NCBI GenBank assembly: GCA_021736205.1
Contig: JAIPGF010000004.1
Location: 1 to 64,000, forward strand
Direction of reading: 5' to 3'
DNA length: 64,000 bases
Source of the DNA: Candidatus Izemoplasma sp.
Lineage (GTDB): Bacteria > Bacillota_I > Bacilli_A > Izemoplasmatales > Izemoplasmataceae
Shown piece by piece: positions 1 to 64,000 of the stretch. The notes beneath the pieces were generated by a model, which ran no database searches, was not told where the DNA came from, and saw only the letters and a program-made list of their open reading frames with translations. Each line of letters starts with the position of its first letter. The stretch's first letter is position 1. The position numbers and the translations under genes were made by a program.

Positions 1-14
1 CTTATTCTCCTTTG
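1..14 (-). promoter_or_regulatory. Ribosome binding site of a divergent gene starting left of the window
   Basis: On the minus strand, AAAGGAG (reverse complement of 7-13) is followed by six bases to the window edge, so a start codon just outside would be correctly spaced. The gene itself is not visible. Confidence 0.4.
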
Positions 15-85
15 TTTTTAGGGGGAGGGCAGGAAAAAAGTATTTTATCAATAACTTTTCACCGGAATGTTTGACAAATCTACAC

Positions 86-138
86 TGTGCATTTACGTGA
101 ATCTGGATGAGATGTCATATATCTATTGTAAATGCACA
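86..138. repeat. 11-bp inverted repeat with 41-bp pitch between divergent genes
   Basis: TGTGCATTTAC (86-96) is repeated exactly inverted at 128-138. The arm centres are 41 bp apart, about four helical turns. It lies between the leuS promoter and the gene that starts left of the window. Two half-operators for a DNA-looping regulator, or a long RNA stem, are both possible; I do not recognise the motif. Confidence 0.4.
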
Positions 139-167
139 CCTAAAGATTCTGAAAATAATAATGATTC

Positions 168-196
168 TTGATTAAGAAAATAAACTGTGTTATGAT
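168..196 (+). promoter_or_regulatory. Promoter of the leuS T-box leader
   Basis: TTGATT (168-173) and TATGAT (191-196) are separated by 17 bp. The transcript would begin near 203, immediately before the T-box leader. Confidence 0.65.
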
Positions 197-204
197 ACAT
201 TTAT

Positions 205-437
205 ATTAAGCGAAGACCTAGAAATAGTACTAAATCACTTAATTATAGAGAGACTTAATGATGGTGAGATATTAAGAATTAATATTTAGGAATTAGTCTA
301 GTGAGTTTGGATGTGCAGCGCGTAAGCATACAACGTATTTCTTGCGTTAAAAGAAAAAGTGTCTAGAGTAATCTCTAGAAACTAAGGTGGTACCGCGGAA
401 TTATAAATTCGTCCTTTTTAAGGGCGAATTTTTTTAA
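205..437 (+). ncRNA. T-box riboswitch leader of leuS
   Basis: The near-invariant T-box sequence AGGTGGTACCGCGG is at 385-398, followed by a terminator hairpin (405-430) and a T-run. An AGAGAG distal-loop element occurs near 247. Uncharged tRNA binding to this class of leader favours an antiterminator, so synthetase expression rises on amino-acid starvation. The following gene is leuS, so the expected ligand is tRNA-Leu. I did not fix the specifier codon; CTA or TTA triplets occur around 285-300. Confidence 0.9.
405..437 (+). terminator. Conditional terminator of the T-box leader
   Basis: The stem AAATTCGTCC/AGGGCGAATT is followed by seven T. Its 5' side competes with the T-box antiterminator. 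Confidence 0.8.
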
Positions 438-453
438 TATAAAGGAGGACAAA

Positions 454-2853
454 ATGGAATATAATCACAAAGAGATTGAACAAAAATGGCAATCTCACTG
501 GTATGAAAATGAACGATTCAACGCATCTGAAACAAGTGACAAAGAAAAATATTATTCACTCGTTGAATTTCCCTATCCCTCTGGGATAGGAATGCATGTT
601 GGACATATTAGAGCTTACTCAAGTTTGGAAATCATCTCACGAAAACGTCGTATGGAAGGAAAAAATGTATTGTTTCCAATCGGTTTTGATGCGTTTGGTT
701 TACCAACTGAAAACTACGCAATTGAAACAGGTATTCATCCAAGAAAAGTAACTGATCAAAATATCAAAATATTTTTAAATCAACTTAAGAAAACAGGATT
801 TTCTTTTGATTTTTCAAGAATGGTTGATACAACAGATAAACGTTACTATAAATGGACACAATGGATTTTTATTCAACTATTTAAACATGGATTGGCTTAT
901 AAAGATACCACATATGTAAATTATTGTCCGAGTTGTAAAGTTGTATTGTCTAATGAAGATTCTCAAGGTGGAAAATGTGATCGTTGTGATACCGATGTTA
1001 TTCAAAAAGAAAAAGATGTTTGGTTCTTAAAAATTACAGACTACGCAGAAAAACTTTTAGAAGGATTAGATGAGTTAGAAACATTACCACGTATTAAAAT
1101 CGAACAAGAAAACTGGATTGGTAAATCAACTGGTGCACATGTGACTTTTAATGTAAAAGATACCGATGAAACATTAAAAGTTTTCACCACTAGACCTGAT
1201 ACGTTGTTTGGCGCAACATTTATGGTAATTGCTCCTGAACACGAGTTACTAAAACGACAAGCTGATAAGATTGATAATCTTTCTGCTATCAAAGACTATC
1301 AAAAACAAGCGCAAAAGAAAACAGAGTTCGAACGTATTGAACTCCAAAAAGATAAAACAGGTGTTAAACTGGAGGGTCTTAAAGCAATTAATCCTTTAAC
1401 TCTAAAAGAAATACCTATATTTGTCGCAGATTATGTCATGATTAGTTATGGAACAGGAGCAATCATGGCGGTTCCGGCTCATGATACAAGAGATTATGAA
1501 TTTGCGAAAAAATTTGATTTGGATATCATAGAAGTTATTGCTGGTGGCGACATTGCTAAAGAAGCCTACACTGACAGCCAAGAAGGTAAACTAATCAACA
1601 GTGGTTTTTTAAATGATTTAACCGTAAAGGAAGCAAAAGACAAGATTACAATCTATTTAGAAAAAGAAGATATTGGGTATAAAACGACCAATTATAAAAT
1701 GAAAGATTGGGCATTCAATAGACAACGTTACTGGGGAGAACCAATTCCTATAATTTATTGTGATACGTGTGGGATGGTTCATGTGCCAGAAGAAGAACTA
1801 CCACTTGAACTACCAAAAGTGGATAATTTTAAACCAGGTAAAGATGGGGAAAGTCCTCTAGCTAATATTGAAGAATTTGTTAATACATTTTGTCCAAAGT
1901 GTGGAAAACCAGCTAAAAGAGAAACGGATACTATGCCCCAATGGGCAGGTAGTAGTTGGTATTTCTTACGTTATACAGATCCACATAATGATCAAGCATT
2001 AGCCAGTAAAGATAGATTAGAAAAATGGTTAAAAGTTGATTGGTATAATGGAGGAATGGAACATGTAACAAGACATGTTATTTACTCTAGATTTTGGCAT
2101 CATTTCTTATATGATATTGGCGTTGTGCCAACAAAAGAACCCTATAAAAAACGTACTGCGCAAGGAATGATTCTAGGCGAAGATGGCGATAAAATGTCTA
2201 AATCAAAAGGTAATGTAATTGATCCACTTGATGTAATCGAAGAATACGGTGCAGATACGCTACGTCTTTACATTCTGTTTATTGGGGACTACGAACAATC
2301 AACCCCATGGAATGAAGACGGTGTAAAGGGGGCAAGACGTTTTATTGAAAAAGTCATTCGTCTTAAAGAGAAGGTAACAAATGAGCCAAATAAAAACTAC
2401 GAAGTTGATTTAAATAAAACGATAAAAGGGGTAGATGAAGATATAGAAGCTGTAAAATTTAATACAGCAATTTCTAAACTGATGTCCTTTGCGAATATTT
2501 TAAATAAAGAAAAAACAATCCATAAAGAAGATTATCTGACATTCTTAAAACTAATAAATCCATTTGCGCCACATATTACTGAAGAATTAAATGCTTTATT
2601 AGGATCTGAGGAGGATCTTGTTTATGCTCCTTGGCCAACCTATGATAAATCTAAATTGGTTGAAGATACCATGGAAATAGTTATTAGTATTAATGGAAAA
2701 GTAAGAGATAAAATCGTTGTATCACGGGACATACAAAAAGATACATTATTATCACAAGCAAAAAATACGGAACGAATTAAAGAATTAATAGAAAATAAGA
2801 AAATTAAAAAAGAAATCTATGTTCCAAATAAATTGATAAATTTAGTTGTTTAA
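454..2853 (+). CDS. leuS: Leucyl-tRNA synthetase
   Basis: Class I aminoacyl-tRNA synthetase that charges tRNA-Leu in the cytoplasm. The HIGH motif appears as HVGH near residue 48 and KMSKS near residue 581. A Cys4 zinc-binding insertion (CPSC...CDRC) lies near 158-180. The CP1 editing domain carries TTRPDTLFG near 245, typical of LeuRS proofreading. At 799 aa it is of normal bacterial length. AAAGGAGG lies 5-6 bases before the ATG. The gene stands alone behind its T-box leader and is followed by a strong hairpin. Confidence 0.97.
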   Translation: MEYNHKEIEQKWQSHWYENERFNASETSDKEKYYSLVEFPYPSGIGMHVGHIRAYSSLEIISRKRRMEGKNVLFPIGFDAFGLPTENYAIETGIHPRKVTDQNIKIFLNQLKKTGFSFDFSRMVDTTDKRYYKWTQWIFIQLFKHGLAYKDTTYVNYCPSCKVVLSNEDSQGGKCDRCDTDVIQKEKDVWFLKITDYAEKLLEGLDELETLPRIKIEQENWIGKSTGAHVTFNVKDTDETLKVFTTRPDTLFGATFMVIAPEHELLKRQADKIDNLSAIKDYQKQAQKKTEFERIELQKDKTGVKLEGLKAINPLTLKEIPIFVADYVMISYGTGAIMAVPAHDTRDYEFAKKFDLDIIEVIAGGDIAKEAYTDSQEGKLINSGFLNDLTVKEAKDKITIYLEKEDIGYKTTNYKMKDWAFNRQRYWGEPIPIIYCDTCGMVHVPEEELPLELPKVDNFKPGKDGESPLANIEEFVNTFCPKCGKPAKRETDTMPQWAGSSWYFLRYTDPHNDQALASKDRLEKWLKVDWYNGGMEHVTRHVIYSRFWHHFLYDIGVVPTKEPYKKRTAQGMILGEDGDKMSKSKGNVIDPLDVIEEYGADTLRLYILFIGDYEQSTPWNEDGVKGARRFIEKVIRLKEKVTNEPNKNYEVDLNKTIKGVDEDIEAVKFNTAISKLMSFANILNKEKTIHKEDYLTFLKLINPFAPHITEELNALLGSEEDLVYAPWPTYDKSKLVEDTMEIVISINGKVRDKIVVSRDIQKDTLLSQAKNTERIKELIENKKIKKEIYVPNKLINLVV

Positions 2854-2854
2854 C

Positions 2855-2887
2855 GTAAAAGGGAGCTCAAATAGAGCTCCCTTTTAC
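2855..2887. terminator. Hairpin after leuS
   Basis: A perfect 14-bp stem (GTAAAAGGGAGCTC and its complement) with a 5-base loop. The T/A-rich arm ends make it usable from either direction. It separates leuS from the convergent NifX gene. Confidence 0.75.
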
Positions 2888-2998
2888 TTATAAAAATTCA
2901 GGATTTATATTAACATACCACTTCCATTAATTATTCTTTGAACAGACTAATCTAGTTATAATAAGCTTATTAAGGTAAATAGCTAAAAGATTAATTTC

Positions 2999-3370
2999 TT
3001 ATGCGTGACAACTTGTTATCCCTTTAGCATTTGGTTGACTGATTTGCTTTAGGTTTTTTTCAAAAAATTCATAAAGAACTTCTTTGATTGTCATGAGCGT
3101 ATCATATTGGTAGATTGATATATTTAAGGCTCGTAAATTATTGATTCCTTTTGAACCTATTTTAGGAACTAATACAATAGAGACATTAAGATTATCAAGT
3201 ATTTTAACTGCTTTCTTTGCTGCACCACTTGTATCATTTTTTGCTTTATTTTCAACAAAACTATAGTTTAATTTCTTGTTGTCATATATTGCAAAATAAT
3301 TGCATCTAGCAAATCGGTTAGACACTAAAGCTTCAAAAGAATTGGTTGTTGAACAAATTGCGATTTTCAT
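2999..3370 (-). CDS. NifX/NifB-type dinitrogenase cofactor-like protein
   Basis: A 123-aa protein with the fold of the dinitrogenase iron-molybdenum cofactor family (MTH1175-like). It starts MKIAIC, with an alternating hydrophobic core and the VPKIGSKGI segment equivalent to the usual I-G.GA loop. No nitrogenase genes are visible. In non-fixing anaerobes these small proteins occur with Fe-S or molybdenum systems and their role is poorly known. The ATG at 3370 is chosen because AGGTGG lies just upstream; a longer TTG start would lie over that site. It lies 44 bp downstream of the DUF134-NifX gene on the same strand, probably in one operon. The C-terminus SCHA could bind metal. Confidence 0.7.
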   Translation of the reverse strand: MKIAICSTTNSFEALVSNRFARCNYFAIYDNKKLNYSFVENKAKNDTSGAAKKAVKILDNLNVSIVLVPKIGSKGINNLRALNISIYQYDTLMTIKEVLYEFFEKNLKQISQPNAKGITSCHA

Positions 3371-3414
3371 ATAACCACCTAACAATTAGTTAAATTTAAT
3401 TTCTATTTGTTTTT

Positions 3415-3837
3415 TTAATGATTGGAACAATTTCCGTGCTTATGAGAATGATTATTATGCGTATGGGAATGATCACCATGATGGTGGTCACAACTACTAT
3501 TAGTTGACTTTAATTCATCATCAAAATAATCTTCTAGGTTTTCTTCAATGGTGCCACTGGCTCCTAAAATAACATCTATTTGATTATGTTTAAACAGTTC
3601 GATAGCACGTTTTCCCATCCCACCAGTTATAATCATATCAACCGCTTGGTCTCGTAAGAAGAGTGGTAAGACACCTGGTTTATGTGGTGGGGGTGTCACA
3701 AATGAAATATCAGTTATATTTTCTTTATCTATTGTATAAATGCAAAACTCTTTTGTGTGACCAAAGTGTTGATCAACTGTTTTACGATCTGATGTAGGAA
3801 AGGCTATCTTTCTAATTTGTTTGTTACCCATATTCAT
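3415..3837 (-). other. Possible internal translation start: separate NifX-domain product
   Basis: Inside the fusion gene, AAGGAG (3846-3851) lies eight bases before an in-frame ATG (3837), exactly at the start of the NifX-type domain. It could yield a free 140-aa NifX/His-tail protein as well as the fusion. Confidence 0.45.
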
Positions 3838-4140
3838 TTTACTTTCTCCTTTTAATTTTATATGTTCAATATTATTTTCGATTTCAAAACTATTATTTAA
3901 TAAAATAGACTCAATAATTTTTTTACGACCACTATAAAGTAGTCGCTGCAACGTTGCGCGAGAAACGCGCATATCACGTGCCGCATCAATTTGCGATGCC
4001 TCTTCATAATCACATAACCTTAATGCTTCAAACTCATCTAAGGAAATTTTTGTTGTAGAGGATTTGTTACCAGCTTCAGGTGTATATCTCCGAGCTTTAT
4101 CTAATCGTCTAGCAAATCTTTTTTTTCGGTACTTTTTCAA
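3415..4140 (-). CDS. DUF134 helix-turn-helix fused to a NifX-type domain, His-rich tail
   Basis: About residues 1-85 match the DUF134 family, with a helix-turn-helix around ASQIDAARDMRVSRATLQRLL. About residues 105-215 form a NifX-type domain (IAFPTSD..TVDQHFGHTKEF..., IITGGMGKRAIELF). The last 25 residues hold nine His and two Cys, a likely metal-binding tail. I chose TTG at 4140 because AGGAG (4150-4154) sits nine bases before it, and the promoter's -10 (4175-4180) leaves no leader for the in-frame ATG at 4170. DUF134 and NifX domains are commonly adjacent genes; here they are one reading frame. A metal- or Fe-S-responsive regulator of the neighbouring operons is plausible but inferred. Confidence 0.75.
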   Translation of the reverse strand: MKKYRKKRFARRLDKARRYTPEAGNKSSTTKISLDEFEALRLCDYEEASQIDAARDMRVSRATLQRLLYSGRKKIIESILLNNSFEIENNIEHIKLKGESKMNMGNKQIRKIAFPTSDRKTVDQHFGHTKEFCIYTIDKENITDISFVTPPPHKPGVLPLFLRDQAVDMIITGGMGKRAIELFKHNQIDVILGASGTIEENLEDYFDDELKSTNSSCDHHHGDHSHTHNNHSHKHGNCSNH

Positions 4141-4174
4141 TTTAATCAACTCCTGTGTGCATATGCACATCAAT

Positions 4175-4204
4175 ATAATACAAGTTTAAAGTGTTTTTGT
4201 CAAG
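4175..4204 (-). promoter_or_regulatory. Promoter of the DUF134-NifX operon
   Basis: On the minus strand, TTGACA (4204-4199) and TATTAT (4180-4175) are separated by 18 bp. Transcription would begin near 4168. Confidence 0.65.
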
Positions 4205-4235
4205 TTAGGAAACACAAATCTTTGAAAATTATTAC

Positions 4236-4259
4236 AACAATGAAAATAGTTTCATTGTT
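4236..4259. promoter_or_regulatory. Palindromic operator-like site in a divergent intergenic region
   Basis: AACAATGAAA and its exact complement TTTCATTGTT flank a 4-base spacer, a perfect 10-bp inverted repeat. It lies upstream of both divergent promoters and is a candidate operator for the DUF134 regulator next door. Confidence 0.5.
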
Positions 4260-4353
4260 TGAAGGTGTTTTTTTGAAATAATCCTTATTTAAAATGGCTT
4301 AATTGAGGTATTATTTCCTTATATATAAAAATTTTTAAAAAGTTATTAGATTG

Positions 4354-4382
4354 TTGAATATATACACCTTGTTTGGTATAAT
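4354..4382 (+). promoter_or_regulatory. Promoter of the ATPase-oxidoreductase operon
   Basis: TTGAAT (4354-4359) and a consensus TATAAT (4377-4382) have a 17-bp spacer. Confidence 0.7.
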
Positions 4383-4425
4383 TAACAATGGCAAAAACGC
4401 TTACATTATTTGAAAGGGGCGATTT

Positions 4426-5076
4426 ATGAAACGAATTACAATTATCGCTGGACATTATGGTAGTGGTAAAAGTGAGATTTGTACAAACCTTGCGTTTAAA
4501 CATAAAGTTGATTATATTGTAGATTTAGATATAATTAACCCATACTTTAGAACACGAAGTTTACATCAAGAATTTGAAGATGCAGGGATTCATTTAGTTG
4601 AATCTACCATCAAAAAGAAACTAAGTTCTGATTTACCATATATTAGTGGAGAAAGTGCAATTCCCTTTTTAAATAAGGAGTTAACTGCAATCTATGATTT
4701 GGGTGGAACTGAAAACGGTGGTAGAGTCTTAATTCAATTTTCGGATAAAATTGATCATTTTGAAGATATTGATTTACTTTATGTTGTGAATATATTTCGG
4801 ATGGAAACCAATACTGTTGCTAAAATAGTTAAGTCTATTAAGAACTTAGAAAATGAGGCACAACTTAAAGTGACAGGACTAATTAACAACACCAACCTGC
4901 TTAAAGAAACAACAGAAGAAATGATTAAAGAGGGTGAAACAATTTTAACGTCTGTAGCAAAAGAATTAGACTTACCAATTGTTTATACCGTGATTCACGA
5001 ATCACTAGACCAACAAAAGGATTATTCTGGGAAAGTTATACGTTTAAAACGACTAATCGCAGATAAATTTTTATAG
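4426..5076 (+). CDS. P-loop ATPase of the MinD/CobQ type, oxidoreductase-associated
   Basis: A 216-aa protein with a Walker A loop, GHYGSGKSE, at residues 9-17, VDLDIINPYF near 36-45 (switch-like Asp) and YDLGGTENGG near 90. This resembles small SIMIBI-class ATPases. It is the first gene of the operon and lies nine bases before the ferredoxin subunit of a 2-oxoacid oxidoreductase. A role in maturation or regulation of that Fe-S enzyme is inferred from context; there is no specific family assignment. Confidence 0.65.
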   Translation: MKRITIIAGHYGSGKSEICTNLAFKHKVDYIVDLDIINPYFRTRSLHQEFEDAGIHLVESTIKKKLSSDLPYISGESAIPFLNKELTAIYDLGGTENGGRVLIQFSDKIDHFEDIDLLYVVNIFRMETNTVAKIVKSIKNLENEAQLKVTGLINNTNLLKETTEEMIKEGETILTSVAKELDLPIVYTVIHESLDQQKDYSGKVIRLKRLIADKFL

Positions 5077-5085
5077 GAGGAAAAT

Positions 5086-5316
5086 ATGGCAAAAGGTCGA
5101 ATTATTATCGAAGAAGACAGATGTAAAGGGTGCAATCTTTGTACATTTTATTGTCCTGTTGATATTTTAAAACTTGACACATCACGTACGAACAAAAAAG
5201 GTTATACACCATTGATGGTAACAGACAAAGACAAATGTATTGCATGTTCATTTTGTGCAATGATGTGTCCTGATTCAGTTATTACAGTAGAACGATTTAT
5301 GAAGGAGGATAACTAA
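5086..5316 (+). CDS. 2-oxoacid:ferredoxin oxidoreductase, 4Fe-4S (delta) subunit
   Basis: A 76-aa ferredoxin-like subunit with two 4Fe-4S motifs (CKGCNLCTFYCP and CIACSFCAMMCP). It would carry electrons from the TPP centre of the enzyme to ferredoxin. The stop overlaps the next start (TAATG), indicating translational coupling. AGGAGG precedes the ATG. Equivalent to VorD/KorD. Confidence 0.88.
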   Translation: MAKGRIIIEEDRCKGCNLCTFYCPVDILKLDTSRTNKKGYTPLMVTDKDKCIACSFCAMMCPDSVITVERFMKEDN

Positions 5317-6377
5317 TGGCGAAAGTACTAATGAAAGGTAATGAAGCAATGGCTTTAGCTGCAATAAAAGCTGGTGCGGATGCATTTTATGGCTATCCAA
5401 TAACACCACAAAATGAATTACCAGAATATATGTCTAAACATATGAAAGAACATGGAAGAGTATTTTTACAATCAGAAAGTGAAGTTGCAGCAATTAACAT
5501 GATTTATGGAGCAGCAGGAGCTGGCGCACGCGTTATTACATCGTCTTCATCCCCGGGCATCGCTTTGAAACAAGAAGGTATTTCCTATATGGCTGGCGCA
5601 GAATTACCTGCCGTTATTGTTAATGTTATGCGTGGTGGTCCTGGTCTTGGTGGGATTCAACCATCTCAAGGGGATTACAAACAAATTACACGTGGTGGTG
5701 GAAATGGTGATTATTACTTATATTCACTTGCACCAGAATCACTTCAAGAAGCAGTTGATTTAATTAAAGAATCATTTGATATAGCTGATTATTTTAGAAA
5801 CCCAGTAATGATAGCTGTTGATGGTCTTATTGGACAAATGATGGAACCTGTGGATTTCGAATTAGAAACACCTAAATGGGACTTACCTAAAAAAACGTGG
5901 GCCACAGACGGTAATCAAAAAGGTCGAGATAAAAATATCATCAATAGTTTATATCTGGATCCTAATGATCTAGAAAAGCATGATTTAAAATTAAAGAAAA
6001 AATATGATGAAATGAAACGCGATCATCAACGTTATGAACTGATAAATATGGATAAAGCAGATATAGCAATTGTTGCTTTTGGTTCAACGGCACGTGTTTG
6101 TCGTACCTCAATTCAATTATTAGAAGAAGAAGGAATTAACTGTGGTATGATCAGACCAATTACTATTTATCCTTTCCCTTCTAAAGCATTTGATGAAATT
6201 CCCAAAAGTGTTAAAGACTTACTTGTTGTTGAAATGAACACAGGACAAATGATTGACGATGTTAAAATTGTTAATGAAGGAAAACTACCAATTCATTTTT
6301 ATGGTCGATCAGGTGGTATTGTACCAGAAGCAGAAGAAATTGTTGAAAAAGTAAAAGAAATTATGGGTGGTGAATAA
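5316..6377 (+). CDS. vorB: 2-oxoacid:ferredoxin oxidoreductase, alpha subunit (VorB type)
   Basis: A 353-aa pyrimidine-binding/transketolase-like subunit. Features include AGADAFYGYPITPQNELPEY, SSSSPGIALKQEG and RGGPGLGGIQPSQGDY, characteristic of VorB/KorA of clostridia. The complex oxidatively decarboxylates 2-oxoacids (branched-chain or 2-oxoglutarate) to acyl-CoA and reduces ferredoxin, which could feed the Rnf complex encoded at 28.5 kb. Substrate specificity cannot be read from sequence. Confidence 0.88.
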   Translation: MAKVLMKGNEAMALAAIKAGADAFYGYPITPQNELPEYMSKHMKEHGRVFLQSESEVAAINMIYGAAGAGARVITSSSSPGIALKQEGISYMAGAELPAVIVNVMRGGPGLGGIQPSQGDYKQITRGGGNGDYYLYSLAPESLQEAVDLIKESFDIADYFRNPVMIAVDGLIGQMMEPVDFELETPKWDLPKKTWATDGNQKGRDKNIINSLYLDPNDLEKHDLKLKKKYDEMKRDHQRYELINMDKADIAIVAFGSTARVCRTSIQLLEEEGINCGMIRPITIYPFPSKAFDEIPKSVKDLLVVEMNTGQMIDDVKIVNEGKLPIHFYGRSGGIVPEAEEIVEKVKEIMGGE

Positions 6378-6378
6378 G

Positions 6379-7140
6379 ATGGCTAAAACAAAAACAATCT
6401 ATGAAAAATCAAACGGATTATCAGATGCACATTTAAGTTACTGTCCTGGATGCACTCATGGTATTATCCATAAATTAGTTGCAGAATGTTTAGTTGAATT
6501 AGATGTATTAGATCGTACAATTGGAATTAGTAGTGTTGGTTGTAGTGCCTTAAACTATGATTTCTTTAGTTGTGATATGCAGCAAGCAGCACATGGACGT
6601 GCACCTGCTGTGGCAACAGGAATTAAACGTGTTAAACCAGATTCAATCGTATTTACTTACCAAGGAGATGGAGATTTAGCAAGTATTGGTATTGCTGAAG
6701 CAATTCATGCTGCACATCGTGGTGAAAATGTTACAATCGTTTTTGTCAATAATGCAATTTATGGTATGACTGGTGGACAGATGGCTCCAACAACTCTAAT
6801 TGGACAAAAAACAACAACCTCACCAGATGGACGCGAAGAAGCCCATTCAGGGTTACCACTAAAAATTAGTGAAATGATGGCAACTATTCCTGGGGCAACC
6901 TATATAGAACGTGTCAGTGTCCACAACCCAAAACATGTTATCAAAGCAAAAAAAGCACTTAAAAAAGCATTTGAAATTCAAAAAAATAAACAAGGATTTA
7001 CGTTAATTGAATTTATATCAACGTGTCCTGTTAACTGGGGAATGAAACCAAAAGACGCAGTTGATTGGGCTGTTGACAATATGATTCCTTATTATCCTCT
7101 AGGTGTTTTCAAAGATAAAACAAATGAGGAGGCAAACTAA
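6379..7140 (+). CDS. 2-oxoacid:ferredoxin oxidoreductase, beta (TPP-binding) subunit
   Basis: A 253-aa TPP-binding subunit with the motif GDGDLASIG...NNAIYGMTGGQ. CPGCTHG near the N-terminus and the later TCPVNWGMKP are typical of VorA/KorB. The ATG at 6379 follows GGTGG; an upstream in-frame GTG at 6367 would remove that site. The stop overlaps the next ATG (TAATG). Confidence 0.88.
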   Translation: MAKTKTIYEKSNGLSDAHLSYCPGCTHGIIHKLVAECLVELDVLDRTIGISSVGCSALNYDFFSCDMQQAAHGRAPAVATGIKRVKPDSIVFTYQGDGDLASIGIAEAIHAAHRGENVTIVFVNNAIYGMTGGQMAPTTLIGQKTTTSPDGREEAHSGLPLKISEMMATIPGATYIERVSVHNPKHVIKAKKALKKAFEIQKNKQGFTLIEFISTCPVNWGMKPKDAVDWAVDNMIPYYPLGVFKDKTNEEAN

Positions 7141-7688
7141 TGTTAGATGAAAAATTAATTGTTGCTGGCTTTGGTGGACAAGGTGTGATGCTTACAGGAC
7201 AACTTTTAAGCTATTGTGCGACTAATAAGGACATCAACACTCTCTGGTTTCCTTCTTACGGACCAGAAACACGTGGTGGAACTGCAAACTGCAGTGTAAC
7301 GATAAGCGATGAGACAGTGAATAGCCCTGTTATTTCTAAACCGGATAGTCTAATGATTTTTAATAAACCATCCCTAGCAAAATTCATGCCTAAATTAAAA
7401 AAAGACGGGAATTTAGTTGTTAATGCATCGCTAGTTAAAGATTTAGATTTTAGAGAAGATGTAAATGTTTATGAGATTGAAGCGAATGACATCGCCTTAA
7501 AACTTGGAAATTTGAAGGCAGCAAATATGGTTATGTTAGGGGCTTATCTAGCAATTACTAAAATATTTACAAACAAAGAAATTGTTGCTGTAATGAAAGA
7601 AAAATTTACCGGTGAAAAAGCGCAATTTATTGACTTAAATAAACAAGCTCTAGAAGCAGGAAAAAAAGCAGTCGAAACAAGTGCTTAA
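7140..7688 (+). CDS. 2-oxoacid:ferredoxin oxidoreductase, gamma subunit
   Basis: A 182-aa gamma domain, with GFGGQGVMLTGQLL near the N-terminus, SYGPETRGGTA and the expected single-domain length. It completes the four-subunit delta-alpha-beta-gamma complex; all four genes overlap or touch. Equivalent to VorC/KorC. Confidence 0.88.
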   Translation: MLDEKLIVAGFGGQGVMLTGQLLSYCATNKDINTLWFPSYGPETRGGTANCSVTISDETVNSPVISKPDSLMIFNKPSLAKFMPKLKKDGNLVVNASLVKDLDFREDVNVYEIEANDIALKLGNLKAANMVMLGAYLAITKIFTNKEIVAVMKEKFTGEKAQFIDLNKQALEAGKKAVETSA

Positions 7689-7695
7689 TTGATCG

Positions 7696-7956
7696 ATGAC
7701 ATTTGTTGTATTAGATATAGAAACAACAGGCTTAAATATCAGAAAAGATCGCATTATCGAACTTGGAGCCCTAAAAGTTAAAGATGGGAAAATAATAGAT
7801 ACTGTCTACATTGCTAGACGAAAACTAAGTGGCTTAAGATCTTATTCTTTGGCTGCACTAAGACAATTTTTCAATATTATACCGACGCAAGTACATCGAG
7901 CACTTAGTGATGTTGAAGATACTTTGCAGATTTATTTTGAACTTATCAAAAGATAA
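7696..7956 (+). CDS. Miniature DnaQ-like exonuclease fold protein (exo II missing)
   Basis: An 86-aa product that starts with a perfect exo I motif (DIETTG, residues 7-12) and ends with an exo III motif (HRALSDVEDT, near 67-76). The roughly 70-80 residues that normally lie between, including exo II, are absent: TVYIARRKLSGL runs straight into RSYSLAALRQFFNI. DEDDh exonuclease domains are usually about 160-180 aa. No ribosome-binding site is seen before the ATG. It is probably an internally deleted remnant, and without the exo II Asp it should lack nuclease activity. Confidence 0.55.
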   Translation: MTFVVLDIETTGLNIRKDRIIELGALKVKDGKIIDTVYIARRKLSGLRSYSLAALRQFFNIIPTQVHRALSDVEDTLQIYFELIKR

Positions 7957-7961
7957 ATCGA

Positions 7962-7997
7962 CACCTCATAATTATTATTAATTGTGAGGTGTTTTTT
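7962..7997 (+). terminator. Terminator that also carries the next gene's ribosome site
   Basis: A 12-bp stem (CACCTCATAATT/AATTGTGAGGTG, one wobble) is followed by six T and then directly by ATG. The 3' arm contains GAGGTG, the Shine-Dalgarno sequence of the following ORF. Confidence 0.75.
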
Positions 7998-8354
7998 ATG
8001 AAATGTATTTGTTGTGGTAAATCCTTAGAACTTCATTTGAATTTTTGCTCACTTTTCTCTCTAACATATAACATCCATCCCCGGTGTAAACCAATGCAGT
8101 TAAAACATGTGTCATTTCCGCTTTTAAAAAAGATTATTCACCTACATTACTTAGTTGAAAAACCCGTTGAAAACATCGATGAGATGTTTTGGAAATATGG
8201 CGGAGTTTTCTTTGCCACATCAAAAAATGATTCTCTCTTATTTCATATGGAGGGTGATAGTAATTTATCAGCTCTTTTACTTAAAATATTATTATCACTC
8301 TCAAATGAGAGCCTAACAATAATTTCTATAGAACGAATCTCGGATCTAATCTGA
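7998..8354 (+). CDS. ComF-like zinc-finger protein, degenerate
   Basis: A 118-aa protein. CICC near residue 3 with later Cys residues (NFCSLF, HPRCK) resembles the N-terminal zinc finger of ComFC, but no phosphoribosyltransferase signature follows and the protein is about half the usual length. In Bacilli comFC sits directly before hpf-secA-prfB, the order found here, which supports a decayed comFC. The ATG at 7998 follows GAGGTG by six bases. Confidence 0.45.
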   Translation: MKCICCGKSLELHLNFCSLFSLTYNIHPRCKPMQLKHVSFPLLKKIIHLHYLVEKPVENIDEMFWKYGGVFFATSKNDSLLFHMEGDSNLSALLLKILLSLSNESLTIISIERISDLI

Positions 8355-8391
8355 AAAATCTTTTATTTGAAAAGACTTAATAAAAAACTTG

Positions 8392-8400
8392 TGTTATAAT
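8392..8400 (+). promoter_or_regulatory. Extended -10 promoter of hpf
   Basis: TGTTATAAT, an extended -10 element. No good -35 is seen at 17 bp. It lies 32 bp before the hpf ATG. Confidence 0.55.
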
Positions 8401-8431
8401 AAAATTATAATTAAGAAAGGGAGCTGATATA

Positions 8432-8971
8432 ATGAAAGTACAAGTCAGAGGAAAAAATGGTTTTGAAGTTACAGATGCAATTTCTGAATACGCCGCAGAC
8501 AAGTTATCTAAGTTAGAGAAGTATTTTAAAGAAGAACTAGATGCTTATGTGGTATGCAAAGTCTATAATGATCATCACAAAGTGGAAGTGACAATTCCCA
8601 CAAAGTATTATACGATGCGCGCAGAAGTAAGTAACGAAGACATGTACGGTGCTATCGACTTGACTATTGGTAAATTAGAAAGTCAAATTAGAAAGCATAA
8701 AACAAAAATCACACGAAGTCTCCAACGTAAAAAAGGTGTTAAGGATATTTTCCATGATGATTTAGATATTGAAAAATTACAACGTGAACTCGTCTCTACC
8801 CCAGTCAAAAAGAAAGCTATTGAGTTAGTTGATATGACAGTTGAAGAAGCAACGACAGCACTAGAAATGTTAGGACATGATTTCTATATTTTCCTAAACG
8901 AAGAAACACAAAAAGTAAATGTTGTTTACTTAAGAAATGATGGACAATATGGACTGATTGAAACAAAATAA
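8432..8971 (+). CDS. hpf: Ribosome hibernation promoting factor, long form
   Basis: A 179-aa long HPF. The N-terminal beta-alpha domain (residues 1-105) binds the 30S decoding region. The C-terminal domain (about 118-179, with LVDMTVEEATTALEMLGHDFYIFLNEET) dimerises to join two 70S ribosomes into a 100S particle. It has its own promoter and terminator. The order hpf-secA-prfB is as in Bacilli. Confidence 0.93.
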   Translation: MKVQVRGKNGFEVTDAISEYAADKLSKLEKYFKEELDAYVVCKVYNDHHKVEVTIPTKYYTMRAEVSNEDMYGAIDLTIGKLESQIRKHKTKITRSLQRKKGVKDIFHDDLDIEKLQRELVSTPVKKKAIELVDMTVEEATTALEMLGHDFYIFLNEETQKVNVVYLRNDGQYGLIETK

Positions 8972-8975
8972 ATTA

Positions 8976-9002
8976 AAAATGCACTTCGGTGCATTTTTTT
9001 TG
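8976..9002 (+). terminator. Terminator after hpf
   Basis: AAATGCAC, a TTCG tetraloop and GTGCATTT, followed by a long T-run. Confidence 0.85.
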
Positions 9003-9039
9003 AAAAAAAGATTATAAACTATCATAAATTTCATAAATA

Positions 9040-9048
9040 TGATATGAT
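9040..9048 (+). promoter_or_regulatory. Extended -10 promoter of secA
   Basis: TGATATGAT, an extended -10 with a weak -35 region, 27 bp upstream of the secA start codon. Confidence 0.45.
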
Positions 9049-9074
9049 ATTAGTGACGATTAAGAGGTGAAAAC

Positions 9075-11588
9075 ATGTTAAAATTTTTAAAACGATTTTT
9101 CGATCAAGGAACAAAAGATTTAAAAGCTAAAAAGCCCCTTGCCGAAGAAATATTAGCATTAAGTGAACAATATGATAAACTACCAGATGAAGAACTCCAA
9201 GCAAAGACTGAAGAGTTTAAACAGCGTTATCAAGATGGCGAAACATTAGAGGATTTATTAGTTGAAGCATTCGCAACAGTTAGAAGTGCTTCTACACGAG
9301 TTCTCGGATTAACGCCCTATTATGTGCAAGTTATTGGTGCATCTGTGATTCATGATGGAAACATTGCTGAAATGAAAACAGGTGAAGGTAAAACATTGAC
9401 TGCCGTGATGCCAGCTTATTTAAATGCTTTAAATGGTGGCGGTGTACACATCGTTACGGTTAATGAATACTTAGCCGCTCGTGAAGCAGAAGGTGAAATT
9501 GGTGATTTATTTAGATGGTTAGGCTTAACTGTTGGACTCAATCAACGAGATATGACCAAACAACAAAAAAAAGAAGCTTATAATTGTGATGTTTTATATT
9601 CGACTAACAATGAACTTGGATTCGATTATTTAAGAGATCATATGGTTGTGCATCAAGAAGAAATGGTTCAACGACCATTAAACTTTGCAATTATTGATGA
9701 GATTGATTCAATTTTAATTGATGAAGCAAGAACCCCCCTTATTATTAGTGGTGGGGCGAAAAATACACAAAGTACTTATTTACAAGCACAAGCATTTTCT
9801 AAAAACTTGCGAGAAGAAGATTATGAACTAGATATTAAATCAAAAGCGATTAATCTAACTGAAAGTGGAATCAAACGCGCAGAAAAATACTTTAGTTTAG
9901 AGAATTTATACGCGATTGAAAATGTGGGATTATTACACCGTATAAACAATGCAATAAAAGCAAACTATACGATGGACAACGATGTTGATTATGTTGTACA
10001 AGATAATAAAGTTATTATTGTTGATAGTTTTACTGGCCGTTTAATGCATGGACGACAGTTTTCCGAAGGCTTACATCAAGCTTTAGAAGCTAAAGAAGGC
10101 GTATCCATTAAAAAAGAAACAACCACACTTGCAACAATTACATTCCAAAATTTCTTTAGAATGTATACGAAACTCGCCGGAATGACAGGAACAGCAAAAA
10201 CAGAGGAAGAAGAATTTAGAAATATCTACAACATGTATGTCGTCGAAGTTCCAACTAACGAACCTGTTATTAGAGACGATGCAAACGATTTAATTTTTGC
10301 AACAATGCAAGCAAAATATAAGGCTATTGCCAAAGAGATTGAACGACGTTATAAAAAAGGTCAACCAATGTTAGTAGGGACCATTTCCATTGAAACATCA
10401 GAATTGCTTAGTAGCTTATTGAAACGCCGCGGTGTAAAACATGATGTTTTAAATGCCAAACAACATGAACGCGAAGCGGAAATTGTTGCCAAAGCAGGTA
10501 AACAAGGATCTGTAACAATCGCAACCAATATGGCTGGACGTGGGACTGACATTAAACTAGGTGAAGGTGTTGTTGAACTTGGTGGACTGGCTGTTTTAGG
10601 AACAGAACGTCATGAATCAAGACGTATTGATAATCAACTTCGTGGTCGAAGTGGACGTCAAGGCGACCCCGGATATTCCCGTTTCTTCTTAAGTGGCGAT
10701 GATGATTTACTTAGACGTTTTGGTGGCGATCGATTTAAACGCCAACTAGAAATGTTGACAGACGACAGAGATAATGATGATGAATCACCCGTAAGCTATA
10801 AAATATTTTCACGAATGGTTGAACGTGCCCAAAAACAAATTGAGGGAAATAACTTTGATCGTCGTAAAACAGTATTACAATACGATGAAGTAAATCGAAA
10901 ACAACGTGAAGTTATTTATCAACAACGTCGTGACTTACTCTCTAAAGAAGATATCACAGACATTGCAATGGACATGGTTCATCGTGCAATTGAAACGATG
11001 GTTTCATCACATGTTATACAAGATTCGAAGAAACAAAAAGTAGACGCTAAGAACTTATATAAAATACTTACAGGGCGTTACTTTGCTCCAAATAAGTTAT
11101 CTCGTTCTAAATTAGATGATACACGTGAAGTAGTTATTAATTATCTAGACAATAGAATCGAAGAAGAAATAGCATTAAGAGCCAAAAACTTTGATAATAA
11201 AGATTTTAATGAATTCTTAAAAGTTATCATTTTACGTGTGGTTGATACACACTGGACAGAACATATCGATCATATGAGCGAACTAAGACAGAGTATCGGT
11301 CTTCAAAGTTATGCACAAATGAATCCTTTGCGTGAATATCAAGATAGCGGATTCAAAATGTTTAACGATATGTTAAATGCGATTGATGATGATGTAACAA
11401 GATATATCTTACGTGCACAAATTAGAGATAATATGCAACGTGTACAAGTTGCTAAACCAACAATCACATCCAGCGGAAAAGAAACACCAAAAAGTAAACC
11501 ACGAGAGGTAAAAAAAGTAGGAAGAAATGATCCATGCCCATGCGGAAGTGGAAAAAAATATAAAAAATGTCATGGAAAATTTAAATAA
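9075..11588 (+). CDS. secA: Preprotein translocase ATPase SecA
   Basis: An 837-aa motor of the Sec export pathway that works with SecYEG at the membrane. Walker A is [10 protein letters not shown] near residue 100, with the DEAD-like [17 protein letters not shown] near 207. The preprotein cross-linking, helical wing and scaffold regions follow. A C-terminal zinc-binding SecB-type tail, [15 protein letters not shown], is intact. Normal length. Confidence 0.97.
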
Positions 11589-11611
11589 CTCAAGAGCAAT
11601 CTTGAGTTTTT
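11587..11611 (+). terminator. Terminator between secA and prfB
   Basis: AACTCAAG/CTTGAGTT stem, 6-base loop, then T. It ends only 15 bases before prfB, which has no visible promoter, so read-through probably drives prfB. Confidence 0.75.
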
Positions 11612-11626
11612 CTACAGGTGATAAAA

Positions 11627-12727
11627 ATGAAAGATTATAAACAATTATTTGAGCCACTAAAAGAAACATACGATGAGTTAATGTCTTTGGTAGAAGAGGC
11701 TACGTTATTAGATGAAATTAAAACGGTTGAACAAAAAACCTATAAAGAAGATTTTTGGGATGACCAACAAACAGCTAATAAAATAATGAAAAAACTTAAA
11801 CGTCTTAAAAACAAACAAAAACAAATTAATCAATTAAAAGAAACATTCGATAATTTAAAGATGTCCCTTGAACTACTTGAAATGGACGAAGACTTAAAAG
11901 ATGAGTTTGAACAAAGTGCCGCAAAATTTAAAAAACAAGCAGAGACGTTAAATCAGCGACTATTATTAAGCAATCCAAATGATACAAGTGATTGTGTAAT
12001 GGAAATTCATCCTGGAGCGGGTGGAACTGAATCGCAAGATTGGGCAGATATGTTATTGCGTATGTATCAACGATATTGCGAACAAGAAGACTTCGAGTTT
12101 GCTTTTTTAGACTACCAAAAAGGGGATGAAGCGGGTATTAAAAGTGTTACCATATCAATTAAAGGAGACTATGCCTTTGGCTTGTTAAAAGCTGAAAATG
12201 GTGTCCATCGATTAGTTCGTATTAGTCCGTTTGATAGTGGTGGACGTCGTCATACAAGCTTTGCGAGTATTAATGTCTATCCCGAAGTGGATGATGATGT
12301 AGATATCCAACTTGATGAAAAAGACTTAAAAATTGACACGTATCGTTCTAGCGGAGCTGGTGGACAAAGTGTTAACACAACCGATAGTGCTGTTCGCATT
12401 ACCCATTTACCAACCAAACAAGTTGTGACCGTTCAAAACGAACGTTCACAATTAAAAAATAAGGCTCAAGCTCTAAAAATCCTTAAAGGGAAATTATATC
12501 AGCTAGAATTAGAAAGAAAACAAAAAGAAATGGACAAATATAAAGCGACAAACCAACAAAATGCTTTCGGATCACAAATCAGAAGTTATGTTTTACATCC
12601 GTATAAAATGGTTAAAGATCACCGTACATCTATTGAGACAGGAAATGTTGATAAGGTGTTAAATGGTGATTTAAATATGTTTATAAATGCGTATTTAACC
12701 CAGAAACTAACAGGTGATTTATCATGA
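11627..12727 (+). CDS. prfB: Peptide chain release factor 2
   Basis: A 366-aa class I release factor. The SPF tripeptide (RISPFDSGG) that reads UGA and the GGQ motif (SGAGGQSVNTTDSAVR) are both present. Its presence shows that UGA is a stop codon in this organism. The gene is one continuous frame: the CTT-TGA programmed +1 frameshift that autoregulates most prfB genes is absent. The ATG at 11627 follows AGGTG. The end overlaps yitT by four bases. Confidence 0.95.
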   Translation: MKDYKQLFEPLKETYDELMSLVEEATLLDEIKTVEQKTYKEDFWDDQQTANKIMKKLKRLKNKQKQINQLKETFDNLKMSLELLEMDEDLKDEFEQSAAKFKKQAETLNQRLLLSNPNDTSDCVMEIHPGAGGTESQDWADMLLRMYQRYCEQEDFEFAFLDYQKGDEAGIKSVTISIKGDYAFGLLKAENGVHRLVRISPFDSGGRRHTSFASINVYPEVDDDVDIQLDEKDLKIDTYRSSGAGGQSVNTTDSAVRITHLPTKQVVTVQNERSQLKNKAQALKILKGKLYQLELERKQKEMDKYKATNQQNAFGSQIRSYVLHPYKMVKDHRTSIETGNVDKVLNGDLNMFINAYLTQKLTGDLS

Positions 12728-13605
12728 AAGAACATAAAGTAAGAAAAATAACCCATTTTGAACAATATTTCATGATTTCAGTTGGAATCGCAATAATGGC
12801 CGGTGGGTTTTACTTCTTTTTAATCCCAGCTGATTTATTCGCTGGTGGTGTAACGGGGATTGGACTTATTGTGAATGAGATATCTACAAAGATATCAATT
12901 TCTTTTGTCGTATTTGCGTTAAATATCTTGTTATTACTATTGGCCTTAGTGACTCTAGGGTTAAAAACAGTATTGAGAAGTATTTATGGTAGTTTATTAT
13001 TTCCGCTTACACTGTTTTTATACGAAACATTTATTCCGTTGTTTGACATTGAAAATGACTTTTTGATCGCCACCATATTTGGTGGGTCATTAGTTGGACT
13101 TGGGTTTGGACTTGTATTAAAATATGGGGGAACAAGTGGTGGAACTGACATTCCAGTAAAATTATTTAATAAACTGTTTAATTTACCGATTAGTTTAAGT
13201 ATTTATTTAATCGATGGTGTCATTGTATTAATTGGAACAATTGTCTTTTATCAAGAACATGGTATTTTAACCGGGCTTTATGCCATCATCGCAATTTATA
13301 TCAGTGGTAAGATTGCTGATAGTGTGATTGTTGGTGGCGACTCTAAAAAAGCCATGCAAATCATCACCGATAAACCCAATGAAATTAAAAAAGCTATCTA
13401 CAGTAGTGTTAATCGTGGTGTAACAGAGATTGATATTACAGGTGGATATACAAATACCAATCGTACAATGCTTGTCACAGTCATCACAAGACGTGAATAC
13501 TATACCATTAGAAACATCATCGCCCGTATTGATGAAGGCGCATTTGTTTATGTGACAAGCGCAACAGAGATTCATGGAGATTTTAAAGAAAGAGAGAGTG
13601 CATAA
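12724..13605 (+). CDS. YitT-family membrane protein
   Basis: A 293-aa integral membrane protein (DUF161) with about five to six hydrophobic segments in residues 15-195, including GGVTGIGL and KYGGTSGGTDI. A soluble C-terminal DUF2179 domain (about 205-290) contains ITDKPNEIKKAI and RREYYTIRNII. Molecular function is not established for the family. ATGA overlap with prfB. Confidence 0.85.
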   Translation: MKEHKVRKITHFEQYFMISVGIAIMAGGFYFFLIPADLFAGGVTGIGLIVNEISTKISISFVVFALNILLLLLALVTLGLKTVLRSIYGSLLFPLTLFLYETFIPLFDIENDFLIATIFGGSLVGLGFGLVLKYGGTSGGTDIPVKLFNKLFNLPISLSIYLIDGVIVLIGTIVFYQEHGILTGLYAIIAIYISGKIADSVIVGGDSKKAMQIITDKPNEIKKAIYSSVNRGVTEIDITGGYTNTNRTMLVTVITRREYYTIRNIIARIDEGAFVYVTSATEIHGDFKERESA

Positions 13606-13606
13606 T

Positions 13607-15073
13607 ATGAAAAAACTTATATTAATTATTATGGCAGTTTTATCAATTGGTGTATTAGTTGCCTGTGATAATACAGAAAACACCGGACCAGACCCAGCAG
13701 AATGTGAGAATTTAGTCGAAGAATTTGAAAGAGTCTGTCAAAATGTTGATCCAACATTAATAGAAGTATTAGATATGTTAAAATCAAATCATTACAAACG
13801 TCCGACTGACGAAGAATTATATCAAGGAGCAATTGAAGGAATGATTGGTGCCTTAGAAGATCCTCATACGACGTATTTTGATTTTGATGAATATACCGAA
13901 TACCGTTCAAGTTTTGGAGAGTCTTATGTTGGTATTGGTGTATCAGTTAGGTATTCAGATAATTTAATTGTTGTAGAAAATGTTAAAGGTGGCGGACCAG
14001 CTGATGGAGCAGGTATTTTGCCTAACGATATAATTGCCTTTGTCAATGGCGAGGATATTCGCGAAAATCCTTTCTTTGAAACAGTTGGTAGAATTCAAGG
14101 CGAAGTTGGAACAGAAGTAACCATAGGCGTTATCAGACAAGGAATTGAAGATCCCATACATTTAACAATGACGCGAGAAGTGATAGAAAATCCGAGCATA
14201 ATCGTTGAAACCTTTGAACAAAATAGCCAATTAATTGGTTACATAGAAGTCACACAATTCGGCGACGAAACAGACGAATTATTCGCCGATGCCTTACGTG
14301 ATTTTGATAGTCAAAATATCGATGGTGTTGTTATAGATGTAAGAAATAATGGTGGTGGGCATTTAGGAACTGTTTACTATATGATGAACGAAATTTTAGT
14401 TAAAGAAGATGGTGCGATGTTTTCAACCGTTGTTTATTCAGATGGTGAAATAGATGAAACTGTGTATAGTCCAACTAATACAACAAAGAAAGCATATCCT
14501 ATTATTACATTAGTGAATGAAAATAGTGCGTCAGCTTCTGAAGTTTTTGCTTCTGCCATGAAACAACAAGGAAATTATCAAGTCCTAGGAACAAAAACCT
14601 ATGGTAAAGGAACCATGCAAACAGATTCTGGACTCGCAACCACAGAAGGTGACTCACTACATATTTCTATTGGAAAATGGTTAACCGCTGATGGCGATTG
14701 GCTACACTTTGATGGGGGCTTAGACGGTCTTGAACCAGATTTCTATGTAGAAGCTTCTAGATATGAAAGAGCGTATAAAGTATTTTTAATCGATGAAGAA
14801 CCACTCGTCTATGACACAGTGGATAATCGCATCGCGAATATCCAGTTAATCTTAAATACAATGGGATTTGATGTACGTGAAGATGGGTATTTTGATTTAG
14901 AAACCAAAGCAGCTGTTGAAACAATCCAATCACAAAATAATCTACCTATTACCGGTCAATTAAATCAAGCAACCTTGTCAGTTATCAATGAAGCACTTGA
15001 TCTGTTTCTTGATAATTATCAAAATGATACCCAACTTCAAGCTGCAATAGACATCTTAACGACCAATGATTAA
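13607..15073 (+). CDS. S41 carboxy-terminal processing protease, lipoprotein
   Basis: A 488-aa secreted serine protease. The signal peptide ends in the lipobox LVAC, so it is probably membrane-anchored. A PDZ domain spans about residues 85-170. The S41 core holds the Ser in NENSASASEVFASAM and the Lys in TKTYGKGTMQ (Ser-Lys dyad). A C-terminal peptidoglycan-binding domain (DNRIANIQLILNTMGF...) is of the CtpB type. The ATG at 13607 fits the signal peptide; a longer in-frame start would hide it. It overlaps recX by eight bases. Confidence 0.9.
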   Translation: MKKLILIIMAVLSIGVLVACDNTENTGPDPAECENLVEEFERVCQNVDPTLIEVLDMLKSNHYKRPTDEELYQGAIEGMIGALEDPHTTYFDFDEYTEYRSSFGESYVGIGVSVRYSDNLIVVENVKGGGPADGAGILPNDIIAFVNGEDIRENPFFETVGRIQGEVGTEVTIGVIRQGIEDPIHLTMTREVIENPSIIVETFEQNSQLIGYIEVTQFGDETDELFADALRDFDSQNIDGVVIDVRNNGGGHLGTVYYMMNEILVKEDGAMFSTVVYSDGEIDETVYSPTNTTKKAYPIITLVNENSASASEVFASAMKQQGNYQVLGTKTYGKGTMQTDSGLATTEGDSLHISIGKWLTADGDWLHFDGGLDGLEPDFYVEASRYERAYKVFLIDEEPLVYDTVDNRIANIQLILNTMGFDVREDGYFDLETKAAVETIQSQNNLPITGQLNQATLSVINEALDLFLDNYQNDTQLQAAIDILTTND

Positions 15074-15839
15074 GTTAACAAAAATAGTCAAAAATAAAAA
15101 TGATTTTACCATCCACTTAGAGGTCGATGGTAAACCTGAATCAAAAAGAATCACACCACAAACGGTCATTAATTATAATTTATTAAAACCAAAAACTCTA
15201 ACTGAAGAGGACTACCGTGGGATTCAAAAAGATAATATCAAAGAGCGGTTTTACAACAGAGCACTTACCTATATCAACTACAAACCACGTACAACAAGTG
15301 AGGTTAGAACTTATTTATCAGATAAAACCGATCAAACAGTTGTTGATGGTGTTATTGCTAAGTTAATTGATAATCATTTTTTAGATGATGACAAATATGT
15401 TAAAGAATTTATCGCAGAAGAAAAATCTTATAAACTCATTGGTCCCAAAAAGTTAAAAGCCAAACTTTTTAATAAAGGACTATCAAATGTTTTAATCAAT
15501 AAACATTTGAAAAACTATACAAAAGCAACACAAGAAAGCAAAATTAAGCAGTTTTTAACTAAAGAAACACGTAACTCTATCAAAAAACCATATATCAAAG
15601 CTAAACAATCTATTAAACGAAAATTACACACAAAAGGGTTTGATCTAGCAGTGATTGATTCTGTCATTAACGAACATGAATTAGCAATTAAAGATTGCAT
15701 TGATGAAAGAATGCTACTTAAAAAAGAACTAGAAAACCCTAGATATTTTTATAAAACAGATCACGAAAAACAAAAAGTTAAACGCAAGTTATTAAATAAA
15801 GGGTATGACTATGAGTTACTTATAGAACTCTTGGATTAG
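15066..15839 (+). CDS. recX: Regulatory protein RecX
   Basis: A 257-aa RecX-family modulator of RecA filaments. It contains the three-helix repeats (RALTYINYKPRTTSEVRTYLSDK, VKEFIAEEKSYKLIGPKKLKAKLFNKGL, KVKRKLLNKGYDYELL). Length matches the long Firmicute form. recA is not in the window. Confidence 0.85.
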   Translation: MIKLTKIVKNKNDFTIHLEVDGKPESKRITPQTVINYNLLKPKTLTEEDYRGIQKDNIKERFYNRALTYINYKPRTTSEVRTYLSDKTDQTVVDGVIAKLIDNHFLDDDKYVKEFIAEEKSYKLIGPKKLKAKLFNKGLSNVLINKHLKNYTKATQESKIKQFLTKETRNSIKKPYIKAKQSIKRKLHTKGFDLAVIDSVINEHELAIKDCIDERMLLKKELENPRYFYKTDHEKQKVKRKLLNKGYDYELLIELLD

Positions 15840-15848
15840 GAGGATACT

Positions 15849-17705
15849 ATGGCAATTAATGAAGACCAACTCTATTATTTTAATAAGGGAGAATTAATTA
15901 ATGCATATGATGTTTTTGGTGCACACTTAAAAAAAGATGAAGCAGGAACTATTTTAGGAACTCAGTTTACTGTTTGGGCACCACATGCTAAAGAGGTAAG
16001 TGTTTTGGGTGAATTTAATGATTATCAAGCTTGGGTGCATAACTTAACAAAAATTGATGACACAGGTATATGGTCCATATTTATCGAATCAGCAACAGAG
16101 TGGCATCAATATAAGTATGAAATAAAAACCCACGACCAACGGACACTTTATAAAAGTGATCCTTATGCCTTTTTTAGTGCTGATCGTCCATCTCAAATGT
16201 CCAAAATTTATGATATTGACGGCTATAAGTGGGAAGATCAAACGTTTATGAATAAACGAGATAACATTAATCCTTATGAATCACAAATAAGTATTTATGA
16301 GTTACATCTAGGTAGTTGGATGACAAAACCAGATGGGTCTTTTCATAAATACAACGAACTCGTTGATAAACTAATTTCTTATTTGAAAGACAATGGATTT
16401 ACGCACGTTGAATTTATGCCTATTATTGAACACCCATTAGATCAATCATGGGGGTATCAAGGCACTGGTTATTATAGTGCAACTTCTCGTTTTGGTGTAC
16501 CTAAAGATTTAATGTATTTAATTGATCAACTTCATCAAGCGAACATTCCCGTTATATTAGATTGGGTTCCTGGACATATTTGTCGAGATGAACATGGACT
16601 TTATCTTTTTGATGGAGAGCCCCTATATGATTACGCTGAAGAATGGAAGCGCGAGAATATTGTTTGGGGAACCGCCAATTTAGATCTGGGAAAAGGCGAA
16701 GTTCAAAGTTTCTTGATATCTAATGCTTTATTTTGGATGAAATATTTCCACGTTGATGGGTTTCGAATTGATGCGGTTAGCAACTTAATTTTTTATCTAG
16801 GTAACCCTCACAATGGCGTAAATGACGGGGCGATTGATTTCTTGCATAAATTATCAAGAAATGTTTTTAAAGAATTTAATCATACGTTATTAATTGCTGA
16901 AGATTCTAGTGCACATCCCAAAGTTACACATCCAATTGAACATGGCGGGCTGGGCTTTAATTTCAAATGGAATATGGGATGGATGAATGATACATTAGAG
17001 TATTTTGAAAAAGATCCTGTATATCGTAAGTTTCATCATCATGAGTTAACATTTTCACTAGATTATGCATTTAGTGAAAATTATATATTACCCCTAAGCC
17101 ATGATGAAGTAGTCCATGGTAAGCACTCATTAGTCAATAAAATGCCCGGAGACTATTGGCAAAAATTTGCTAATCTTAGAGCATTAATGGGACTGTTTTT
17201 CACACACCCTGGTAAAACGTTATTATTTATGGGTGGTGAGTTTGCCCAAATGCACGAATGGAAAGATTATACAGAACTTGATTGGAATTTATTAAGCTAC
17301 CCAATGCATGATTCCGCAAGGCGTTTTGTGCGTGATATGAATTTGGTTGTAAAAAATAATAAATCTCTTTATGAATTAGATAGTAAAGCTGAAGGATTTG
17401 CTTGGATTGATGGGAACAACTCAGAACAAAGTGTACTAAGTTTTATCAGATATGCGAAAGACAAAAATGACTTTGTTGTTGTAGTACTTAATCTAACACC
17501 AATTGTTCATCATAATTTTCGTATCGGTGTCCCTAAGAAAGGAACCTATAAGGAAATTATTAATTCAGACAAAGATGTTTACTCTGGATCAAACCAATTT
17601 AACGGTGAAGTGATGCATTCACAAAAACAATCGATGCATGGATTTGATCAATCTATTCAAATGGTACTTGCACCACTTTCAATCTCGATTTTAAAATTGA
17701 ACTAA
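15849..17705 (+). CDS. glgB: 1,4-alpha-glucan branching enzyme
   Basis: A 618-aa GH13 enzyme that introduces alpha-1,6 branches in glycogen. An N-terminal CBM48-like domain (residues 20-120, TVWAPHAKEVSVLGEFN) precedes the barrel. Catalytic residues are the Asp in GFRIDAVSN, the Glu in LLIAEDSSAHP and the Asp in LSHDEVVHGK. First gene of the glgB-glgC-glgDA run, with AGGAGG before the ATG. Confidence 0.95.
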   Translation: MAINEDQLYYFNKGELINAYDVFGAHLKKDEAGTILGTQFTVWAPHAKEVSVLGEFNDYQAWVHNLTKIDDTGIWSIFIESATEWHQYKYEIKTHDQRTLYKSDPYAFFSADRPSQMSKIYDIDGYKWEDQTFMNKRDNINPYESQISIYELHLGSWMTKPDGSFHKYNELVDKLISYLKDNGFTHVEFMPIIEHPLDQSWGYQGTGYYSATSRFGVPKDLMYLIDQLHQANIPVILDWVPGHICRDEHGLYLFDGEPLYDYAEEWKRENIVWGTANLDLGKGEVQSFLISNALFWMKYFHVDGFRIDAVSNLIFYLGNPHNGVNDGAIDFLHKLSRNVFKEFNHTLLIAEDSSAHPKVTHPIEHGGLGFNFKWNMGWMNDTLEYFEKDPVYRKFHHHELTFSLDYAFSENYILPLSHDEVVHGKHSLVNKMPGDYWQKFANLRALMGLFFTHPGKTLLFMGGEFAQMHEWKDYTELDWNLLSYPMHDSARRFVRDMNLVVKNNKSLYELDSKAEGFAWIDGNNSEQSVLSFIRYAKDKNDFVVVVLNLTPIVHHNFRIGVPKKGTYKEIINSDKDVYSGSNQFNGEVMHSQKQSMHGFDQSIQMVLAPLSISILKLN

Positions 17706-17717
17706 GCGGTGAAAAAA

Positions 17718-18848
17718 ATGAAAAAAAGTGTTGTTGCGATGGTCCTTGTAGGAGGACGTGGTACACGGTTGAAAAACATTACAAAAAACACAGCAAAGCC
17801 TGCTGTGCTTTTTGGTGGAAAATATAAATTGATTGACTTTGTTTTAAGTAATTTATCCAATAGTCATATTGACACATGTGGAATTGTCACACAATATGAA
17901 CCACTTGAGTTAATGAATCATATCGGTCTTGGTAGCACATGGGATTTAGATGTGAACAACGGCGGTATTTCATTTTTGACGCCTTATACTTCAATGTCAG
18001 GTGAAAAATGGCAAAAAGGGACTGCTCACGCTATTGAACAACATTTTAAATATATCGAACAATATGATCCTGATTATGTTTTAATACTAGGTGGTGATCA
18101 TATTTATAAAATGAATTATAATAATTTAATTAAAGCACATAAATCCAATAATGCTGAGTTAACGATTGGTACATTTACTGTTGAAAGTCATCCGGAAAGA
18201 TATGGTATTTTAACAGTTGATGATAAAAGTAAAATTATTGGATTTGAAGAAAAACCTAACAATCCTAAAAGTAAATTAGCTAGTATGGGAATTTACTTAT
18301 TTAATACCAAGACACTTAAGGACTTGTTAAACAAACACAAAGATGGTGACGTTGATTTTGGTAATGATATTATTCCACTTGCTATCAAACAAGAAAAAAA
18401 TATTTTTGCTTATATATTTGATGGTTATTTTAGAGATGTTGGAACAGTTGAAAGTTTATATAAAGCCAATATGGAATTAATTGATAATCCGCAAAACTTA
18501 AAGTTGCGAGAATATAAAGATTTACCTATTTTTTCTCGTTCTTCGAACTTACCACCACATCATATCTCAGCTAAAGCAAACGTAACTAATTCAATTATTA
18601 GTGATGGATCTTTGATTATTGGTACTGTCTATCATAGTGTTATCAGTAGTGGTGTTGTGATTGAATATAAAGCCGAGGTGACCGACTCAATCATACATGA
18701 AAATGTAAAAATAAAAGAGGGCTGTACGATTAATAATTGTATTGTTATGAAAGGAACCGTATTACTTCCGAATACAACATTAGATTTTGATGAACCGACC
18801 ATTGTTGATAATGAATTTTTATGGAAATTAGGTGACAGAGATGAGTGA
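17718..18848 (+). CDS. glgC: Glucose-1-phosphate adenylyltransferase
   Basis: Makes ADP-glucose from ATP and glucose-1-phosphate. The nucleotidyltransferase motif VGGRGTRLKNITKNTAKPAV is at residues 9-28, followed by FGGKYKLIDFVLSN. A C-terminal left-handed beta-helix carries hexapeptide-like repeats (from about 285). It is 376 aa when started at the ATG at 17718; an upstream GTG in frame is part of the ribosome site. The end overlaps the next gene by eight bases. Confidence 0.95.
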   Translation: MKKSVVAMVLVGGRGTRLKNITKNTAKPAVLFGGKYKLIDFVLSNLSNSHIDTCGIVTQYEPLELMNHIGLGSTWDLDVNNGGISFLTPYTSMSGEKWQKGTAHAIEQHFKYIEQYDPDYVLILGGDHIYKMNYNNLIKAHKSNNAELTIGTFTVESHPERYGILTVDDKSKIIGFEEKPNNPKSKLASMGIYLFNTKTLKDLLNKHKDGDVDFGNDIIPLAIKQEKNIFAYIFDGYFRDVGTVESLYKANMELIDNPQNLKLREYKDLPIFSRSSNLPPHHISAKANVTNSIISDGSLIIGTVYHSVISSGVVIEYKAEVTDSIIHENVKIKEGCTINNCIVMKGTVLLPNTTLDFDEPTIVDNEFLWKLGDRDE

Positions 18849-21252
18849 TTTATTTGCAATCATTGATGCAACAAATCCTGGTGATTTAGAAAGACTTACG
18901 CTACATAGAATGCCTGGTGCATTACCGTTTGCTGGGAAATTCAGAGTGATTGATTTTAATTTATCAAACATGGCAAATTCTAATATTATAAATGTGAGCA
19001 TCTTTCCTTATGGGAATTATAGAAGTCTTCAAGATCATATTGGAAGTGGAAAACGTTATAATTTAGACCGCAGACGTGATGGGTTATTTGTCTTACCCCC
19101 AAAAAACATGAGTGCTTTACCTTCGGAAATGTTAACCTTTCAACGTATGAACGAACATATAGAATATTTTAGACGTTCAAATCAATCACATTGTATTATT
19201 ACACAAGCACATTTGGTGTGGAATATTGATTTTTATCATGTGTTAAAAATGCATCTAAAATATCAAAATGATATCACTGAGGTAGTTTATAGAGATATTC
19301 GATTAAAAACATTCTTACTATCAAAAAAACTGCTTTTAAAATACATTAAATCCTATGAGTCACAAGAATATAAAACAATTATTGATGTCTGTGAGAAAGC
19401 ACCTAATTTAAAAAAAGGTATTTATAAACACAAAGGATATACGCGTACTATTACAAATACATTTCATTATTTAAAAAGTAATTTAGATATTTTAAAATTT
19501 GACATTGGACGTCGTATTTTTAAAGAAGACCGTCCTATTTACTCCAAAGAAAAGACCGCCCCACCGGCTGTTTATCAAAATGACGCAAGAGCAATTAATT
19601 CAATGGTTGCGAGTGGTTCTATCATCAATGGGACATTAAAAAACACCATTATAGGACGCGATACAATAATTAAAAAGGGTGCGATTATAAAAAATAGTTT
19701 TATTATGTCTAATTGTGTTATTGAAGAAGATGTTGTATTAGAAAACACTATTATAGATAAAGAGACAGTTATCAAGCAAGGGACTAATTTATCAGGCACC
19801 ATCCAAAATCCATTTTGTTCGGAAAAACAACAAATATTAACCAATAAAAAATCACAACGAATATTAATGGTTGCTGCGGAATCCTATCCGTATATTAAAA
19901 CCGGAGGCTTAGCTGATGTAATTGGGTCTTTATCAAATCATCTAGTTAGACAAGGCACAGATGTTAACGTCATTTTACCGCTTTATAAAAAAATAAAGGA
20001 ATCGTTTAAAGAGTCATTAAAACGAGGAAAATCATTTACAATTACATATAATAATACCGATTATCAAATCAGATTATTTAATACAACGTATAAAAAGGTT
20101 AGTTATTATTTTGTTGAAAGTTATGATTTCTTTGATACTGGTAAAATATATGGGTTAGCAAATGATTTAGATCGATTTGCATTTTTTAACAAAGCAGTGG
20201 TCTCATTACTAGATTATTTCGACCACTTTGATCTTATTCATTTACATGATTGGCATACTGCATTAATTCCTGTCTTAATTGAAAATCAAAAACGCACAGA
20301 AAAAACATTACTCACAATTCACAATATTGATTATCAAGGAACAGGTTCTAGTTATATATTTAAGAAATTATCGTTACCAAACATTTATAATTTAACACAA
20401 ATAAACTTTTTAAAATTAGGGATTTTACAAGCCACAAAAATCTCAACTGTTAGCCCAACATATAAAGAAGAACTTAAATACGATTACTATGGTAAAAATC
20501 TAACGCCAAATATCATCTCCAGAGAACGAGATTTCTATGGTATCTTAAATGGTATATCAGCAGAACACAATCCAGCTACAGATAAGTTGATTCACACCAC
20601 ATTTGATAAAAATTCTTTACAAAACAAAGCAAAAAACAAACGTTTTTTACAAAAAGATAACGAATTAGAAGTGTCTGATGATACGTTTATCGTAGGTATG
20701 GTAACGCGCATTGTTGAGCAAAAAGGCTTTGATATAATCTTGCCTGTTATTGAACAGTTAATTGGTGAGTTAGATATGTATTTTATTATTTTAGGTACTG
20801 GCGATAAACGATATATGAACTGGTTAAAAGAAATAAAAAAAGCATATCCTAATAAGGTTGGACTTAATTTAAAATATGATGCAACAGTTCCCAATTATAT
20901 TTATGCAGGGAGCGATTTATTCTTAATGCCAAGTCGCGTTGAACCTTGTGGTTTGGGACAAATGATTGCGCAACGTTATGGAACTATTCCACTTGTGAGA
21001 GAGACAGGTGGACTCAAAGATTCTGTTAACAAATTTGATGAAGTTACAAGACGTGGCGATGGATTTTCCTTTTACAATTATGATATTGACAGTTTAAAAG
21101 ACACATTGCTAAAAGCATATAATCTGTATAATAATGATAAAGATATGTGGCTTAAATTAATAGATCGATCAATGAGAATTGATAATTCGATTAGTAAGTG
21201 TGCAATCAAATATCAAGAAACATATAAATTAATTATCGATAGCGAAAAATAA
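18841..21252 (+). CDS. Fusion of GlgD-type regulatory subunit and glycogen synthase GlgA
   Basis: One 803-aa frame with two enzymes. Residues 1-335 match GlgD, the GlgC-like partner (PGALPFAGKFRVIDFNLSNMANS, hexapeptide repeats at 265-325), but lack the GGxGxRL nucleotide loop. From residue 340 the protein is glycogen synthase, GT5: RILMVAAESYPYIKTGGLADV (ADP-glucose binding KTGGL) through GSDLFLMPSRVEPCGLGQMIAQRYG near the acceptor site. In Firmicutes glgD and glgA are usually separate neighbouring genes. There is no stop, frameshift or ribosome site at the junction, so the fusion appears genuine. ATG at 18841 chosen over an in-frame GTG at 18832. Confidence 0.92.
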   Translation: MSDLFAIIDATNPGDLERLTLHRMPGALPFAGKFRVIDFNLSNMANSNIINVSIFPYGNYRSLQDHIGSGKRYNLDRRRDGLFVLPPKNMSALPSEMLTFQRMNEHIEYFRRSNQSHCIITQAHLVWNIDFYHVLKMHLKYQNDITEVVYRDIRLKTFLLSKKLLLKYIKSYESQEYKTIIDVCEKAPNLKKGIYKHKGYTRTITNTFHYLKSNLDILKFDIGRRIFKEDRPIYSKEKTAPPAVYQNDARAINSMVASGSIINGTLKNTIIGRDTIIKKGAIIKNSFIMSNCVIEEDVVLENTIIDKETVIKQGTNLSGTIQNPFCSEKQQILTNKKSQRILMVAAESYPYIKTGGLADVIGSLSNHLVRQGTDVNVILPLYKKIKESFKESLKRGKSFTITYNNTDYQIRLFNTTYKKVSYYFVESYDFFDTGKIYGLANDLDRFAFFNKAVVSLLDYFDHFDLIHLHDWHTALIPVLIENQKRTEKTLLTIHNIDYQGTGSSYIFKKLSLPNIYNLTQINFLKLGILQATKISTVSPTYKEELKYDYYGKNLTPNIISRERDFYGILNGISAEHNPATDKLIHTTFDKNSLQNKAKNKRFLQKDNELEVSDDTFIVGMVTRIVEQKGFDIILPVIEQLIGELDMYFIILGTGDKRYMNWLKEIKKAYPNKVGLNLKYDATVPNYIYAGSDLFLMPSRVEPCGLGQMIAQRYGTIPLVRETGGLKDSVNKFDEVTRRGDGFSFYNYDIDSLKDTLLKAYNLYNNDKDMWLKLIDRSMRIDNSISKCAIKYQETYKLIIDSEK

Positions 21253-21265
21253 GGTAACGGTTTCA
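21252..21265 (+). promoter_or_regulatory. Weak CRE-like operator before glgP
   Basis: AGGTAACGGTTTCA matches 12 of 14 positions of the catabolite-responsive element consensus TGNAARCGNWWWCA. It lies upstream of the glgP -35 position, as do the better sites of ppdK, gpmI and eno. Confidence 0.35.
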
Positions 21266-21297
21266 TGAAGATATCACAAGAATTAAAGTGAAACATT

Positions 21298-21306
21298 TGC
21301 TATAAT
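21298..21306 (+). promoter_or_regulatory. Extended -10 promoter of glgP
   Basis: TGCTATAAT, an extended consensus -10, 22 bp before the glgP ATG. Confidence 0.6.
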
Positions 21307-21327
21307 GCAGTTGTAGGAGTGATTTAA

Positions 21328-23724
21328 ATGACACATTTTTTTGATAATAAATACACCTTTGTAGCAGAATTAAAACGTCGAATCAAAACTAATTATATTA
21401 CGAGATTAGAAGATGCTTCAAATCGTGAAATTTACAATGTTCTTGGAGAAATGGTTTTTGAAGTTATTAGTGAAAACTGGTATGATACCAATCAATTACT
21501 AAATAAAAATAAAGCCAAACAAGTTCATTATTTTTCCATGGAATTTTTAATGGGAAGACTTATCACAAACAACATTATGAACTTAGGATTAAGAACGCTC
21601 ATTGAGGATGGGCTTTCTGAAGAAGATATCGATCTAAATGCAATTGAACATTATGAGTGTGATGCTGGTCTTGGGAATGGTGGACTCGGACGTTTAGCTG
21701 CTTGCTTTTTAGACTCGATTGCTAGTTTAGGTTATCCCGGGTTTGGAAATGGTATTCGTTACCGTTATGGATTATTTGAACAACAAATTGAAAATGGATA
21801 CCAAGTTGAAAAACCAGATGATTGGTTAAAAGACGGTTATGTATGGGAAGTTAGAAAAGAAGCAGAACGTATCACAATTCCTTTTGGCGGAGATGTTGAA
21901 TTTGTTGATGGCGCCGCTATTTATCATCCGAATGAAAAAATAGCTGCTGTACCCTATGATGTACCCGTTGTAGGAAATAACAATGGTATGGTGACAAGTT
22001 TAAGACTTTGGAATGCTGAACCAACAGATGTGAGACCAAAAGAAAAAGATGCGTTTGATTACGATACTGAAATAAGGCGCATTAGTGGATTTTTATATCC
22101 CGATGATACAACAGTTGAGGGAAAAAAACTCCGTATTAAACAACAATATTTCTTTAGCGCAGCAGGTGTTAGAAGTTTATTAGAAAAACATTTTGAAAAA
22201 TATAACACATTTGATAATTTAAGTGAAAAAATTGTCATCCAGATAAATGACACACATCCATCTTTAGTTATTCCAGAAATGATGCGTTATTTACTTGATG
22301 ATTATGATTATGCTTGGGAAAGAGCATGGCATATTGTTACTAAAACATGTGCCTATACCAACCACACTATTTTATCTGAGGCACTTGAAAAATGGTCTGT
22401 TGATATATTTAGACCTGTATTACCACGTATTTATCAAATAATTGAAGAAATCAACAAACGCTTTTGTAAAGAATTGATTGATTTAAATTACTCACAAGAA
22501 AAAATAAATAAACTTGCTATTATTTTAAATGGTCGCATTCATATGGCACACTTAGCGATTGTTGGATCGTTCAGTGTTAATGGTGTTGCGATGCTCCACA
22601 CAAACATTTTAAAGAACAGAGAAATGAAAGACTTTAATGAACTTTACCCCAATAAATTTAATAATAAAACAAATGGAATAACCCATCGAAGATGGTTATT
22701 GCATTCCAATCCAGAATTATCAGGGATTATCAACAATATTACTGAAAACTGGGTAAAAGATCCCACAGAATTAGAAAAGTTTTACCCTAAGGCTAAATTT
22801 AAAAAATACCGTCAACAAGTGAAAAAAATGAAATTAAGAAAAAAGGAACAGTTAGCAGATATAATATATGAAGAACAAGGGATTCAATTAGATCCTACAA
22901 GTATCTTTGATATTCAAGTAAAACGTCTTCATGAATATAAACGTCAACTTATGAATGCCCTTCACATTATGTATGTATACAACAAATTAAAAACGGATAA
23001 AGAATTTAAAGATAACTACTATCCACATTCATTTATTTTCGGTGCGAAAGCAGCAAGTGGCTATTATTTTGCTAAGAAAGTTATTAAGTTGATAAACACC
23101 ATCGCTAAGAAAGTAAATAACGACGAGGAGACAAATGAGTTATTAAAAGTTGTCTTTGTTGAAAACTATAATGTTACATACGCAGAAAGTATTATGCCAG
23201 CGTGTGATATATCTGAACAAATTTCAACTGCGTCAAAAGAAGCAAGTGGGACAGGTAACATGAAGTTTATGATGAATGGTGCTATAACATTAGGGACACT
23301 TGATGGCGCAAACGTAGAAATTGCTGATTTAGTAGGAAATGATAATATTATCATTTTTGGTATGACGAGCGATGAAGTCAACAAAGAAAACGATTTAAAT
23401 ACCTACGATCCAAAAGAACTCTATAACAATGATGAAACAATCAGATTGATTATTGATCAACTAACAAATGGCTTCTTTGAGACAACTGATCAAAACGAAT
23501 TTAAAGAAATCAGAGATAACTTATTATATTCTGATAATTACTACGTTCTTAAAGATTTTAATGCATATAAAGAAGCACACAAACAAGCAAATGAATTTTA
23601 TAAAGATGAAGAAGCATGGTATAAATCTGCTATTATAAACATTTCAAAATCGGGTTATTTTTCATCCGATCGCACAATTAAACAATATGCAACAGATATT
23701 TGGAATATAAAAAGTGTTAAATAA
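21328..23724 (+). CDS. glgP: Glycogen phosphorylase
   Basis: A 798-aa GT35 enzyme that releases glucose-1-phosphate from glycogen using phosphate and PLP. Active-site landmarks are LGNGGLGRLAACFLDS, KRLHEYKRQ and the PLP-lysine region EASGTGNMKFMMNGA. It has its own promoter after the synthesis genes, so breakdown can be regulated separately from synthesis. Confidence 0.96.
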   Translation: MTHFFDNKYTFVAELKRRIKTNYITRLEDASNREIYNVLGEMVFEVISENWYDTNQLLNKNKAKQVHYFSMEFLMGRLITNNIMNLGLRTLIEDGLSEEDIDLNAIEHYECDAGLGNGGLGRLAACFLDSIASLGYPGFGNGIRYRYGLFEQQIENGYQVEKPDDWLKDGYVWEVRKEAERITIPFGGDVEFVDGAAIYHPNEKIAAVPYDVPVVGNNNGMVTSLRLWNAEPTDVRPKEKDAFDYDTEIRRISGFLYPDDTTVEGKKLRIKQQYFFSAAGVRSLLEKHFEKYNTFDNLSEKIVIQINDTHPSLVIPEMMRYLLDDYDYAWERAWHIVTKTCAYTNHTILSEALEKWSVDIFRPVLPRIYQIIEEINKRFCKELIDLNYSQEKINKLAIILNGRIHMAHLAIVGSFSVNGVAMLHTNILKNREMKDFNELYPNKFNNKTNGITHRRWLLHSNPELSGIINNITENWVKDPTELEKFYPKAKFKKYRQQVKKMKLRKKEQLADIIYEEQGIQLDPTSIFDIQVKRLHEYKRQLMNALHIMYVYNKLKTDKEFKDNYYPHSFIFGAKAASGYYFAKKVIKLINTIAKKVNNDEETNELLKVVFVENYNVTYAESIMPACDISEQISTASKEASGTGNMKFMMNGAITLGTLDGANVEIADLVGNDNIIIFGMTSDEVNKENDLNTYDPKELYNNDETIRLIIDQLTNGFFETTDQNEFKEIRDNLLYSDNYYVLKDFNAYKEAHKQANEFYKDEEAWYKSAIINISKSGYFSSDRTIKQYATDIWNIKSVK

Positions 23725-23752
23725 AGAGACGGCTAAGCCGTTTCTTTTTTTT
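23725..23752 (+). terminator. Terminator after glgP
   Basis: AGAGACGGC/GCCGTTTCT stem with a three-base loop and a T8 tract. Confidence 0.85.
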
Positions 23753-23762
23753 AATATTTCCC

Positions 23763-23791
23763 TTAACAAATGCCTATTTTTATTATATAAT
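23763..23791 (+). promoter_or_regulatory. Promoter of the DUF4259 gene
   Basis: TTAACA (23763-23768) and TATAAT (23786-23791), 17-bp spacer. Confidence 0.6.
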
Positions 23792-23831
23792 GTACTGATA
23801 ATTGGTATTGGATTTATGGAGGAGGAGTATT

Positions 23832-24239
23832 ATGGGAAGATGGGGTTTAAAACCATTTGAAAATGATGTGGCAGAAGAATATTTGGTAGAATTTGAGTAT
23901 AATGTATCGATTGATTTTTTAAAAGAATCAATAGAAGAAGCTCTTACAGAAAACTATTTAGATGCTTATATCACACAAGAAGCACTTGCAGCACTAGAAT
24001 TAGTGGCTGTTATTAAAGGCTCAATTGATATTGAGCCGTATTTTGATCATTTTACGATTGAAGACTTACAAAATAAATTTAAAACGCAACTATCTGATGA
24101 CTTTTTGCAAGTGTGTTCAGCTGCTTTAAAACGGATTGGGCAATCATATGATAATGAATTATATGATCAACTAGATGAGCAACGTAAATGGCAAAATTTT
24201 TTAGATATTTTAGAAGATTTAGAAGACCGTATAATGTAG
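23832..24239 (+). CDS. DUF4259 family protein
   Basis: A 135-aa acidic protein beginning MGRWGLKPFENDVAEEYL, the hallmark N-terminus (MG.WG...F.ND.A) of DUF4259. Function unknown. The ATG at 23832 follows GGAGGAG; the upstream in-frame start lies over that site. Single-gene transcription unit. Confidence 0.8.
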   Translation: MGRWGLKPFENDVAEEYLVEFEYNVSIDFLKESIEEALTENYLDAYITQEALAALELVAVIKGSIDIEPYFDHFTIEDLQNKFKTQLSDDFLQVCSAALKRIGQSYDNELYDQLDEQRKWQNFLDILEDLEDRIM

Positions 24240-24272
24240 AACCCAACGATTCATTGTTGGGTTCATTTTTTT
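24239..24272 (+). terminator. Terminator after the DUF4259 gene
   Basis: GAACCCAAC/GTTGGGTTC stem followed by seven T. Confidence 0.85.
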
Positions 24273-24308
24273 ATATACACTTAAATAGTTAATAATTTCA
24301 TGCAGTCC

Positions 24309-24337
24309 TTGACAAGCTAATTATAGTTCATTATAAT
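24309..24337 (+). promoter_or_regulatory. Promoter of the FMN riboswitch-ribU unit
   Basis: Consensus TTGACA (24309-24314) and TATAAT (24332-24337), 17-bp spacer. Confidence 0.85.
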
Positions 24338-24348
24338 AAAGACGATAT

Positions 24349-24453
24349 AATCTTCAGGGCAGGGTGTAATTCCCGACCGGCGGTAAAGTCCGCGAGCGAG
24401 AGCTGAGTAGGTGCAATTCCTACACCGACAGTAAAGTCTGGATGGAAGAAGAT
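24349..24453 (+). ncRNA. FMN riboswitch (RFN element)
   Basis: The conserved RFN pieces occur in order: ATCTTCAGGGCAGGGTG, AATTCCCGACCGGCGGT, GAGAGCTGAGTAGGTG and CAGTAAAGTCTGGATG, closing with GAAGAAGAT. FMN binding turns off downstream expression in this class. The next gene is a riboflavin transporter, consistent with the call. Confidence 0.95.
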
Positions 24454-24475
24454 AGTGTATATATTTTTTAACACA

Positions 24476-24510
24476 GCCCTGACGAAGATTATGATTCGTT
24501 AGGCTTTTTA
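24476..24510 (+). terminator. Expression-platform terminator of the FMN riboswitch
   Basis: An imperfect stem, GCCCTGACGAA with TTCGTTAGGC, followed by five T, ends 17 bp before ribU. Confidence 0.75.
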
Positions 24511-24527
24511 TATTAAAGGAGAAAATA

Positions 24528-25151
24528 ATGAAAAAAAATCGTGTATTACAATTAGCAGTTATAGCAAATTTAACGGCATTATCTGTTTTATTTTATTTTA
24601 TATTAAAATTCCCATTACCATTTATATTTCCTAGTTTTCTTGACATTCAATTTTCCAACTTACCAGCTATCTTAGGAGGATTTGCCCTTGGACCGATTGC
24701 GGGAAGTACAATTGTTATTGCCAGAACACTGATAAAACTACCATTTTCTTCCACGGCATTCGTAGGAGAATTCATTGATTTAATCATTGGGTTATCGACT
24801 GTCTTAGTTTCATCTATTATTTATCTTAAAAATAGAACCAGAAAAGGCGCTATCATCGCTATGATAGCAGGTATTTTCACGTGGGTATTCGTAGCTGTTT
24901 TGACGAATTATTTATTTGTGTTAGACTTTTATATTGAGTTTTACTTTAATGGTGAAGTTGCACCACTAGTCGGTATGATGTCAGTCATACCCGGTATTAC
25001 CGTAGATAACTATATGGAGAAATTTATTCTATATGCTGCTATTCCATTTAATTTATTATTAGCAACATTGGTTTATGGTATTACGTTTATAATATATAAA
25101 AGAATTTCTAAATTACTTGATGAGTTAGAAGACAGATTCTCACAAAAATAA
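24528..25151 (+). CDS. ribU: Riboflavin ECF transporter, substrate-binding subunit
   Basis: A 207-aa S component with about six membrane segments. FPSFLDIQFSNLPAILGGFALGP matches RibU. It imports riboflavin together with the shared EcfAA'T module, which is not in the window. Control by the FMN riboswitch supports the substrate. The same type of module could serve the FolT subunit at 36.9 kb. Confidence 0.92.
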   Translation: MKKNRVLQLAVIANLTALSVLFYFILKFPLPFIFPSFLDIQFSNLPAILGGFALGPIAGSTIVIARTLIKLPFSSTAFVGEFIDLIIGLSTVLVSSIIYLKNRTRKGAIIAMIAGIFTWVFVAVLTNYLFVLDFYIEFYFNGEVAPLVGMMSVIPGITVDNYMEKFILYAAIPFNLLLATLVYGITFIIYKRISKLLDELEDRFSQK

Positions 25152-25178
25152 AAAGCACTTCTCAATCGTGCTTTTTTT
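25151..25178 (+). terminator. Terminator after ribU
   Basis: AAAAGCAC, 9-base loop, GTGCTTTTTTT. Confidence 0.8.
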
Positions 25179-25203
25179 GTTTATAATAAGAGTGGTGATA
25201 AAA

Positions 25204-26016
25204 ATGTATGAGAAAGTCTTAGAAGCAACCAATTATATTAAAAAACAACTTGACGACTTACCAAAAACAGCGATTGTTTTAGGCAGTGGTTTATCCAGTT
25301 TACAAGAGGATTTAACAGATAAATTAATACTAAATTATGCCGATATTCCCCACTTTAAAACATCAACAGTTAAAGGACATGAATCTGCTTTAATTTACGG
25401 GAAATTAAACCAAAAAAAAGTGTTGTTAATGACAGGGAGATTTCATTTTTATGAAGGTTTCACGATGAAAGAAATTACCTTCCCAATTTATATGTTTAAA
25501 TTACTTGGTATAAAAAATCTAATTTTAACAAATTCTTGTGGTGGGATAAATGAAGCTTTAACACCCGGTGATATCATGGTGATTAATGATTTTATTAACC
25601 TTATGCCAACTAATCCACTTATAGGCGTAAATGATGAACGATTTGGACCACGTTTCCCCGATATGACAGAGCCGTATGATCTTTCTTTGAGAAAGATTGC
25701 TAAATCGTGTGCAAACACGTTAGATATTCCTTATAAAGAAGGAATTTACACGGGATTCATGGGACCTTATTATGAAACAAAAGCTGAGATAAAAATGATA
25801 AAACGTATGGGGTCAGATACGGTTGGTATGTCGACTGTCCCCGAAACAATTGTGAGTCATTATTTAGGTATTAAAACACTCGCATTTGCGACCGTTACTA
25901 ATATGGCAACTGGCATACAAAAAAAGAAACATTCACATGACCACGTTGTTAAAATGGCAAACAAAGCAGCTATATCATTAAGACGATGGATAAAAGAAGT
26001 TCTCCAAAATATATAA
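25204..26016 (+). CDS. Purine nucleoside phosphorylase
   Basis: A 270-aa family-2 (trimeric) PNP that splits purine nucleosides with phosphate. IVLGSGLSSL near residue 22 is the phosphate loop, followed by GHES, GRFHFYEG, TNSCGG, GPYYETKAEI and ATVTNMATGI. Length matches the family. The ATG at 25204 follows GGTGAT; the longer reading runs back through the terminator. Confidence 0.92.
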   Translation: MYEKVLEATNYIKKQLDDLPKTAIVLGSGLSSLQEDLTDKLILNYADIPHFKTSTVKGHESALIYGKLNQKKVLLMTGRFHFYEGFTMKEITFPIYMFKLLGIKNLILTNSCGGINEALTPGDIMVINDFINLMPTNPLIGVNDERFGPRFPDMTEPYDLSLRKIAKSCANTLDIPYKEGIYTGFMGPYYETKAEIKMIKRMGSDTVGMSTVPETIVSHYLGIKTLAFATVTNMATGIQKKKHSHDHVVKMANKAAISLRRWIKEVLQNI

Positions 26017-26092
26017 TACATATTAATTGAAAAAATACTAAATTTTGTTAAAATTTTATATGTAGACTTATAAATTAAGAGGAGGAATAATA

Positions 26093-26677
26093 ATGAGTTA
26101 TGACAATGAATTTTATGTAACAGGAGCAAAGGTTGGTAAACCCGCTCCAAAATTCGAAATGGAAGCAGTATTACCAGATGGTACAGGAATGGATCGTTTT
26201 GGTAGTGTTAACTTAGATCAGCTATTAGAACAAAAAAAATGGGTAGTACTTTATTTTTATCCATTGGACTTTACATTTGTTTGTCCAACTGAAATTCAAA
26301 AATTTGATCAGTTAAATAAACAATTTGAAGAAAAAAATGCAACACTAGTTGCTGCATCTACAGACAGCGTATTTAGCCATCTTGCTTGGCAAAGCGTTGG
26401 AGATTTAGGAAAACTCCATCATATTCATGCATCTGACAACAATCACGATGTAGCAGAAGCATATGGTATTTTAGATGAAGAAAAAGGTGTCGCATGGCGC
26501 GGGACATTTATCATCAGTCCAGAAGGAATTCTAAAAGCTGCTTATGTAAATCATGGTGAAGGTGGACGCAACGTGGATGAGGTACTTCGTACTTTAGAAG
26601 TTTTCCAAAACGAAGTTGAAGGTAAAATGGTTCCTTGTGGATGGACCCCAGGAAGCGACTTTATTGAAAACGAATAA
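26093..26677 (+). CDS. 2-Cys peroxiredoxin (AhpC type)
   Basis: A 194-aa thiol peroxidase. The peroxidatic Cys is in FVCPTEI near residue 64 and the resolving Cys in MVPCGWTPG near 183. It reduces H2O2 and organic peroxides; no AhpF or thioredoxin gene is adjacent. GAGGAGG precedes the ATG. Confidence 0.92.
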   Translation: MSYDNEFYVTGAKVGKPAPKFEMEAVLPDGTGMDRFGSVNLDQLLEQKKWVVLYFYPLDFTFVCPTEIQKFDQLNKQFEEKNATLVAASTDSVFSHLAWQSVGDLGKLHHIHASDNNHDVAEAYGILDEEKGVAWRGTFIISPEGILKAAYVNHGEGGRNVDEVLRTLEVFQNEVEGKMVPCGWTPGSDFIENE

Positions 26678-26713
26678 CTTCGTAAACAAACAATATTCAT
26701 AATATTCAATACT

Positions 26714-26749
26714 AAAGGCTATTTTTCATTGTAAAAATAGCCTTTTTAT
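26714..26749 (+). terminator. Terminator after the peroxiredoxin gene, overlapping the next promoter
   Basis: A 13-bp perfect stem (AAAGGCTATTTTT and its complement) with a 6-base loop. Part of the loop and 3' arm is also the -35 box of the next promoter. Confidence 0.85.
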
Positions 26750-26757
26750 ATTATAAT
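26729..26757 (+). promoter_or_regulatory. Promoter of the phosphoglucomutase-rnf operon
   Basis: TTGTAA (26729-26734) and TATAAT (26752-26757), 17-bp spacer. Confidence 0.65.
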
Positions 26758-26791
26758 ATAAAAGGTATTTTAACAAGAGGAGTTGAGACAT

Positions 26792-28489
26792 ATGAGCAAC
26801 GAAATATATGCGCGCTGGAAAAGCAATGAATCTCTTGCTGATGATATAAAAAAAGAGTTGTTAGAGATGACTGAAAGTGAAATAGAAGACGCTTTTTATA
26901 AAACTCTTTCATTTGGTACGGGAGGTATGCGTGGCATTTTAGGTGCCGGAACAAACCGTATGAATATCTACACAATTAGAAAAGCTAATTATGGGTTTGG
27001 CAGGTATTTAAAAGAACAATATGACGCCTTAGATCGTGGTGTGGTCATTGCACATGATAACCGACACAAATCAAGAGAGTTTGCGAAAGAAAGTGCTAGA
27101 GTCTTAACAACTTTTGGTATTAAATGTTATTTGTTTGATGGATTAAGACCAACACCCGAACTTAGTTACGCTGTTAGAAAATTAAATGCAATAGGTGGCA
27201 TTGTTGTTACAGCATCACATAATCCATCTAATTATAACGGGTATAAAATTTATGATGAAGATGGCTGTCAACTTGTCCCTAAATATGCTGATGAAGTCAT
27301 TAAATATGTTGAAAGTGTTGAGGATTTATTTAGCATTGAAGTAACTGACTTTGATGAATCCTTAGAACAAGGAATGATTGAAATCATTCCTGAAGAATTA
27401 GATGATGACTATTTAGATCAAGTCGCTAAGGTTCAATTACATCAAACACTAAATAAAAGTATCAAAGTTGTGTTCACACCATTACATGGTGCTAGTCGTG
27501 ATTTGGGCTTGCGAGTCTTAGAAGAAAATGGATTTGACTGTGTTCCTGTTGAAGAACAAATGGTTGCAGATCCAGAATTTTCAACAGTAAAAAGTCCAAA
27601 TCCGGAAAATAAAGAAGCCTTTGAATATGCACTTAAATATGGTGAAAAAACACAAGCAGATATATTAATAGCAACTGATCCTGATGGAGACCGATTGGGA
27701 ATTGCTGTAATGCATGAAGACGATTATAAACTATTAACAGGTAATCAAACAGGTGCTATTTTTGTTAAGTATATACTTGACACATTGAAAAATAGAAATG
27801 AATTACCTAATAAAGGTATGGTCTATAATACCATAGTAACAAGTGATTTAGGAGCTGCTATTGCCCGAGATTATGGTATGACTGTTAAAAGTACATTAAC
27901 TGGCTTTAAGTATATTGGTGAACAAGCTAAACTAATTGAAGATACAGAGTTTAAGTTTATGTTTGGTTATGAAGAAAGTTATGGCTATGTGATAAAAGAC
28001 TTTGTTCGTGATAAAGATAGTATTCAAGCAATGTTACTCGCAGCTGAAATTACCAATGTTTTAAAACATCAAGGAAAAACATTGTATGATTATTTATTCG
28101 AGATATATAACGAATATGGGTATTATTATGAAAGTTTAGAAGCGATTCAACAAACTGGAAAAGCCGGAGAAGAGCGTATAAAGAAGATATTAAAATCTTT
28201 TAGAGATGATAAACCAAGTGACATACTTGGTAATAAAATTATTAAGACCGAAGACTATCTTACTCAAACAAGAATGATTGATACAGAAACCGAGTCAATC
28301 GGTTTACCTAAATCTAATGTATTAAAATTTTATTTAGACAATGATGCATGGTTTGTACTGCGTCCAAGTGGGACAGAACCTAAAATAAAAATATATGTTG
28401 GTGTCTTAGCAGATTCATTTGAAAATGCAAAAACATATAATCAAAAATTAAAGAATGAACTCTTAAAATTAATCGACCAAATTTCATAG
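26792..28489 (+). CDS. Phosphoglucomutase (alpha-D-phosphohexomutase family)
   Basis: A 565-aa enzyme interconverting glucose-1-phosphate and glucose-6-phosphate, linking the glycogen genes to glycolysis. The phosphoserine loop is TASHNPSNYNGYK, the metal loop DPDGDRLG and the C-terminal phosphate site RPSGTEPKIKIY. Length fits the PgcA type. The ATG at 26792 follows GAGGAG. It ends 15 bp before rnfC and is probably co-transcribed. Confidence 0.93.
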   Translation: MSNEIYARWKSNESLADDIKKELLEMTESEIEDAFYKTLSFGTGGMRGILGAGTNRMNIYTIRKANYGFGRYLKEQYDALDRGVVIAHDNRHKSREFAKESARVLTTFGIKCYLFDGLRPTPELSYAVRKLNAIGGIVVTASHNPSNYNGYKIYDEDGCQLVPKYADEVIKYVESVEDLFSIEVTDFDESLEQGMIEIIPEELDDDYLDQVAKVQLHQTLNKSIKVVFTPLHGASRDLGLRVLEENGFDCVPVEEQMVADPEFSTVKSPNPENKEAFEYALKYGEKTQADILIATDPDGDRLGIAVMHEDDYKLLTGNQTGAIFVKYILDTLKNRNELPNKGMVYNTIVTSDLGAAIARDYGMTVKSTLTGFKYIGEQAKLIEDTEFKFMFGYEESYGYVIKDFVRDKDSIQAMLLAAEITNVLKHQGKTLYDYLFEIYNEYGYYYESLEAIQQTGKAGEERIKKILKSFRDDKPSDILGNKIIKTEDYLTQTRMIDTETESIGLPKSNVLKFYLDNDAWFVLRPSGTEPKIKIYVGVLADSFENAKTYNQKLKNELLKLIDQIS

Positions 28490-28504
28490 TTAGGAAGTGA
28501 TTTC

Positions 28505-29806
28505 ATGATCAAGAAGTCGAGAAAGGTTCGAGATTATAAAAAATTAACAAAAGCACTACCTACTGATCGTTATCTCAATCCTAAAAGTGTCCATATTCAC
28601 TTGCAAAACAACAGGTGTAAAACATATGATTTACACGTTAAAGAAGGAGATCATGTCAAACTAGGCCAAGTTATTGGTGTTAGACATGGCGGATTCTTTG
28701 AACAAAATATTCATTCTACAATTAGTGGTACAATCGGAAAAACGTCAAAAAAAGTTCATCGAAGTGGTCGTAAAGTAGACTGCATAGAAATCAAAAATGA
28801 CTTTAAAGAAACCTACCATGAAAGTGTGGTTGACCGAACAGATGCGCAAATAGAAAAACTTACACAAGAAGACATGGTTGATATTCTAAAAGAAAAATCA
28901 CTTGTTGGTCTTGGTGGTAGTGGCTTTCCAACATATATTAAACTCGCCACAAAAGATCCAATTGATACCGTGGTTGTTAACGCCGTTGAGTGTGAACCAT
29001 ATCTAAGCAGTGATTATCGTCTTATTTTAGAACATCCAGAACGTGTTGTTAAAGGATTACAATATATTATGCAGGCACTGGATGTACAAAAAGGTATTAT
29101 TGCTATTAAGTCATCTAAAGATCCCTTATATGAAGTATTAACACAAGTATTAAAAGTAAGATTTCCCGAAATGAATGTAAAAGTTGCTAAACTTGGAAAT
29201 CACTATCCACAAGGATGGGAAATTGAAGTCTTTAGACACGCCTTAAATATTGATATACCACATGGTGTTTTACCAACGAAATATGGTGTCATAGGATTTA
29301 ACGTCTCAACAACTGTAGGAGTATATGATGCAATCAAGCACAATTTACCTGTTACAAAGCGACATTTTACCTTAACAGGAGATGCCATTAAATTTCCACA
29401 AAACTACCGTATTAAAGTCGGAACACCAGTCAAAGATCTTATAGAAAAAAGTGAAGGGTATAAAAAAGATATTGACGAAATGGTTGTTGTTATGGGTGGA
29501 CCGATGATGGGGAATGCCACATTAGATGATGATATTATTGTTTCTAAAACAACAACATCAGTTATTGTTTTAGAAAATAAAGAGTATAAAGAAGAACAAT
29601 GTGTTAGATGTGGTAGTTGTGTTTATTCTTGCCCAGCAAGAATACAACCACAACAAATCATGCAAGCATATAAACGAAAGGATAAAGAACAAATAGAAGA
29701 ACTTGAAGCCTATAAATGTGTTGAATGTGGCTTATGTGCTTATGTTTGTACATCAAAAATCCATGTGACAGATTACATCAGAAAAGCAAAAAAATTGATT
29801 GGATGA
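28505..29806 (+). CDS. rnfC: Rnf complex subunit C
   Basis: A 433-aa peripheral subunit that takes part in ferredoxin:NAD+ electron transfer coupled to ion pumping. GLGGSGFPTYIKL near residue 135 and VVNAVECEPYLSSD form the flavin/NADH region. Two 4Fe-4S motifs follow (CVRCGSCVYSCP near 361 and CVECGLCAYVC near 401). It begins the order C-D-G-E-A-small ORF-B. Confidence 0.95.
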   Translation: MIKKSRKVRDYKKLTKALPTDRYLNPKSVHIHLQNNRCKTYDLHVKEGDHVKLGQVIGVRHGGFFEQNIHSTISGTIGKTSKKVHRSGRKVDCIEIKNDFKETYHESVVDRTDAQIEKLTQEDMVDILKEKSLVGLGGSGFPTYIKLATKDPIDTVVVNAVECEPYLSSDYRLILEHPERVVKGLQYIMQALDVQKGIIAIKSSKDPLYEVLTQVLKVRFPEMNVKVAKLGNHYPQGWEIEVFRHALNIDIPHGVLPTKYGVIGFNVSTTVGVYDAIKHNLPVTKRHFTLTGDAIKFPQNYRIKVGTPVKDLIEKSEGYKKDIDEMVVVMGGPMMGNATLDDDIIVSKTTTSVIVLENKEYKEEQCVRCGSCVYSCPARIQPQQIMQAYKRKDKEQIEELEAYKCVECGLCAYVCTSKIHVTDYIRKAKKLIG

Positions 29807-29810
29807 TATT

Positions 29811-30881
29811 ATGGAACAAAAAATACCAAACAAGGTTTTTAAAACAAGTCCACACTTAAGACGTCCTAATGCAAATGCTACACGCATGATGCGCGATGTA
29901 ACCATTGCTCTTTTACCTGTTATTGCGTTTGCAATTTACAGATTTAAGATGAATGCCGTCTATGTATTACTCGCAAGTATCTTATCAATGGTTCTTGCAG
30001 AATACGTGTTTTATTTAGTGCAAGACCTACTAAAAGAAAAACCATTCAAGTTAAAAAATGAAAGTTTTACACTTTATAATTTTAGTGCCATTACAAGTGG
30101 ATTAATATATGGGTTAACCCTCCCTGATACAACACCGATTTGGACCGTTGTTATAAGTGGTGCAGTTGGGATGTTTCTAGCCAAACTGATTTTTGGTGGT
30201 ATGGGACAAAACGTATTTAATCCAGCGGCCGTCGCCCGCGTGTTAGTCGTTGTAAATTTTGGCTCGTTAATCTCCTATGGTACAGATGCTGTTGATGCCA
30301 TCGGTGGTGCAACTGCTTTACAATATACAGCAAATAACTTATTTGATGCACAAATCTTAAATTACTATTCACTTAGTAATTTATTTACCGGTATGGGCAT
30401 TCCTGGGAGCATGGGAGAAGTCTCAGCTTTATTAATTCTAGTAGGTGCTATATATTTAGGGTTCCGGACAAGTTTTGAATTTAGAATTCCTCTAATTTAT
30501 GTTGGAACAGTTTTCATCCTTGCATCATTTGTGGCACTATTTAAAGGAATTGGCATGTGGTATCCAGTGTATCATGTTGTTAGTGGTGGACTGCTGTTTG
30601 GTGCTGTTTATATGGCAACAGATCCTGTAACATCACCGATCACGTTACCAGGTCGCATCTATTTTGCTTTTGGACTCGGGTTTTTAACATTCATCATAAG
30701 GTTATTTGGGGCATTACCTGAAGGGGTTGTCTTTAGTATTCTTATCATGAATATGTTTGTTTCATCACTCGATTACTATAAATGGTCAGAACAACGTTTC
30801 ACAAAACGTGCTATATATATATTTATTGGTGTCATTATCACATCAATTATTATAACAGTTGTAGGTGCATATTATGTTTGA
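29811..30881 (+). CDS. rnfD: Rnf complex subunit D
   Basis: A 357-aa membrane subunit with about eight to ten hydrophobic segments. It carries a covalent FMN in related complexes; the likely attachment Thr is in DAIGGATAL. The ATG at 29811 is chosen; an upstream in-frame TTG overlaps rnfC. The end overlaps rnfG by eight bases. Confidence 0.93.
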   Translation: MEQKIPNKVFKTSPHLRRPNANATRMMRDVTIALLPVIAFAIYRFKMNAVYVLLASILSMVLAEYVFYLVQDLLKEKPFKLKNESFTLYNFSAITSGLIYGLTLPDTTPIWTVVISGAVGMFLAKLIFGGMGQNVFNPAAVARVLVVVNFGSLISYGTDAVDAIGGATALQYTANNLFDAQILNYYSLSNLFTGMGIPGSMGEVSALLILVGAIYLGFRTSFEFRIPLIYVGTVFILASFVALFKGIGMWYPVYHVVSGGLLFGAVYMATDPVTSPITLPGRIYFAFGLGFLTFIIRLFGALPEGVVFSILIMNMFVSSLDYYKWSEQRFTKRAIYIFIGVIITSIIITVVGAYYV

Positions 30882-31407
30882 TAAACTAAAAACAGCGTTA
30901 GTTTTAGTTATTATTGCAGGCGTTAGTGGATTTTTAATCTACAATGTGAATGAACTAACAAAAGACAAAATAGAAGCGAATAAAACAAGTCGTGAAGAAG
31001 CATATTATGCAGAAATATTTGATACTAAAGATAAGATTAAATATACTAAAACAGCGTTAGACGATGTTTTAATTCAAGAAGAAATAGAAATAACAGACAC
31101 ATCTGGCAATGTAATTGGTTATATTTATAAAGGAACACACTCTAATAACTATGGAGACATTACGGTCTTAATCGGAATTACAATAGATGATTTAATAAGT
31201 AACGTCATCATTAGTTCTACAACCAATACCCCTACCTTTGTCCAAAAACTCAAAGATAATAATTTAGCAAACTTTAGTGGACAACAAATAGGTAGTGTTA
31301 CCTATGATAGCAAAACAGGGGCCACGTATTCTTACACATCAGTGAGTCAGATTGTAGATTCTGCTACACAGTATTATAGTGAAAACAGAGGTGAGATGAA
31401 TGACTAA
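30874..31407 (+). CDS. rnfG: Rnf complex subunit G
   Basis: A 177-aa subunit with one N-terminal membrane helix and an extracytoplasmic FMN-binding domain. The flavinylation motif is SKTGATYS near residue 149. The FMN transferase ApbE is not in the window. It overlaps both neighbours. Confidence 0.92.
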   Translation: MFDKLKTALVLVIIAGVSGFLIYNVNELTKDKIEANKTSREEAYYAEIFDTKDKIKYTKTALDDVLIQEEIEITDTSGNVIGYIYKGTHSNNYGDITVLIGITIDDLISNVIISSTTNTPTFVQKLKDNNLANFSGQQIGSVTYDSKTGATYSYTSVSQIVDSATQYYSENRGEMND

Positions 31408-32134
31408 AAAAGAAAACTTTTTAAAAGGATTAATAAAAGAAAATCCAATTTTTGTTTTCTTATTAGGAATGTGTCCAGCCTTAGCTGTTACATCGACATT
31501 CGAAACAGCACTTGGTATGGGAATACTTGTTATTTTTGTTCTAACAGGGAGTAACTTTGTTGTTAGTTTAGTTAGGAAGTATATTCCGCACGAAATAAGA
31601 ACGCCCTCTTATATTGTTATTATTGCAACATTTGTAACAATTGTAGAAATGATAACTGAAGCATACACATACGATTTATATATCGCATTAGGAATCTTTA
31701 TACCGTTGATTGTTGTTAATTGTTTGATTTTAGGTAGAGCTGAAAGTTTTGCCTCTAAAAACAAAGTGATTGATAGTGTTATTGATGGTATTGGGATGGC
31801 ACTGGGGTTTACAATAGCGCTTATAACAATCGGGGTCTTGCGTGAACTCTTAGCAACAGGAACCATTCAATATGGCGTTTATTTACCGTTCTTTGTTGAA
31901 GAACCAATAAGTTTAATAAAATTATTTCCCAAAAAATTTGGTTTAACCATGTTTAGCTTACCACCAGGTGCGTTTATTGCACTCGGTATTATATTGGCGA
32001 TAAGCCAGTTTAGAAAAGTGAGAAACGCAGAGAAAAAAGCCAAAGAGAAAAAAGCATTCATTGAACAAAAGAAAAAAGAAGCTTTAGAACGAAAAAGACA
32101 AGCAAAAATGCAAAAGGCAGGTGACAACAAATGA
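31400..32134 (+). CDS. rnfE: Rnf complex subunit E
   Basis: A 244-aa membrane subunit with six hydrophobic segments and the conserved NPIFVFLLGMCPALAVT and PLIVVNCLILGRAE. A highly charged Lys/Glu tail (from about residue 205) extends beyond the usual end of the family. Overlaps rnfA by four bases. Confidence 0.93.
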   Translation: MTKKENFLKGLIKENPIFVFLLGMCPALAVTSTFETALGMGILVIFVLTGSNFVVSLVRKYIPHEIRTPSYIVIIATFVTIVEMITEAYTYDLYIALGIFIPLIVVNCLILGRAESFASKNKVIDSVIDGIGMALGFTIALITIGVLRELLATGTIQYGVYLPFFVEEPISLIKLFPKKFGLTMFSLPPGAFIALGIILAISQFRKVRNAEKKAKEKKAFIEQKKKEALERKRQAKMQKAGDNK

Positions 32135-32736
32135 GTCTAACAGTATTTTTCACAGCTATTGTATCAGCCATGTTAATTAACAATGTTATCTTAATGCAAT
32201 TTTTAGGGATTTGCCCATTTCTTGGAGTCAGCAAAAAATCTAAAAGCGCCATTGGGATGAGCGGGGCTGTATTGTTTGTCATGGTTATCGCATCATTTGT
32301 GACCTATACATTATATGATTTAGTACTATATGAGTATAATATTCCTTACATTTCAACAATCGCCTTTATTTTAGTCATTGCGAGTTTGGTGCAATTTGTT
32401 GAAATGGTGATGAAAAGATATTCACAATCTTTGTATAAATCTTTAGGAATCTATTTACCGTTAATTACAACAAACTGTGCTATATTAGGTGTCAGTGAAG
32501 CAAACATAACAGCCATCTGGGGTGAAAGTGTTCCATATTTAGACGGTGTGTTCCAAGCCGTATCTACATCAATCGGAACAGGTCTTGGATTTGGCTTGGT
32601 CATTTTTGCGTTTTCATCTATTCGTGAGAAATTAGAAGCAAATAATGTTCCAAAAGCATGGAAAGGTGTACCAGTTAGCTTAGTAGTGGCAGGTATTATG
32701 TCACTGGCATTCTTCGGTCTAACAGGTATTATCTAA
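32131..32736 (+). CDS. rnfA: Rnf complex subunit A
   Basis: A 201-aa membrane subunit homologous to RnfE in inverted topology, with NNVILMQFLGICPFLGVS and YLPLITTNCAILG. In Rnf the paired Cys of A and E hold an Fe-S cluster in the membrane; both Cys are kept here. Confidence 0.94.
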   Translation: MSLTVFFTAIVSAMLINNVILMQFLGICPFLGVSKKSKSAIGMSGAVLFVMVIASFVTYTLYDLVLYEYNIPYISTIAFILVIASLVQFVEMVMKRYSQSLYKSLGIYLPLITTNCAILGVSEANITAIWGESVPYLDGVFQAVSTSIGTGLGFGLVIFAFSSIREKLEANNVPKAWKGVPVSLVVAGIMSLAFFGLTGII

Positions 32737-32891
32737 TGGTTGGAATTGCACTTGTTATTGGGTTAGTTCTTATTTTTATTGGGACGTATGCACTAAATAA
32801 GAGTACCCCGCCACCAGAATTAGATGAAACGATAGATAAAGAAGCTTGTAACGCATGTAAGAATTTTGCATGTGCATACAAAGAGAAGTAG
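32736..32891 (+). CDS. Small Cys-rich membrane protein inside the rnf operon
   Basis: A 51-aa ORF starting in a TAATG overlap with rnfA and ending eight bases before rnfB. Residues 2-19 form one membrane helix. The C-terminal tail contains EACNACKNFACAYKEK, a C-x2-C-x4-C pattern, like FeoB-associated Cys-rich membrane proteins. Such a tail could hold a metal or Fe-S centre. Position and translational coupling suggest an accessory Rnf subunit or assembly factor, which is inference. Confidence 0.7.
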   Translation: MVGIALVIGLVLIFIGTYALNKSTPPPELDETIDKEACNACKNFACAYKEK

Positions 32892-32898
32892 GTGACTT

Positions 32899-33204
32899 AT
32901 GGCAGCAGTAATAACATTAAGTATAATGGGCTTATTATTTGGTCTTGGACTAGCGTATAGCGCAGAAATATTTAAGGTTGAAATTGATCAGCGTGTTGAA
33001 GATGTTGATGAATTATTACCTGGCTTTAATTGTGGTGCCTGTGGGTACCCAGGCTGCAATGGCTTTGCCGAAGCAATTGTTGCTGGAGAAGTTGATAAAT
33101 TATCTCAATGTAAACCAGGCAAAGATGAACATTATGACCCGATCATCGCCTATTTAGAAGACCATCCTAATAAAGATGGCTCAACAATCAATATTAAAAA
33201 ATAA
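32899..33204 (+). CDS. rnfB: Short Rnf subunit B lacking ferredoxin domains
   Basis: A 101-aa protein with an N-terminal membrane helix (residues 4-24) and the RnfB Fe-S domain (FNCGACGYPGCNGFAEAI ... SQC, four Cys). It stops there. Most RnfB proteins continue for about 80-170 residues with two or more ferredoxin-type 4Fe-4S motifs that receive electrons from soluble ferredoxin. No frameshifted continuation is seen before the terminator 1-20 bp downstream, so the short form seems genuine. Confidence 0.88.
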   Translation: MAAVITLSIMGLLFGLGLAYSAEIFKVEIDQRVEDVDELLPGFNCGACGYPGCNGFAEAIVAGEVDKLSQCKPGKDEHYDPIIAYLEDHPNKDGSTINIKK

Positions 33205-33236
33205 GCAGACACCTTGTCTGCTTATTTCTTTTATTA
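33203..33236 (+). terminator. Terminator after the rnf operon
   Basis: AAGCAGAC/GTCTGCTT stem followed by a T-rich tract. Confidence 0.75.
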
Positions 33237-33239
33237 GAT

Positions 33240-33253
33240 TGTAAACGCTAACA
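33240..33253. promoter_or_regulatory. CRE-like operator upstream of ppdK
   Basis: TGTAAACGCTAACA matches all 14 positions of the CcpA/LacI-family consensus TGNAARCGNWWWCA. It ends 42 bp before the -35, a position typical of activation rather than roadblock repression. Confidence 0.65.
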
Positions 33254-33295
33254 TTAAAAAACTTAATTTTAATGTTATATTTATTGTCTATTTAG

Positions 33296-33324
33296 TTGAT
33301 TGAACCCATTAAAAATGATATAAT
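33296..33324 (+). promoter_or_regulatory. Promoter of ppdK
   Basis: TTGATT (33296-33301), 17 bp, TATAAT (33319-33324) with an extended TG (33316-33317). Confidence 0.75.
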
Positions 33325-33373
33325 TTACACGAACTTTTTAGATAAGAAATATTGTAAAGAAAGGTGAAACATA

Positions 33374-35989
33374 GTGAAAAGAATTTATATGTTTGGCGAA
33401 GGTTCTAGAGACCAAAAGAATCTTTTAGGTGGAAAAGGTGCAAACTTATCAGAAATGAAAAAAATTGGGGTTCCTGTACCAGCAGGATACACAATTACAA
33501 CTGATATGTGTACCGAGTACTACAAAAACGGAGGGAAAAACTCCGAGGAATTATTATCTGACATCAGAGAATATACAGAAAGATTAGAAAAAGAAACAGG
33601 GAAAAAATTTGGAAGTGACACAGATCCACTTCTTGTAAGTGTTCGTTCAGGAGCACGTGTAAGTATGCCAGGTATGATGGATACTATCTTAAACCTAGGG
33701 TTAACTGATAAGTCAGTTAAAGGAATGGTTGAAAAAACTGGTGACCCACGTTTTGTGTATGACATTTACAGACGCTTTATTCAAATGTTTGGAGAAGTTG
33801 TTCAAGGAGTTGAACACAAATTATTTGAAGATGAACTTGACAAAGTAAAAGATGCTCAAGGATATGACAATGACCTTGAAATCAAGGCAGATGAATGGAA
33901 AGATATCTGTGATAAGTTCTTAGATCTTGTTGAAGATGCAACAGGGGAACCATTCCCACAAGATCCTTACACACAACTTGAAATGTCAATTAATGCTGTA
34001 TTTGAATCATGGGATACAAAACGTGCAAAATACTACCGTAGACATCATGGAATTGATGATTCTTGGGGTACTGCCGTAAGTGTACAACAAATGGTATTTG
34101 GTAATGCTGGTGAAGACAGTGGTACTGGTGTATGTTTCTCTCGTAATCCAAAAACAGGAGAAAACGAAGTATTTGGTGAATTCTTATTCAACGCACAAGG
34201 TGAAGACATTGTTGCCGGAATTCGTACACCACTTGATTTACAAGAATTTGGAAACAAAGAACCAAAGTTACACAAAGAATTAATGGACTTACTTGACAAA
34301 CTAGAACGTCATTACAAAGATATGCAAGATATTGAGTTTACAATTGAAGATGGAACACTTTATATCTTACAAACACGTAATGGTAAACGTACTGGTGCAG
34401 CAGGTATTAAAATTGCTGTAGATTTTGTTGAAGAAAAAATCTTAACAAAAGAAGAAGCGGTTGACTCAATTGATGTTAATGCAATTGATCAATTATTGCA
34501 TCCTGTATTTGATGAAGATGAGTTAGCTAAAGCTGACGTATTAACTTCTGGACTTGCTGCTAGCCCTGGTGCTGCAACAGGTAAAATTGTATTCAGTAGT
34601 GAAAAAGCTGCTGAGTTAAAAGAAGAAACAGGAGATAACCTATTATTATTCCGTAAAGACACATCACCTGAAGATATTGAAGGTATGGTTGTCTGTGAAG
34701 GATTCGTCACACAATTAGGTGGTATGACATCACATGCTGCTGTTGTTGCCCGTGGTATGGGTAAATGCTGTGTTAGTGGTTGTTCTGAATTATCAATTAA
34801 CGAAGAAAAAGGCTTTATGACAATTAATGGTGAACGTTATGATGAACTTACACCATTTAGTATTGATGGATCAACTGGAAACATCTATGCGGGAACAATT
34901 AAAACTAAAGCGCCAGAATTCAGCGATGAATTTGAACAAATTCTAACATGGTCTAAAGAAATTAAAGACCTAGGTGTTAAAGCCAATGCTGATAACGAAC
35001 GTGATAGCCTACAAGCACTTAAATTTGGTGCTGAAGGAATTGGACTATGTCGTACAGAACACATGTTCTTTGATGATGAAAGAATCTTAGATGTACGTCG
35101 TATGATTTTAGCTGAAAATAAAGAAGCACGTGAAAATGCATTAGAAAAAATTATTCCTCACCAATTAAAAGATTTCAAAGAAATCTTTACAGCAATGGAT
35201 GGAAAAGTTGTTACTGTTCGCTTACTTGATCCACCTCTTCATGAATTTTTACCAGAAGAAGATGAGTTCAAAAAAGTTGCAAAACAATTAAATATTTCTG
35301 TTGAGCGTTTAGAACGCGCAGTAGAGACATTGCATGAGTTTAACCCAATGTTAGGACACAGAGGATGTCGTTTAGCTGTAACATTCCCAGAAATTAGTGT
35401 TATGCAAACAAAAGCAATTATCCAAGCTGCAATTGAAGTAACACAAGCTGGTAAAACTGTTATTCCTGAGATTATGGTACCGCTCGTATCAACAGTTAAT
35501 GAGTTAACTTACTTAAAAGAATATATTAAAGATACTGCAGATGCGTTAATTAAAGAAGCAGGTATTGATCTAAAATATAAAGTTGGAACAATGGTTGAAA
35601 CACCACGTGCGGCACTAGTCGCAGACAAAATTGGTAAAGAAGCAGAATTCATTTCATTTGGAACCAATGACTTAACACAAATGACATTTGGATTTAGCCG
35701 CGATGATGCTGGAAAATTCTTAAAAGAATATGCAGATAAGAAAATCTTAAAAGCGGATCCATTTGCTGCAGTTGACCAAGAGGGTGTTGGACGATTAGTT
35801 GATCTAGCAACAACCAACGCTAAAAAAGTAAACAAAGATATTACAGTTGGTGTTTGTGGAGAACATGGTGGAGAACCAACATCTATTGATTTCTTCCATA
35901 GAGCTGGACTTGATTATGTATCTTGTTCACCATTCCGTATTCCAGTTGCGATTGTTTCTGCTGCACAAGCAAAACTACGCAACCAATAA
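33374..35989 (+). CDS. ppdK: Pyruvate, phosphate dikinase
   Basis: An 871-aa enzyme interconverting pyruvate + ATP + Pi and PEP + AMP + PPi. The N-terminal ATP-grasp region starts FGEGSRDQKNLLGGKGANLSEM. The phospho-His is in GGMTSHAAVVARGMGKCCVSG near residue 453. The PEP/pyruvate barrel contains GTNDLTQMTFGFSRDD and the catalytic Cys in VGVCGEHGG. It starts with GTG after AAAGGTGA. In anaerobes it can run glycolytically, saving ATP by using PPi. It sits behind a CRE-like site. Confidence 0.96.
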   Translation: MKRIYMFGEGSRDQKNLLGGKGANLSEMKKIGVPVPAGYTITTDMCTEYYKNGGKNSEELLSDIREYTERLEKETGKKFGSDTDPLLVSVRSGARVSMPGMMDTILNLGLTDKSVKGMVEKTGDPRFVYDIYRRFIQMFGEVVQGVEHKLFEDELDKVKDAQGYDNDLEIKADEWKDICDKFLDLVEDATGEPFPQDPYTQLEMSINAVFESWDTKRAKYYRRHHGIDDSWGTAVSVQQMVFGNAGEDSGTGVCFSRNPKTGENEVFGEFLFNAQGEDIVAGIRTPLDLQEFGNKEPKLHKELMDLLDKLERHYKDMQDIEFTIEDGTLYILQTRNGKRTGAAGIKIAVDFVEEKILTKEEAVDSIDVNAIDQLLHPVFDEDELAKADVLTSGLAASPGAATGKIVFSSEKAAELKEETGDNLLLFRKDTSPEDIEGMVVCEGFVTQLGGMTSHAAVVARGMGKCCVSGCSELSINEEKGFMTINGERYDELTPFSIDGSTGNIYAGTIKTKAPEFSDEFEQILTWSKEIKDLGVKANADNERDSLQALKFGAEGIGLCRTEHMFFDDERILDVRRMILAENKEARENALEKIIPHQLKDFKEIFTAMDGKVVTVRLLDPPLHEFLPEEDEFKKVAKQLNISVERLERAVETLHEFNPMLGHRGCRLAVTFPEISVMQTKAIIQAAIEVTQAGKTVIPEIMVPLVSTVNELTYLKEYIKDTADALIKEAGIDLKYKVGTMVETPRAALVADKIGKEAEFISFGTNDLTQMTFGFSRDDAGKFLKEYADKKILKADPFAAVDQEGVGRLVDLATTNAKKVNKDITVGVCGEHGGEPTSIDFFHRAGLDYVSCSPFRIPVAIVSAAQAKLRNQ

Positions 35990-36004
35990 TTCGATAAATA
36001 AACT

Positions 36005-36037
36005 AAAAGGTACTGATGCATTCAGTACCTTTTTTTG
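36005..36037 (+). terminator. Terminator after ppdK
   Basis: AAAAGGTACTGA/TTCAGTACCTTTT with loop TGCA and T-run. Confidence 0.85.
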
Positions 36038-36059
36038 ATATACTTAAATGGGTGATACA

Positions 36060-36716
36060 ATGTTAAGTGAAAAATGGCAAGCAATTATAGACAAAGAACA
36101 ACAAAAACCATATTTTAAAGAGTTAAAGCAATTTTTAGTTAAAGAATATAACAATGAAATTGTTTTTCCACCGAAGGAACAAATAATGACCGCCCTGGAA
36201 TTAACCCCCTTTAAAAACGTGAAAGTTGTTATTTTAGGACAAGACCCCTATCATAACTATAATCAAGCGCATGGGTTGGCATTTAGTGTTAAAAAAGGCA
36301 ACAAAGTGCCGCCATCTTTAAAAAACATCTATAAAGAATTAAAACGTGATCTCGGTGTAACACCCAAAGACCATGGAAATCTTTCATCCTGGGCCAAAGA
36401 AGGTGTGTTATTACTGAATGCTATTTTAACCGTTAGAGCGCACAGTCCATTGTCTCATAAAAATAAAGGATGGGAGATTTTTACCAACACTTTAATAAAA
36501 AAACTTGATCAAGACGATACACCAAAAGTATTTGTTTTATGGGGAAATAAAGCCAAAGCCAAGAAATCATTAATTACTAATCCTAATCATTTAATTTTAG
36601 AGAGTTCACATCCCTCGCCATTTAGTGCCAGATATTCGTTTTTTGGTAGCCAGGTTTTTTCTAAAATAAATGCCTTTTTAGAAGCGAACAATCGCTCTAA
36701 AATTACTTTTAATTAA
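36060..36716 (+). CDS. ung: Uracil-DNA glycosylase
   Basis: A 218-aa family-1 UDG that removes uracil from DNA. The water-activating loop GQDPYHNYNQAHGLAFSV is near residue 60 and the intercalation loop SSHPSPFSA near 181. The ATG at 36060 follows GGGTGAT; an upstream in-frame ATG at 36048 has no ribosome site. Confidence 0.95.
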   Translation: MLSEKWQAIIDKEQQKPYFKELKQFLVKEYNNEIVFPPKEQIMTALELTPFKNVKVVILGQDPYHNYNQAHGLAFSVKKGNKVPPSLKNIYKELKRDLGVTPKDHGNLSSWAKEGVLLLNAILTVRAHSPLSHKNKGWEIFTNTLIKKLDQDDTPKVFVLWGNKAKAKKSLITNPNHLILESSHPSPFSARYSFFGSQVFSKINAFLEANNRSKITFN

Positions 36717-36720
36717 CAAA

Positions 36721-36747
36721 AACAGTTACCCACTTGAAGTAACTGTT
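36721..36747. repeat. Perfect inverted repeat overlapping the folT promoter
   Basis: AACAGTTAC and its complement GTAACTGTT flank a 9-base loop that holds most of the -35 box of the following promoter. No T-run follows on the plus strand, so it may be a weak ung terminator or an operator. Confidence 0.45.
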
Positions 36748-36761
36748 AGATATGATATAAT
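36734..36761 (+). promoter_or_regulatory. Promoter of the THF riboswitch-folT unit
   Basis: TTGAAG (36734-36739), 16 bp, TATAAT (36756-36761) with an extended TG. Confidence 0.65.
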
Positions 36762-36769
36762 TCAATTAT

Positions 36770-36857
36770 CAGAGTAGCTATTTTGCGTTAAGTGTTATAC
36801 CATGGGAAGTCGGGTATAAACGAACCATTTGGGCGATAAAATAGCGCGTCCGCTGAA
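36770..36857 (+). ncRNA. Tetrahydrofolate (THF) riboswitch
   Basis: The conserved blocks of the folT-type THF aptamer occur in order: AGAGTAG, TTTTGCGTTAAGTGTT, CATGGGAAGTCG, CGAACCATTTGGGCGA and CGCGTCCGCTG. It precedes a folate-type ECF subunit. Folate binding would favour the terminator/ribosome-site hairpin downstream. Confidence 0.88.
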
Positions 36858-36877
36858 AAATAGTATTTTTTTGTGGG

Positions 36878-36902
36878 CCTCTAAAAACTAGGAGGTTTTT
36901 TA
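36878..36902 (+). terminator. Expression platform of the THF riboswitch
   Basis: A short hairpin, CCTCTA with TAGGAGG, followed by six T. The 3' arm is also the folT Shine-Dalgarno (GGAGG, ten bases before ATG), so it could act on transcription, translation or both. Confidence 0.6.
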
Positions 36903-36905
36903 TTT

Positions 36906-37427
36906 ATGCAAAGTTTATTAAAGACACATGTATTAACAAGAGCAGCTATTTTAGTTTCAATGAGCGTAGTATTAAAAATATTTCTCAGTTTTACTTTAGC
37001 TGATTTTCGATTTACTTTTTATGGTATACCGTTAATGATTTCTGGGATCATGTTTGGACCAATCGTAGGCGCAATCAATGGTTTTGTTGTTGATTGGATT
37101 AATATCTTAATGCCTAACTTAGCAACAGGGTTTAATTTATTTACCGTCAGTTCTATGATGTGGGGAATTATTCCAGGATTATTACTTTACAAAAGAAAAG
37201 AACTGACACTTATTTCTATTGTAAGTGTTACACTTATTACTAGTGTTTTGGTATTTTCTATTAATTCTTACCAATTATATGTCTGGATGGGCAAGGGAAT
37301 GTATGGGGCCTTACCCTTTAGAATCGGAACGTTATTAATAAAACTTCCCATCCAAGTAGCAATTATTGATGTATTATATAACCGTGTGTTAAAAACGGAT
37401 TTAGCGTTACTTAATTCAAAATATTAG
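36906..37427 (+). CDS. folT: Folate ECF transporter, substrate-binding subunit
   Basis: A 173-aa S component with about five to six membrane segments (LADFRFTFYGIPLMISGIMFGPIVGAINGFVVDW is the conserved early region). It needs the shared ECF energising module encoded elsewhere. Folate specificity follows mainly from the THF riboswitch in front. Confidence 0.88.
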   Translation: MQSLLKTHVLTRAAILVSMSVVLKIFLSFTLADFRFTFYGIPLMISGIMFGPIVGAINGFVVDWINILMPNLATGFNLFTVSSMMWGIIPGLLLYKRKELTLISIVSVTLITSVLVFSINSYQLYVWMGKGMYGALPFRIGTLLIKLPIQVAIIDVLYNRVLKTDLALLNSKY

Positions 37428-37433
37428 ACAAAC

Positions 37434-37468
37434 AAAAGGAATCTTTTATGAAAAAGATTCCTTTTTTA
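37434..37468. terminator. Bidirectional terminator between folT and the maltosyltransferase
   Basis: AAAAGGAATCTTTT and AAAAAGATTCCTTTTTT form a stem with A and T tails on both sides, serving the convergent genes. Confidence 0.8.
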
Positions 37469-37483
37469 AAATGGATAAACAAT

Positions 37484-39565
37484 TTATATCTTAATGATTT
37501 TTACTTCACCCGCCCCCAGATGAATATCAAGATTATTTAGATCGTAAAATTGCGAGAATTCTCTTGGACCTTCATGGGTGCTAAATAACAATTGACCAAT
37601 CATGTGTTTGTTGTTAGCTTTTTTTCGAAGTGTAGAGATATTTACAGTGGTGTGTACTTCATTATATGTATTTGAGTTTGCGAAGACTAACAACATATTT
37701 TCTTGATTCCTTTTGGTGTTTTTAAAGTAACCAATCCCAATAAATGTTTTCGGTGAATGATCTCCCTTAAGAGGGACAAAGTATCTTTTGTTAGTTAGTT
37801 GTGTCTTGAATTCTTGTCGAATAGGTTTTAAATAGTCTAAAATATCAGGTAGTTCCCAACGTCGATTATTTGTATAATGAAATTGATACGAATCAAATAA
37901 TGCTAATTTACCATAATAAGGATCATGTATATCTAACATAAATTTTTCATTTTCTCTGGCATCAAGCCCAGTATTCATCGGTTGTTTTTCATAGACTTCT
38001 TGAGCACTATTAATAAAAGGAATGCTGTTAGGGATAAACATATTCAAAATTGTTAGAACGCGTGATAAGTTTTCGCCACCATCACGTGCAGCAAGACGCG
38101 GCGTGTCATGACTTTCTCCCAGCGCAAATTGGGGAATTACAAGGTCTGTTGCGTTGTAAACAAACTCATAAAGTTTGCCTTCGAAGACGCGAGGTTCTAA
38201 CATAAAACCATTTCCAATAATTAAATTATAACCAGCCTCTTTGGCATTTTTAGCTTCACTTGGTTGTAACTCTTCAGCAATAAAACAAAAGTCTGGATCT
38301 AGTTTTCGTGCTTTTTTCATTATTCTATTAATTAATTCTCTTGGTAAGGCGTGTCCCATATCAATGCGCGCTCCATCAATTCCAAAACGTCTTTGAAAAC
38401 TAGGTATGATATCAGTTAATGTTTTCCAAAGTGCTTCATTTGGCTTTTGACCTTTAAACATATTTGATTTTATCGTATCAAATAAGATATAAGGTGGACG
38501 GTCTGTTGTATCGACAAACTCCCTTGTTTTAATCGGGAGATCATTATACATTCTAAAAAATGTCACATCTGACCAAGGCGGTTGTGGATCATTAATTTGA
38601 TCGCTAAAAGCTGGAGCTACTTTTAAGTTGAAATGTTTTTCAATTTCTTTATGTAAGTTATCGTTATCTTTAATTTTATTCCACAAGGTTTTGTTTTGTG
38701 TTTTAGGGTCATATTCAAACATATTAATATGTCTATATGTATCGTCTGTATTATAAACAGTTTTCATGAGTTTTGTGGTAGGAACAAGCGTATTACCAAG
38801 ACCTTCTACACGGGGTGCTTTGTAGTGTTTTAGTTGGTCTGATTTAATCCAATAAAACCATTCAGGGTGTTCTTTAACCAGTTCACTATTAACAGAGTTT
38901 GTACGCGGGATAATATCAATCATGACTTTCATATTTAGAATATGACACGCTTCAACAAACGCCATAAATTCTTCTTCAACTGTTGTGTCTTCTCCAAGCA
39001 ATGAGTCCTTCAACTCATGATCAATCTTGGTAAAGTTTTTCACCCCATAAGGACTGCCTAAGTCGCCTTTTTTATCTTTACGACTGTATTCAGATATGGG
39101 TAACATATAAACAACATCAACATCCATCTTTTTAAGTAGTGGTAGTAAGGCTAACAGCTTTAAAAAGCTCCCTGTTTCCTTCATGTGATAGATATTATCT
39201 TGGTCTAGTGTTTGTGTGCGATCATTGTCCCAAGCGGCACTCGTACGAACCATTGTTGAATAAACCACACTTTGTTTGATCCAATCGCCACCACTTAAAT
39301 AACTAGGTAAAGATTTTTCACCACTTTTATGCACAGAGTTATGATAGTCTTTTTCTTTTTTTACCATTGGTATTATGACATCATCAATCACACTAAGATA
39401 AAAATCATAGGGGTCAACGAGTAATTCATTTGATTCTAATCTAATAAATTTATCAGGACTATAATCAAAACAATTCCATACATCCGGAATCGCGTAATTA
39501 TAGATCATATTTCCTTTTTTTTGTTTAAGTATTTTTTTTATCTTTTGAAGTTTGAGTGTCTTCAT
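37484..39565 (-). CDS. GH13 maltosyltransferase (Thermotoga MTase type)
   Basis: A 693-aa alpha-amylase-superfamily protein. Catalytic residues are the Asp in FGIDGARIDMGHALP, the Glu in FIAEELQ and the Asp in GESHDTPRLAARDGG. Segments such as WIKQSVVYSTMVRTSAAW, EACHILNMKVMIDIIPRT and FSDQINDPQPPWSDVTFFRMY closely resemble, from memory, the Thermotoga maritima maltosyltransferase, which moves maltosyl units between maltodextrins. A GlgE-type maltosyltransferase is less likely. The ATG at 39565 lies just after GAGGTGA. It is divergent from gpmI and shares its CRE-like site. Confidence 0.82.
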   Translation of the reverse strand: MKTLKLQKIKKILKQKKGNMIYNYAIPDVWNCFDYSPDKFIRLESNELLVDPYDFYLSVIDDVIIPMVKKEKDYHNSVHKSGEKSLPSYLSGGDWIKQSVVYSTMVRTSAAWDNDRTQTLDQDNIYHMKETGSFLKLLALLPLLKKMDVDVVYMLPISEYSRKDKKGDLGSPYGVKNFTKIDHELKDSLLGEDTTVEEEFMAFVEACHILNMKVMIDIIPRTNSVNSELVKEHPEWFYWIKSDQLKHYKAPRVEGLGNTLVPTTKLMKTVYNTDDTYRHINMFEYDPKTQNKTLWNKIKDNDNLHKEIEKHFNLKVAPAFSDQINDPQPPWSDVTFFRMYNDLPIKTREFVDTTDRPPYILFDTIKSNMFKGQKPNEALWKTLTDIIPSFQRRFGIDGARIDMGHALPRELINRIMKKARKLDPDFCFIAEELQPSEAKNAKEAGYNLIIGNGFMLEPRVFEGKLYEFVYNATDLVIPQFALGESHDTPRLAARDGGENLSRVLTILNMFIPNSIPFINSAQEVYEKQPMNTGLDARENEKFMLDIHDPYYGKLALFDSYQFHYTNNRRWELPDILDYLKPIRQEFKTQLTNKRYFVPLKGDHSPKTFIGIGYFKNTKRNQENMLLVFANSNTYNEVHTTVNISTLRKKANNKHMIGQLLFSTHEGPREFSQFYDLNNLDIHLGAGEVKIIKI

Positions 39566-39627
39566 CAAATCACCTCGACATAATTATATAATAAAAAACA
39601 TCAAAGTGAAATACAAATGATTAAACA

Positions 39628-39641
39628 TGTAAACGCTACCA
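39628..39641. promoter_or_regulatory. CRE-like operator between the maltosyltransferase gene and gpmI
   Basis: TGTAAACGCTACCA matches 13 of 14 consensus positions and shares its first 11 bases with the ppdK site. It lies upstream of the gpmI -35 position and upstream of the divergent gene. Confidence 0.6.
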
Positions 39642-39679
39642 GAAGAACCGTTTTACTATTAATACATCGCTTTTTGTTG

Positions 39680-39685
39680 TATAAT
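39680..39685 (+). promoter_or_regulatory. -10 element of the gpmI promoter
   Basis: Consensus TATAAT, with no good -35 at 16-18 bp, consistent with dependence on an activator. Confidence 0.5.
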
Positions 39686-39710
39686 CACTAATGACAGAGG
39701 TGATGAAATA

Positions 39711-41225
39711 ATGAAAAAACCAGTAGCATTAATTATATTAGATGGATTTGGGTTAGAATCCCCAGGTAAAGGGAATGCGGTATCGCTTGCCGACACCCCT
39801 AATTATGATACCTACATGAAAAAATATCCTAACAGTTCATTAAAAGCGAGTGGAACGGCGGTTGGATTACCAGAAGGCCAAATGGGAAATAGTGAAGTTG
39901 GGCATCTAAATTTAGGTGCAGGACGCATTGTTTATCAATCCTTAACACGTATTAATAAATCAATTGAAGATGGAGACTTCTTTGAAAACGAAGCGTATTT
40001 AAAAGCAACTAAAAACGTTAAAGAGAAAGACTCAAAATTACATATAATGGGACTATTAAGTGATGGGGGAGTTCACTCTCACATTGAACATTTTAAAGCA
40101 TTGTTAAAACTTGCTAAAAAAGATAATGTTGAAGAAACATATGTCCATGCCTTTTTAGATGGACGAGATACACCACCTAATTCTGGTGTAAAATATGTGA
40201 AAGAACTTGAAGCATTTATGGCAGACATTAACTATGGTAAAATTGCGAGTGTCGGCGGACGTTATTACGGTATGGACCGTGATAAAAACTGGGAACGCAC
40301 ACAAAAACATTACGATATCTTAACGCAAGCAAAAGGACCTTCAGCATCATCTGCTGTAGCAGGGATTGAAGCATCTTATGACGATGAGGTATTTGATGAA
40401 TTTGTTATCCCATTTAACGTCATTGAAGATGGCGTTGTAGAAAATAACGATAGTGTGATATTTGCTAATTTCAGACCCGATAGAGCAATTCAAATGGCAA
40501 CTGCCTTATCAAATCCAGAAGCTGCAGAGATTGATGCGTCTAATGGACCAACTGATTTGATGTTTATCTGTACAATGAGTTATTCAAAAACAGTCAAAGG
40601 TGACATTGCTTTTGGTCTTACACGTTATGAGAATATGTATGGTGATGTGATAAGTAAAAACGGACTTAAACAACTAAGAATTGCTGAAACGGAAAAATAT
40701 GCCCACGTTACATTTTTCTTTGATGGTGGAGAAGATAAAGAAATCGATGGGTCAACACGTGTTTTAGTTAAATCACCCGGTGTAGCAACGTATGATTTAA
40801 AACCGGAAATGAGTGCATATGAAGTAACTGAAAAAGTACTAGAAGAACTTGAAAAAGATATACACGATACTATCATTTTAAACTTTGCAAACTGTGATAT
40901 GGTTGGGCATACCGGAATTATTCCAGCAGCTATTAAAGCTGTAGAAACAGTCGATGAATGTATGGGTAAAGTTGTTGAGAAGATTCTTGAAAAAGGTGGC
41001 GTAGCACTTGTTACTGCCGATCATGGAAATGCTGAAAAAATGTTAGAACCTGATGGTAGTGCATTTACTGCTCATACAACAAGTAACGTACCACTTTTTA
41101 TTACTGATACAACCATTAAAATCAGAGAAGGTGGAATCTTAGCTGATTTAACCCCAACAATGTTAGAATATCTTGAAGTTGATCAACCCGAAGAAATGAC
41201 TGGGAAATCACTAATTAAGAAATAA
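39711..41225 (+). CDS. gpmI: 2,3-bisphosphoglycerate-independent phosphoglycerate mutase
   Basis: A 504-aa alkaline-phosphatase-superfamily enzyme converting 3-phosphoglycerate to 2-phosphoglycerate. The N-terminal metal Asp is in LDGFGLESPGKGNAV, the catalytic Ser in MGNSEVGHLNLGAGR, and later metal ligands include TADHGNAEKM. It is followed by eno, the next glycolytic step. Confidence 0.97.
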   Translation: MKKPVALIILDGFGLESPGKGNAVSLADTPNYDTYMKKYPNSSLKASGTAVGLPEGQMGNSEVGHLNLGAGRIVYQSLTRINKSIEDGDFFENEAYLKATKNVKEKDSKLHIMGLLSDGGVHSHIEHFKALLKLAKKDNVEETYVHAFLDGRDTPPNSGVKYVKELEAFMADINYGKIASVGGRYYGMDRDKNWERTQKHYDILTQAKGPSASSAVAGIEASYDDEVFDEFVIPFNVIEDGVVENNDSVIFANFRPDRAIQMATALSNPEAAEIDASNGPTDLMFICTMSYSKTVKGDIAFGLTRYENMYGDVISKNGLKQLRIAETEKYAHVTFFFDGGEDKEIDGSTRVLVKSPGVATYDLKPEMSAYEVTEKVLEELEKDIHDTIILNFANCDMVGHTGIIPAAIKAVETVDECMGKVVEKILEKGGVALVTADHGNAEKMLEPDGSAFTAHTTSNVPLFITDTTIKIREGGILADLTPTMLEYLEVDQPEEMTGKSLIKK

Positions 41226-41228
41226 GTT

Positions 41229-41253
41229 TTAGGTGTGTTTTTACACACCTTTT
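41229..41253 (+). terminator. Terminator after gpmI
   Basis: AGGTGTG/CACACCT stem followed by five T. Confidence 0.8.
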
Positions 41254-41261
41254 TATCTGAT

Positions 41262-41275
41262 TGAAAGTGTTTTCA
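41262..41275. promoter_or_regulatory. CRE-like operator upstream of eno
   Basis: TGAAAGTGTTTTCA matches 13 of 14 CRE positions (T instead of C at the centre), with perfect TGAAA/TTTCA arms. It ends 15 bp before the -35 box. Confidence 0.6.
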
Positions 41276-41290
41276 TACTTACAATATTAT

Positions 41291-41319
41291 TTGTAAAGAA
41301 ACACAATATCGCATATAAT
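41291..41319 (+). promoter_or_regulatory. Promoter of eno
   Basis: TTGTAA (41291-41296) and TATAAT (41314-41319), 17-bp spacer. Confidence 0.75.
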
Positions 41320-41329
41320 GTAACTGTAG

Positions 41330-42652
<1,323 letters not shown>

Positions 42653-42666
42653 TGCTATAAGTATAA

Positions 42667-42695
42667 AAGGGTTTCCTTCGGGAAACTCTTTTTTT
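42667..42695 (+). terminator. Terminator after eno
   Basis: AGGGTTTCC, TTCG, GGAAACTCT and a T-run. Confidence 0.85.
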
Positions 42696-42732
42696 ATAAT
42701 CATTTATAAAAAACGTAAAAATAAATTTATTG

Positions 42733-42761
42733 TTGTTTTTTTATTTTGATTGATTTATAAT
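42733..42761 (+). promoter_or_regulatory. Promoter of the MFS gene
   Basis: TTGTTT (42733-42738) and TATAAT (42756-42761), 17-bp spacer. Confidence 0.55.
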
Positions 42762-42798
42762 ATAAAACAGAGTAAAATCAATTAAAAAGGAGAAAATA

Positions 42799-44049
42799 AT
42801 GGGAAAATTTGTACTGAAAAACAGAGATTACTTGTTGTTATTTTTAGGAGGGGTTGTTTCTAACTTAGGTACACACATGTATAATTTTGCCATAAGTTTA
42901 TACGTACTTAGTCTGACTGGGAAACCAACTATTCAAGGACTTTATTTGGCAACAGGAGGACTTGTTTATTTTTCTGTCAGTATTTTTGCGGGTGCTATTG
43001 TTGATCATTTAGACAAAGTCAAAGTTGTCTATTATACTGACCTTGTCGCTGGTATTTCTGTGTTAATGGCAACATTTATTGTCTTTTCTAATTACTCACT
43101 AACTGCGACACTAATTACATTATTCATTATAAGTGCTGCGTTAGGAGTCAGTAGTGCGTTGTTCAATCCAGCTGCCTCTTCGTTACCAGCCCACATTTTA
43201 GAAGAGGATCAGATGCAACAAAACAGTTCCTTACAACATGGTATGTTTGCGTTATATGGTATTTTTGGTGTCTTACTTGGGGGAACACTTTATGAATTAT
43301 TAGAGATTGAAATAATTATGTTGTTTAATGCGGTTAGTTTTTTACTATCTAGTTTCAGTGAATACTTTATAAAAACAAAAACATTCCCTGAAAAAATCAA
43401 ACTATCATTTAAAAACACCATGATAAAAGTTAAAGAAGGACTTATTTATATTTATAAACTAAAACCTATTTTATATCTTGTGATATTTGGCAGTGTTTTA
43501 AATTTCTTTACGTTACCTGTTATTGCGAATGGTTTACCTTATTTATTTGAAATAAAATTACAAAAATCAGCGATTTATTTAGCGCTGATTAATGCAAGTT
43601 TTCCAATTGGGATTATTATTACATCTATTTATTTAGGCTCAAGAATTCAAGCAGAGAAAGTCAGTCCATTAATCATACGAGGACTTAAAGGGATGACTGT
43701 CTTCTTCTTACCATTTGTTATAGCACCTTACTTACTATTAAACGGTTATATTTCGTTTAGTTGGTTTATGGTTATGGCATCATTATCAATCTTCATAATG
43801 GGGATATTCAATGGATTTATCAACATTCCATATAATACCGCAATTATGACGACAGTTGATAAAAAAATGTTAGGAAGAACATTTAGTGTTATTGCTATTA
43901 TTTCTAATGGAATGACCCCGATTGCTTTAGCGCTTGGTGGATTTGTTATTGAGGCTTTAGGTGTTATGATATTATTCTATATGGCATTTATAGCCGTTCT
44001 TATAATAACAATACTTGCTTCGAGAAATAAACATGTCAACCAACTATAA
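42799..44049 (+). CDS. MFS transporter, probable exporter
   Basis: A 416-aa membrane protein with about twelve hydrophobic segments. The start FVLKNRDYLLLFLGGVVSNLGTHMYNFAISLYVLSLTG and the loop between helices 2 and 3 (FAGAIVDHLDKVKVVYYTDLV) match the DHA3-like MFS group of drug and siderophore exporters. Substrate unknown. Monocistronic, with its own promoter and terminator. Confidence 0.85.
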   Translation: MGKFVLKNRDYLLLFLGGVVSNLGTHMYNFAISLYVLSLTGKPTIQGLYLATGGLVYFSVSIFAGAIVDHLDKVKVVYYTDLVAGISVLMATFIVFSNYSLTATLITLFIISAALGVSSALFNPAASSLPAHILEEDQMQQNSSLQHGMFALYGIFGVLLGGTLYELLEIEIIMLFNAVSFLLSSFSEYFIKTKTFPEKIKLSFKNTMIKVKEGLIYIYKLKPILYLVIFGSVLNFFTLPVIANGLPYLFEIKLQKSAIYLALINASFPIGIIITSIYLGSRIQAEKVSPLIIRGLKGMTVFFLPFVIAPYLLLNGYISFSWFMVMASLSIFIMGIFNGFINIPYNTAIMTTVDKKMLGRTFSVIAIISNGMTPIALALGGFVIEALGVMILFYMAFIAVLIITILASRNKHVNQL

Positions 44050-44073
44050 AGTGTCCAACGTGACACTTTTTTT
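44048..44073 (+). terminator. Terminator after the MFS gene
   Basis: AAAGTGTC, a short loop and GACACTTTTTTT. Confidence 0.8.
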
Positions 44074-44139
44074 CTTTTTCACTATTAATTTTCACAAAAA
44101 TGTACTATAATATTTAAAGGCATAAAAGGATGTGATTAT

Positions 44140-45150
44140 ATGACGCCAACAACATTAATTTTATTTTATTTATTACTTGCTTTTACAGTAATTTTTTCTA
44201 CAAGCAAAGCCAGTTATTATGTTGATGAGCTAGATAAAAAAAGCAATATATCTGGCGCACTTATTGGTGGTCTTTTATTAGCAACTGTAACATCCTTACC
44301 TGAGTTCATTACCTCTATCACATCAACGCTCGCGCTTGGTAAACCAGGGCTGGCATTTGGTAATGTATTTGGTAGTAACATATTTAATATTGTTATACTA
44401 GCGTTAGCTGATTTAATTTTTGTAAAAAAACTATTCTTTAATAAAGTTAAATCTGGACGAAAAACCAACTCGTTTGTGATGCTAATGTATGTTATATTTA
44501 TGCTACCATTATTATTAAATCGTTTTGGTTGGCTAGATTATGATACGATTGGTATCACCATTGGGTTAACGTTTAATATAATTTCATTGATCATTATTAT
44601 TATATACTTTATGAGCATTAAAAGTATGCGAGAAGATGAAGCTTTTGAAAATGAAGGCACAACAAAGTTATCCTATCAAAAAATTGTAACAATGTTTATT
44701 TTTTGGAGTATATTTGTTGTGATTGGAAGTTATTATATTACACTAGTAACAGATCAACTATCAACGCATTTCAATTTAAGTAGTAGTTTTGCTGGAGCAA
44801 TTTTTCTTGGTGTTGCAACAAGTCTCCCAGAACTAACTGCTGTAATGACATTAATGAGACTCAACAATTATGAAGCAGCACTTGGAAATATTGTTGGAAG
44901 TAACGTGTTTAATATGACAATAATTAGTGTTGTTGATTTTATAAATATTAAAGATAATATCTATGATGAATTGGTCTGGAACATAGAACTCAGAGAAAAT
45001 ATCTCTTACCTCTTGATTTTAGGACTAATAAACTCTATAATATTAATGATTGCACTTGTGAGAAAAAAATCGCTCACAAAATTCACGTATATAATCCCGA
45101 GTGTAGGTATTATAATTGCCTATTTGATATACATCGGACTAAGCGTATAG
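44140..45150 (+). CDS. CaCA-family Na+/Ca2+ antiporter
   Basis: A 336-aa membrane protein with two inverted alpha-repeats: ATVTSLPEFITSITS...GNVFGSNIFNIVI in the first half and ATSLPELTAVMTLMR...GNIVGSNVFNMTI in the second. About ten membrane segments. Cation and direction are inferred from the family. Ends ten bases before secG. Confidence 0.9.
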   Translation: MTPTTLILFYLLLAFTVIFSTSKASYYVDELDKKSNISGALIGGLLLATVTSLPEFITSITSTLALGKPGLAFGNVFGSNIFNIVILALADLIFVKKLFFNKVKSGRKTNSFVMLMYVIFMLPLLLNRFGWLDYDTIGITIGLTFNIISLIIIIIYFMSIKSMREDEAFENEGTTKLSYQKIVTMFIFWSIFVVIGSYYITLVTDQLSTHFNLSSSFAGAIFLGVATSLPELTAVMTLMRLNNYEAALGNIVGSNVFNMTIISVVDFINIKDNIYDELVWNIELRENISYLLILGLINSIILMIALVRKKSLTKFTYIIPSVGIIIAYLIYIGLSV

Positions 45151-45160
45151 GAGGGTTACA

Positions 45161-45382
45161 ATGAGACCGATTGACATTTTATTACTAATTGTAAGTTTAT
45201 TACTTATAACTTTAGTCGTTTTACAAAGTTCAAAAGATAGTGCTGCGAATGCCTTTAGCGGTGAAAAATCAGAATTATTCAACAACCAAAAACAACGTGG
45301 TTTTGAATTATTCTTATCACGCGCTACATTAACAGTAAGCATTTTATTTATTGCAATAAGCGTTTTAGCAATTACTATTTAA
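45161..45382 (+). CDS. secG: Preprotein translocase subunit SecG
   Basis: A 73-aa protein with two membrane helices (residues 4-21 and 52-72) joined by a loop containing SSKDSAANAFSGEK. It stabilises SecYEG. In Firmicutes secG precedes rnr-smpB-ssrA, as here. Confidence 0.92.
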   Translation: MRPIDILLLIVSLLLITLVVLQSSKDSAANAFSGEKSELFNNQKQRGFELFLSRATLTVSILFIAISVLAITI

Positions 45383-45408
45383 GAACACTGTAAAAGTGTT
45401 CTTTTTTT
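45381..45408 (+). terminator. Terminator between secG and rnr
   Basis: AAGAACACT/AGTGTTCTT stem followed by T7. Confidence 0.8.
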
Positions 45409-45428
45409 CTTCTTAAGGAGGGGCAATT

Positions 45429-47531
45429 ATGAGAAAAAAACTATTAGATTTATTTAATAAATCGCCCAAAGAAAAATTAAAAATTAAAGATATTAAACAA
45501 CAGTTATCTTTATCAACAAGTGAAGAATTTACCGCTATGATGAAATCACTCAATGAACTAGTTGATGAGGCAAAACTGATTGAAAATAACAACCATGAAT
45601 TCACATTGATTGAGCATACAAACTACGTTGTTGGTAGACTTGATCTCAAAGAAAAAGGGTTTGGGTTTGTTATACCTGAAAATCCTAAACTAAACGATGT
45701 GTTTATTCCACCTAAAGAGACAAATGATGCCATGAATGATGACATTGTACTTGTTCATATTCAAAAACAAAACGATTGGTCTAATGACGAAGGTGTTGTT
45801 AAACGTATCATCAAACGTAATAACACCCATGTTTTAGGAATTTATAAATACCGTGATGGACACGGAACATTATTACCGGATGATAAAACGATTAAAACGG
45901 AAATCTTTATTCGTAAAGAAAACAGTAAAAAAGCTAAAAAGAATGATAAAGTAAATTGTAAAATCGTTAATTATGATTTTAAAGGTAAACTTGAATGTGA
46001 AGTGACTGAAGTACTAGGTAATATGCATGATAAAGGTGTGGATGTTTTAAGTAAGATTATTAAATATGAAGTTAGAAATTCTTTTAGTGAAGAATTACTA
46101 TCAGAAGCAAAAAATATCACACAAAAAGCTTATGATACAGATCACCGTAAAGATTTAAGAGATGAACTATTTATCACCATAGATGGCGATGATGCGAAAG
46201 ATTTTGATGATGCGGTTTTAGTTAAATTATTACCCAATGATAACTACAAATTATATGTGTCTATTGCAGACGTTAGTTACTATGTCGAAGAAAATAGTTT
46301 ACTAGACGAAGAAGCCTATGACCGAGGAACAAGTATTTATTTACCAAACGGTGTAATTCCGATGTTACCAGAGATTATTAGTAATGGAGAATGTTCACTT
46401 GTACCTAATGAAGATCGTTTAACTCAAACGTGTGAAATGGAAATAACAAAAAGCGGAAAAGTAAAAGATTACAAAATATATCCCAGTATTATCAACTCTA
46501 AATATCGGATGACATATACCAAAGTCAATAAAATATTTGAGGGTGATAAAAAACTCAATGATACCTATGTCGAAATTATCGGTATGCTTTATAATATGCG
46601 AAACCTAGCTAAATCATTGAAAAAACGTCGTGATCAACTTGGATCAATTAATTTTGATTCAAAGGAATCATACATCAAACTCAATGATAACGGTAAAGCA
46701 GTCGACGTAGGACCACGAACTCGTGGGATTTCAGAGCGCATAATAGAAGACTTTATGTTAACTGCAAATAAAGTTGTCGCTGAACATGTTCATTGGCTTA
46801 ACTTACCATTTATTTACCGTGTACATGAAGACCCATCAAAAGAGAAAATCCACAAATTACTTAAAATGACAGGTGCACTAGGATTTGATGTGAAAGCAAA
46901 AAATGAAATATCTAATAAAGAACTACAAAAATTACTAGATAAAGTCGAAGGAACTGACGCTGAAAAAGGAGTTAACTTACTCGTTTTAAGAAGTATGCAA
47001 AAAGCTATTTATTCTGAACAAAATTTAGGACATTTTGGCTTAAACTTTAAGTTTTACACGCACTTCACCTCACCGATAAGACGTTACCCTGATCTAATGG
47101 TTCACCGACTTCTGAGAAAGTACTTATATAAACAAAACAAATCTACAAAGACAATTGAGCACTACAAGGATATAATGCCGGATGTTGCCAAACAAGCCTC
47201 TAAAACAGAACGTAACGCTGTTTTATTAGAACGTGAAGTAGTCGATATGAAAAAAGCAGAATATATCACACGCTACATTAATAAACAATATGATGGTGTC
47301 ATTACAAGTGTGACAAACTTTGGCTTATATGTTACACTACCTAACACAGTCGAAGGACTAGTTCATATCAAAGAGTTACGAGATGATTATTATAACTTTG
47401 ATCCCGATTTAATGTTGCTTGTTGGAGAACATAAAAAAAACGTGTATAAAGTAGGAGACCACGTTCGAGTACAAGTAATGAAAACCAACATACAAGCAGG
47501 AGAGATTGACTTTAAAATTGTAAGAAGGTGA
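45429..47531 (+). CDS. rnr: Ribonuclease R
   Basis: A 700-aa 3'-5' exoribonuclease of the RNase II/RNB family. An N-terminal winged helix (residues 1-65) and cold-shock domains precede the RNB core with TIDGDDAKDFDDAV near 250. An S1 domain closes the protein (from about 620, YDGVITSVTNFGLYVTLPNTVEGLVH). It degrades structured RNA and acts with tmRNA in ribosome rescue. Confidence 0.96.
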   Translation: MRKKLLDLFNKSPKEKLKIKDIKQQLSLSTSEEFTAMMKSLNELVDEAKLIENNNHEFTLIEHTNYVVGRLDLKEKGFGFVIPENPKLNDVFIPPKETNDAMNDDIVLVHIQKQNDWSNDEGVVKRIIKRNNTHVLGIYKYRDGHGTLLPDDKTIKTEIFIRKENSKKAKKNDKVNCKIVNYDFKGKLECEVTEVLGNMHDKGVDVLSKIIKYEVRNSFSEELLSEAKNITQKAYDTDHRKDLRDELFITIDGDDAKDFDDAVLVKLLPNDNYKLYVSIADVSYYVEENSLLDEEAYDRGTSIYLPNGVIPMLPEIISNGECSLVPNEDRLTQTCEMEITKSGKVKDYKIYPSIINSKYRMTYTKVNKIFEGDKKLNDTYVEIIGMLYNMRNLAKSLKKRRDQLGSINFDSKESYIKLNDNGKAVDVGPRTRGISERIIEDFMLTANKVVAEHVHWLNLPFIYRVHEDPSKEKIHKLLKMTGALGFDVKAKNEISNKELQKLLDKVEGTDAEKGVNLLVLRSMQKAIYSEQNLGHFGLNFKFYTHFTSPIRRYPDLMVHRLLRKYLYKQNKSTKTIEHYKDIMPDVAKQASKTERNAVLLEREVVDMKKAEYITRYINKQYDGVITSVTNFGLYVTLPNTVEGLVHIKELRDDYYNFDPDLMLLVGEHKKNVYKVGDHVRVQVMKTNIQAGEIDFKIVRR

Positions 47532-47535
47532 CACA

Positions 47536-47982
47536 ATGGACATAATCGCTAGAAACAAAAAAGCTCGCCATGATTATTTTTTAGAAACAACTTACGAAGC
47601 AGGTATTGCGCTTAAAGGTACTGAAATAAAAAGTATCAGAGCCCGTAAAGCAAATATCAAAGAAGCTTACTGTATGATCAAACATAATGAATTATATATT
47701 TCTAATATGCACATCTCTAAATACAAACAAGGTAATCAATTTAATCATGCGGAAACAAGAGACAGAAAATTACTTTTGCACCGCCATGAAATAAATAAAA
47801 TTGCTAAAGAGATTAATGAAAAAGGAAAAACGGTTGTTCCAACAGCTTTGTACATTGAAAAGGGACTTGCTAAATTAGAAATCGCCATTGCAAAAGGTAA
47901 GAAAAAATATGATAAACGCGAGAGTTTAAAGAAAAAACAAATGAACAGAGAAATACAACGGAATTTAAATCAACGATATTAA
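47536..47982 (+). CDS. smpB: SsrA-binding protein SmpB
   Basis: A 148-aa partner of tmRNA in trans-translation. It contains ARNKKARHDYFLETTYEAGI and LKGTEIKSIRARKANIKEAY, with the usual basic C-terminal tail. Five bases after rnr and 39 bases before ssrA. Confidence 0.97.
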   Translation: MDIIARNKKARHDYFLETTYEAGIALKGTEIKSIRARKANIKEAYCMIKHNELYISNMHISKYKQGNQFNHAETRDRKLLLHRHEINKIAKEINEKGKTVVPTALYIEKGLAKLEIAIAKGKKKYDKRESLKKKQMNREIQRNLNQRY

Positions 47983-48021
47983 TTAATTTTCGTTCTATTA
48001 TAACGTATTATATTAATGCCT

Positions 48022-48369
48022 GGGGTTGTTAATGGATTCGACAAGGTAAATAGAGCTTGATAAGCATGCCACCATGTGGGTGTAAAACACAAGGTTAAAT
48101 ATAACCGGAAATAATCAAAATTACGCTTACGCAGCTTAAATAAAGTTGCGATCTCACTGCGTTGTAGCCTAGTACGATGTATTGAGAATAGTGATCTAGG
48201 ATATATCTATGCTGTGCCATCTTAACAAAGTAGATGAATTTAATAAGATTAGTTAGTGCTGTGGCCGTCTATCTCCAAGGCGCTAATGAAACTAAAGGAT
48301 AGACTACGCATGTAGAAAATGAAGTGTCGTTTATTTTGGACAGGGGTTCAACCCCCCTCAACTCCACCA
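48022..48369 (+). ncRNA. ssrA: Transfer-messenger RNA
   Basis: Starts GGGGTTGTTAATGGATTCGAC and ends with a T-arm (GGTTCAACCCC) and CAACTCCACCA. The acceptor stem keeps the G3-U70 alanine identity pair. The tag frame ends YAYAA and then TAA at 48137-48139. Read back to GGA at 48107 it gives a tag near GNNQNYAYAA, though the resume codon is my estimate. The final AA fits ClpXP-type degrons. Trans-translation frees stalled ribosomes. Confidence 0.97.
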
Positions 48370-48382
48370 ATAGTACCCGCGT

Positions 48383-48434
48383 CCGAGGAATTTAATGTCT
48401 TTAAATAGCCGTTTATAGATTCCTCGGTTTTTTA
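48383..48434 (+). terminator. Terminator after ssrA
   Basis: CCGAGGAAT and ATTCCTCGG enclose a long loop and are followed by T6. Confidence 0.8.
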
Positions 48435-48553
48435 TTTGCCTTGAGATTTTTATGAAAAAAACAGTGAAAAAGGGCCGGAGATAGTAAAAATGCCTTTGTT
48501 AAGAGCTAGAACTAGATTTTAAGTGATTGTTATACTATTTATAGCAATAGGCT

Positions 48554-48573
48554 AAACAGCTTTTTTAAGCTGT
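48554..48573. repeat. Perfect palindrome between ssrA and the first accessory gene
   Basis: AACAGCTTTT and its complement form a 20-bp palindrome with no T-run after it. The rest of 48435-48677 holds an extended -10 (TGATATAAT, ending 48650) and short AGGTATT repeats; no gene is seen there. Confidence 0.4.
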
Positions 48574-48677
48574 TATCTGTATATTTATATGCTTTATTTA
48601 TATTGAGAACTAATAAGGTATTAGAGGTATTTAAGGTATTATGATATAATGAGATATTAAGAAACTTGGGGGTTGCT

Positions 48678-49412
48678 ATGAATAATAATTTTCTAGAAGA
48701 AAGATTATCTTTTTTCAATAATAAATATCAGGTTATTACAGTTATAATTATTCAGTTTCCATTTTTGTTTGGATGGATTCAAATAAACAATGTTGAAAGT
48801 GTCTTGGCCTTAAACTCATTAATGTTTATTTTTGTCGGATTATTGGGGTCTTCACTTGGCCTTGCTTTATCAGGTTTTAAAAAAGAAAATCCAGATAAAG
48901 AAGTAATTGATCGAATTTGGTTTCTGAAAAAAAATGAAATATTTTCAAAGGCATCTAACTATATCATAAACAGTATTGAAGATGTACAATATGGAGATTA
49001 CTATAAAAACATGAAATCAACCTGGAAAAATCTTTACTACAAAACTACAAGTGAATATTGGAATAGCATTTTTTTAACTAGTAAAAGAGATATAACGAAA
49101 CCAAGTGTTTGGGAAATAATCAAAAACGTATTTTTTGTTTTAGTAATTACTCTTTTTAATCAGCTATATTTGTCTTTTGATAATGGATATGTTCTTTTTT
49201 CAATGTTTGTAACAGTGGTAATGGGTGGAATATATGGTTATAAAGTTGGAAAGTCAATTTATTTCAATAAAAGAATTTTAATATCAAAACTGTTAGTATT
49301 GTTGTGTGATCAATTCATTTTAACTGAGGGATTAAATTATAAACCAATTGAAGATGAGGAAAAGTACTCTTTACATGGGTATGATATCTATAAGGATAAA
49401 AAAGTTGAGTAA
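48678..49412 (+). CDS. Membrane protein of unknown function
   Basis: A 244-aa product with hydrophobic segments near residues 17-33, 42-62, 147-165 and 170-190, i.e. two hairpins of membrane helices separated by an 80-residue Lys/Asn-rich soluble region. I do not recognise a family. The ATG at 48678 follows GGGGG; the longer TTG start has no ribosome site. It is the first gene after ssrA and has its own promoter, so it may be cargo of the element or lie outside it. Confidence 0.55.
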   Translation: MNNNFLEERLSFFNNKYQVITVIIIQFPFLFGWIQINNVESVLALNSLMFIFVGLLGSSLGLALSGFKKENPDKEVIDRIWFLKKNEIFSKASNYIINSIEDVQYGDYYKNMKSTWKNLYYKTTSEYWNSIFLTSKRDITKPSVWEIIKNVFFVLVITLFNQLYLSFDNGYVLFSMFVTVVMGGIYGYKVGKSIYFNKRILISKLLVLLCDQFILTEGLNYKPIEDEEKYSLHGYDIYKDKKVE

Positions 49413-49609
49413 TACTTAATTTTGCAAATAAATAAAGCTAGTTCCAAGATGGTTGCGATTATGTTGGGTCATCTTATGTTTAATTACGTATAATTCAACT
49501 AGGGCTGTATTTGTTTTTTAGCAAGACAAACTAAGACATTCGGTTGTAAAATATCATGGAGACACTTTTGTTAATTAGGAAAGATGGAAAATATATTATC
49601 AATATGATG

Positions 49610-49640
49610 AAGCATCTACAACTATAGTGGATGCTTTTTA
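49610..49640 (+). terminator. Terminator before the Ntn-hydrolase gene
   Basis: AGCATC..AC and GT..GATGCT form a stem followed by five T, eight bases before the ribosome site of the next gene. The rest of 49413-49609 shows nothing clear. Confidence 0.55.
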
Positions 49641-49659
49641 ATATGAGAGGAGTGATAGT

Positions 49660-50247
49660 ATAAGCATAGTAATTGGGTTAATACACAATGGAGTAGTATA
49701 CATGGCAGCGGATTCACAAATAACATACAACGGTTCAAAAATCGTGACTGTTGAAAAAGAAAATTTAAAAATTTGGCATCCAGATGATAAGGACAATGTA
49801 ATAATTGGTGCCAGTGGATCTGTTAGGGAAATCAATGTAATAAAAAGCTTGGGAAACATTTTAGATGAAGTTGATTATCTTAGTGATGAAATCAACTTAA
49901 CCAGCTTGACGAACAAAACAGTAAAAGCCATCTTTAAAGAGTTAAAGGAACATGGTGTCGTCAAAGATGAGAACCCAGTAAAAATGAATAATCGCTACTT
50001 GATAGCCTATAAGAGTAAACTGTATTTAGTCACAACGGATGGTGCGGTAGTAAGGATGAGTGACTATGCTGTAATAGGGTCTGGATCTTATGAAGCGATT
50101 GGTGTACTTATAAACAATAGAACGGATAATCCTAAAGAAGATTTGTTACATGCCATTCGAGTTAGTATAAAAAACGATATTCACTGTGATTTTCCAATTG
50201 TCCTAACAAACACAAAATCTAAAGAAATTGAAATTATAAAGGAGTGA
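49660..50247 (+). CDS. HslV-like Ntn hydrolase (proteasome fold), apparent ATA start
   Basis: A 195-aa product resembling the HslV/proteasome beta fold. Counting from the Ser that follows the first codon, NG falls at positions 9-10 and Asp at 17 (AADSQ), exactly as in HslV where Thr1 is the nucleophile and Asp17 is catalytic; a Lys (ENLK) follows. The in-frame ATG at 49702 would delete strand 1 and the nucleophile. Between the upstream in-frame stop (49639) and 49702 there is no ATG, GTG or TTG, but AGGAG (49648-49652) sits seven bases before ATA at 49660, and Met removal would expose Ser. No HslU-type ATPase is nearby. Substrate unknown. Confidence 0.7.
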   Translation: MSIVIGLIHNGVVYMAADSQITYNGSKIVTVEKENLKIWHPDDKDNVIIGASGSVREINVIKSLGNILDEVDYLSDEINLTSLTNKTVKAIFKELKEHGVVKDENPVKMNNRYLIAYKSKLYLVTTDGAVVRMSDYAVIGSGSYEAIGVLINNRTDNPKEDLLHAIRVSIKNDIHCDFPIVLTNTKSKEIEIIKE

Positions 50248-50277
50248 TGGAACATACAAAAGAAAGGTCGTGATACA

Positions 50278-50583
50278 ATGGGAAAACCCCATAAGAATTA
50301 TCAAAAGAAAAAGTACTATCCAAAGAAAAAGAACCATAATAATAACTATCCAAAGGTAAGACAAAATCCACCAAATATTTTTGGTGGATTTTTTAATGGA
50401 AACTTAGCAGAAGGAATGAACTTTGGTGGAAAAGATCATGAACTATCTGGGTTTGTACGTCGAGAAGTGTTTATGAAAGACAAAGATGGTAATATTCAAA
50501 AAGCGCGTGAAGAGCAGTTCTTTAATAGTAGCAAGGATCCAATGACTATTCGAAACAGAGATGATAATAATGGACGATTCTAA
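50278..50583 (+). CDS. Small basic protein of unknown function
   Basis: A 101-aa protein. The first 35 residues are rich in Lys, Tyr and Asn, followed by PPNIFGGFFNGNLAEGMNFGG and an acidic, Arg-containing C-terminus. Likely nucleic-acid binding from composition only. GAAAGG precedes the ATG. The end overlaps the radC-like gene. Confidence 0.5.
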   Translation: MGKPHKNYQKKKYYPKKKNHNNNYPKVRQNPPNIFGGFFNGNLAEGMNFGGKDHELSGFVRREVFMKDKDGNIQKAREEQFFNSSKDPMTIRNRDDNNGRF

Positions 50584-51058
50584 GGGGAGCACGTTAAGTA
50601 TAGTGACATTGCACATGGAAGTAGTAAAAGAGATAAAGTTACACGAAGAAGTCATTAGTACGCAGTATAAAGCTGGTGATATTTTTATCAGTGAAATCGG
50701 TAATAAAGATAAAGAACATTTTTGTATCCTTTGTTTAGACTCTAAAGGAAAACCGACTCACTTTGAAATTGTGCATATTGGTACCCTTAATCAAACATTA
50801 ATTCATCCAAGAGAAATATTTAAAACAGCAATCCTTAGTAATGCATCAAGTATTATAGTAGGACACAATCATCCAAGTGGAGATCTCATACCATCTAGTC
50901 AGGATTTGAAAAATACTAAACACATTGTTCAAGCTGGTAGTTTGCTGGGAGTAACTGTGCTAGACCACATCATTGTGAATGATACAAGTATACATTCAAT
51001 TCGAAATAAACAACCATATTTGTTTGAAAGGAGTGACAATGAATCAGAAGAAATTTAA
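50570..51058 (+). CDS. RadC-type JAB/MPN domain protein
   Basis: A 162-aa short RadC of the kind found on integrative elements and plasmids. The JAMM metal motif is intact: GHNHPSGDLIPSSQD (His-x-His then Asp). The helix-hairpin-helix domain of chromosomal RadC is missing. The start is uncertain: ATG at 50561 or 50570 has no clear ribosome site, while AAGGGGAG at 50582-50589 lies before an in-frame ATA (50600), GTG (50603) and ATG (50615). Confidence 0.8.
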   Translation: MDDSKGSTLSIVTLHMEVVKEIKLHEEVISTQYKAGDIFISEIGNKDKEHFCILCLDSKGKPTHFEIVHIGTLNQTLIHPREIFKTAILSNASSIIVGHNHPSGDLIPSSQDLKNTKHIVQAGSLLGVTVLDHIIVNDTSIHSIRNKQPYLFERSDNESEEI

Positions 51059-51479
51059 TCAACTTGGGTTTATTATGTTATTAACTGCTAGTGATAATCA
51101 ATATGAACTACAAATCTATAAGGATAAAATCGTTGGAACATTTGAACCTATTACCCTACTACCCCCTATTACTACCCTGTTAAGCTCTATTAAAGGGGGT
51201 ATTACTACGCTAGTAACTTCAGATATTTTTGATGTTACTAACTTAGAATTTCCTATACGTAGTATGGAAAAACATACCCTAGCAAGGGTTCAAGATTTGA
51301 TTGTTCAAGGGGTAATACCGTACCTAGCAACAGTAGCGCAAGAAGAACAAGAAGCAATAATGATACAATCATCATTTAGTAGTAATAATCCGTCACTAAC
51401 CATTAGTGCGGGATTACTAAACGATGTTCAAATATTACTACTTGATATACATAAGAAAAAGGAGGAGATAGTATCTTAA
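51039..51479 (+). CDS. Protein of unknown function in the mobile region
   Basis: A 146-aa protein with an N-terminal segment like a small beta domain (LGFIMLLTASDNQYELQIYKD) and repeated ITTL/LLSS motifs in the middle. No family recognised. The ATG at 51039 follows AAGGAGTG and lies 20 bases inside the end of the RadC gene. Its own 3' end carries the ribosome site of the OB-fold gene. Confidence 0.55.
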   Translation: MNQKKFNQLGFIMLLTASDNQYELQIYKDKIVGTFEPITLLPPITTLLSSIKGGITTLVTSDIFDVTNLEFPIRSMEKHTLARVQDLIVQGVIPYLATVAQEEQEAIMIQSSFSSNNPSLTISAGLLNDVQILLLDIHKKKEEIVS

Positions 51480-51757
51480 ATCAAGTCATAGTAGTTGGAT
51501 CTGTGGTATCCATCAAGGATTCTGATAAGGAGAAAATCATTACGCTATCAGTAAGCAATCCACACGCACAAGATAATGAAACCGAACTAATACCGATTCA
51601 TTTGGGTAATGGACTATTAAAATCAATAGAATATGTCAATACCGGATCGACATTAGGGGTTAAAGCACGTATTCATATAGATGATAATGGGAAAGTGAAA
51701 ATCGTCGCTGAAAAAATGACGTTTATTAATACGAAACGTGACGAGGACGATGAATGA
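51473..51757 (+). CDS. SSB-like OB-fold protein, apparent ATC start
   Basis: A 94-aa product beginning (M)LNQVIVVGSVVSIKD when read from ATC at 51473, which matches the usual SSB start M(L/I)NQVxLVG. Later strands (KIITLSVSNP, VNTGSTLGVKARIHID, KIVAEKMTFI) follow the OB pattern. GGAGG (51461-51465) lies seven bases before the ATC. The first canonical in-frame start is GTG at 51503, which would remove beta-strand 1. It ends in an acidic DEDDE tail, like the acidic tip of SSB, and overlaps the next ATG. Confidence 0.65.
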   Translation: MLNQVIVVGSVVSIKDSDKEKIITLSVSNPHAQDNETELIPIHLGNGLLKSIEYVNTGSTLGVKARIHIDDNGKVKIVAEKMTFINTKRDEDDE

Positions 51758-52080
51758 GCGAAATAAAATATACATTTGATAAAGAAAACCGTTATCTAAC
51801 GAAGGGAATCAATCAAGAGTTACCACTTGAACTTCAAGTTTTACTATGGAGCATGGTGGGTCATCTAGTAGATTCAACAACACCAACTGATTACTTGCAG
51901 GTTTTTAACTTTGATATGAAAGATGAGGTATTAATCATAAAACATAGTCAAGAGCAACCGGAATATGTCAAAGAACATAAGGTTAAAATGAAGCAAAACT
52001 ACCGTTCTATCGTTGGTCGTAAAGTTTATATCATTGACGATATAGAGCATTGTACCATGCTTTGGAGTAATGAATACTAA
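51754..52080 (+). CDS. DUF960 family protein
   Basis: A 108-aa protein with RYLTKGINQELPLELQVLLWSMV near the N-terminus, DYLQVFNF, HSQEQPEY and VYIIDDIEHCTMLWSNEY, which fit DUF960, a family found mainly on plasmids and integrative elements. Function unknown. Overlaps both neighbours, so it is translationally coupled. Confidence 0.72.
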   Translation: MSEIKYTFDKENRYLTKGINQELPLELQVLLWSMVGHLVDSTTPTDYLQVFNFDMKDEVLIIKHSQEQPEYVKEHKVKMKQNYRSIVGRKVYIIDDIEHCTMLWSNEY

Positions 52081-52369
52081 GCAGAAAGTAGTACATAAAG
52101 ATCGAATTCTCAAAATAATAGCAACTCGTTTAGGTTTAGAGGTAGGAGCGGTAGAAGAGGTAATGGAGATGTATCGTAAAGTCATAATTGAACATCTTCG
52201 GAAAGATTTCAAGGTCAGTATGGATGAACTATACACAATAGACCACAAAAAAAGAGCGGGATACACATTTCGCTCAGGACTAAATCAAAAGAAATATAAG
52301 GTAGCAAGCAAACATGATATAAAAATCATTGTTCAAAGTCAGTTTATTGATGACATAGCAAGAAGATAA
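52070..52369 (+). CDS. HU-like DNA-binding protein, divergent
   Basis: A 99-aa protein whose plan fits HU/IHF: an N-terminal helical part (KDRILKIIATRLGLEVGAVEEVMEMYRKVIIEHLRK), a beta arm with basic residues (DHKKRAGYTFRSG) and a C-terminal helix. The usual RNPxT arm tip is not conserved. Last gene of the plus-strand run before a terminator. Confidence 0.5.
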   Translation: MNTKQKVVHKDRILKIIATRLGLEVGAVEEVMEMYRKVIIEHLRKDFKVSMDELYTIDHKKRAGYTFRSGLNQKKYKVASKHDIKIIVQSQFIDDIARR

Positions 52370-52398
52370 CGAGTTGAGCTCGTTACCTTCTTTTTTTT
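52367..52398 (+). terminator. Terminator after the HU-like gene
   Basis: TAACGAG/CTCGTTA stem, CCTTC, then eight T. It lies between convergent genes. Confidence 0.65.
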
Positions 52399-53854
52399 AT
52401 AGATACTGTTGCATTGTAGCAATTTCAGTGCGTTTGTTGCTCAAATCAGAATCGGTATCAAATATTTTATCTAACAAATAATCTGGTAATATTAGTAAGT
52501 CATTAGAGGATAATAAGGTGCGAAAGTTTTTTCTCAAAGTTTCATAGCTTGTCGTAGTTTGATTCAGTAATTCTCGTACATAATCCTCTTTGTTATTTAA
52601 ATAAGTGATATGTAGCTTTAATTCTGAAGAAGTAGTACCTATTTTTTTTAGTTCATTTGCAAAGTCAACAAGAGTACCAGTATACTTAATCAAATTCTCT
52701 TCAGTTCTTGGCCGTTTTGGTAAAAAGTAATGGAAGTCGTGTTCTTTCTCGAAGTAAGCAAGATAGTCAGCGACCAACTCTAGTTCATTTTTTGTGAGCC
52801 CAAATATATTTTTTTGCAGTTGATCAATAATCTCATTTACAATGGGATATCTGTTTTGATATGTCTTGAGTTCCACTTGAACTTCTGTAGAATCCAAACT
52901 CGCATTATTAATCTGATTATACGTTTTTTTGATATAATCACGTACTTTCGTAAACTCCATAAGGACTTCAGGGTATTTACGGAACAATTCTCTGGTTACA
53001 CTACCTGATTCTGTTAAATATAAGTGGATGACACGCTTACCATAAGCATCAAAGTCATACTTCTTATAGAAATGCCGAACATGTTCATAAAAACTAAGTT
53101 CTCGTTCTTTTAAAAGGTTAAATATTACCTCAATAGCTTCAGGGTTTGACTTGAAAACAGTAGTTCCGTTTTCAACAGTTTTTATTTTCCCAACAAAATT
53201 ATCTATTATCAGATATTTACTATGTGGAAAAATATACTCTTCTTTCATATCTCTTGAATAGTAACGCTTACCATTCTTAGAATATACATGATAACCATCG
53301 AGTTTATAGTGATTTTCGATTTGATCAATAAGACCTCCCCCGTAAATATACAATGGTCTAGTAGTATCGCAAATTTCTCTTGCCTTTTTCTTTAATTTGT
53401 CCAAATGCAAATCAAAATTGAAATTAATTATGTCACTAGTCGATTTTTTAAATACTTCTAGTTCACTCGATTCAAGGACCAAAAGGCTATAAACTAGCTT
53501 GAAGAAATTTTTGAATTGTACTTTCTTGGTGTACTCATCATTCTTAATCTCTGATAAAAAGTGTTTTTGAATCTCGTTAGCAATTTGAATGCAGTTATCT
53601 ATTTCTTCCTTATAAGGCGAATCATAAGGAAGTTCATTGTTTTTCCAACTAGGGTCTGTCTTTTCAAAGTCTAACAACAAGACACCATAATTTGGTATAT
53701 CACTATGATCTGAAAGTTGCAGTTTTGCACTTTCTGTTTCATTTGGAGGCAAGTTTCGAGCAAATAATTGAAAAGCTTTTTTTGGGAGATCATTTTCTTT
53801 TTCTCCTTCAAGGTATCTGTTTAAATAATACTCATACTTAGCGTTTAAACTCAT
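52397..53854 (-). CDS. Inverted gene of unknown function in the mobile region
   Basis: A 485-aa soluble protein, the only minus-strand gene of the element. No signal peptide, membrane helix or nucleotide-binding loop is visible. It has a middle beta-rich part (YIYGGGLIDQIENHYKLDGYHVYSKNGKRYYSRDM) and a helical C-terminal half rich in Glu, Lys and Leu. I recognise no family. Single inverted genes between the replication modules of integrative elements are often cargo (defence or fitness genes), which is only a contextual hint. Confidence 0.6.
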   Translation of the reverse strand: MSLNAKYEYYLNRYLEGEKENDLPKKAFQLFARNLPPNETESAKLQLSDHSDIPNYGVLLLDFEKTDPSWKNNELPYDSPYKEEIDNCIQIANEIQKHFLSEIKNDEYTKKVQFKNFFKLVYSLLVLESSELEVFKKSTSDIINFNFDLHLDKLKKKAREICDTTRPLYIYGGGLIDQIENHYKLDGYHVYSKNGKRYYSRDMKEEYIFPHSKYLIIDNFVGKIKTVENGTTVFKSNPEAIEVIFNLLKERELSFYEHVRHFYKKYDFDAYGKRVIHLYLTESGSVTRELFRKYPEVLMEFTKVRDYIKKTYNQINNASLDSTEVQVELKTYQNRYPIVNEIIDQLQKNIFGLTKNELELVADYLAYFEKEHDFHYFLPKRPRTEENLIKYTGTLVDFANELKKIGTTSSELKLHITYLNNKEDYVRELLNQTTTSYETLRKNFRTLLSSNDLLILPDYLLDKIFDTDSDLSNKRTEIATMQQYL

Positions 53855-53995
53855 ATTTCCACCACCTATATAACTATCATTATCTTTGATAATAGGTGAA
53901 ATGTCAAAAAAAGTAACACAGGCGGATTATTTTTCTCCGATTTTTACATCTATATGTAGCCTACAGGTTGCAAATAAAACGAAAAGGAGAAAAAC
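53855..53995. promoter_or_regulatory. Divergent intergenic region with an inverted repeat
   Basis: ACCTAT near 53869 and ATAGGT near 53894 pair, with an inner ATTATC/GATAAT, giving an operator-like inverted repeat between the unknown minus-strand gene and the DUF927 gene. No consensus promoter is obvious. Confidence 0.3.
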
Positions 53996-55768
53996 ATGCT
54001 AGAACTTACAGCAAATTACAAAACCAAGAAGTTCGATTTGATTGATGAAAAGAACAATGTTATTCATGACGTAGCCAATCTTCTCATTCCAATCGAAATC
54101 ATTGGTGCCTTAGAAGAAGGCAGTGAGACATTCATGACGCTTGAGACGTATGAACAAGGTCAGTTGAGAACTTTTGATGTCAAGTTATCTGAACTAAGTT
54201 CCCAAACTGATTGTAACAGGGTCTTAACGAACAACCTTTACTTCATTAACTTCAAACTCGTGAATCACTTACGACAGTTTATTACCTATCGCTTGCAGGA
54301 GTTGCAGGCGAAAAACCGAATCTCTTTTAGCCATAGATCATTAGGTTTTTGGCAAGATATCGATGATTCAACTATTTTTTTATTAGGAAAGAACCAAACG
54401 AAACGAGGACCATCTACTTACTATAAAGATACGCTTTCGTTTCAGCAAGGCAAGGAATCAGATTACATGGAGTTTGTGATATCTGAAATCCTACCTTACC
54501 CAAACATGCAGTTAGCATTTGTAATGGGGTTAAGCAGCGTAACAGGATCTTACCTAAAGGATTACGCAGATGTAGGTACGATTGTTCTCAACTTCTGTGG
54601 AGCGTCCAGCACTGGTAAGTCTACCACAGCACAGTTCATCGCATCACTTTGGGCAGATCCACGAATCGGTAATGATTCACTTGTTCGTACTTTCAATACT
54701 ACACAAGGTGCGATGATGCAATCAATCGAAGGCTTTAACGGTGTACCAATCATTCTTGATGACGCTACTACGGCAGCCTACATGAATAAGACTACCTTAG
54801 TCTATCAGTTAGCACAAGGAGAAGCACGTGCTAGACTCGTTGACTATGGCCGAAGTATAAGACAAGGTCAAGAATGGTCGGGTTGTGCAATCATAACAAG
54901 TGAACTACCAATCCTTTCTGAATCAGAAACGAGACAAGGATTGATAGCTCGAGTGATTGACACGAACGATATGGTATGGACTGACAGTGCTGAACATGCA
55001 GTTCGAATGAAAAATTTTATCAAAACGAATTATGGGCATCTTGGTGAAAGTTTCGCATCATACTTTCTAAGTCTTACTGATAACGAAATAAAGGTGTCTT
55101 ACCAAGATGCAAAAGATGAAGTTCTTCAAGCTATTGTCAAAAAAGACAATCTGACAGAACGAATTGTAAACAAACTTGCGATTATTTACCTGACTTCAAA
55201 GCTTGCGATGAAACATTTTGACTTTGAACTAGATTTAGAGAGCATCAAAGCAACTCTCATTGAATTTGATCAGGTGGATGTAGAGAATCGTCATATTGCT
55301 ATCCGTGCACTGGATGCTATTAAGCTCTATATTCAACAGAATCATGCAAAGTTCGATAAGTACGATCCAAATGGGACACAGCTTGAACACTCAAAAGGGT
55401 CTCTTAGCGGGATTATAACGTTCTATAAAGATACGATGGATGTCGCAATTCCTTCAGAGATAGTGAAATCCATCCTAAGAAACAATCGTATCTATGAATA
55501 CAAACCAGTACTCAAATATTGGGGTAGTAAAGATATCATCGCACAACAGAGCGGTCGAAACACGATAAACTTGTGTCACTTGGATTCACGTGCTGTGAAA
55601 TTCCACCTTGAACGAACTGCTGAAACCATGATGCCTTGGCTTTATGAAGCACCTAACTTCTACTCTACTGATGCACGTCCTCCAATCTATAAAGAGAACT
55701 ATAATAACGATGAAGATATCAAAGCCATATTTGAATCTTTTGATAGGGATGAAGGACATGCGAACTAA
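53996..55768 (+). CDS. DUF927-family ATPase, probable element replication protein
   Basis: A 590-aa protein. Residues about 120-330 carry the DUF927 core: HRSLGFWQDI, Walker A FCGASSTGKSTTAQF near 200, and a Walker B-like PIILDDAT near 252. DUF927 ATPases resemble helicase-type replication proteins of plasmids, integrative elements and phage satellites. The C-terminal 200 residues may bind DNA but show no clear motif. GGAG precedes the ATG by six bases. Confidence 0.78.
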   Translation: MLELTANYKTKKFDLIDEKNNVIHDVANLLIPIEIIGALEEGSETFMTLETYEQGQLRTFDVKLSELSSQTDCNRVLTNNLYFINFKLVNHLRQFITYRLQELQAKNRISFSHRSLGFWQDIDDSTIFLLGKNQTKRGPSTYYKDTLSFQQGKESDYMEFVISEILPYPNMQLAFVMGLSSVTGSYLKDYADVGTIVLNFCGASSTGKSTTAQFIASLWADPRIGNDSLVRTFNTTQGAMMQSIEGFNGVPIILDDATTAAYMNKTTLVYQLAQGEARARLVDYGRSIRQGQEWSGCAIITSELPILSESETRQGLIARVIDTNDMVWTDSAEHAVRMKNFIKTNYGHLGESFASYFLSLTDNEIKVSYQDAKDEVLQAIVKKDNLTERIVNKLAIIYLTSKLAMKHFDFELDLESIKATLIEFDQVDVENRHIAIRALDAIKLYIQQNHAKFDKYDPNGTQLEHSKGSLSGIITFYKDTMDVAIPSEIVKSILRNNRIYEYKPVLKYWGSKDIIAQQSGRNTINLCHLDSRAVKFHLERTAETMMPWLYEAPNFYSTDARPPIYKENYNNDEDIKAIFESFDRDEGHAN

Positions 55769-55964
55769 AGTAGATAGAGATGAGCTAGTAAGGCAAAAAG
55801 GAAAGGTATCAGTGCCAGAAGAACTGAATCGTTTCGTACTAGATTCAAAGATCAAACAACGGATGCAGGAACTGTTATTTGAAGCAATAGCAAGTCAAGT
55901 ATCAGAGGACCCTAAAAAGGGTCCTTTTTCTATGGAAGGAGAAGAAAATGAGAGAACTGCGTAA
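55758..55964 (+). CDS. Small protein upstream of the first serine recombinase
   Basis: A 68-aa hydrophilic protein (MRTKVDRDELVRQKGKV...) overlapping the DUF927 stop and the recombinase start. No family recognised. Its codons at 55906-55929 also form an intrinsic terminator, so transcription into the recombinase may end within this gene. Confidence 0.5.
   Translation: MRTKVDRDELVRQKGKVSVPEELNRFVLDSKIKQRMQELLFEAIASQVSEDPKKGPFSMEGEENERTA
55906..55929 (+). terminator. Terminator inside a small gene, before the recombinase
   Basis: AGGACCCT and AGGGTCCT pair with a short A-rich loop, followed by T5. It lies within the coding region of the 68-aa protein, 19 bases before the recombinase ATG. Confidence 0.7.
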
Positions 55965-57492
55965 AGAAGAAATAGCAAGACTTCATATGATAGCAAGCAA
56001 GAAGAGCAAAATGAAACTTCATGTTTCTATCTATGCGAGAAAGTCACGCGAAGACAAGACTGAAATGTCACTACCTACCCAAATCGATGAATGTAAGGAG
56101 TTCATCTCAAAATATGACTCCTTACTTGATATCGAAAATGTTGAAATTTTTAGCGAAGATAACGTTTCTGGATTTTTTCTTGATCAAAGAGATGAGCAAA
56201 ATCGATTGATTGATTCTGTTCGTGACAAGATGACAGACGTAATCGTGGTATCAAAGAGTGATCGATTCTCAAGAGACTCAGTAACGATGGCCTCATTGAT
56301 TCGGACAATTGAGAAGCACGATGCGTACTTGATTGTTCTAGATGACCTAGGGGATGAAAGTGCAGCAGGTATTTTAATCAAACAGATTCAATGGGCTACC
56401 AATGAGTTCCAAGTTAGAAGAAGTGCAGAAGATGTAATGAAGGTGCATTCGCGGTTAGTTGATAACGGCTATACCGTAGGCGGACCTGGTAACTACGGAT
56501 ATGATGTAAAAAATCGAAAGTATGTGATCAACCCAGAAGAAGCAATCGGGGTAGATTTGGTTTTTTCTATGTTCTTAGAAGGAAAAAGCTATAAAGAAAT
56601 CGTAGATGAGCTAGAAACTAGAGGTATTCAACCTCGTAAAACCAACCGGTTTTCCTTTGCTACAATCCACAGTATTCTTACAAATGAACGAAACTGCGGA
56701 ATCAGTACTTGGAATAGTCACAAAAAACGAAAAGATAGAGATCGAGTTATTAAGGAATTGTTCCCAGAAGTAAAATCAGAAGAAGTTGTGCCTGAAGCAA
56801 TCATTTCAAAAGAGCGCTTTGACTTAGTACAAGAATTGCTAAAAAGTAGAGCAACCGGAAGAACGATAAAGGGAAAATCTCCCTATCTGCTAACTGGACT
56901 GCTTGAATGTGGCAGTTGTAATGAATCCATAACAGGTAACTCTCAACGATCAGGGCGTAAAAAGCAACGATATAGAACCTATGAATGTAAGAATCACAAG
57001 AAAAAACATGGTGGAAACTGTTCAACTAAGCCTATTCGTGTTGAATACCTTGAAGACATAATAAAGGATCAAATCATGACAATCATGAACAACTCTATAC
57101 AGGAAGTTGGAATTGAACAGGAAATAGTGGATTCATACTTAGCTCAGGAACGAAATACCTTAGTACGTTTGAAACGAGAAAGAACAGAATACCAAAATCT
57201 AATCAGTAAAATGACCGTGGGGTTATATCAATCCGTATCCCCTACAGTAAAACGAGCAACTGAGCAAGAAATTGAAAGATTAGACACAGTTTTGACTCAA
57301 ACAGATAACAGAATCAAAGAAATTGAGCATAAAATAGACACGATTGTTACCACTGTTGCCACTGCTACCACTAAAAAGCTTGATAAAGAAGAAATTTTCA
57401 TCAATGATGAGCTGTCAAAACGTATTATTAGAACCTTTGTTTCAAAAATAGAGGTAACAAATCAAGAAATTACAATAGATTGGAAGCAGTAA
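55948..57492 (+). CDS. Large serine recombinase (first)
   Basis: A 514-aa site-specific integrase. The catalytic domain starts LHVSIYARKSRED with the nucleophilic Ser near residue 33, and includes SKSDRFSRDSV. The recombinase domain follows (PGNYGYDVKNRKYVIN...), then a zinc ribbon (CGSCNESITGN ... YECKNHKKKHGGNC) and a coiled coil near 390-460. All parts are present, so it is probably active. It likely excises and integrates the element. GGAAGGAG precedes the ATG. Confidence 0.9.
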   Translation: MRELRKEEIARLHMIASKKSKMKLHVSIYARKSREDKTEMSLPTQIDECKEFISKYDSLLDIENVEIFSEDNVSGFFLDQRDEQNRLIDSVRDKMTDVIVVSKSDRFSRDSVTMASLIRTIEKHDAYLIVLDDLGDESAAGILIKQIQWATNEFQVRRSAEDVMKVHSRLVDNGYTVGGPGNYGYDVKNRKYVINPEEAIGVDLVFSMFLEGKSYKEIVDELETRGIQPRKTNRFSFATIHSILTNERNCGISTWNSHKKRKDRDRVIKELFPEVKSEEVVPEAIISKERFDLVQELLKSRATGRTIKGKSPYLLTGLLECGSCNESITGNSQRSGRKKQRYRTYECKNHKKKHGGNCSTKPIRVEYLEDIIKDQIMTIMNNSIQEVGIEQEIVDSYLAQERNTLVRLKRERTEYQNLISKMTVGLYQSVSPTVKRATEQEIERLDTVLTQTDNRIKEIEHKIDTIVTTVATATTKKLDKEEIFINDELSKRIIRTFVSKIEVTNQEITIDWKQ

Positions 57493-57503
57493 AAGCTGCT
57501 TCC
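57484..57503. repeat. Hairpin at the stop codon of the first recombinase
   Basis: GAAGCAG/CTGCTTC pair across the stop codon. No T-run follows on the plus strand. Confidence 0.4.
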
Positions 57504-57525
57504 TCAAAAAAGAAAGGATAGAAAT

Positions 57526-58263
57526 ATGAGTGAAATAAAAAACTTAATCGAAGATTACGAGAATCTCCATCAAGTTTATGACTTGAGAAATACTTTTACC
57601 ATTTTGGATGAAGATATTTTCTACATATTAAAAGTTTTTGCAAATGATGAAGAGGGGCTAAATCGAAAGTATATGGGTATATTTAATAGCCTCTTGCAGA
57701 AGTATAGTTATCAAAACTATGACGATTATTCATTTGATGTATATCAGGCACTTGCATTTGATTTCATCGAAGAAAAATCAAAGGAGTATTGTAAAGAGGT
57801 AGCTAGTTATGGAATAGATGCTTTTAAGTATTTTACAAGCAAATATAATAAGCATAACGTCAACTATAACAACCCTGATATGAATGCAGTAGCATTTTCT
57901 CTAGCTGAGTTAGATTGGGAAAGTTATAGTCTGACGCTTAGTAAGCGAGTTGAGATGCAATATGTAAGAAGTTTGAAAATTTTACTTAAAAATATCACAG
58001 CAGATATCAAACAAGATTCAGTGTTTATGGATCAACTCGAGTTAGATTTGACGATTCTTGAGCTAAGTTCAACGAGAGATTTAACAATTGATGAACTATA
58101 CGTGCTTTTTCAGTATTATTACAATGAAATGATTGATGAGTTAACATTAATCGATAACTTAAAGGTAAATGGGTACCCTCATTTTCCACATACAGTTGAT
58201 TATACATTTATCCGAGATTTTGATGACTTAAAAGAATTGGAACTTTGGTTTAAACTTCAATAG
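57526..58263 (+). CDS. Protein of unknown function between the two recombinases
   Basis: A 245-aa acidic, largely helical soluble protein (IKNLIEDYENLHQVYDLRNTF..., ITADIKQDSVFMDQLELDLTILELS). No catalytic motif or membrane segment seen, and no family recognised. AAAGGATAG precedes the ATG. It has its own downstream terminator and could be cargo. Confidence 0.55.
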   Translation: MSEIKNLIEDYENLHQVYDLRNTFTILDEDIFYILKVFANDEEGLNRKYMGIFNSLLQKYSYQNYDDYSFDVYQALAFDFIEEKSKEYCKEVASYGIDAFKYFTSKYNKHNVNYNNPDMNAVAFSLAELDWESYSLTLSKRVEMQYVRSLKILLKNITADIKQDSVFMDQLELDLTILELSSTRDLTIDELYVLFQYYYNEMIDELTLIDNLKVNGYPHFPHTVDYTFIRDFDDLKELELWFKLQ

Positions 58264-58268
58264 AATGG

Positions 58269-58300
58269 AAGACCTAAGCGAGAGCTTGGGTCTTTCTTTT
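58269..58300 (+). terminator. Terminator after the unknown gene
   Basis: AGACCTAAGC, GAGA, GCTTGGGTCT and T-rich tail. Confidence 0.8.
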
Positions 58301-58347
58301 GTATTAGCTAAAGTATTGACTATATATCATAAATATGGAGGTGAAAC

Positions 58348-59907
58348 ATGAAACAGAAAAAAGCAGTATGTTACTGTAGATATTCATCAACGAATCAAAG
58401 AGAGGAATCCATTAACAAACAGTTAGATAAGATTGAAGAATACTGTAAGAGAAACAACCTGAATTTAGTCGATAGGTATATTGATGAAGCGAAAACAGGT
58501 ACAAATGATAATCGGGATGGCTTTCAACAAATGATGGAAGATGCCTATATGTCAGATTGGGATTTTGTTGTGGTTTACAGAATGAACCGCCTAAGTAGAT
58601 CAGTGGCCGATAGTATGCATTACAAGAAACAGTTGAATAAATTAGGTATACGTATACTAAGTGTTATTGAAGATTTTGATGAAACGACACCTGAAGGAGG
58701 ATTCTTCAACTTGATTACGATGGGTATCTCGGAATTTTACGTAAAAAATTTGGCCAGAGAAGCATTTGCTGGATTAATGCAAAATGCGAACAAAGCCATT
58801 CATACAGGAGGTATTCCGCCATTAGGGTTTAATCTAAATGAGGAGAAAAAACTAGTAATAAATAAAAAAGAAGCAGAAGCTGTCCGCATGATATTTGACT
58901 TAGTCTTAAAAGATTATAGTTATGCAGAGATTGCACGAATATTGAATAAACTAGGATATCGTACAAAGACTGGTAAAAAGTTCAAATCACACTTAACAGA
59001 TTTATTACAAAATCGAAAGTATATTGGGGAATATGTCTATAATCGTAGTGCCAAAAAGAATGTTGATGGTACTAGAAACCACCATAAAAATAAACCTGAT
59101 AAAGATATCATCAGGATTCCAAATGCAATACCTTTCATTGTAAACAAAGAGAAATTCGATAAGGTACAACGACTATTGCAAAAGAGAAAACATAGTCAAT
59201 ATAACCGAGGTCCAAAAAGTAAGTATCTACTATCTGGATTGATTCGGTGTGCGAATTGCGGGTCAAGTATTACTGGACATACACAGTATACTGGATCTAG
59301 CAAACATTGCCGGATTATTTACCGTTGTAAAACAAAAAAACTAGAACCATGTCCAACAAAGCCAATCAATATTGAGTACATGGATCGATTTGTCATACAA
59401 GAAATCAATCGAATATTAAGTAAAGATTCAGCTAAATTAATTAAAACAGAGATAAACAATCAACTGAAACAAATCAAAATCAAGTTAAACTCTCTAAATG
59501 AAAAGTATGACAAGGATATCGCTGATAACAATAAACAGTTAATGAATCTAACCAATCAACTAGATAGTCACAGTAAAAGTATTGATACGTTACTAAATGA
59601 ACAGATACAAGATTATATTAATACGATAAGAGAAATCAAATACGAGCAATCATTAATAGCTTCAGACCTAAAAGCAATTAATACGGTATATAAAAAAGAC
59701 ATTGTAAGTAAACAAAAGTTCTACAAAGATCTATTCAAAGAAAATCGAAAAGAAGCGGTAAGAAATATTGTCAAAGTAATCGAACAAGGAAACGAAATAA
59801 TAACAATTAACATCCTATTGAATGCATTTATTCAGTACGATTTGAATGAAGAACTAATATACCGAATCAATATTGATAGAGACATTTTAGCATGGAACAA
59901 CTTCTGA
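58348..59907 (+). CDS. Large serine recombinase (second)
   Basis: A 519-aa integrase distinct from the first. The catalytic domain starts AVCYCRYSSTNQREES with the Ser near residue 12, and contains YRMNRLSRSVADS. A recombinase domain follows (GGIPPLGFNLNEEKK...), then a zinc ribbon (CANCGSSITGH ... CRIIYRCKTKKLEPC) and a long coiled coil at 385-450. Fully formed, probably active. GGAGGTG precedes the ATG. Confidence 0.9.
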   Translation: MKQKKAVCYCRYSSTNQREESINKQLDKIEEYCKRNNLNLVDRYIDEAKTGTNDNRDGFQQMMEDAYMSDWDFVVVYRMNRLSRSVADSMHYKKQLNKLGIRILSVIEDFDETTPEGGFFNLITMGISEFYVKNLAREAFAGLMQNANKAIHTGGIPPLGFNLNEEKKLVINKKEAEAVRMIFDLVLKDYSYAEIARILNKLGYRTKTGKKFKSHLTDLLQNRKYIGEYVYNRSAKKNVDGTRNHHKNKPDKDIIRIPNAIPFIVNKEKFDKVQRLLQKRKHSQYNRGPKSKYLLSGLIRCANCGSSITGHTQYTGSSKHCRIIYRCKTKKLEPCPTKPINIEYMDRFVIQEINRILSKDSAKLIKTEINNQLKQIKIKLNSLNEKYDKDIADNNKQLMNLTNQLDSHSKSIDTLLNEQIQDYINTIREIKYEQSLIASDLKAINTVYKKDIVSKQKFYKDLFKENRKEAVRNIVKVIEQGNEIITINILLNAFIQYDLNEELIYRINIDRDILAWNNF

Positions 59908-59925
59908 TGAGGTTGTTCTTTTTTT
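59895..59925 (+). terminator. Terminator overlapping the end of the second recombinase
   Basis: GAACAAC (last codons of the gene) and GTTGTTC pair across the stop and are followed by T7. Confidence 0.8.
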
Positions 59926-59959
59926 AAGATAATTATCGTCATCGATTGTTATTTTGTGT

Positions 59960-60001
59960 AAAGATTTTTATCTTTCAGTTCAAAGTGTAATATGTTATAA
60001 T
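59960..60001 (+). promoter_or_regulatory. Promoter and palindrome before the helicase gene
   Basis: TGTTATAAT (59993-60001) is an extended -10. Just upstream, AAAGAT-TTTT-ATCTTT (59960-59975) is a palindrome close to the -35 region and may be an operator. Confidence 0.5.
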
Positions 60002-60026
60002 TTTAATAACGCGTGAGGTGATAAAA

Positions 60027-63000
60027 ATGGGGAAAACTTTTGATAAAAACAGGTTAGGGCAGGTTGGGGAGTTCTTAAGAGATAATATTAATAAGGATTC
60101 TAAGGTAGATGTTGTTTCATCTATATTTACCATATATGCCTTTGATAAATTAAAAAAACAATTAAACCAAACAGAGTCTGTTCGGTTTCTTTATAATGAA
60201 CCGACTTTTTTAGATAATTCTTTTATTGTTAATAAAGATAGTAAAGTATTCGTGTTAGAAATGAAAAATAGAGAGAGGAACATGTCTGAATTTGATCTTG
60301 AGATTGCATTAAAAAACAAACTTGATCAACCTACTGTTGCTCAAGAGTTTTATAATTTTATTAATAATAAAGTGAATGTTAAATCAGTTATAAACAAGAA
60401 TGTTATAAACCATAAATTTATACAAGTTAAAAACACGAATGAAAAAAACTATTTACTAGATGGGTCTAATCTAGATTTTTCATTAGAGGGATTAGGGTAC
60501 AAAAACAGAGTCATGTTTGACTTTAAAAAATATGAAGATGATCCAGGGATTATTAACGATTTCTCTAATTTTTTTGATGAAATATGGAATAATCAAGATG
60601 TAACTAAAGATGTAAAAGCGAATATGCTCGAACACTTAACAACTTTGTATAAAGAAAATGCACCAGAATTAATTTATTACTTAACGCTTTACCATATGTT
60701 TAAAGACATACTAATCAATCAAGATGATTATACCAGAATTAAGGAAAAGACTGGTATTCATAATAGTAAGATATGGAATATGCTCTATAACTTTCAACAA
60801 GATGCTGCTGTAGGTGCTATCAAGAAGATTGAAACCTATAATGGTTGTATTATAGCTGATTCAGTTGGACTGGGGAAAACGTTTGAAGCCTTAGCTATTA
60901 TCAAATACTATGAGTTACGCAATGATAGAGTATTAGTGCTGTCACCTAAAAAACTGCGAAGTAACTGGACATCATTCAAACAAAATTCAACAAGCAATAT
61001 GTTGGCTGAAGATCGCTTCAACTACGATGTGCTAAATCACACCGACTTATCACGTGATGGTGGTTATTCGGGAGACATAGATTTATCAACAATAAACTGG
61101 GGCAATTACGATTTGTTGGTAATAGATGAATCACACAATTTTAGAAATGCACCAGCTGTTAAAGATAGAATCACAAGATACGATAAATTAATGGATTGGA
61201 TTATTAAAAGTGGTGTGAAGACAAAAGTGTTGATGTTATCTGCTACACCAGTAAATAACCGTTTGGCTGATTTGAAAAATCAAATTAGATTTATCACAGA
61301 AGATAACGACCATGCATTAGCGGAATCAACTAATATTGAAAGTGTCGAAAGAACATTAACAAATGCCCAAAGACGATTTAACGAATGGGGCGAAAGACCA
61401 GATGGTTTACGTTCTACTGATGCATTACTACAAATGCTTGATTATGATTTCTTTAATTTGTTAAATTCATTAACCATTGCCAGAAGTCGTAAACACATTC
61501 AAAAATACTATGATACAAAAGATATAGGAGAGTTTCCAAAAAGGTTAACGCCTATTACAATCAAATCAGATATCGATGCACTAGGAGAGTTTCCTTCCTT
61601 AAGTAGTGTCAATGGTGACATAGCAAAACTAACCTTACCGATATATTCACCAATGTTATATCTTTTACCTACAAGAGTAGCAGAATATGAAGAAAAGTAC
61701 GGACAAACAGTAAAAGGTGGAACAAGTTCTTTTACCCAAACTGATAGAGAGCGTAGTTTGGTTAATTTAATGCGCGTAAACATTTTAAAACGTCTTGAAA
61801 GTAGTGTTGATGCATTCCGGTTAACCATTGGTAGAGTATTAACCCAAATCGATGATGCGTTGCAAAAAATCGAAAATCATAAATCGTTTGATTATGATTC
61901 TATTAATGATGCGGATGATGAATGGGAAGATGTAGAAGTTGGTAAAAAAATTACTGTGTTACTAAAAGATATGGATAGAATTCGTTATAAAAACGACCTT
62001 CTTGAAGACAAAGCCATACTGCAAAGACTCTTGGATGAATCATATAAAGTTACTGTTGATAGAGATAAAAAACTGCTTGATTTAAAAGAGCAAATAACAA
62101 ATAAAATAAAGAATCCTATTAATCCAAATAACAAAAAAATGATTATCTTTACATCATTTAGTGATACTGCTGAATATCTCTATAAAAACATTAGTGATTG
62201 GGTCAAAGATAACTTCGGAGTAAACTCTGGATTAGTAACTGGATCATCAGCACTTAAAAACAATGCACCAAATGTAAGAAACCATTTTGAAGATATATTG
62301 ATTCATTTTTCACCAGAATCTAGTAAATATATCAGCAAAGAGGGTTCAATTGATATCTTAATCGCAACCGACTGTATTAGCGAAGGACAAAATCTTCAAG
62401 ATTGTGATTACTTGGTCAATTATGATATTCACTGGAATCCAGTCAGAATCATTCAACGATTTGGTCGTATAGACCGTATTGGTAGTAAAAATAAAGTAAT
62501 CCAGCTTGTTAACTTCTGGCCGAATATGGAGTTAGATGAATATATTAATCTTGAATCGAGAGTTAAGAACCGAATGGCTTTACTTGATTTATCAGCGACA
62601 GGTGAAGATGACGTATTAAGTGCAGAAGGAAAAGACTTAGCTTACCGTAAAGAACAATTAAAAAAACTTCAAGAAGAAGTTGTCGATCTTGAAGATATTT
62701 CAGGTGGTATTTCAATCACTGATTTTACATTGGATGATTTTATTATATCGCTAGAAAAGTATATGAAGGAACATCCTAGTATGTTAGAAGATTATCCAAC
62801 AGGCATACATGCAGTAACCAACATACCAAATCAAGTTAAAGATGAAGCAGTTGAAGGCGTCATTTATTGTTTAAAACAAATGAACTACGATGTGAATGAG
62901 AAAGCAGCTAATTCGCTCTATCCATTTTTCTTAGTCTATGTGAAACAAGATGGTGACATTCATATTAGCAATAAAAGTCCTAAACGTATACTGGACCTAT

Positions 63001-63257
63001 TTAAAAGTATGACTACTGGTAAAAGCGATGTGTTAAGGGAAGTCGTTGAATCCTTTAATAAGGAAACAAAAGATGGAACAAAGATGGATAAATATACTGA
63101 ATTATTAGAGAAAGCCGTATTTGACATTAAGGGAATAGCAGAAGAAAAAGGTGTTCAATCACTATTCCGATTAGGACGATCAACCATTAAAACCAACCAA
63201 GTTAAAGGATTAAATGATTTTGAACTTGTATCATTTTTGGTGATTAAAGATGAGTAA
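60027..63257 (+). CDS. SNF2-type helicase of a restriction/defence system
   Basis: A 1076-aa superfamily 2 protein. An N-terminal nuclease-like or adaptor region (residues 1-250) contains VFVLEMKNRE, in which Glu-x-Lys follows a beta strand as in PD-D/ExK folds. The helicase has Walker A ADSVGLGKTFEAL near 281, LLVIDESHNFRN (DESH), LSATPVNN, and the C-terminal lobe TDCISEGQNLQDCDYLVNYDIHWNPVRIIQRFGRIDRIGS. Related helicases accompany DUF4391 proteins and DNA methyltransferases. ATG at 60027 follows GAGGTG. It overlaps the next gene by eight bases. Confidence 0.85.
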   Translation: MGKTFDKNRLGQVGEFLRDNINKDSKVDVVSSIFTIYAFDKLKKQLNQTESVRFLYNEPTFLDNSFIVNKDSKVFVLEMKNRERNMSEFDLEIALKNKLDQPTVAQEFYNFINNKVNVKSVINKNVINHKFIQVKNTNEKNYLLDGSNLDFSLEGLGYKNRVMFDFKKYEDDPGIINDFSNFFDEIWNNQDVTKDVKANMLEHLTTLYKENAPELIYYLTLYHMFKDILINQDDYTRIKEKTGIHNSKIWNMLYNFQQDAAVGAIKKIETYNGCIIADSVGLGKTFEALAIIKYYELRNDRVLVLSPKKLRSNWTSFKQNSTSNMLAEDRFNYDVLNHTDLSRDGGYSGDIDLSTINWGNYDLLVIDESHNFRNAPAVKDRITRYDKLMDWIIKSGVKTKVLMLSATPVNNRLADLKNQIRFITEDNDHALAESTNIESVERTLTNAQRRFNEWGERPDGLRSTDALLQMLDYDFFNLLNSLTIARSRKHIQKYYDTKDIGEFPKRLTPITIKSDIDALGEFPSLSSVNGDIAKLTLPIYSPMLYLLPTRVAEYEEKYGQTVKGGTSSFTQTDRERSLVNLMRVNILKRLESSVDAFRLTIGRVLTQIDDALQKIENHKSFDYDSINDADDEWEDVEVGKKITVLLKDMDRIRYKNDLLEDKAILQRLLDESYKVTVDRDKKLLDLKEQITNKIKNPINPNNKKMIIFTSFSDTAEYLYKNISDWVKDNFGVNSGLVTGSSALKNNAPNVRNHFEDILIHFSPESSKYISKEGSIDILIATDCISEGQNLQDCDYLVNYDIHWNPVRIIQRFGRIDRIGSKNKVIQLVNFWPNMELDEYINLESRVKNRMALLDLSATGEDDVLSAEGKDLAYRKEQLKKLQEEVVDLEDISGGISITDFTLDDFIISLEKYMKEHPSMLEDYPTGIHAVTNIPNQVKDEAVEGVIYCLKQMNYDVNEKAANSLYPFFLVYVKQDGDIHISNKSPKRILDLFKSMTTGKSDVLREVVESFNKETKDGTKMDKYTELLEKAVFDIKGIAEEKGVQSLFRLGRSTIKTNQVKGLNDFELVSFLVIKDE

Positions 63258-64000
63258 GATACTAGATTATTTTAACTTTCCTGAGGATGCTTTGATAAAA
63301 AATAGAATTGCCATAAAAGCGATAGTTGAACAACTTGATGTATCAAAGTCAGATGAAAATCTACTAAGATCCCAAATATCAGCATTATATCTAGTAGGTA
63401 TACTTGATACAGAAACAACCTTGTTAAAGAGCGTTAAAAAAGATGACTTCCTTTATGAGGAAATACAAGTATTTTTTGTTGAATTAAAGACGATGAGTAA
63501 AAACATATCTCTTCATAATAAATTGCAGGCATTGTTTCCAAATCCAACTATCATTATTACAAACTATCAAGAAATCTATACGTTATCAACAGCAGAAAAA
63601 AGAATCAATCAAGTAGATACCAACCTAGCAGTTGTTGATCATGTATACATGACTAACAAGTTAGAAATTAGAAACAAAAGTTCTAAAGTTTTCTTAAATG
63701 CATTAGATTATACTCATTATCAATTCAGAGATCTATTTGATTTATATGAGACATATCAAAATGCAATTTATTCTGAACGATTAATTGATTTGATTGCCTT
63801 TTATCCTTCAAAACTACTAGATGCTAGGTTCATTAAAGACATTTTGAATCAGATAGCTATAATTGAAACAGAAATTAATCGTTTAAATGAATCAAATAAA
63901 GAAGCAACAAGTATGAATGAAAAGATGACAATACATAAAGATATTAAAGAACAAGAAGAAGATAAAAATAAGCATATAGAGAGAATCAAGGAGGAATTAA
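63250..64000 (+). CDS. DUF4391 family protein, cut by the window end
   Basis: At least 250 codons, open to the end of the window. The start ILDYFNFPEDALIKNRI and the later FFVELKTMSKNISLHNKLQALFPNPTIIITNY and RINQVDTNLAVVDHVYMT fit DUF4391. These proteins sit between an SNF2-type helicase and a site-specific DNA methyltransferase plus type III-like restriction helicase in many bacteria, so those genes are expected just beyond the window. The C-terminal part is Glu/Lys-rich and probably coiled coil. Confidence 0.72.
   Translation, partial: MSKILDYFNFPEDALIKNRIAIKAIVEQLDVSKSDENLLRSQISALYLVGILDTETTLLKSVKKDDFLYEEIQVFFVELKTMSKNISLHNKLQALFPNPTIIITNYQEIYTLSTAEKRINQVDTNLAVVDHVYMTNKLEIRNKSSKVFLNALDYTHYQFRDLFDLYETYQNAIYSERLIDLIAFYPSKLLDARFIKDILNQIAIIETEINRLNESNKEATSMNEKMTIHKDIKEQEEDKNKHIERIKEEL

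Follow-up and report, generated by a model that had tools for sequence, protein, structure and literature searches.

An SCC-like cassette of Candidatus Izemoplasma carries a proteasome-like Ntn hydrolase gene that probably starts at AUA

Introduction

Autoregulation of infC is known in Escherichia coli. In Staphylococcus aureus, AUA start codons were reported in 2026 at infC, ccpN, and citZ; the infC and ccpN starts were seen by ribosome profiling, and reporters are available for ccpN and citZ (PMC13009471). Extended Shine-Dalgarno (SD) motifs are present at infC, ccpN, and the AUU-started cvfC1, and reporters for cvfC1, ccpN, and citZ gave ∼10% of the AUG level, with ccpN reaching up to 30% in rich medium. 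The ccpN AUA is conserved to Bacillus subtilis (PMC13009471).

Proteins with the proteasome fold are likewise described from mobile DNA. AAH/PPH and the related group I proteasome homologues occur in phages and their hosts, have active sites of the Thr1/Ser1-Asp17-Lys33 type, and spread with mobile elements; the family's catalytic residues, as published, are Thr1/Ser1, Asp17, Lys33, and Gly47 (PMC8665760). Here we describe a gene for a protein of this kind, located in a 64,000-nucleotide stretch of a draft Candidatus Izemoplasma genome (contig JAIPGF010000004.1, positions 1 to 64,000; hereafter the window), whose start codon appears to be ATA. The gene shares the AUA start, the extended SD (as at infC and ccpN), and membership of the broad Bacilli group with the S. 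aureus examples. Unlike the ccpN AUA, its AUA is seen in a single genome only and lies on a mobile cassette.

Results

The Ntn gene product matched the Pfam Proteasome family PF00227 (34.8 bits, cut-off 22.4) and PHROG 1040, the peptidase HslV family (4e-12), whereas its score against the HslV equivalog TIGR03692 was 18.9 bits with a cut-off of 157.75. The surrounding ORFs were searched for an HslU-type ATPase, and none was found. An AlphaFold2 model was built from an alignment of 34 sequences (31 viral relatives, two from related cassettes, and the window protein itself); its mean pLDDT was 90.7 and its pTM 0.88, with residues 1-10 at ∼97. Foldseek comparison of the model with the PDB returned proteasome beta subunits, BPH (TM 0.73/0.76), and Thermotoga HslV; phmmer against the PDB returned nothing, and the matches came from fold comparison alone. 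The equivalents of the published catalytic set in the window protein are Ser1, Asp17, Lys36, and Gly49. Across the 34 aligned sequences Asp17 and Lys36 are invariant, Gly49 is nearly so, and position 1 is Thr or Ser. The fold, the type of active site, and the association with mobile elements are shared with AAH/PPH and the group I homologues, and the fold together with a nucleophile beside the start codon is shared with HslV, whose equivalog cut-off is not reached. By homology and predicted fold, the product is thus a proteasome-like Ntn hydrolase and not HslV proper: the first-pass annotation had called it HslV-like, but it falls short of the HslV equivalog and has no adjacent HslU partner gene.

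The reading frame of the Ntn gene begins after TAA at 49639-49641 and contains no ATG, GTG, or TTG before 49702. Its codons from 49639 are TAA TAT GAG AGG AGT GAT AGT ATA AGC ATA GTA ATT GGG TTA ATA CAC AAT GGA GTA GTA TAC ATG. AGGAG at 49648-49652 is followed by 7 nt, ATA at 49660-49662, and AGC, a Ser codon; from this Ser1 the protein reads SIVIGLIHNGVVYMAADSQ, with Asp as residue 17. The first-pass annotation had described each of these elements (the empty interval between stop and first ATG, the AGGAG seven bases ahead of ATA, the adjoining Ser codon, and the Asp at 17), and all of them are present. Its further claim that an AUA start directly creates an active site does not stand, since a nucleophile right after the start codon is the ordinary layout of the proteasome-like family.

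Two other in-frame codons were considered as starts. ATG 49702 has an SD of only -5.9 kcal/mol, and a protein begun there would lack both the nucleophile and strand 1. Starting at the second ATA (49666) would likewise cost the protein its nucleophile; the SD of this codon is weaker (-11.9 kcal/mol), with the AGGAG core 13 nt away.

The starts of relatives were compared with the ATA. In Geobacillus phage E3, a B. licheniformis plasmid, and phages of Psychrobacter and Vibrio, the tblastn matches begin at the window Ser1, and the annotated coding sequences of these relatives start with ATG exactly one codon ahead of the Ser1 equivalent. Among IMG/VR relatives the start codon is ATG in 78 of 80 and GTG in the other 2, a count that is biased because the N-terminal MTC was part of one of the two search patterns. 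Cellular relatives from a profile search begin with Met-Ser or Met-Thr where the start is readable; phage relatives have Met-Thr-Cys (MTCIVGL), in contrast to the Met-Ser of the cassette proteins. The closest relatives are L014, L016 (from Acholeplasmataceae bacterium UBA6181), and L017 (from a Bacillota MAG); they are 37-40% identical, lie in syntenic cassettes, and have ATG AGC or ATG AGT at the position of the ATA. Residues 1-13, ahead of ATG 49702, are 46-62% identical to these cassette orthologues, compared with 35-39% for the remainder. The N-terminus conserved upstream of the first ATG, as noted in the first pass, is thus shared by relatives that start at the ATA-equivalent codon with Ser or Thr next, and homologues that begin at the downstream ATG and lack the nucleophile were not what the alignment revealed. 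These starts, and the fact that the 13 residues ahead of ATG 49702 are conserved at least as well as the rest, rule out ATG 49702 as the ancestral start; judged from the alignment, an ancestral ATG has become ATA in the window. No relative shares the ATA, which depends on one base in one draft genome of 58 contigs. A pattern search of viral contigs that allowed A or G (R) as the last base of the start codon found no near-identical copy with ATG or ATA, and neither close relatives nor a second copy of the element turned up when viral and genome contigs were scanned with the single protein.

SD strength was calculated as the energy of the RNA duplex formed with the 16S tail of the same genome, after verification of the 16S 3′ end (...GGATCACCTCCTTTCT), and base rates were taken from a 423-kb sample (27% of the genome) containing 272 gene-like ORFs. 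The SD at ATA 49660 gives -14.0 kcal/mol, which is matched or exceeded by 1.8% of the 272 ORFs. Only 1 of ∼2,600 sampled ATA trinucleotides has an SD as strong, so that the match exceeds what chance would give. The SDs of the three ATG-started cassette orthologues are ordinary (-8.9, -9.7, and -11.1 kcal/mol; 0.40-0.72 of the ORFs of the window genome are stronger). When candidates were read by eye, the Ntn gene was the only one among the 272 ORFs to combine a strong SD with a near-cognate codon lacking an adjacent or comparable canonical start. The absence of a second such gene in the sampled 27% shows that near-cognate starts of this type are rare in this genome. The gene thus has two features of bacterial AUA-started genes, an extended, well-placed SD and the lack of any canonical start that fits the conserved N-terminus.

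AUA was also seen at infC. The sequence is TAA GGA GGT GTA AGC ATA AAA CGA in three genomes of the same genus and AGGAGGTGTAATC ATA AAG in the genome of the window itself (the own genome); the infC SD ranks in the top 1.1% in one of the three (G003) and in the top 0.4% in the own genome. To judge by its sequence, the genus starts infC at AUA. For the own genome this start is likely rather than certain, because an in-frame ATG lies further upstream and an ATC is adjacent. Like the Ntn gene, infC of the genus combines AUA with a very strong SD (GGAGGTG, then ATA); unlike it, infC is a core gene in which the non-canonical start is conserved. Across the order, the infC start alternates among ATA, ATT, and ATC, with the GGAGGTG-type SD retained (loci L099-L126).

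The leader ahead of the gene is conserved among the related cassettes (window 49568-49640; L016 7491-7570; L017 7490-7565; L014 8041-8105). The promoter pattern TTGNNN-N18-TATATTAT is present in all four and has a single match in the 819,744 strand-bases of the window-genome sample. Within ∼12-15 nt downstream of it, three of the four leaders (the window, L016, and L017) have a strong hairpin with a U run at the same place, which is weak or absent in L014. Transcription is expected to begin just ahead of this hairpin. A scan for consensus intrinsic terminators did not list it, and "terminator-like" in Table 1 therefore denotes resemblance only.

The gene is part of a ∼22-kb Ccr/Cch cassette that resembles SCC and has the 3′ end of ssrA as its insertion site (Table 1). 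Similarity to the same-genus genome G003 ends at the ssrA 3′ end, and the 17-bp direct repeat found there has only two copies in the 77-kb contig C5; the element measures ∼22.4 kb from repeat to repeat and extends past the window. Two Ccr-like large serine recombinases, a DUF927 helicase, and DUF960 are shared with SCC/SCCmec (CcrA/B, Cch). In contrast to SCC/SCCmec, the cassette carries Ntn, RadC, and HU-like genes, is inserted at ssrA and not rlmH, and has Ccr and Cch scores far under the SCC cut-offs (CcrB 120-162 of 900 bits, Cch1 187 of 700 bits). With neither CcrAB/CcrC nor Cch at equivalog level, it is not SCC in the strict sense, and its likeness to SCC is one of homology and layout only. 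N6/N4 methylase and Res subunits beyond the window resemble a type III restriction system. In L014, L016, and L017 a DUF3846-type gene lies ahead of the Ntn gene (the Pfam match was tested for L014); the window cassette has no DUF3846 gene, and its conserved leader directly adjoins the Ntn gene. Elsewhere on the contig, an inverted stretch of 24 bases at C5:74398-74421 is 91.7% similar to the G003 ssrA end; it lies close to further serine recombinases (L015 14663-17357) and possibly marks a neighbouring second element.

Table 1. Coordinates of the Ntn gene, its start region, and the surrounding cassette in the window.
Feature	Position	Strand	Basis or remark
ssrA (tmRNA), integration target	48022..48369	+	ARAGORN
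attL-like repeat CCCTCAACTCCACCAAT	48355..48371	+	exact 17-bp repeat; second copy at contig C5:70819-70835, outside the window
248-aa protein (TTG start)	48666..49412	+	ORF; no Pfam, PHROG, or NCBIfam match
Conserved promoter TTGTTA-N18-TATATT (then AT)	49568..49597	+	common to four related cassettes
Terminator-like hairpin with U run, just ahead of ribosome-binding site	49609..49637	+	-14.1 kcal/mol, z -5.2
Extended Shine-Dalgarno GAGAGGAGTGAT	49645..49656	+	core AGGAG 49648-49652; 16S-tail duplex -14.0 kcal/mol
Putative ATA start codon	49660..49662	+	aligned with relatives' ATG start
Proteasome-like Ntn hydrolase, mature Ser1-Glu194	49663..50247	+	PF00227, PHROG 1040, AlphaFold2, Foldseek
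Downstream ATG, first in frame	49702..49704	+	rejected as start
Conserved 101-aa basic cassette protein	50278..50583	+	beside the Ntn gene also in L014, L016, L017
RadC-like JAB protein	50561..51058	+	PF04002, 134 bits; syntenic in related cassettes
Conserved cassette protein	50979..51479	+	syntenic position
Small conserved cassette protein	51503..51757	+	syntenic position
DUF960	51754..52080	+	PF06124, 89 bits
HU-like DNA-binding protein	52070..52369	+	PF00216, 33.8 bits
485-aa cassette protein	52397-53854	-	no Pfam match
Cch-like (DUF927) helicase	53996..55768	+	PF06048; NF047345 5e-55, below cut-off
Ccr-like large serine recombinase 1	55948..57492	+	
Ccr-like large serine recombinase 2	58348..59907	+	
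Cassette cargo: SNF2-like helicase, DUF4391, N6/N4 methylase, Res subunit	window 60018-63257 and L015 3251-9003		

Discussion

From these comparisons we consider it likely that the Ntn gene is genuinely and functionally, if weakly, started at AUA 49660. AUA is plausible as a working start because of the strength of the SD, the AUA of infC in the genus, and the AUA starts of S. aureus. The conserved promoter would yield an mRNA starting just before the hairpin-and-U leader, whose hairpin, like the promoter, is recognized by conservation. The extended SD GAGAGGAGUGAU is computed to pair so that it would hold the 30S subunit with the AGGAG core 7 nt ahead of AUA, and initiator fMet-tRNA would pair with AUA by two of its three bases, making initiation weak and presumably sensitive to IF3. 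By analogy with S. aureus, the expected output may be about a tenth of the AUG level. Removal of fMet by deformylase and Met aminopeptidase would then expose Ser1 as the nucleophile of an active site whose residues are assigned by alignment. The protein would serve the cassette, probably by cleaving, at low dose and with peptidase or amidase activity, a protein of the cassette or of the host. The AUA probably arose by ATG-to-ATA mutation in the window lineage, with the strong SD compensating.

The likelihoods given here to a real and functional start, to an error, and to a real but damaging change are judgements and not measurements. A consensus or assembly error, by which the organism would have ATG at 49660-49662 and an ordinary gene, is in our view unlikely. 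It would fit a draft genome in 58 contigs, and since relatives with readable starts all have ATG (or GTG), one wrong base would account for everything; but an error would strike a random gene, whereas this one has an SD that only 1.8% of the sampled ORFs equal or surpass, and the remainder of the ORF is open and conserved. Real non-canonical starts, at an estimated few per bacterial genome, are also likely to be commoner than consensus errors in start codons. The coincidence of a top-2% SD counts equally against a fresh null mutation, in which the ATA would be real and the gene either silenced or reduced to a truncated, nucleophile-less protein from ATG 49702. We regard such recent damage as distinctly improbable: the start is unlike that of all relatives, and the DUF3846 gene present in three related cassettes is missing, so that the operon head has been rearranged, but the other codons are intact, the catalytic residues are all retained, the SD is unusually strong, and AUA works in S. 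aureus (PMC13009471) and, judged by sequence, at infC in the genus. Entry by another route, either through a mini-ORF from ATG 49643 to TAA 49661-49663 (a stop that overlaps the ATA codon as AUAA) with a -1 shift or reinitiation, or at the second ATA, is very improbable, as ATG 49643 has a U run in place of an SD, inspection revealed no slippery heptamer, and ATA 49666 has the lost nucleophile and the weaker, more distant SD described above.

If initiation at AUA 49660 is functional, the codon might also be an evolved control, in which an infC-type AUA with an extended SD ties the dose of an operon-head peptidase to the host IF3 level or growth state. We put this forward as a doubtful extension only, and the same doubt covers its companion element, in which the promoter-proximal hairpin would act jointly with the AUA as a second control.

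The AUA start here is rare but of a known kind: the first-pass annotation was right to call such a start very unusual as far as rarity goes, but it is not unprecedented, given the infC of the genus and three S. aureus genes (infC, ccpN, and citZ). If initiation at AUA 49660 is real, the very few bacterial genes that start at AUA are joined by one from a mobile element, which provides an example of a start change coupled with a strong SD. It would also supply gene finders with a signature, a top-percentile SD with a near-cognate codon and a conserved N-terminus, for genes that are otherwise truncated; programs limited to ATG, GTG, and TTG (compare the ORF call at 49702) would give an enzyme without its active-site residue.

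Proteasome-like N-termini were also observed in two other genomes, where three adjacent ORFs (L003 351-2070 and L010 351-2073) begin with MSLI/MSLV, M(F)I.L, and MSVN/MSIN, respectively; the second and third of these Ntn-like ORFs look divergent and are perhaps inactive.
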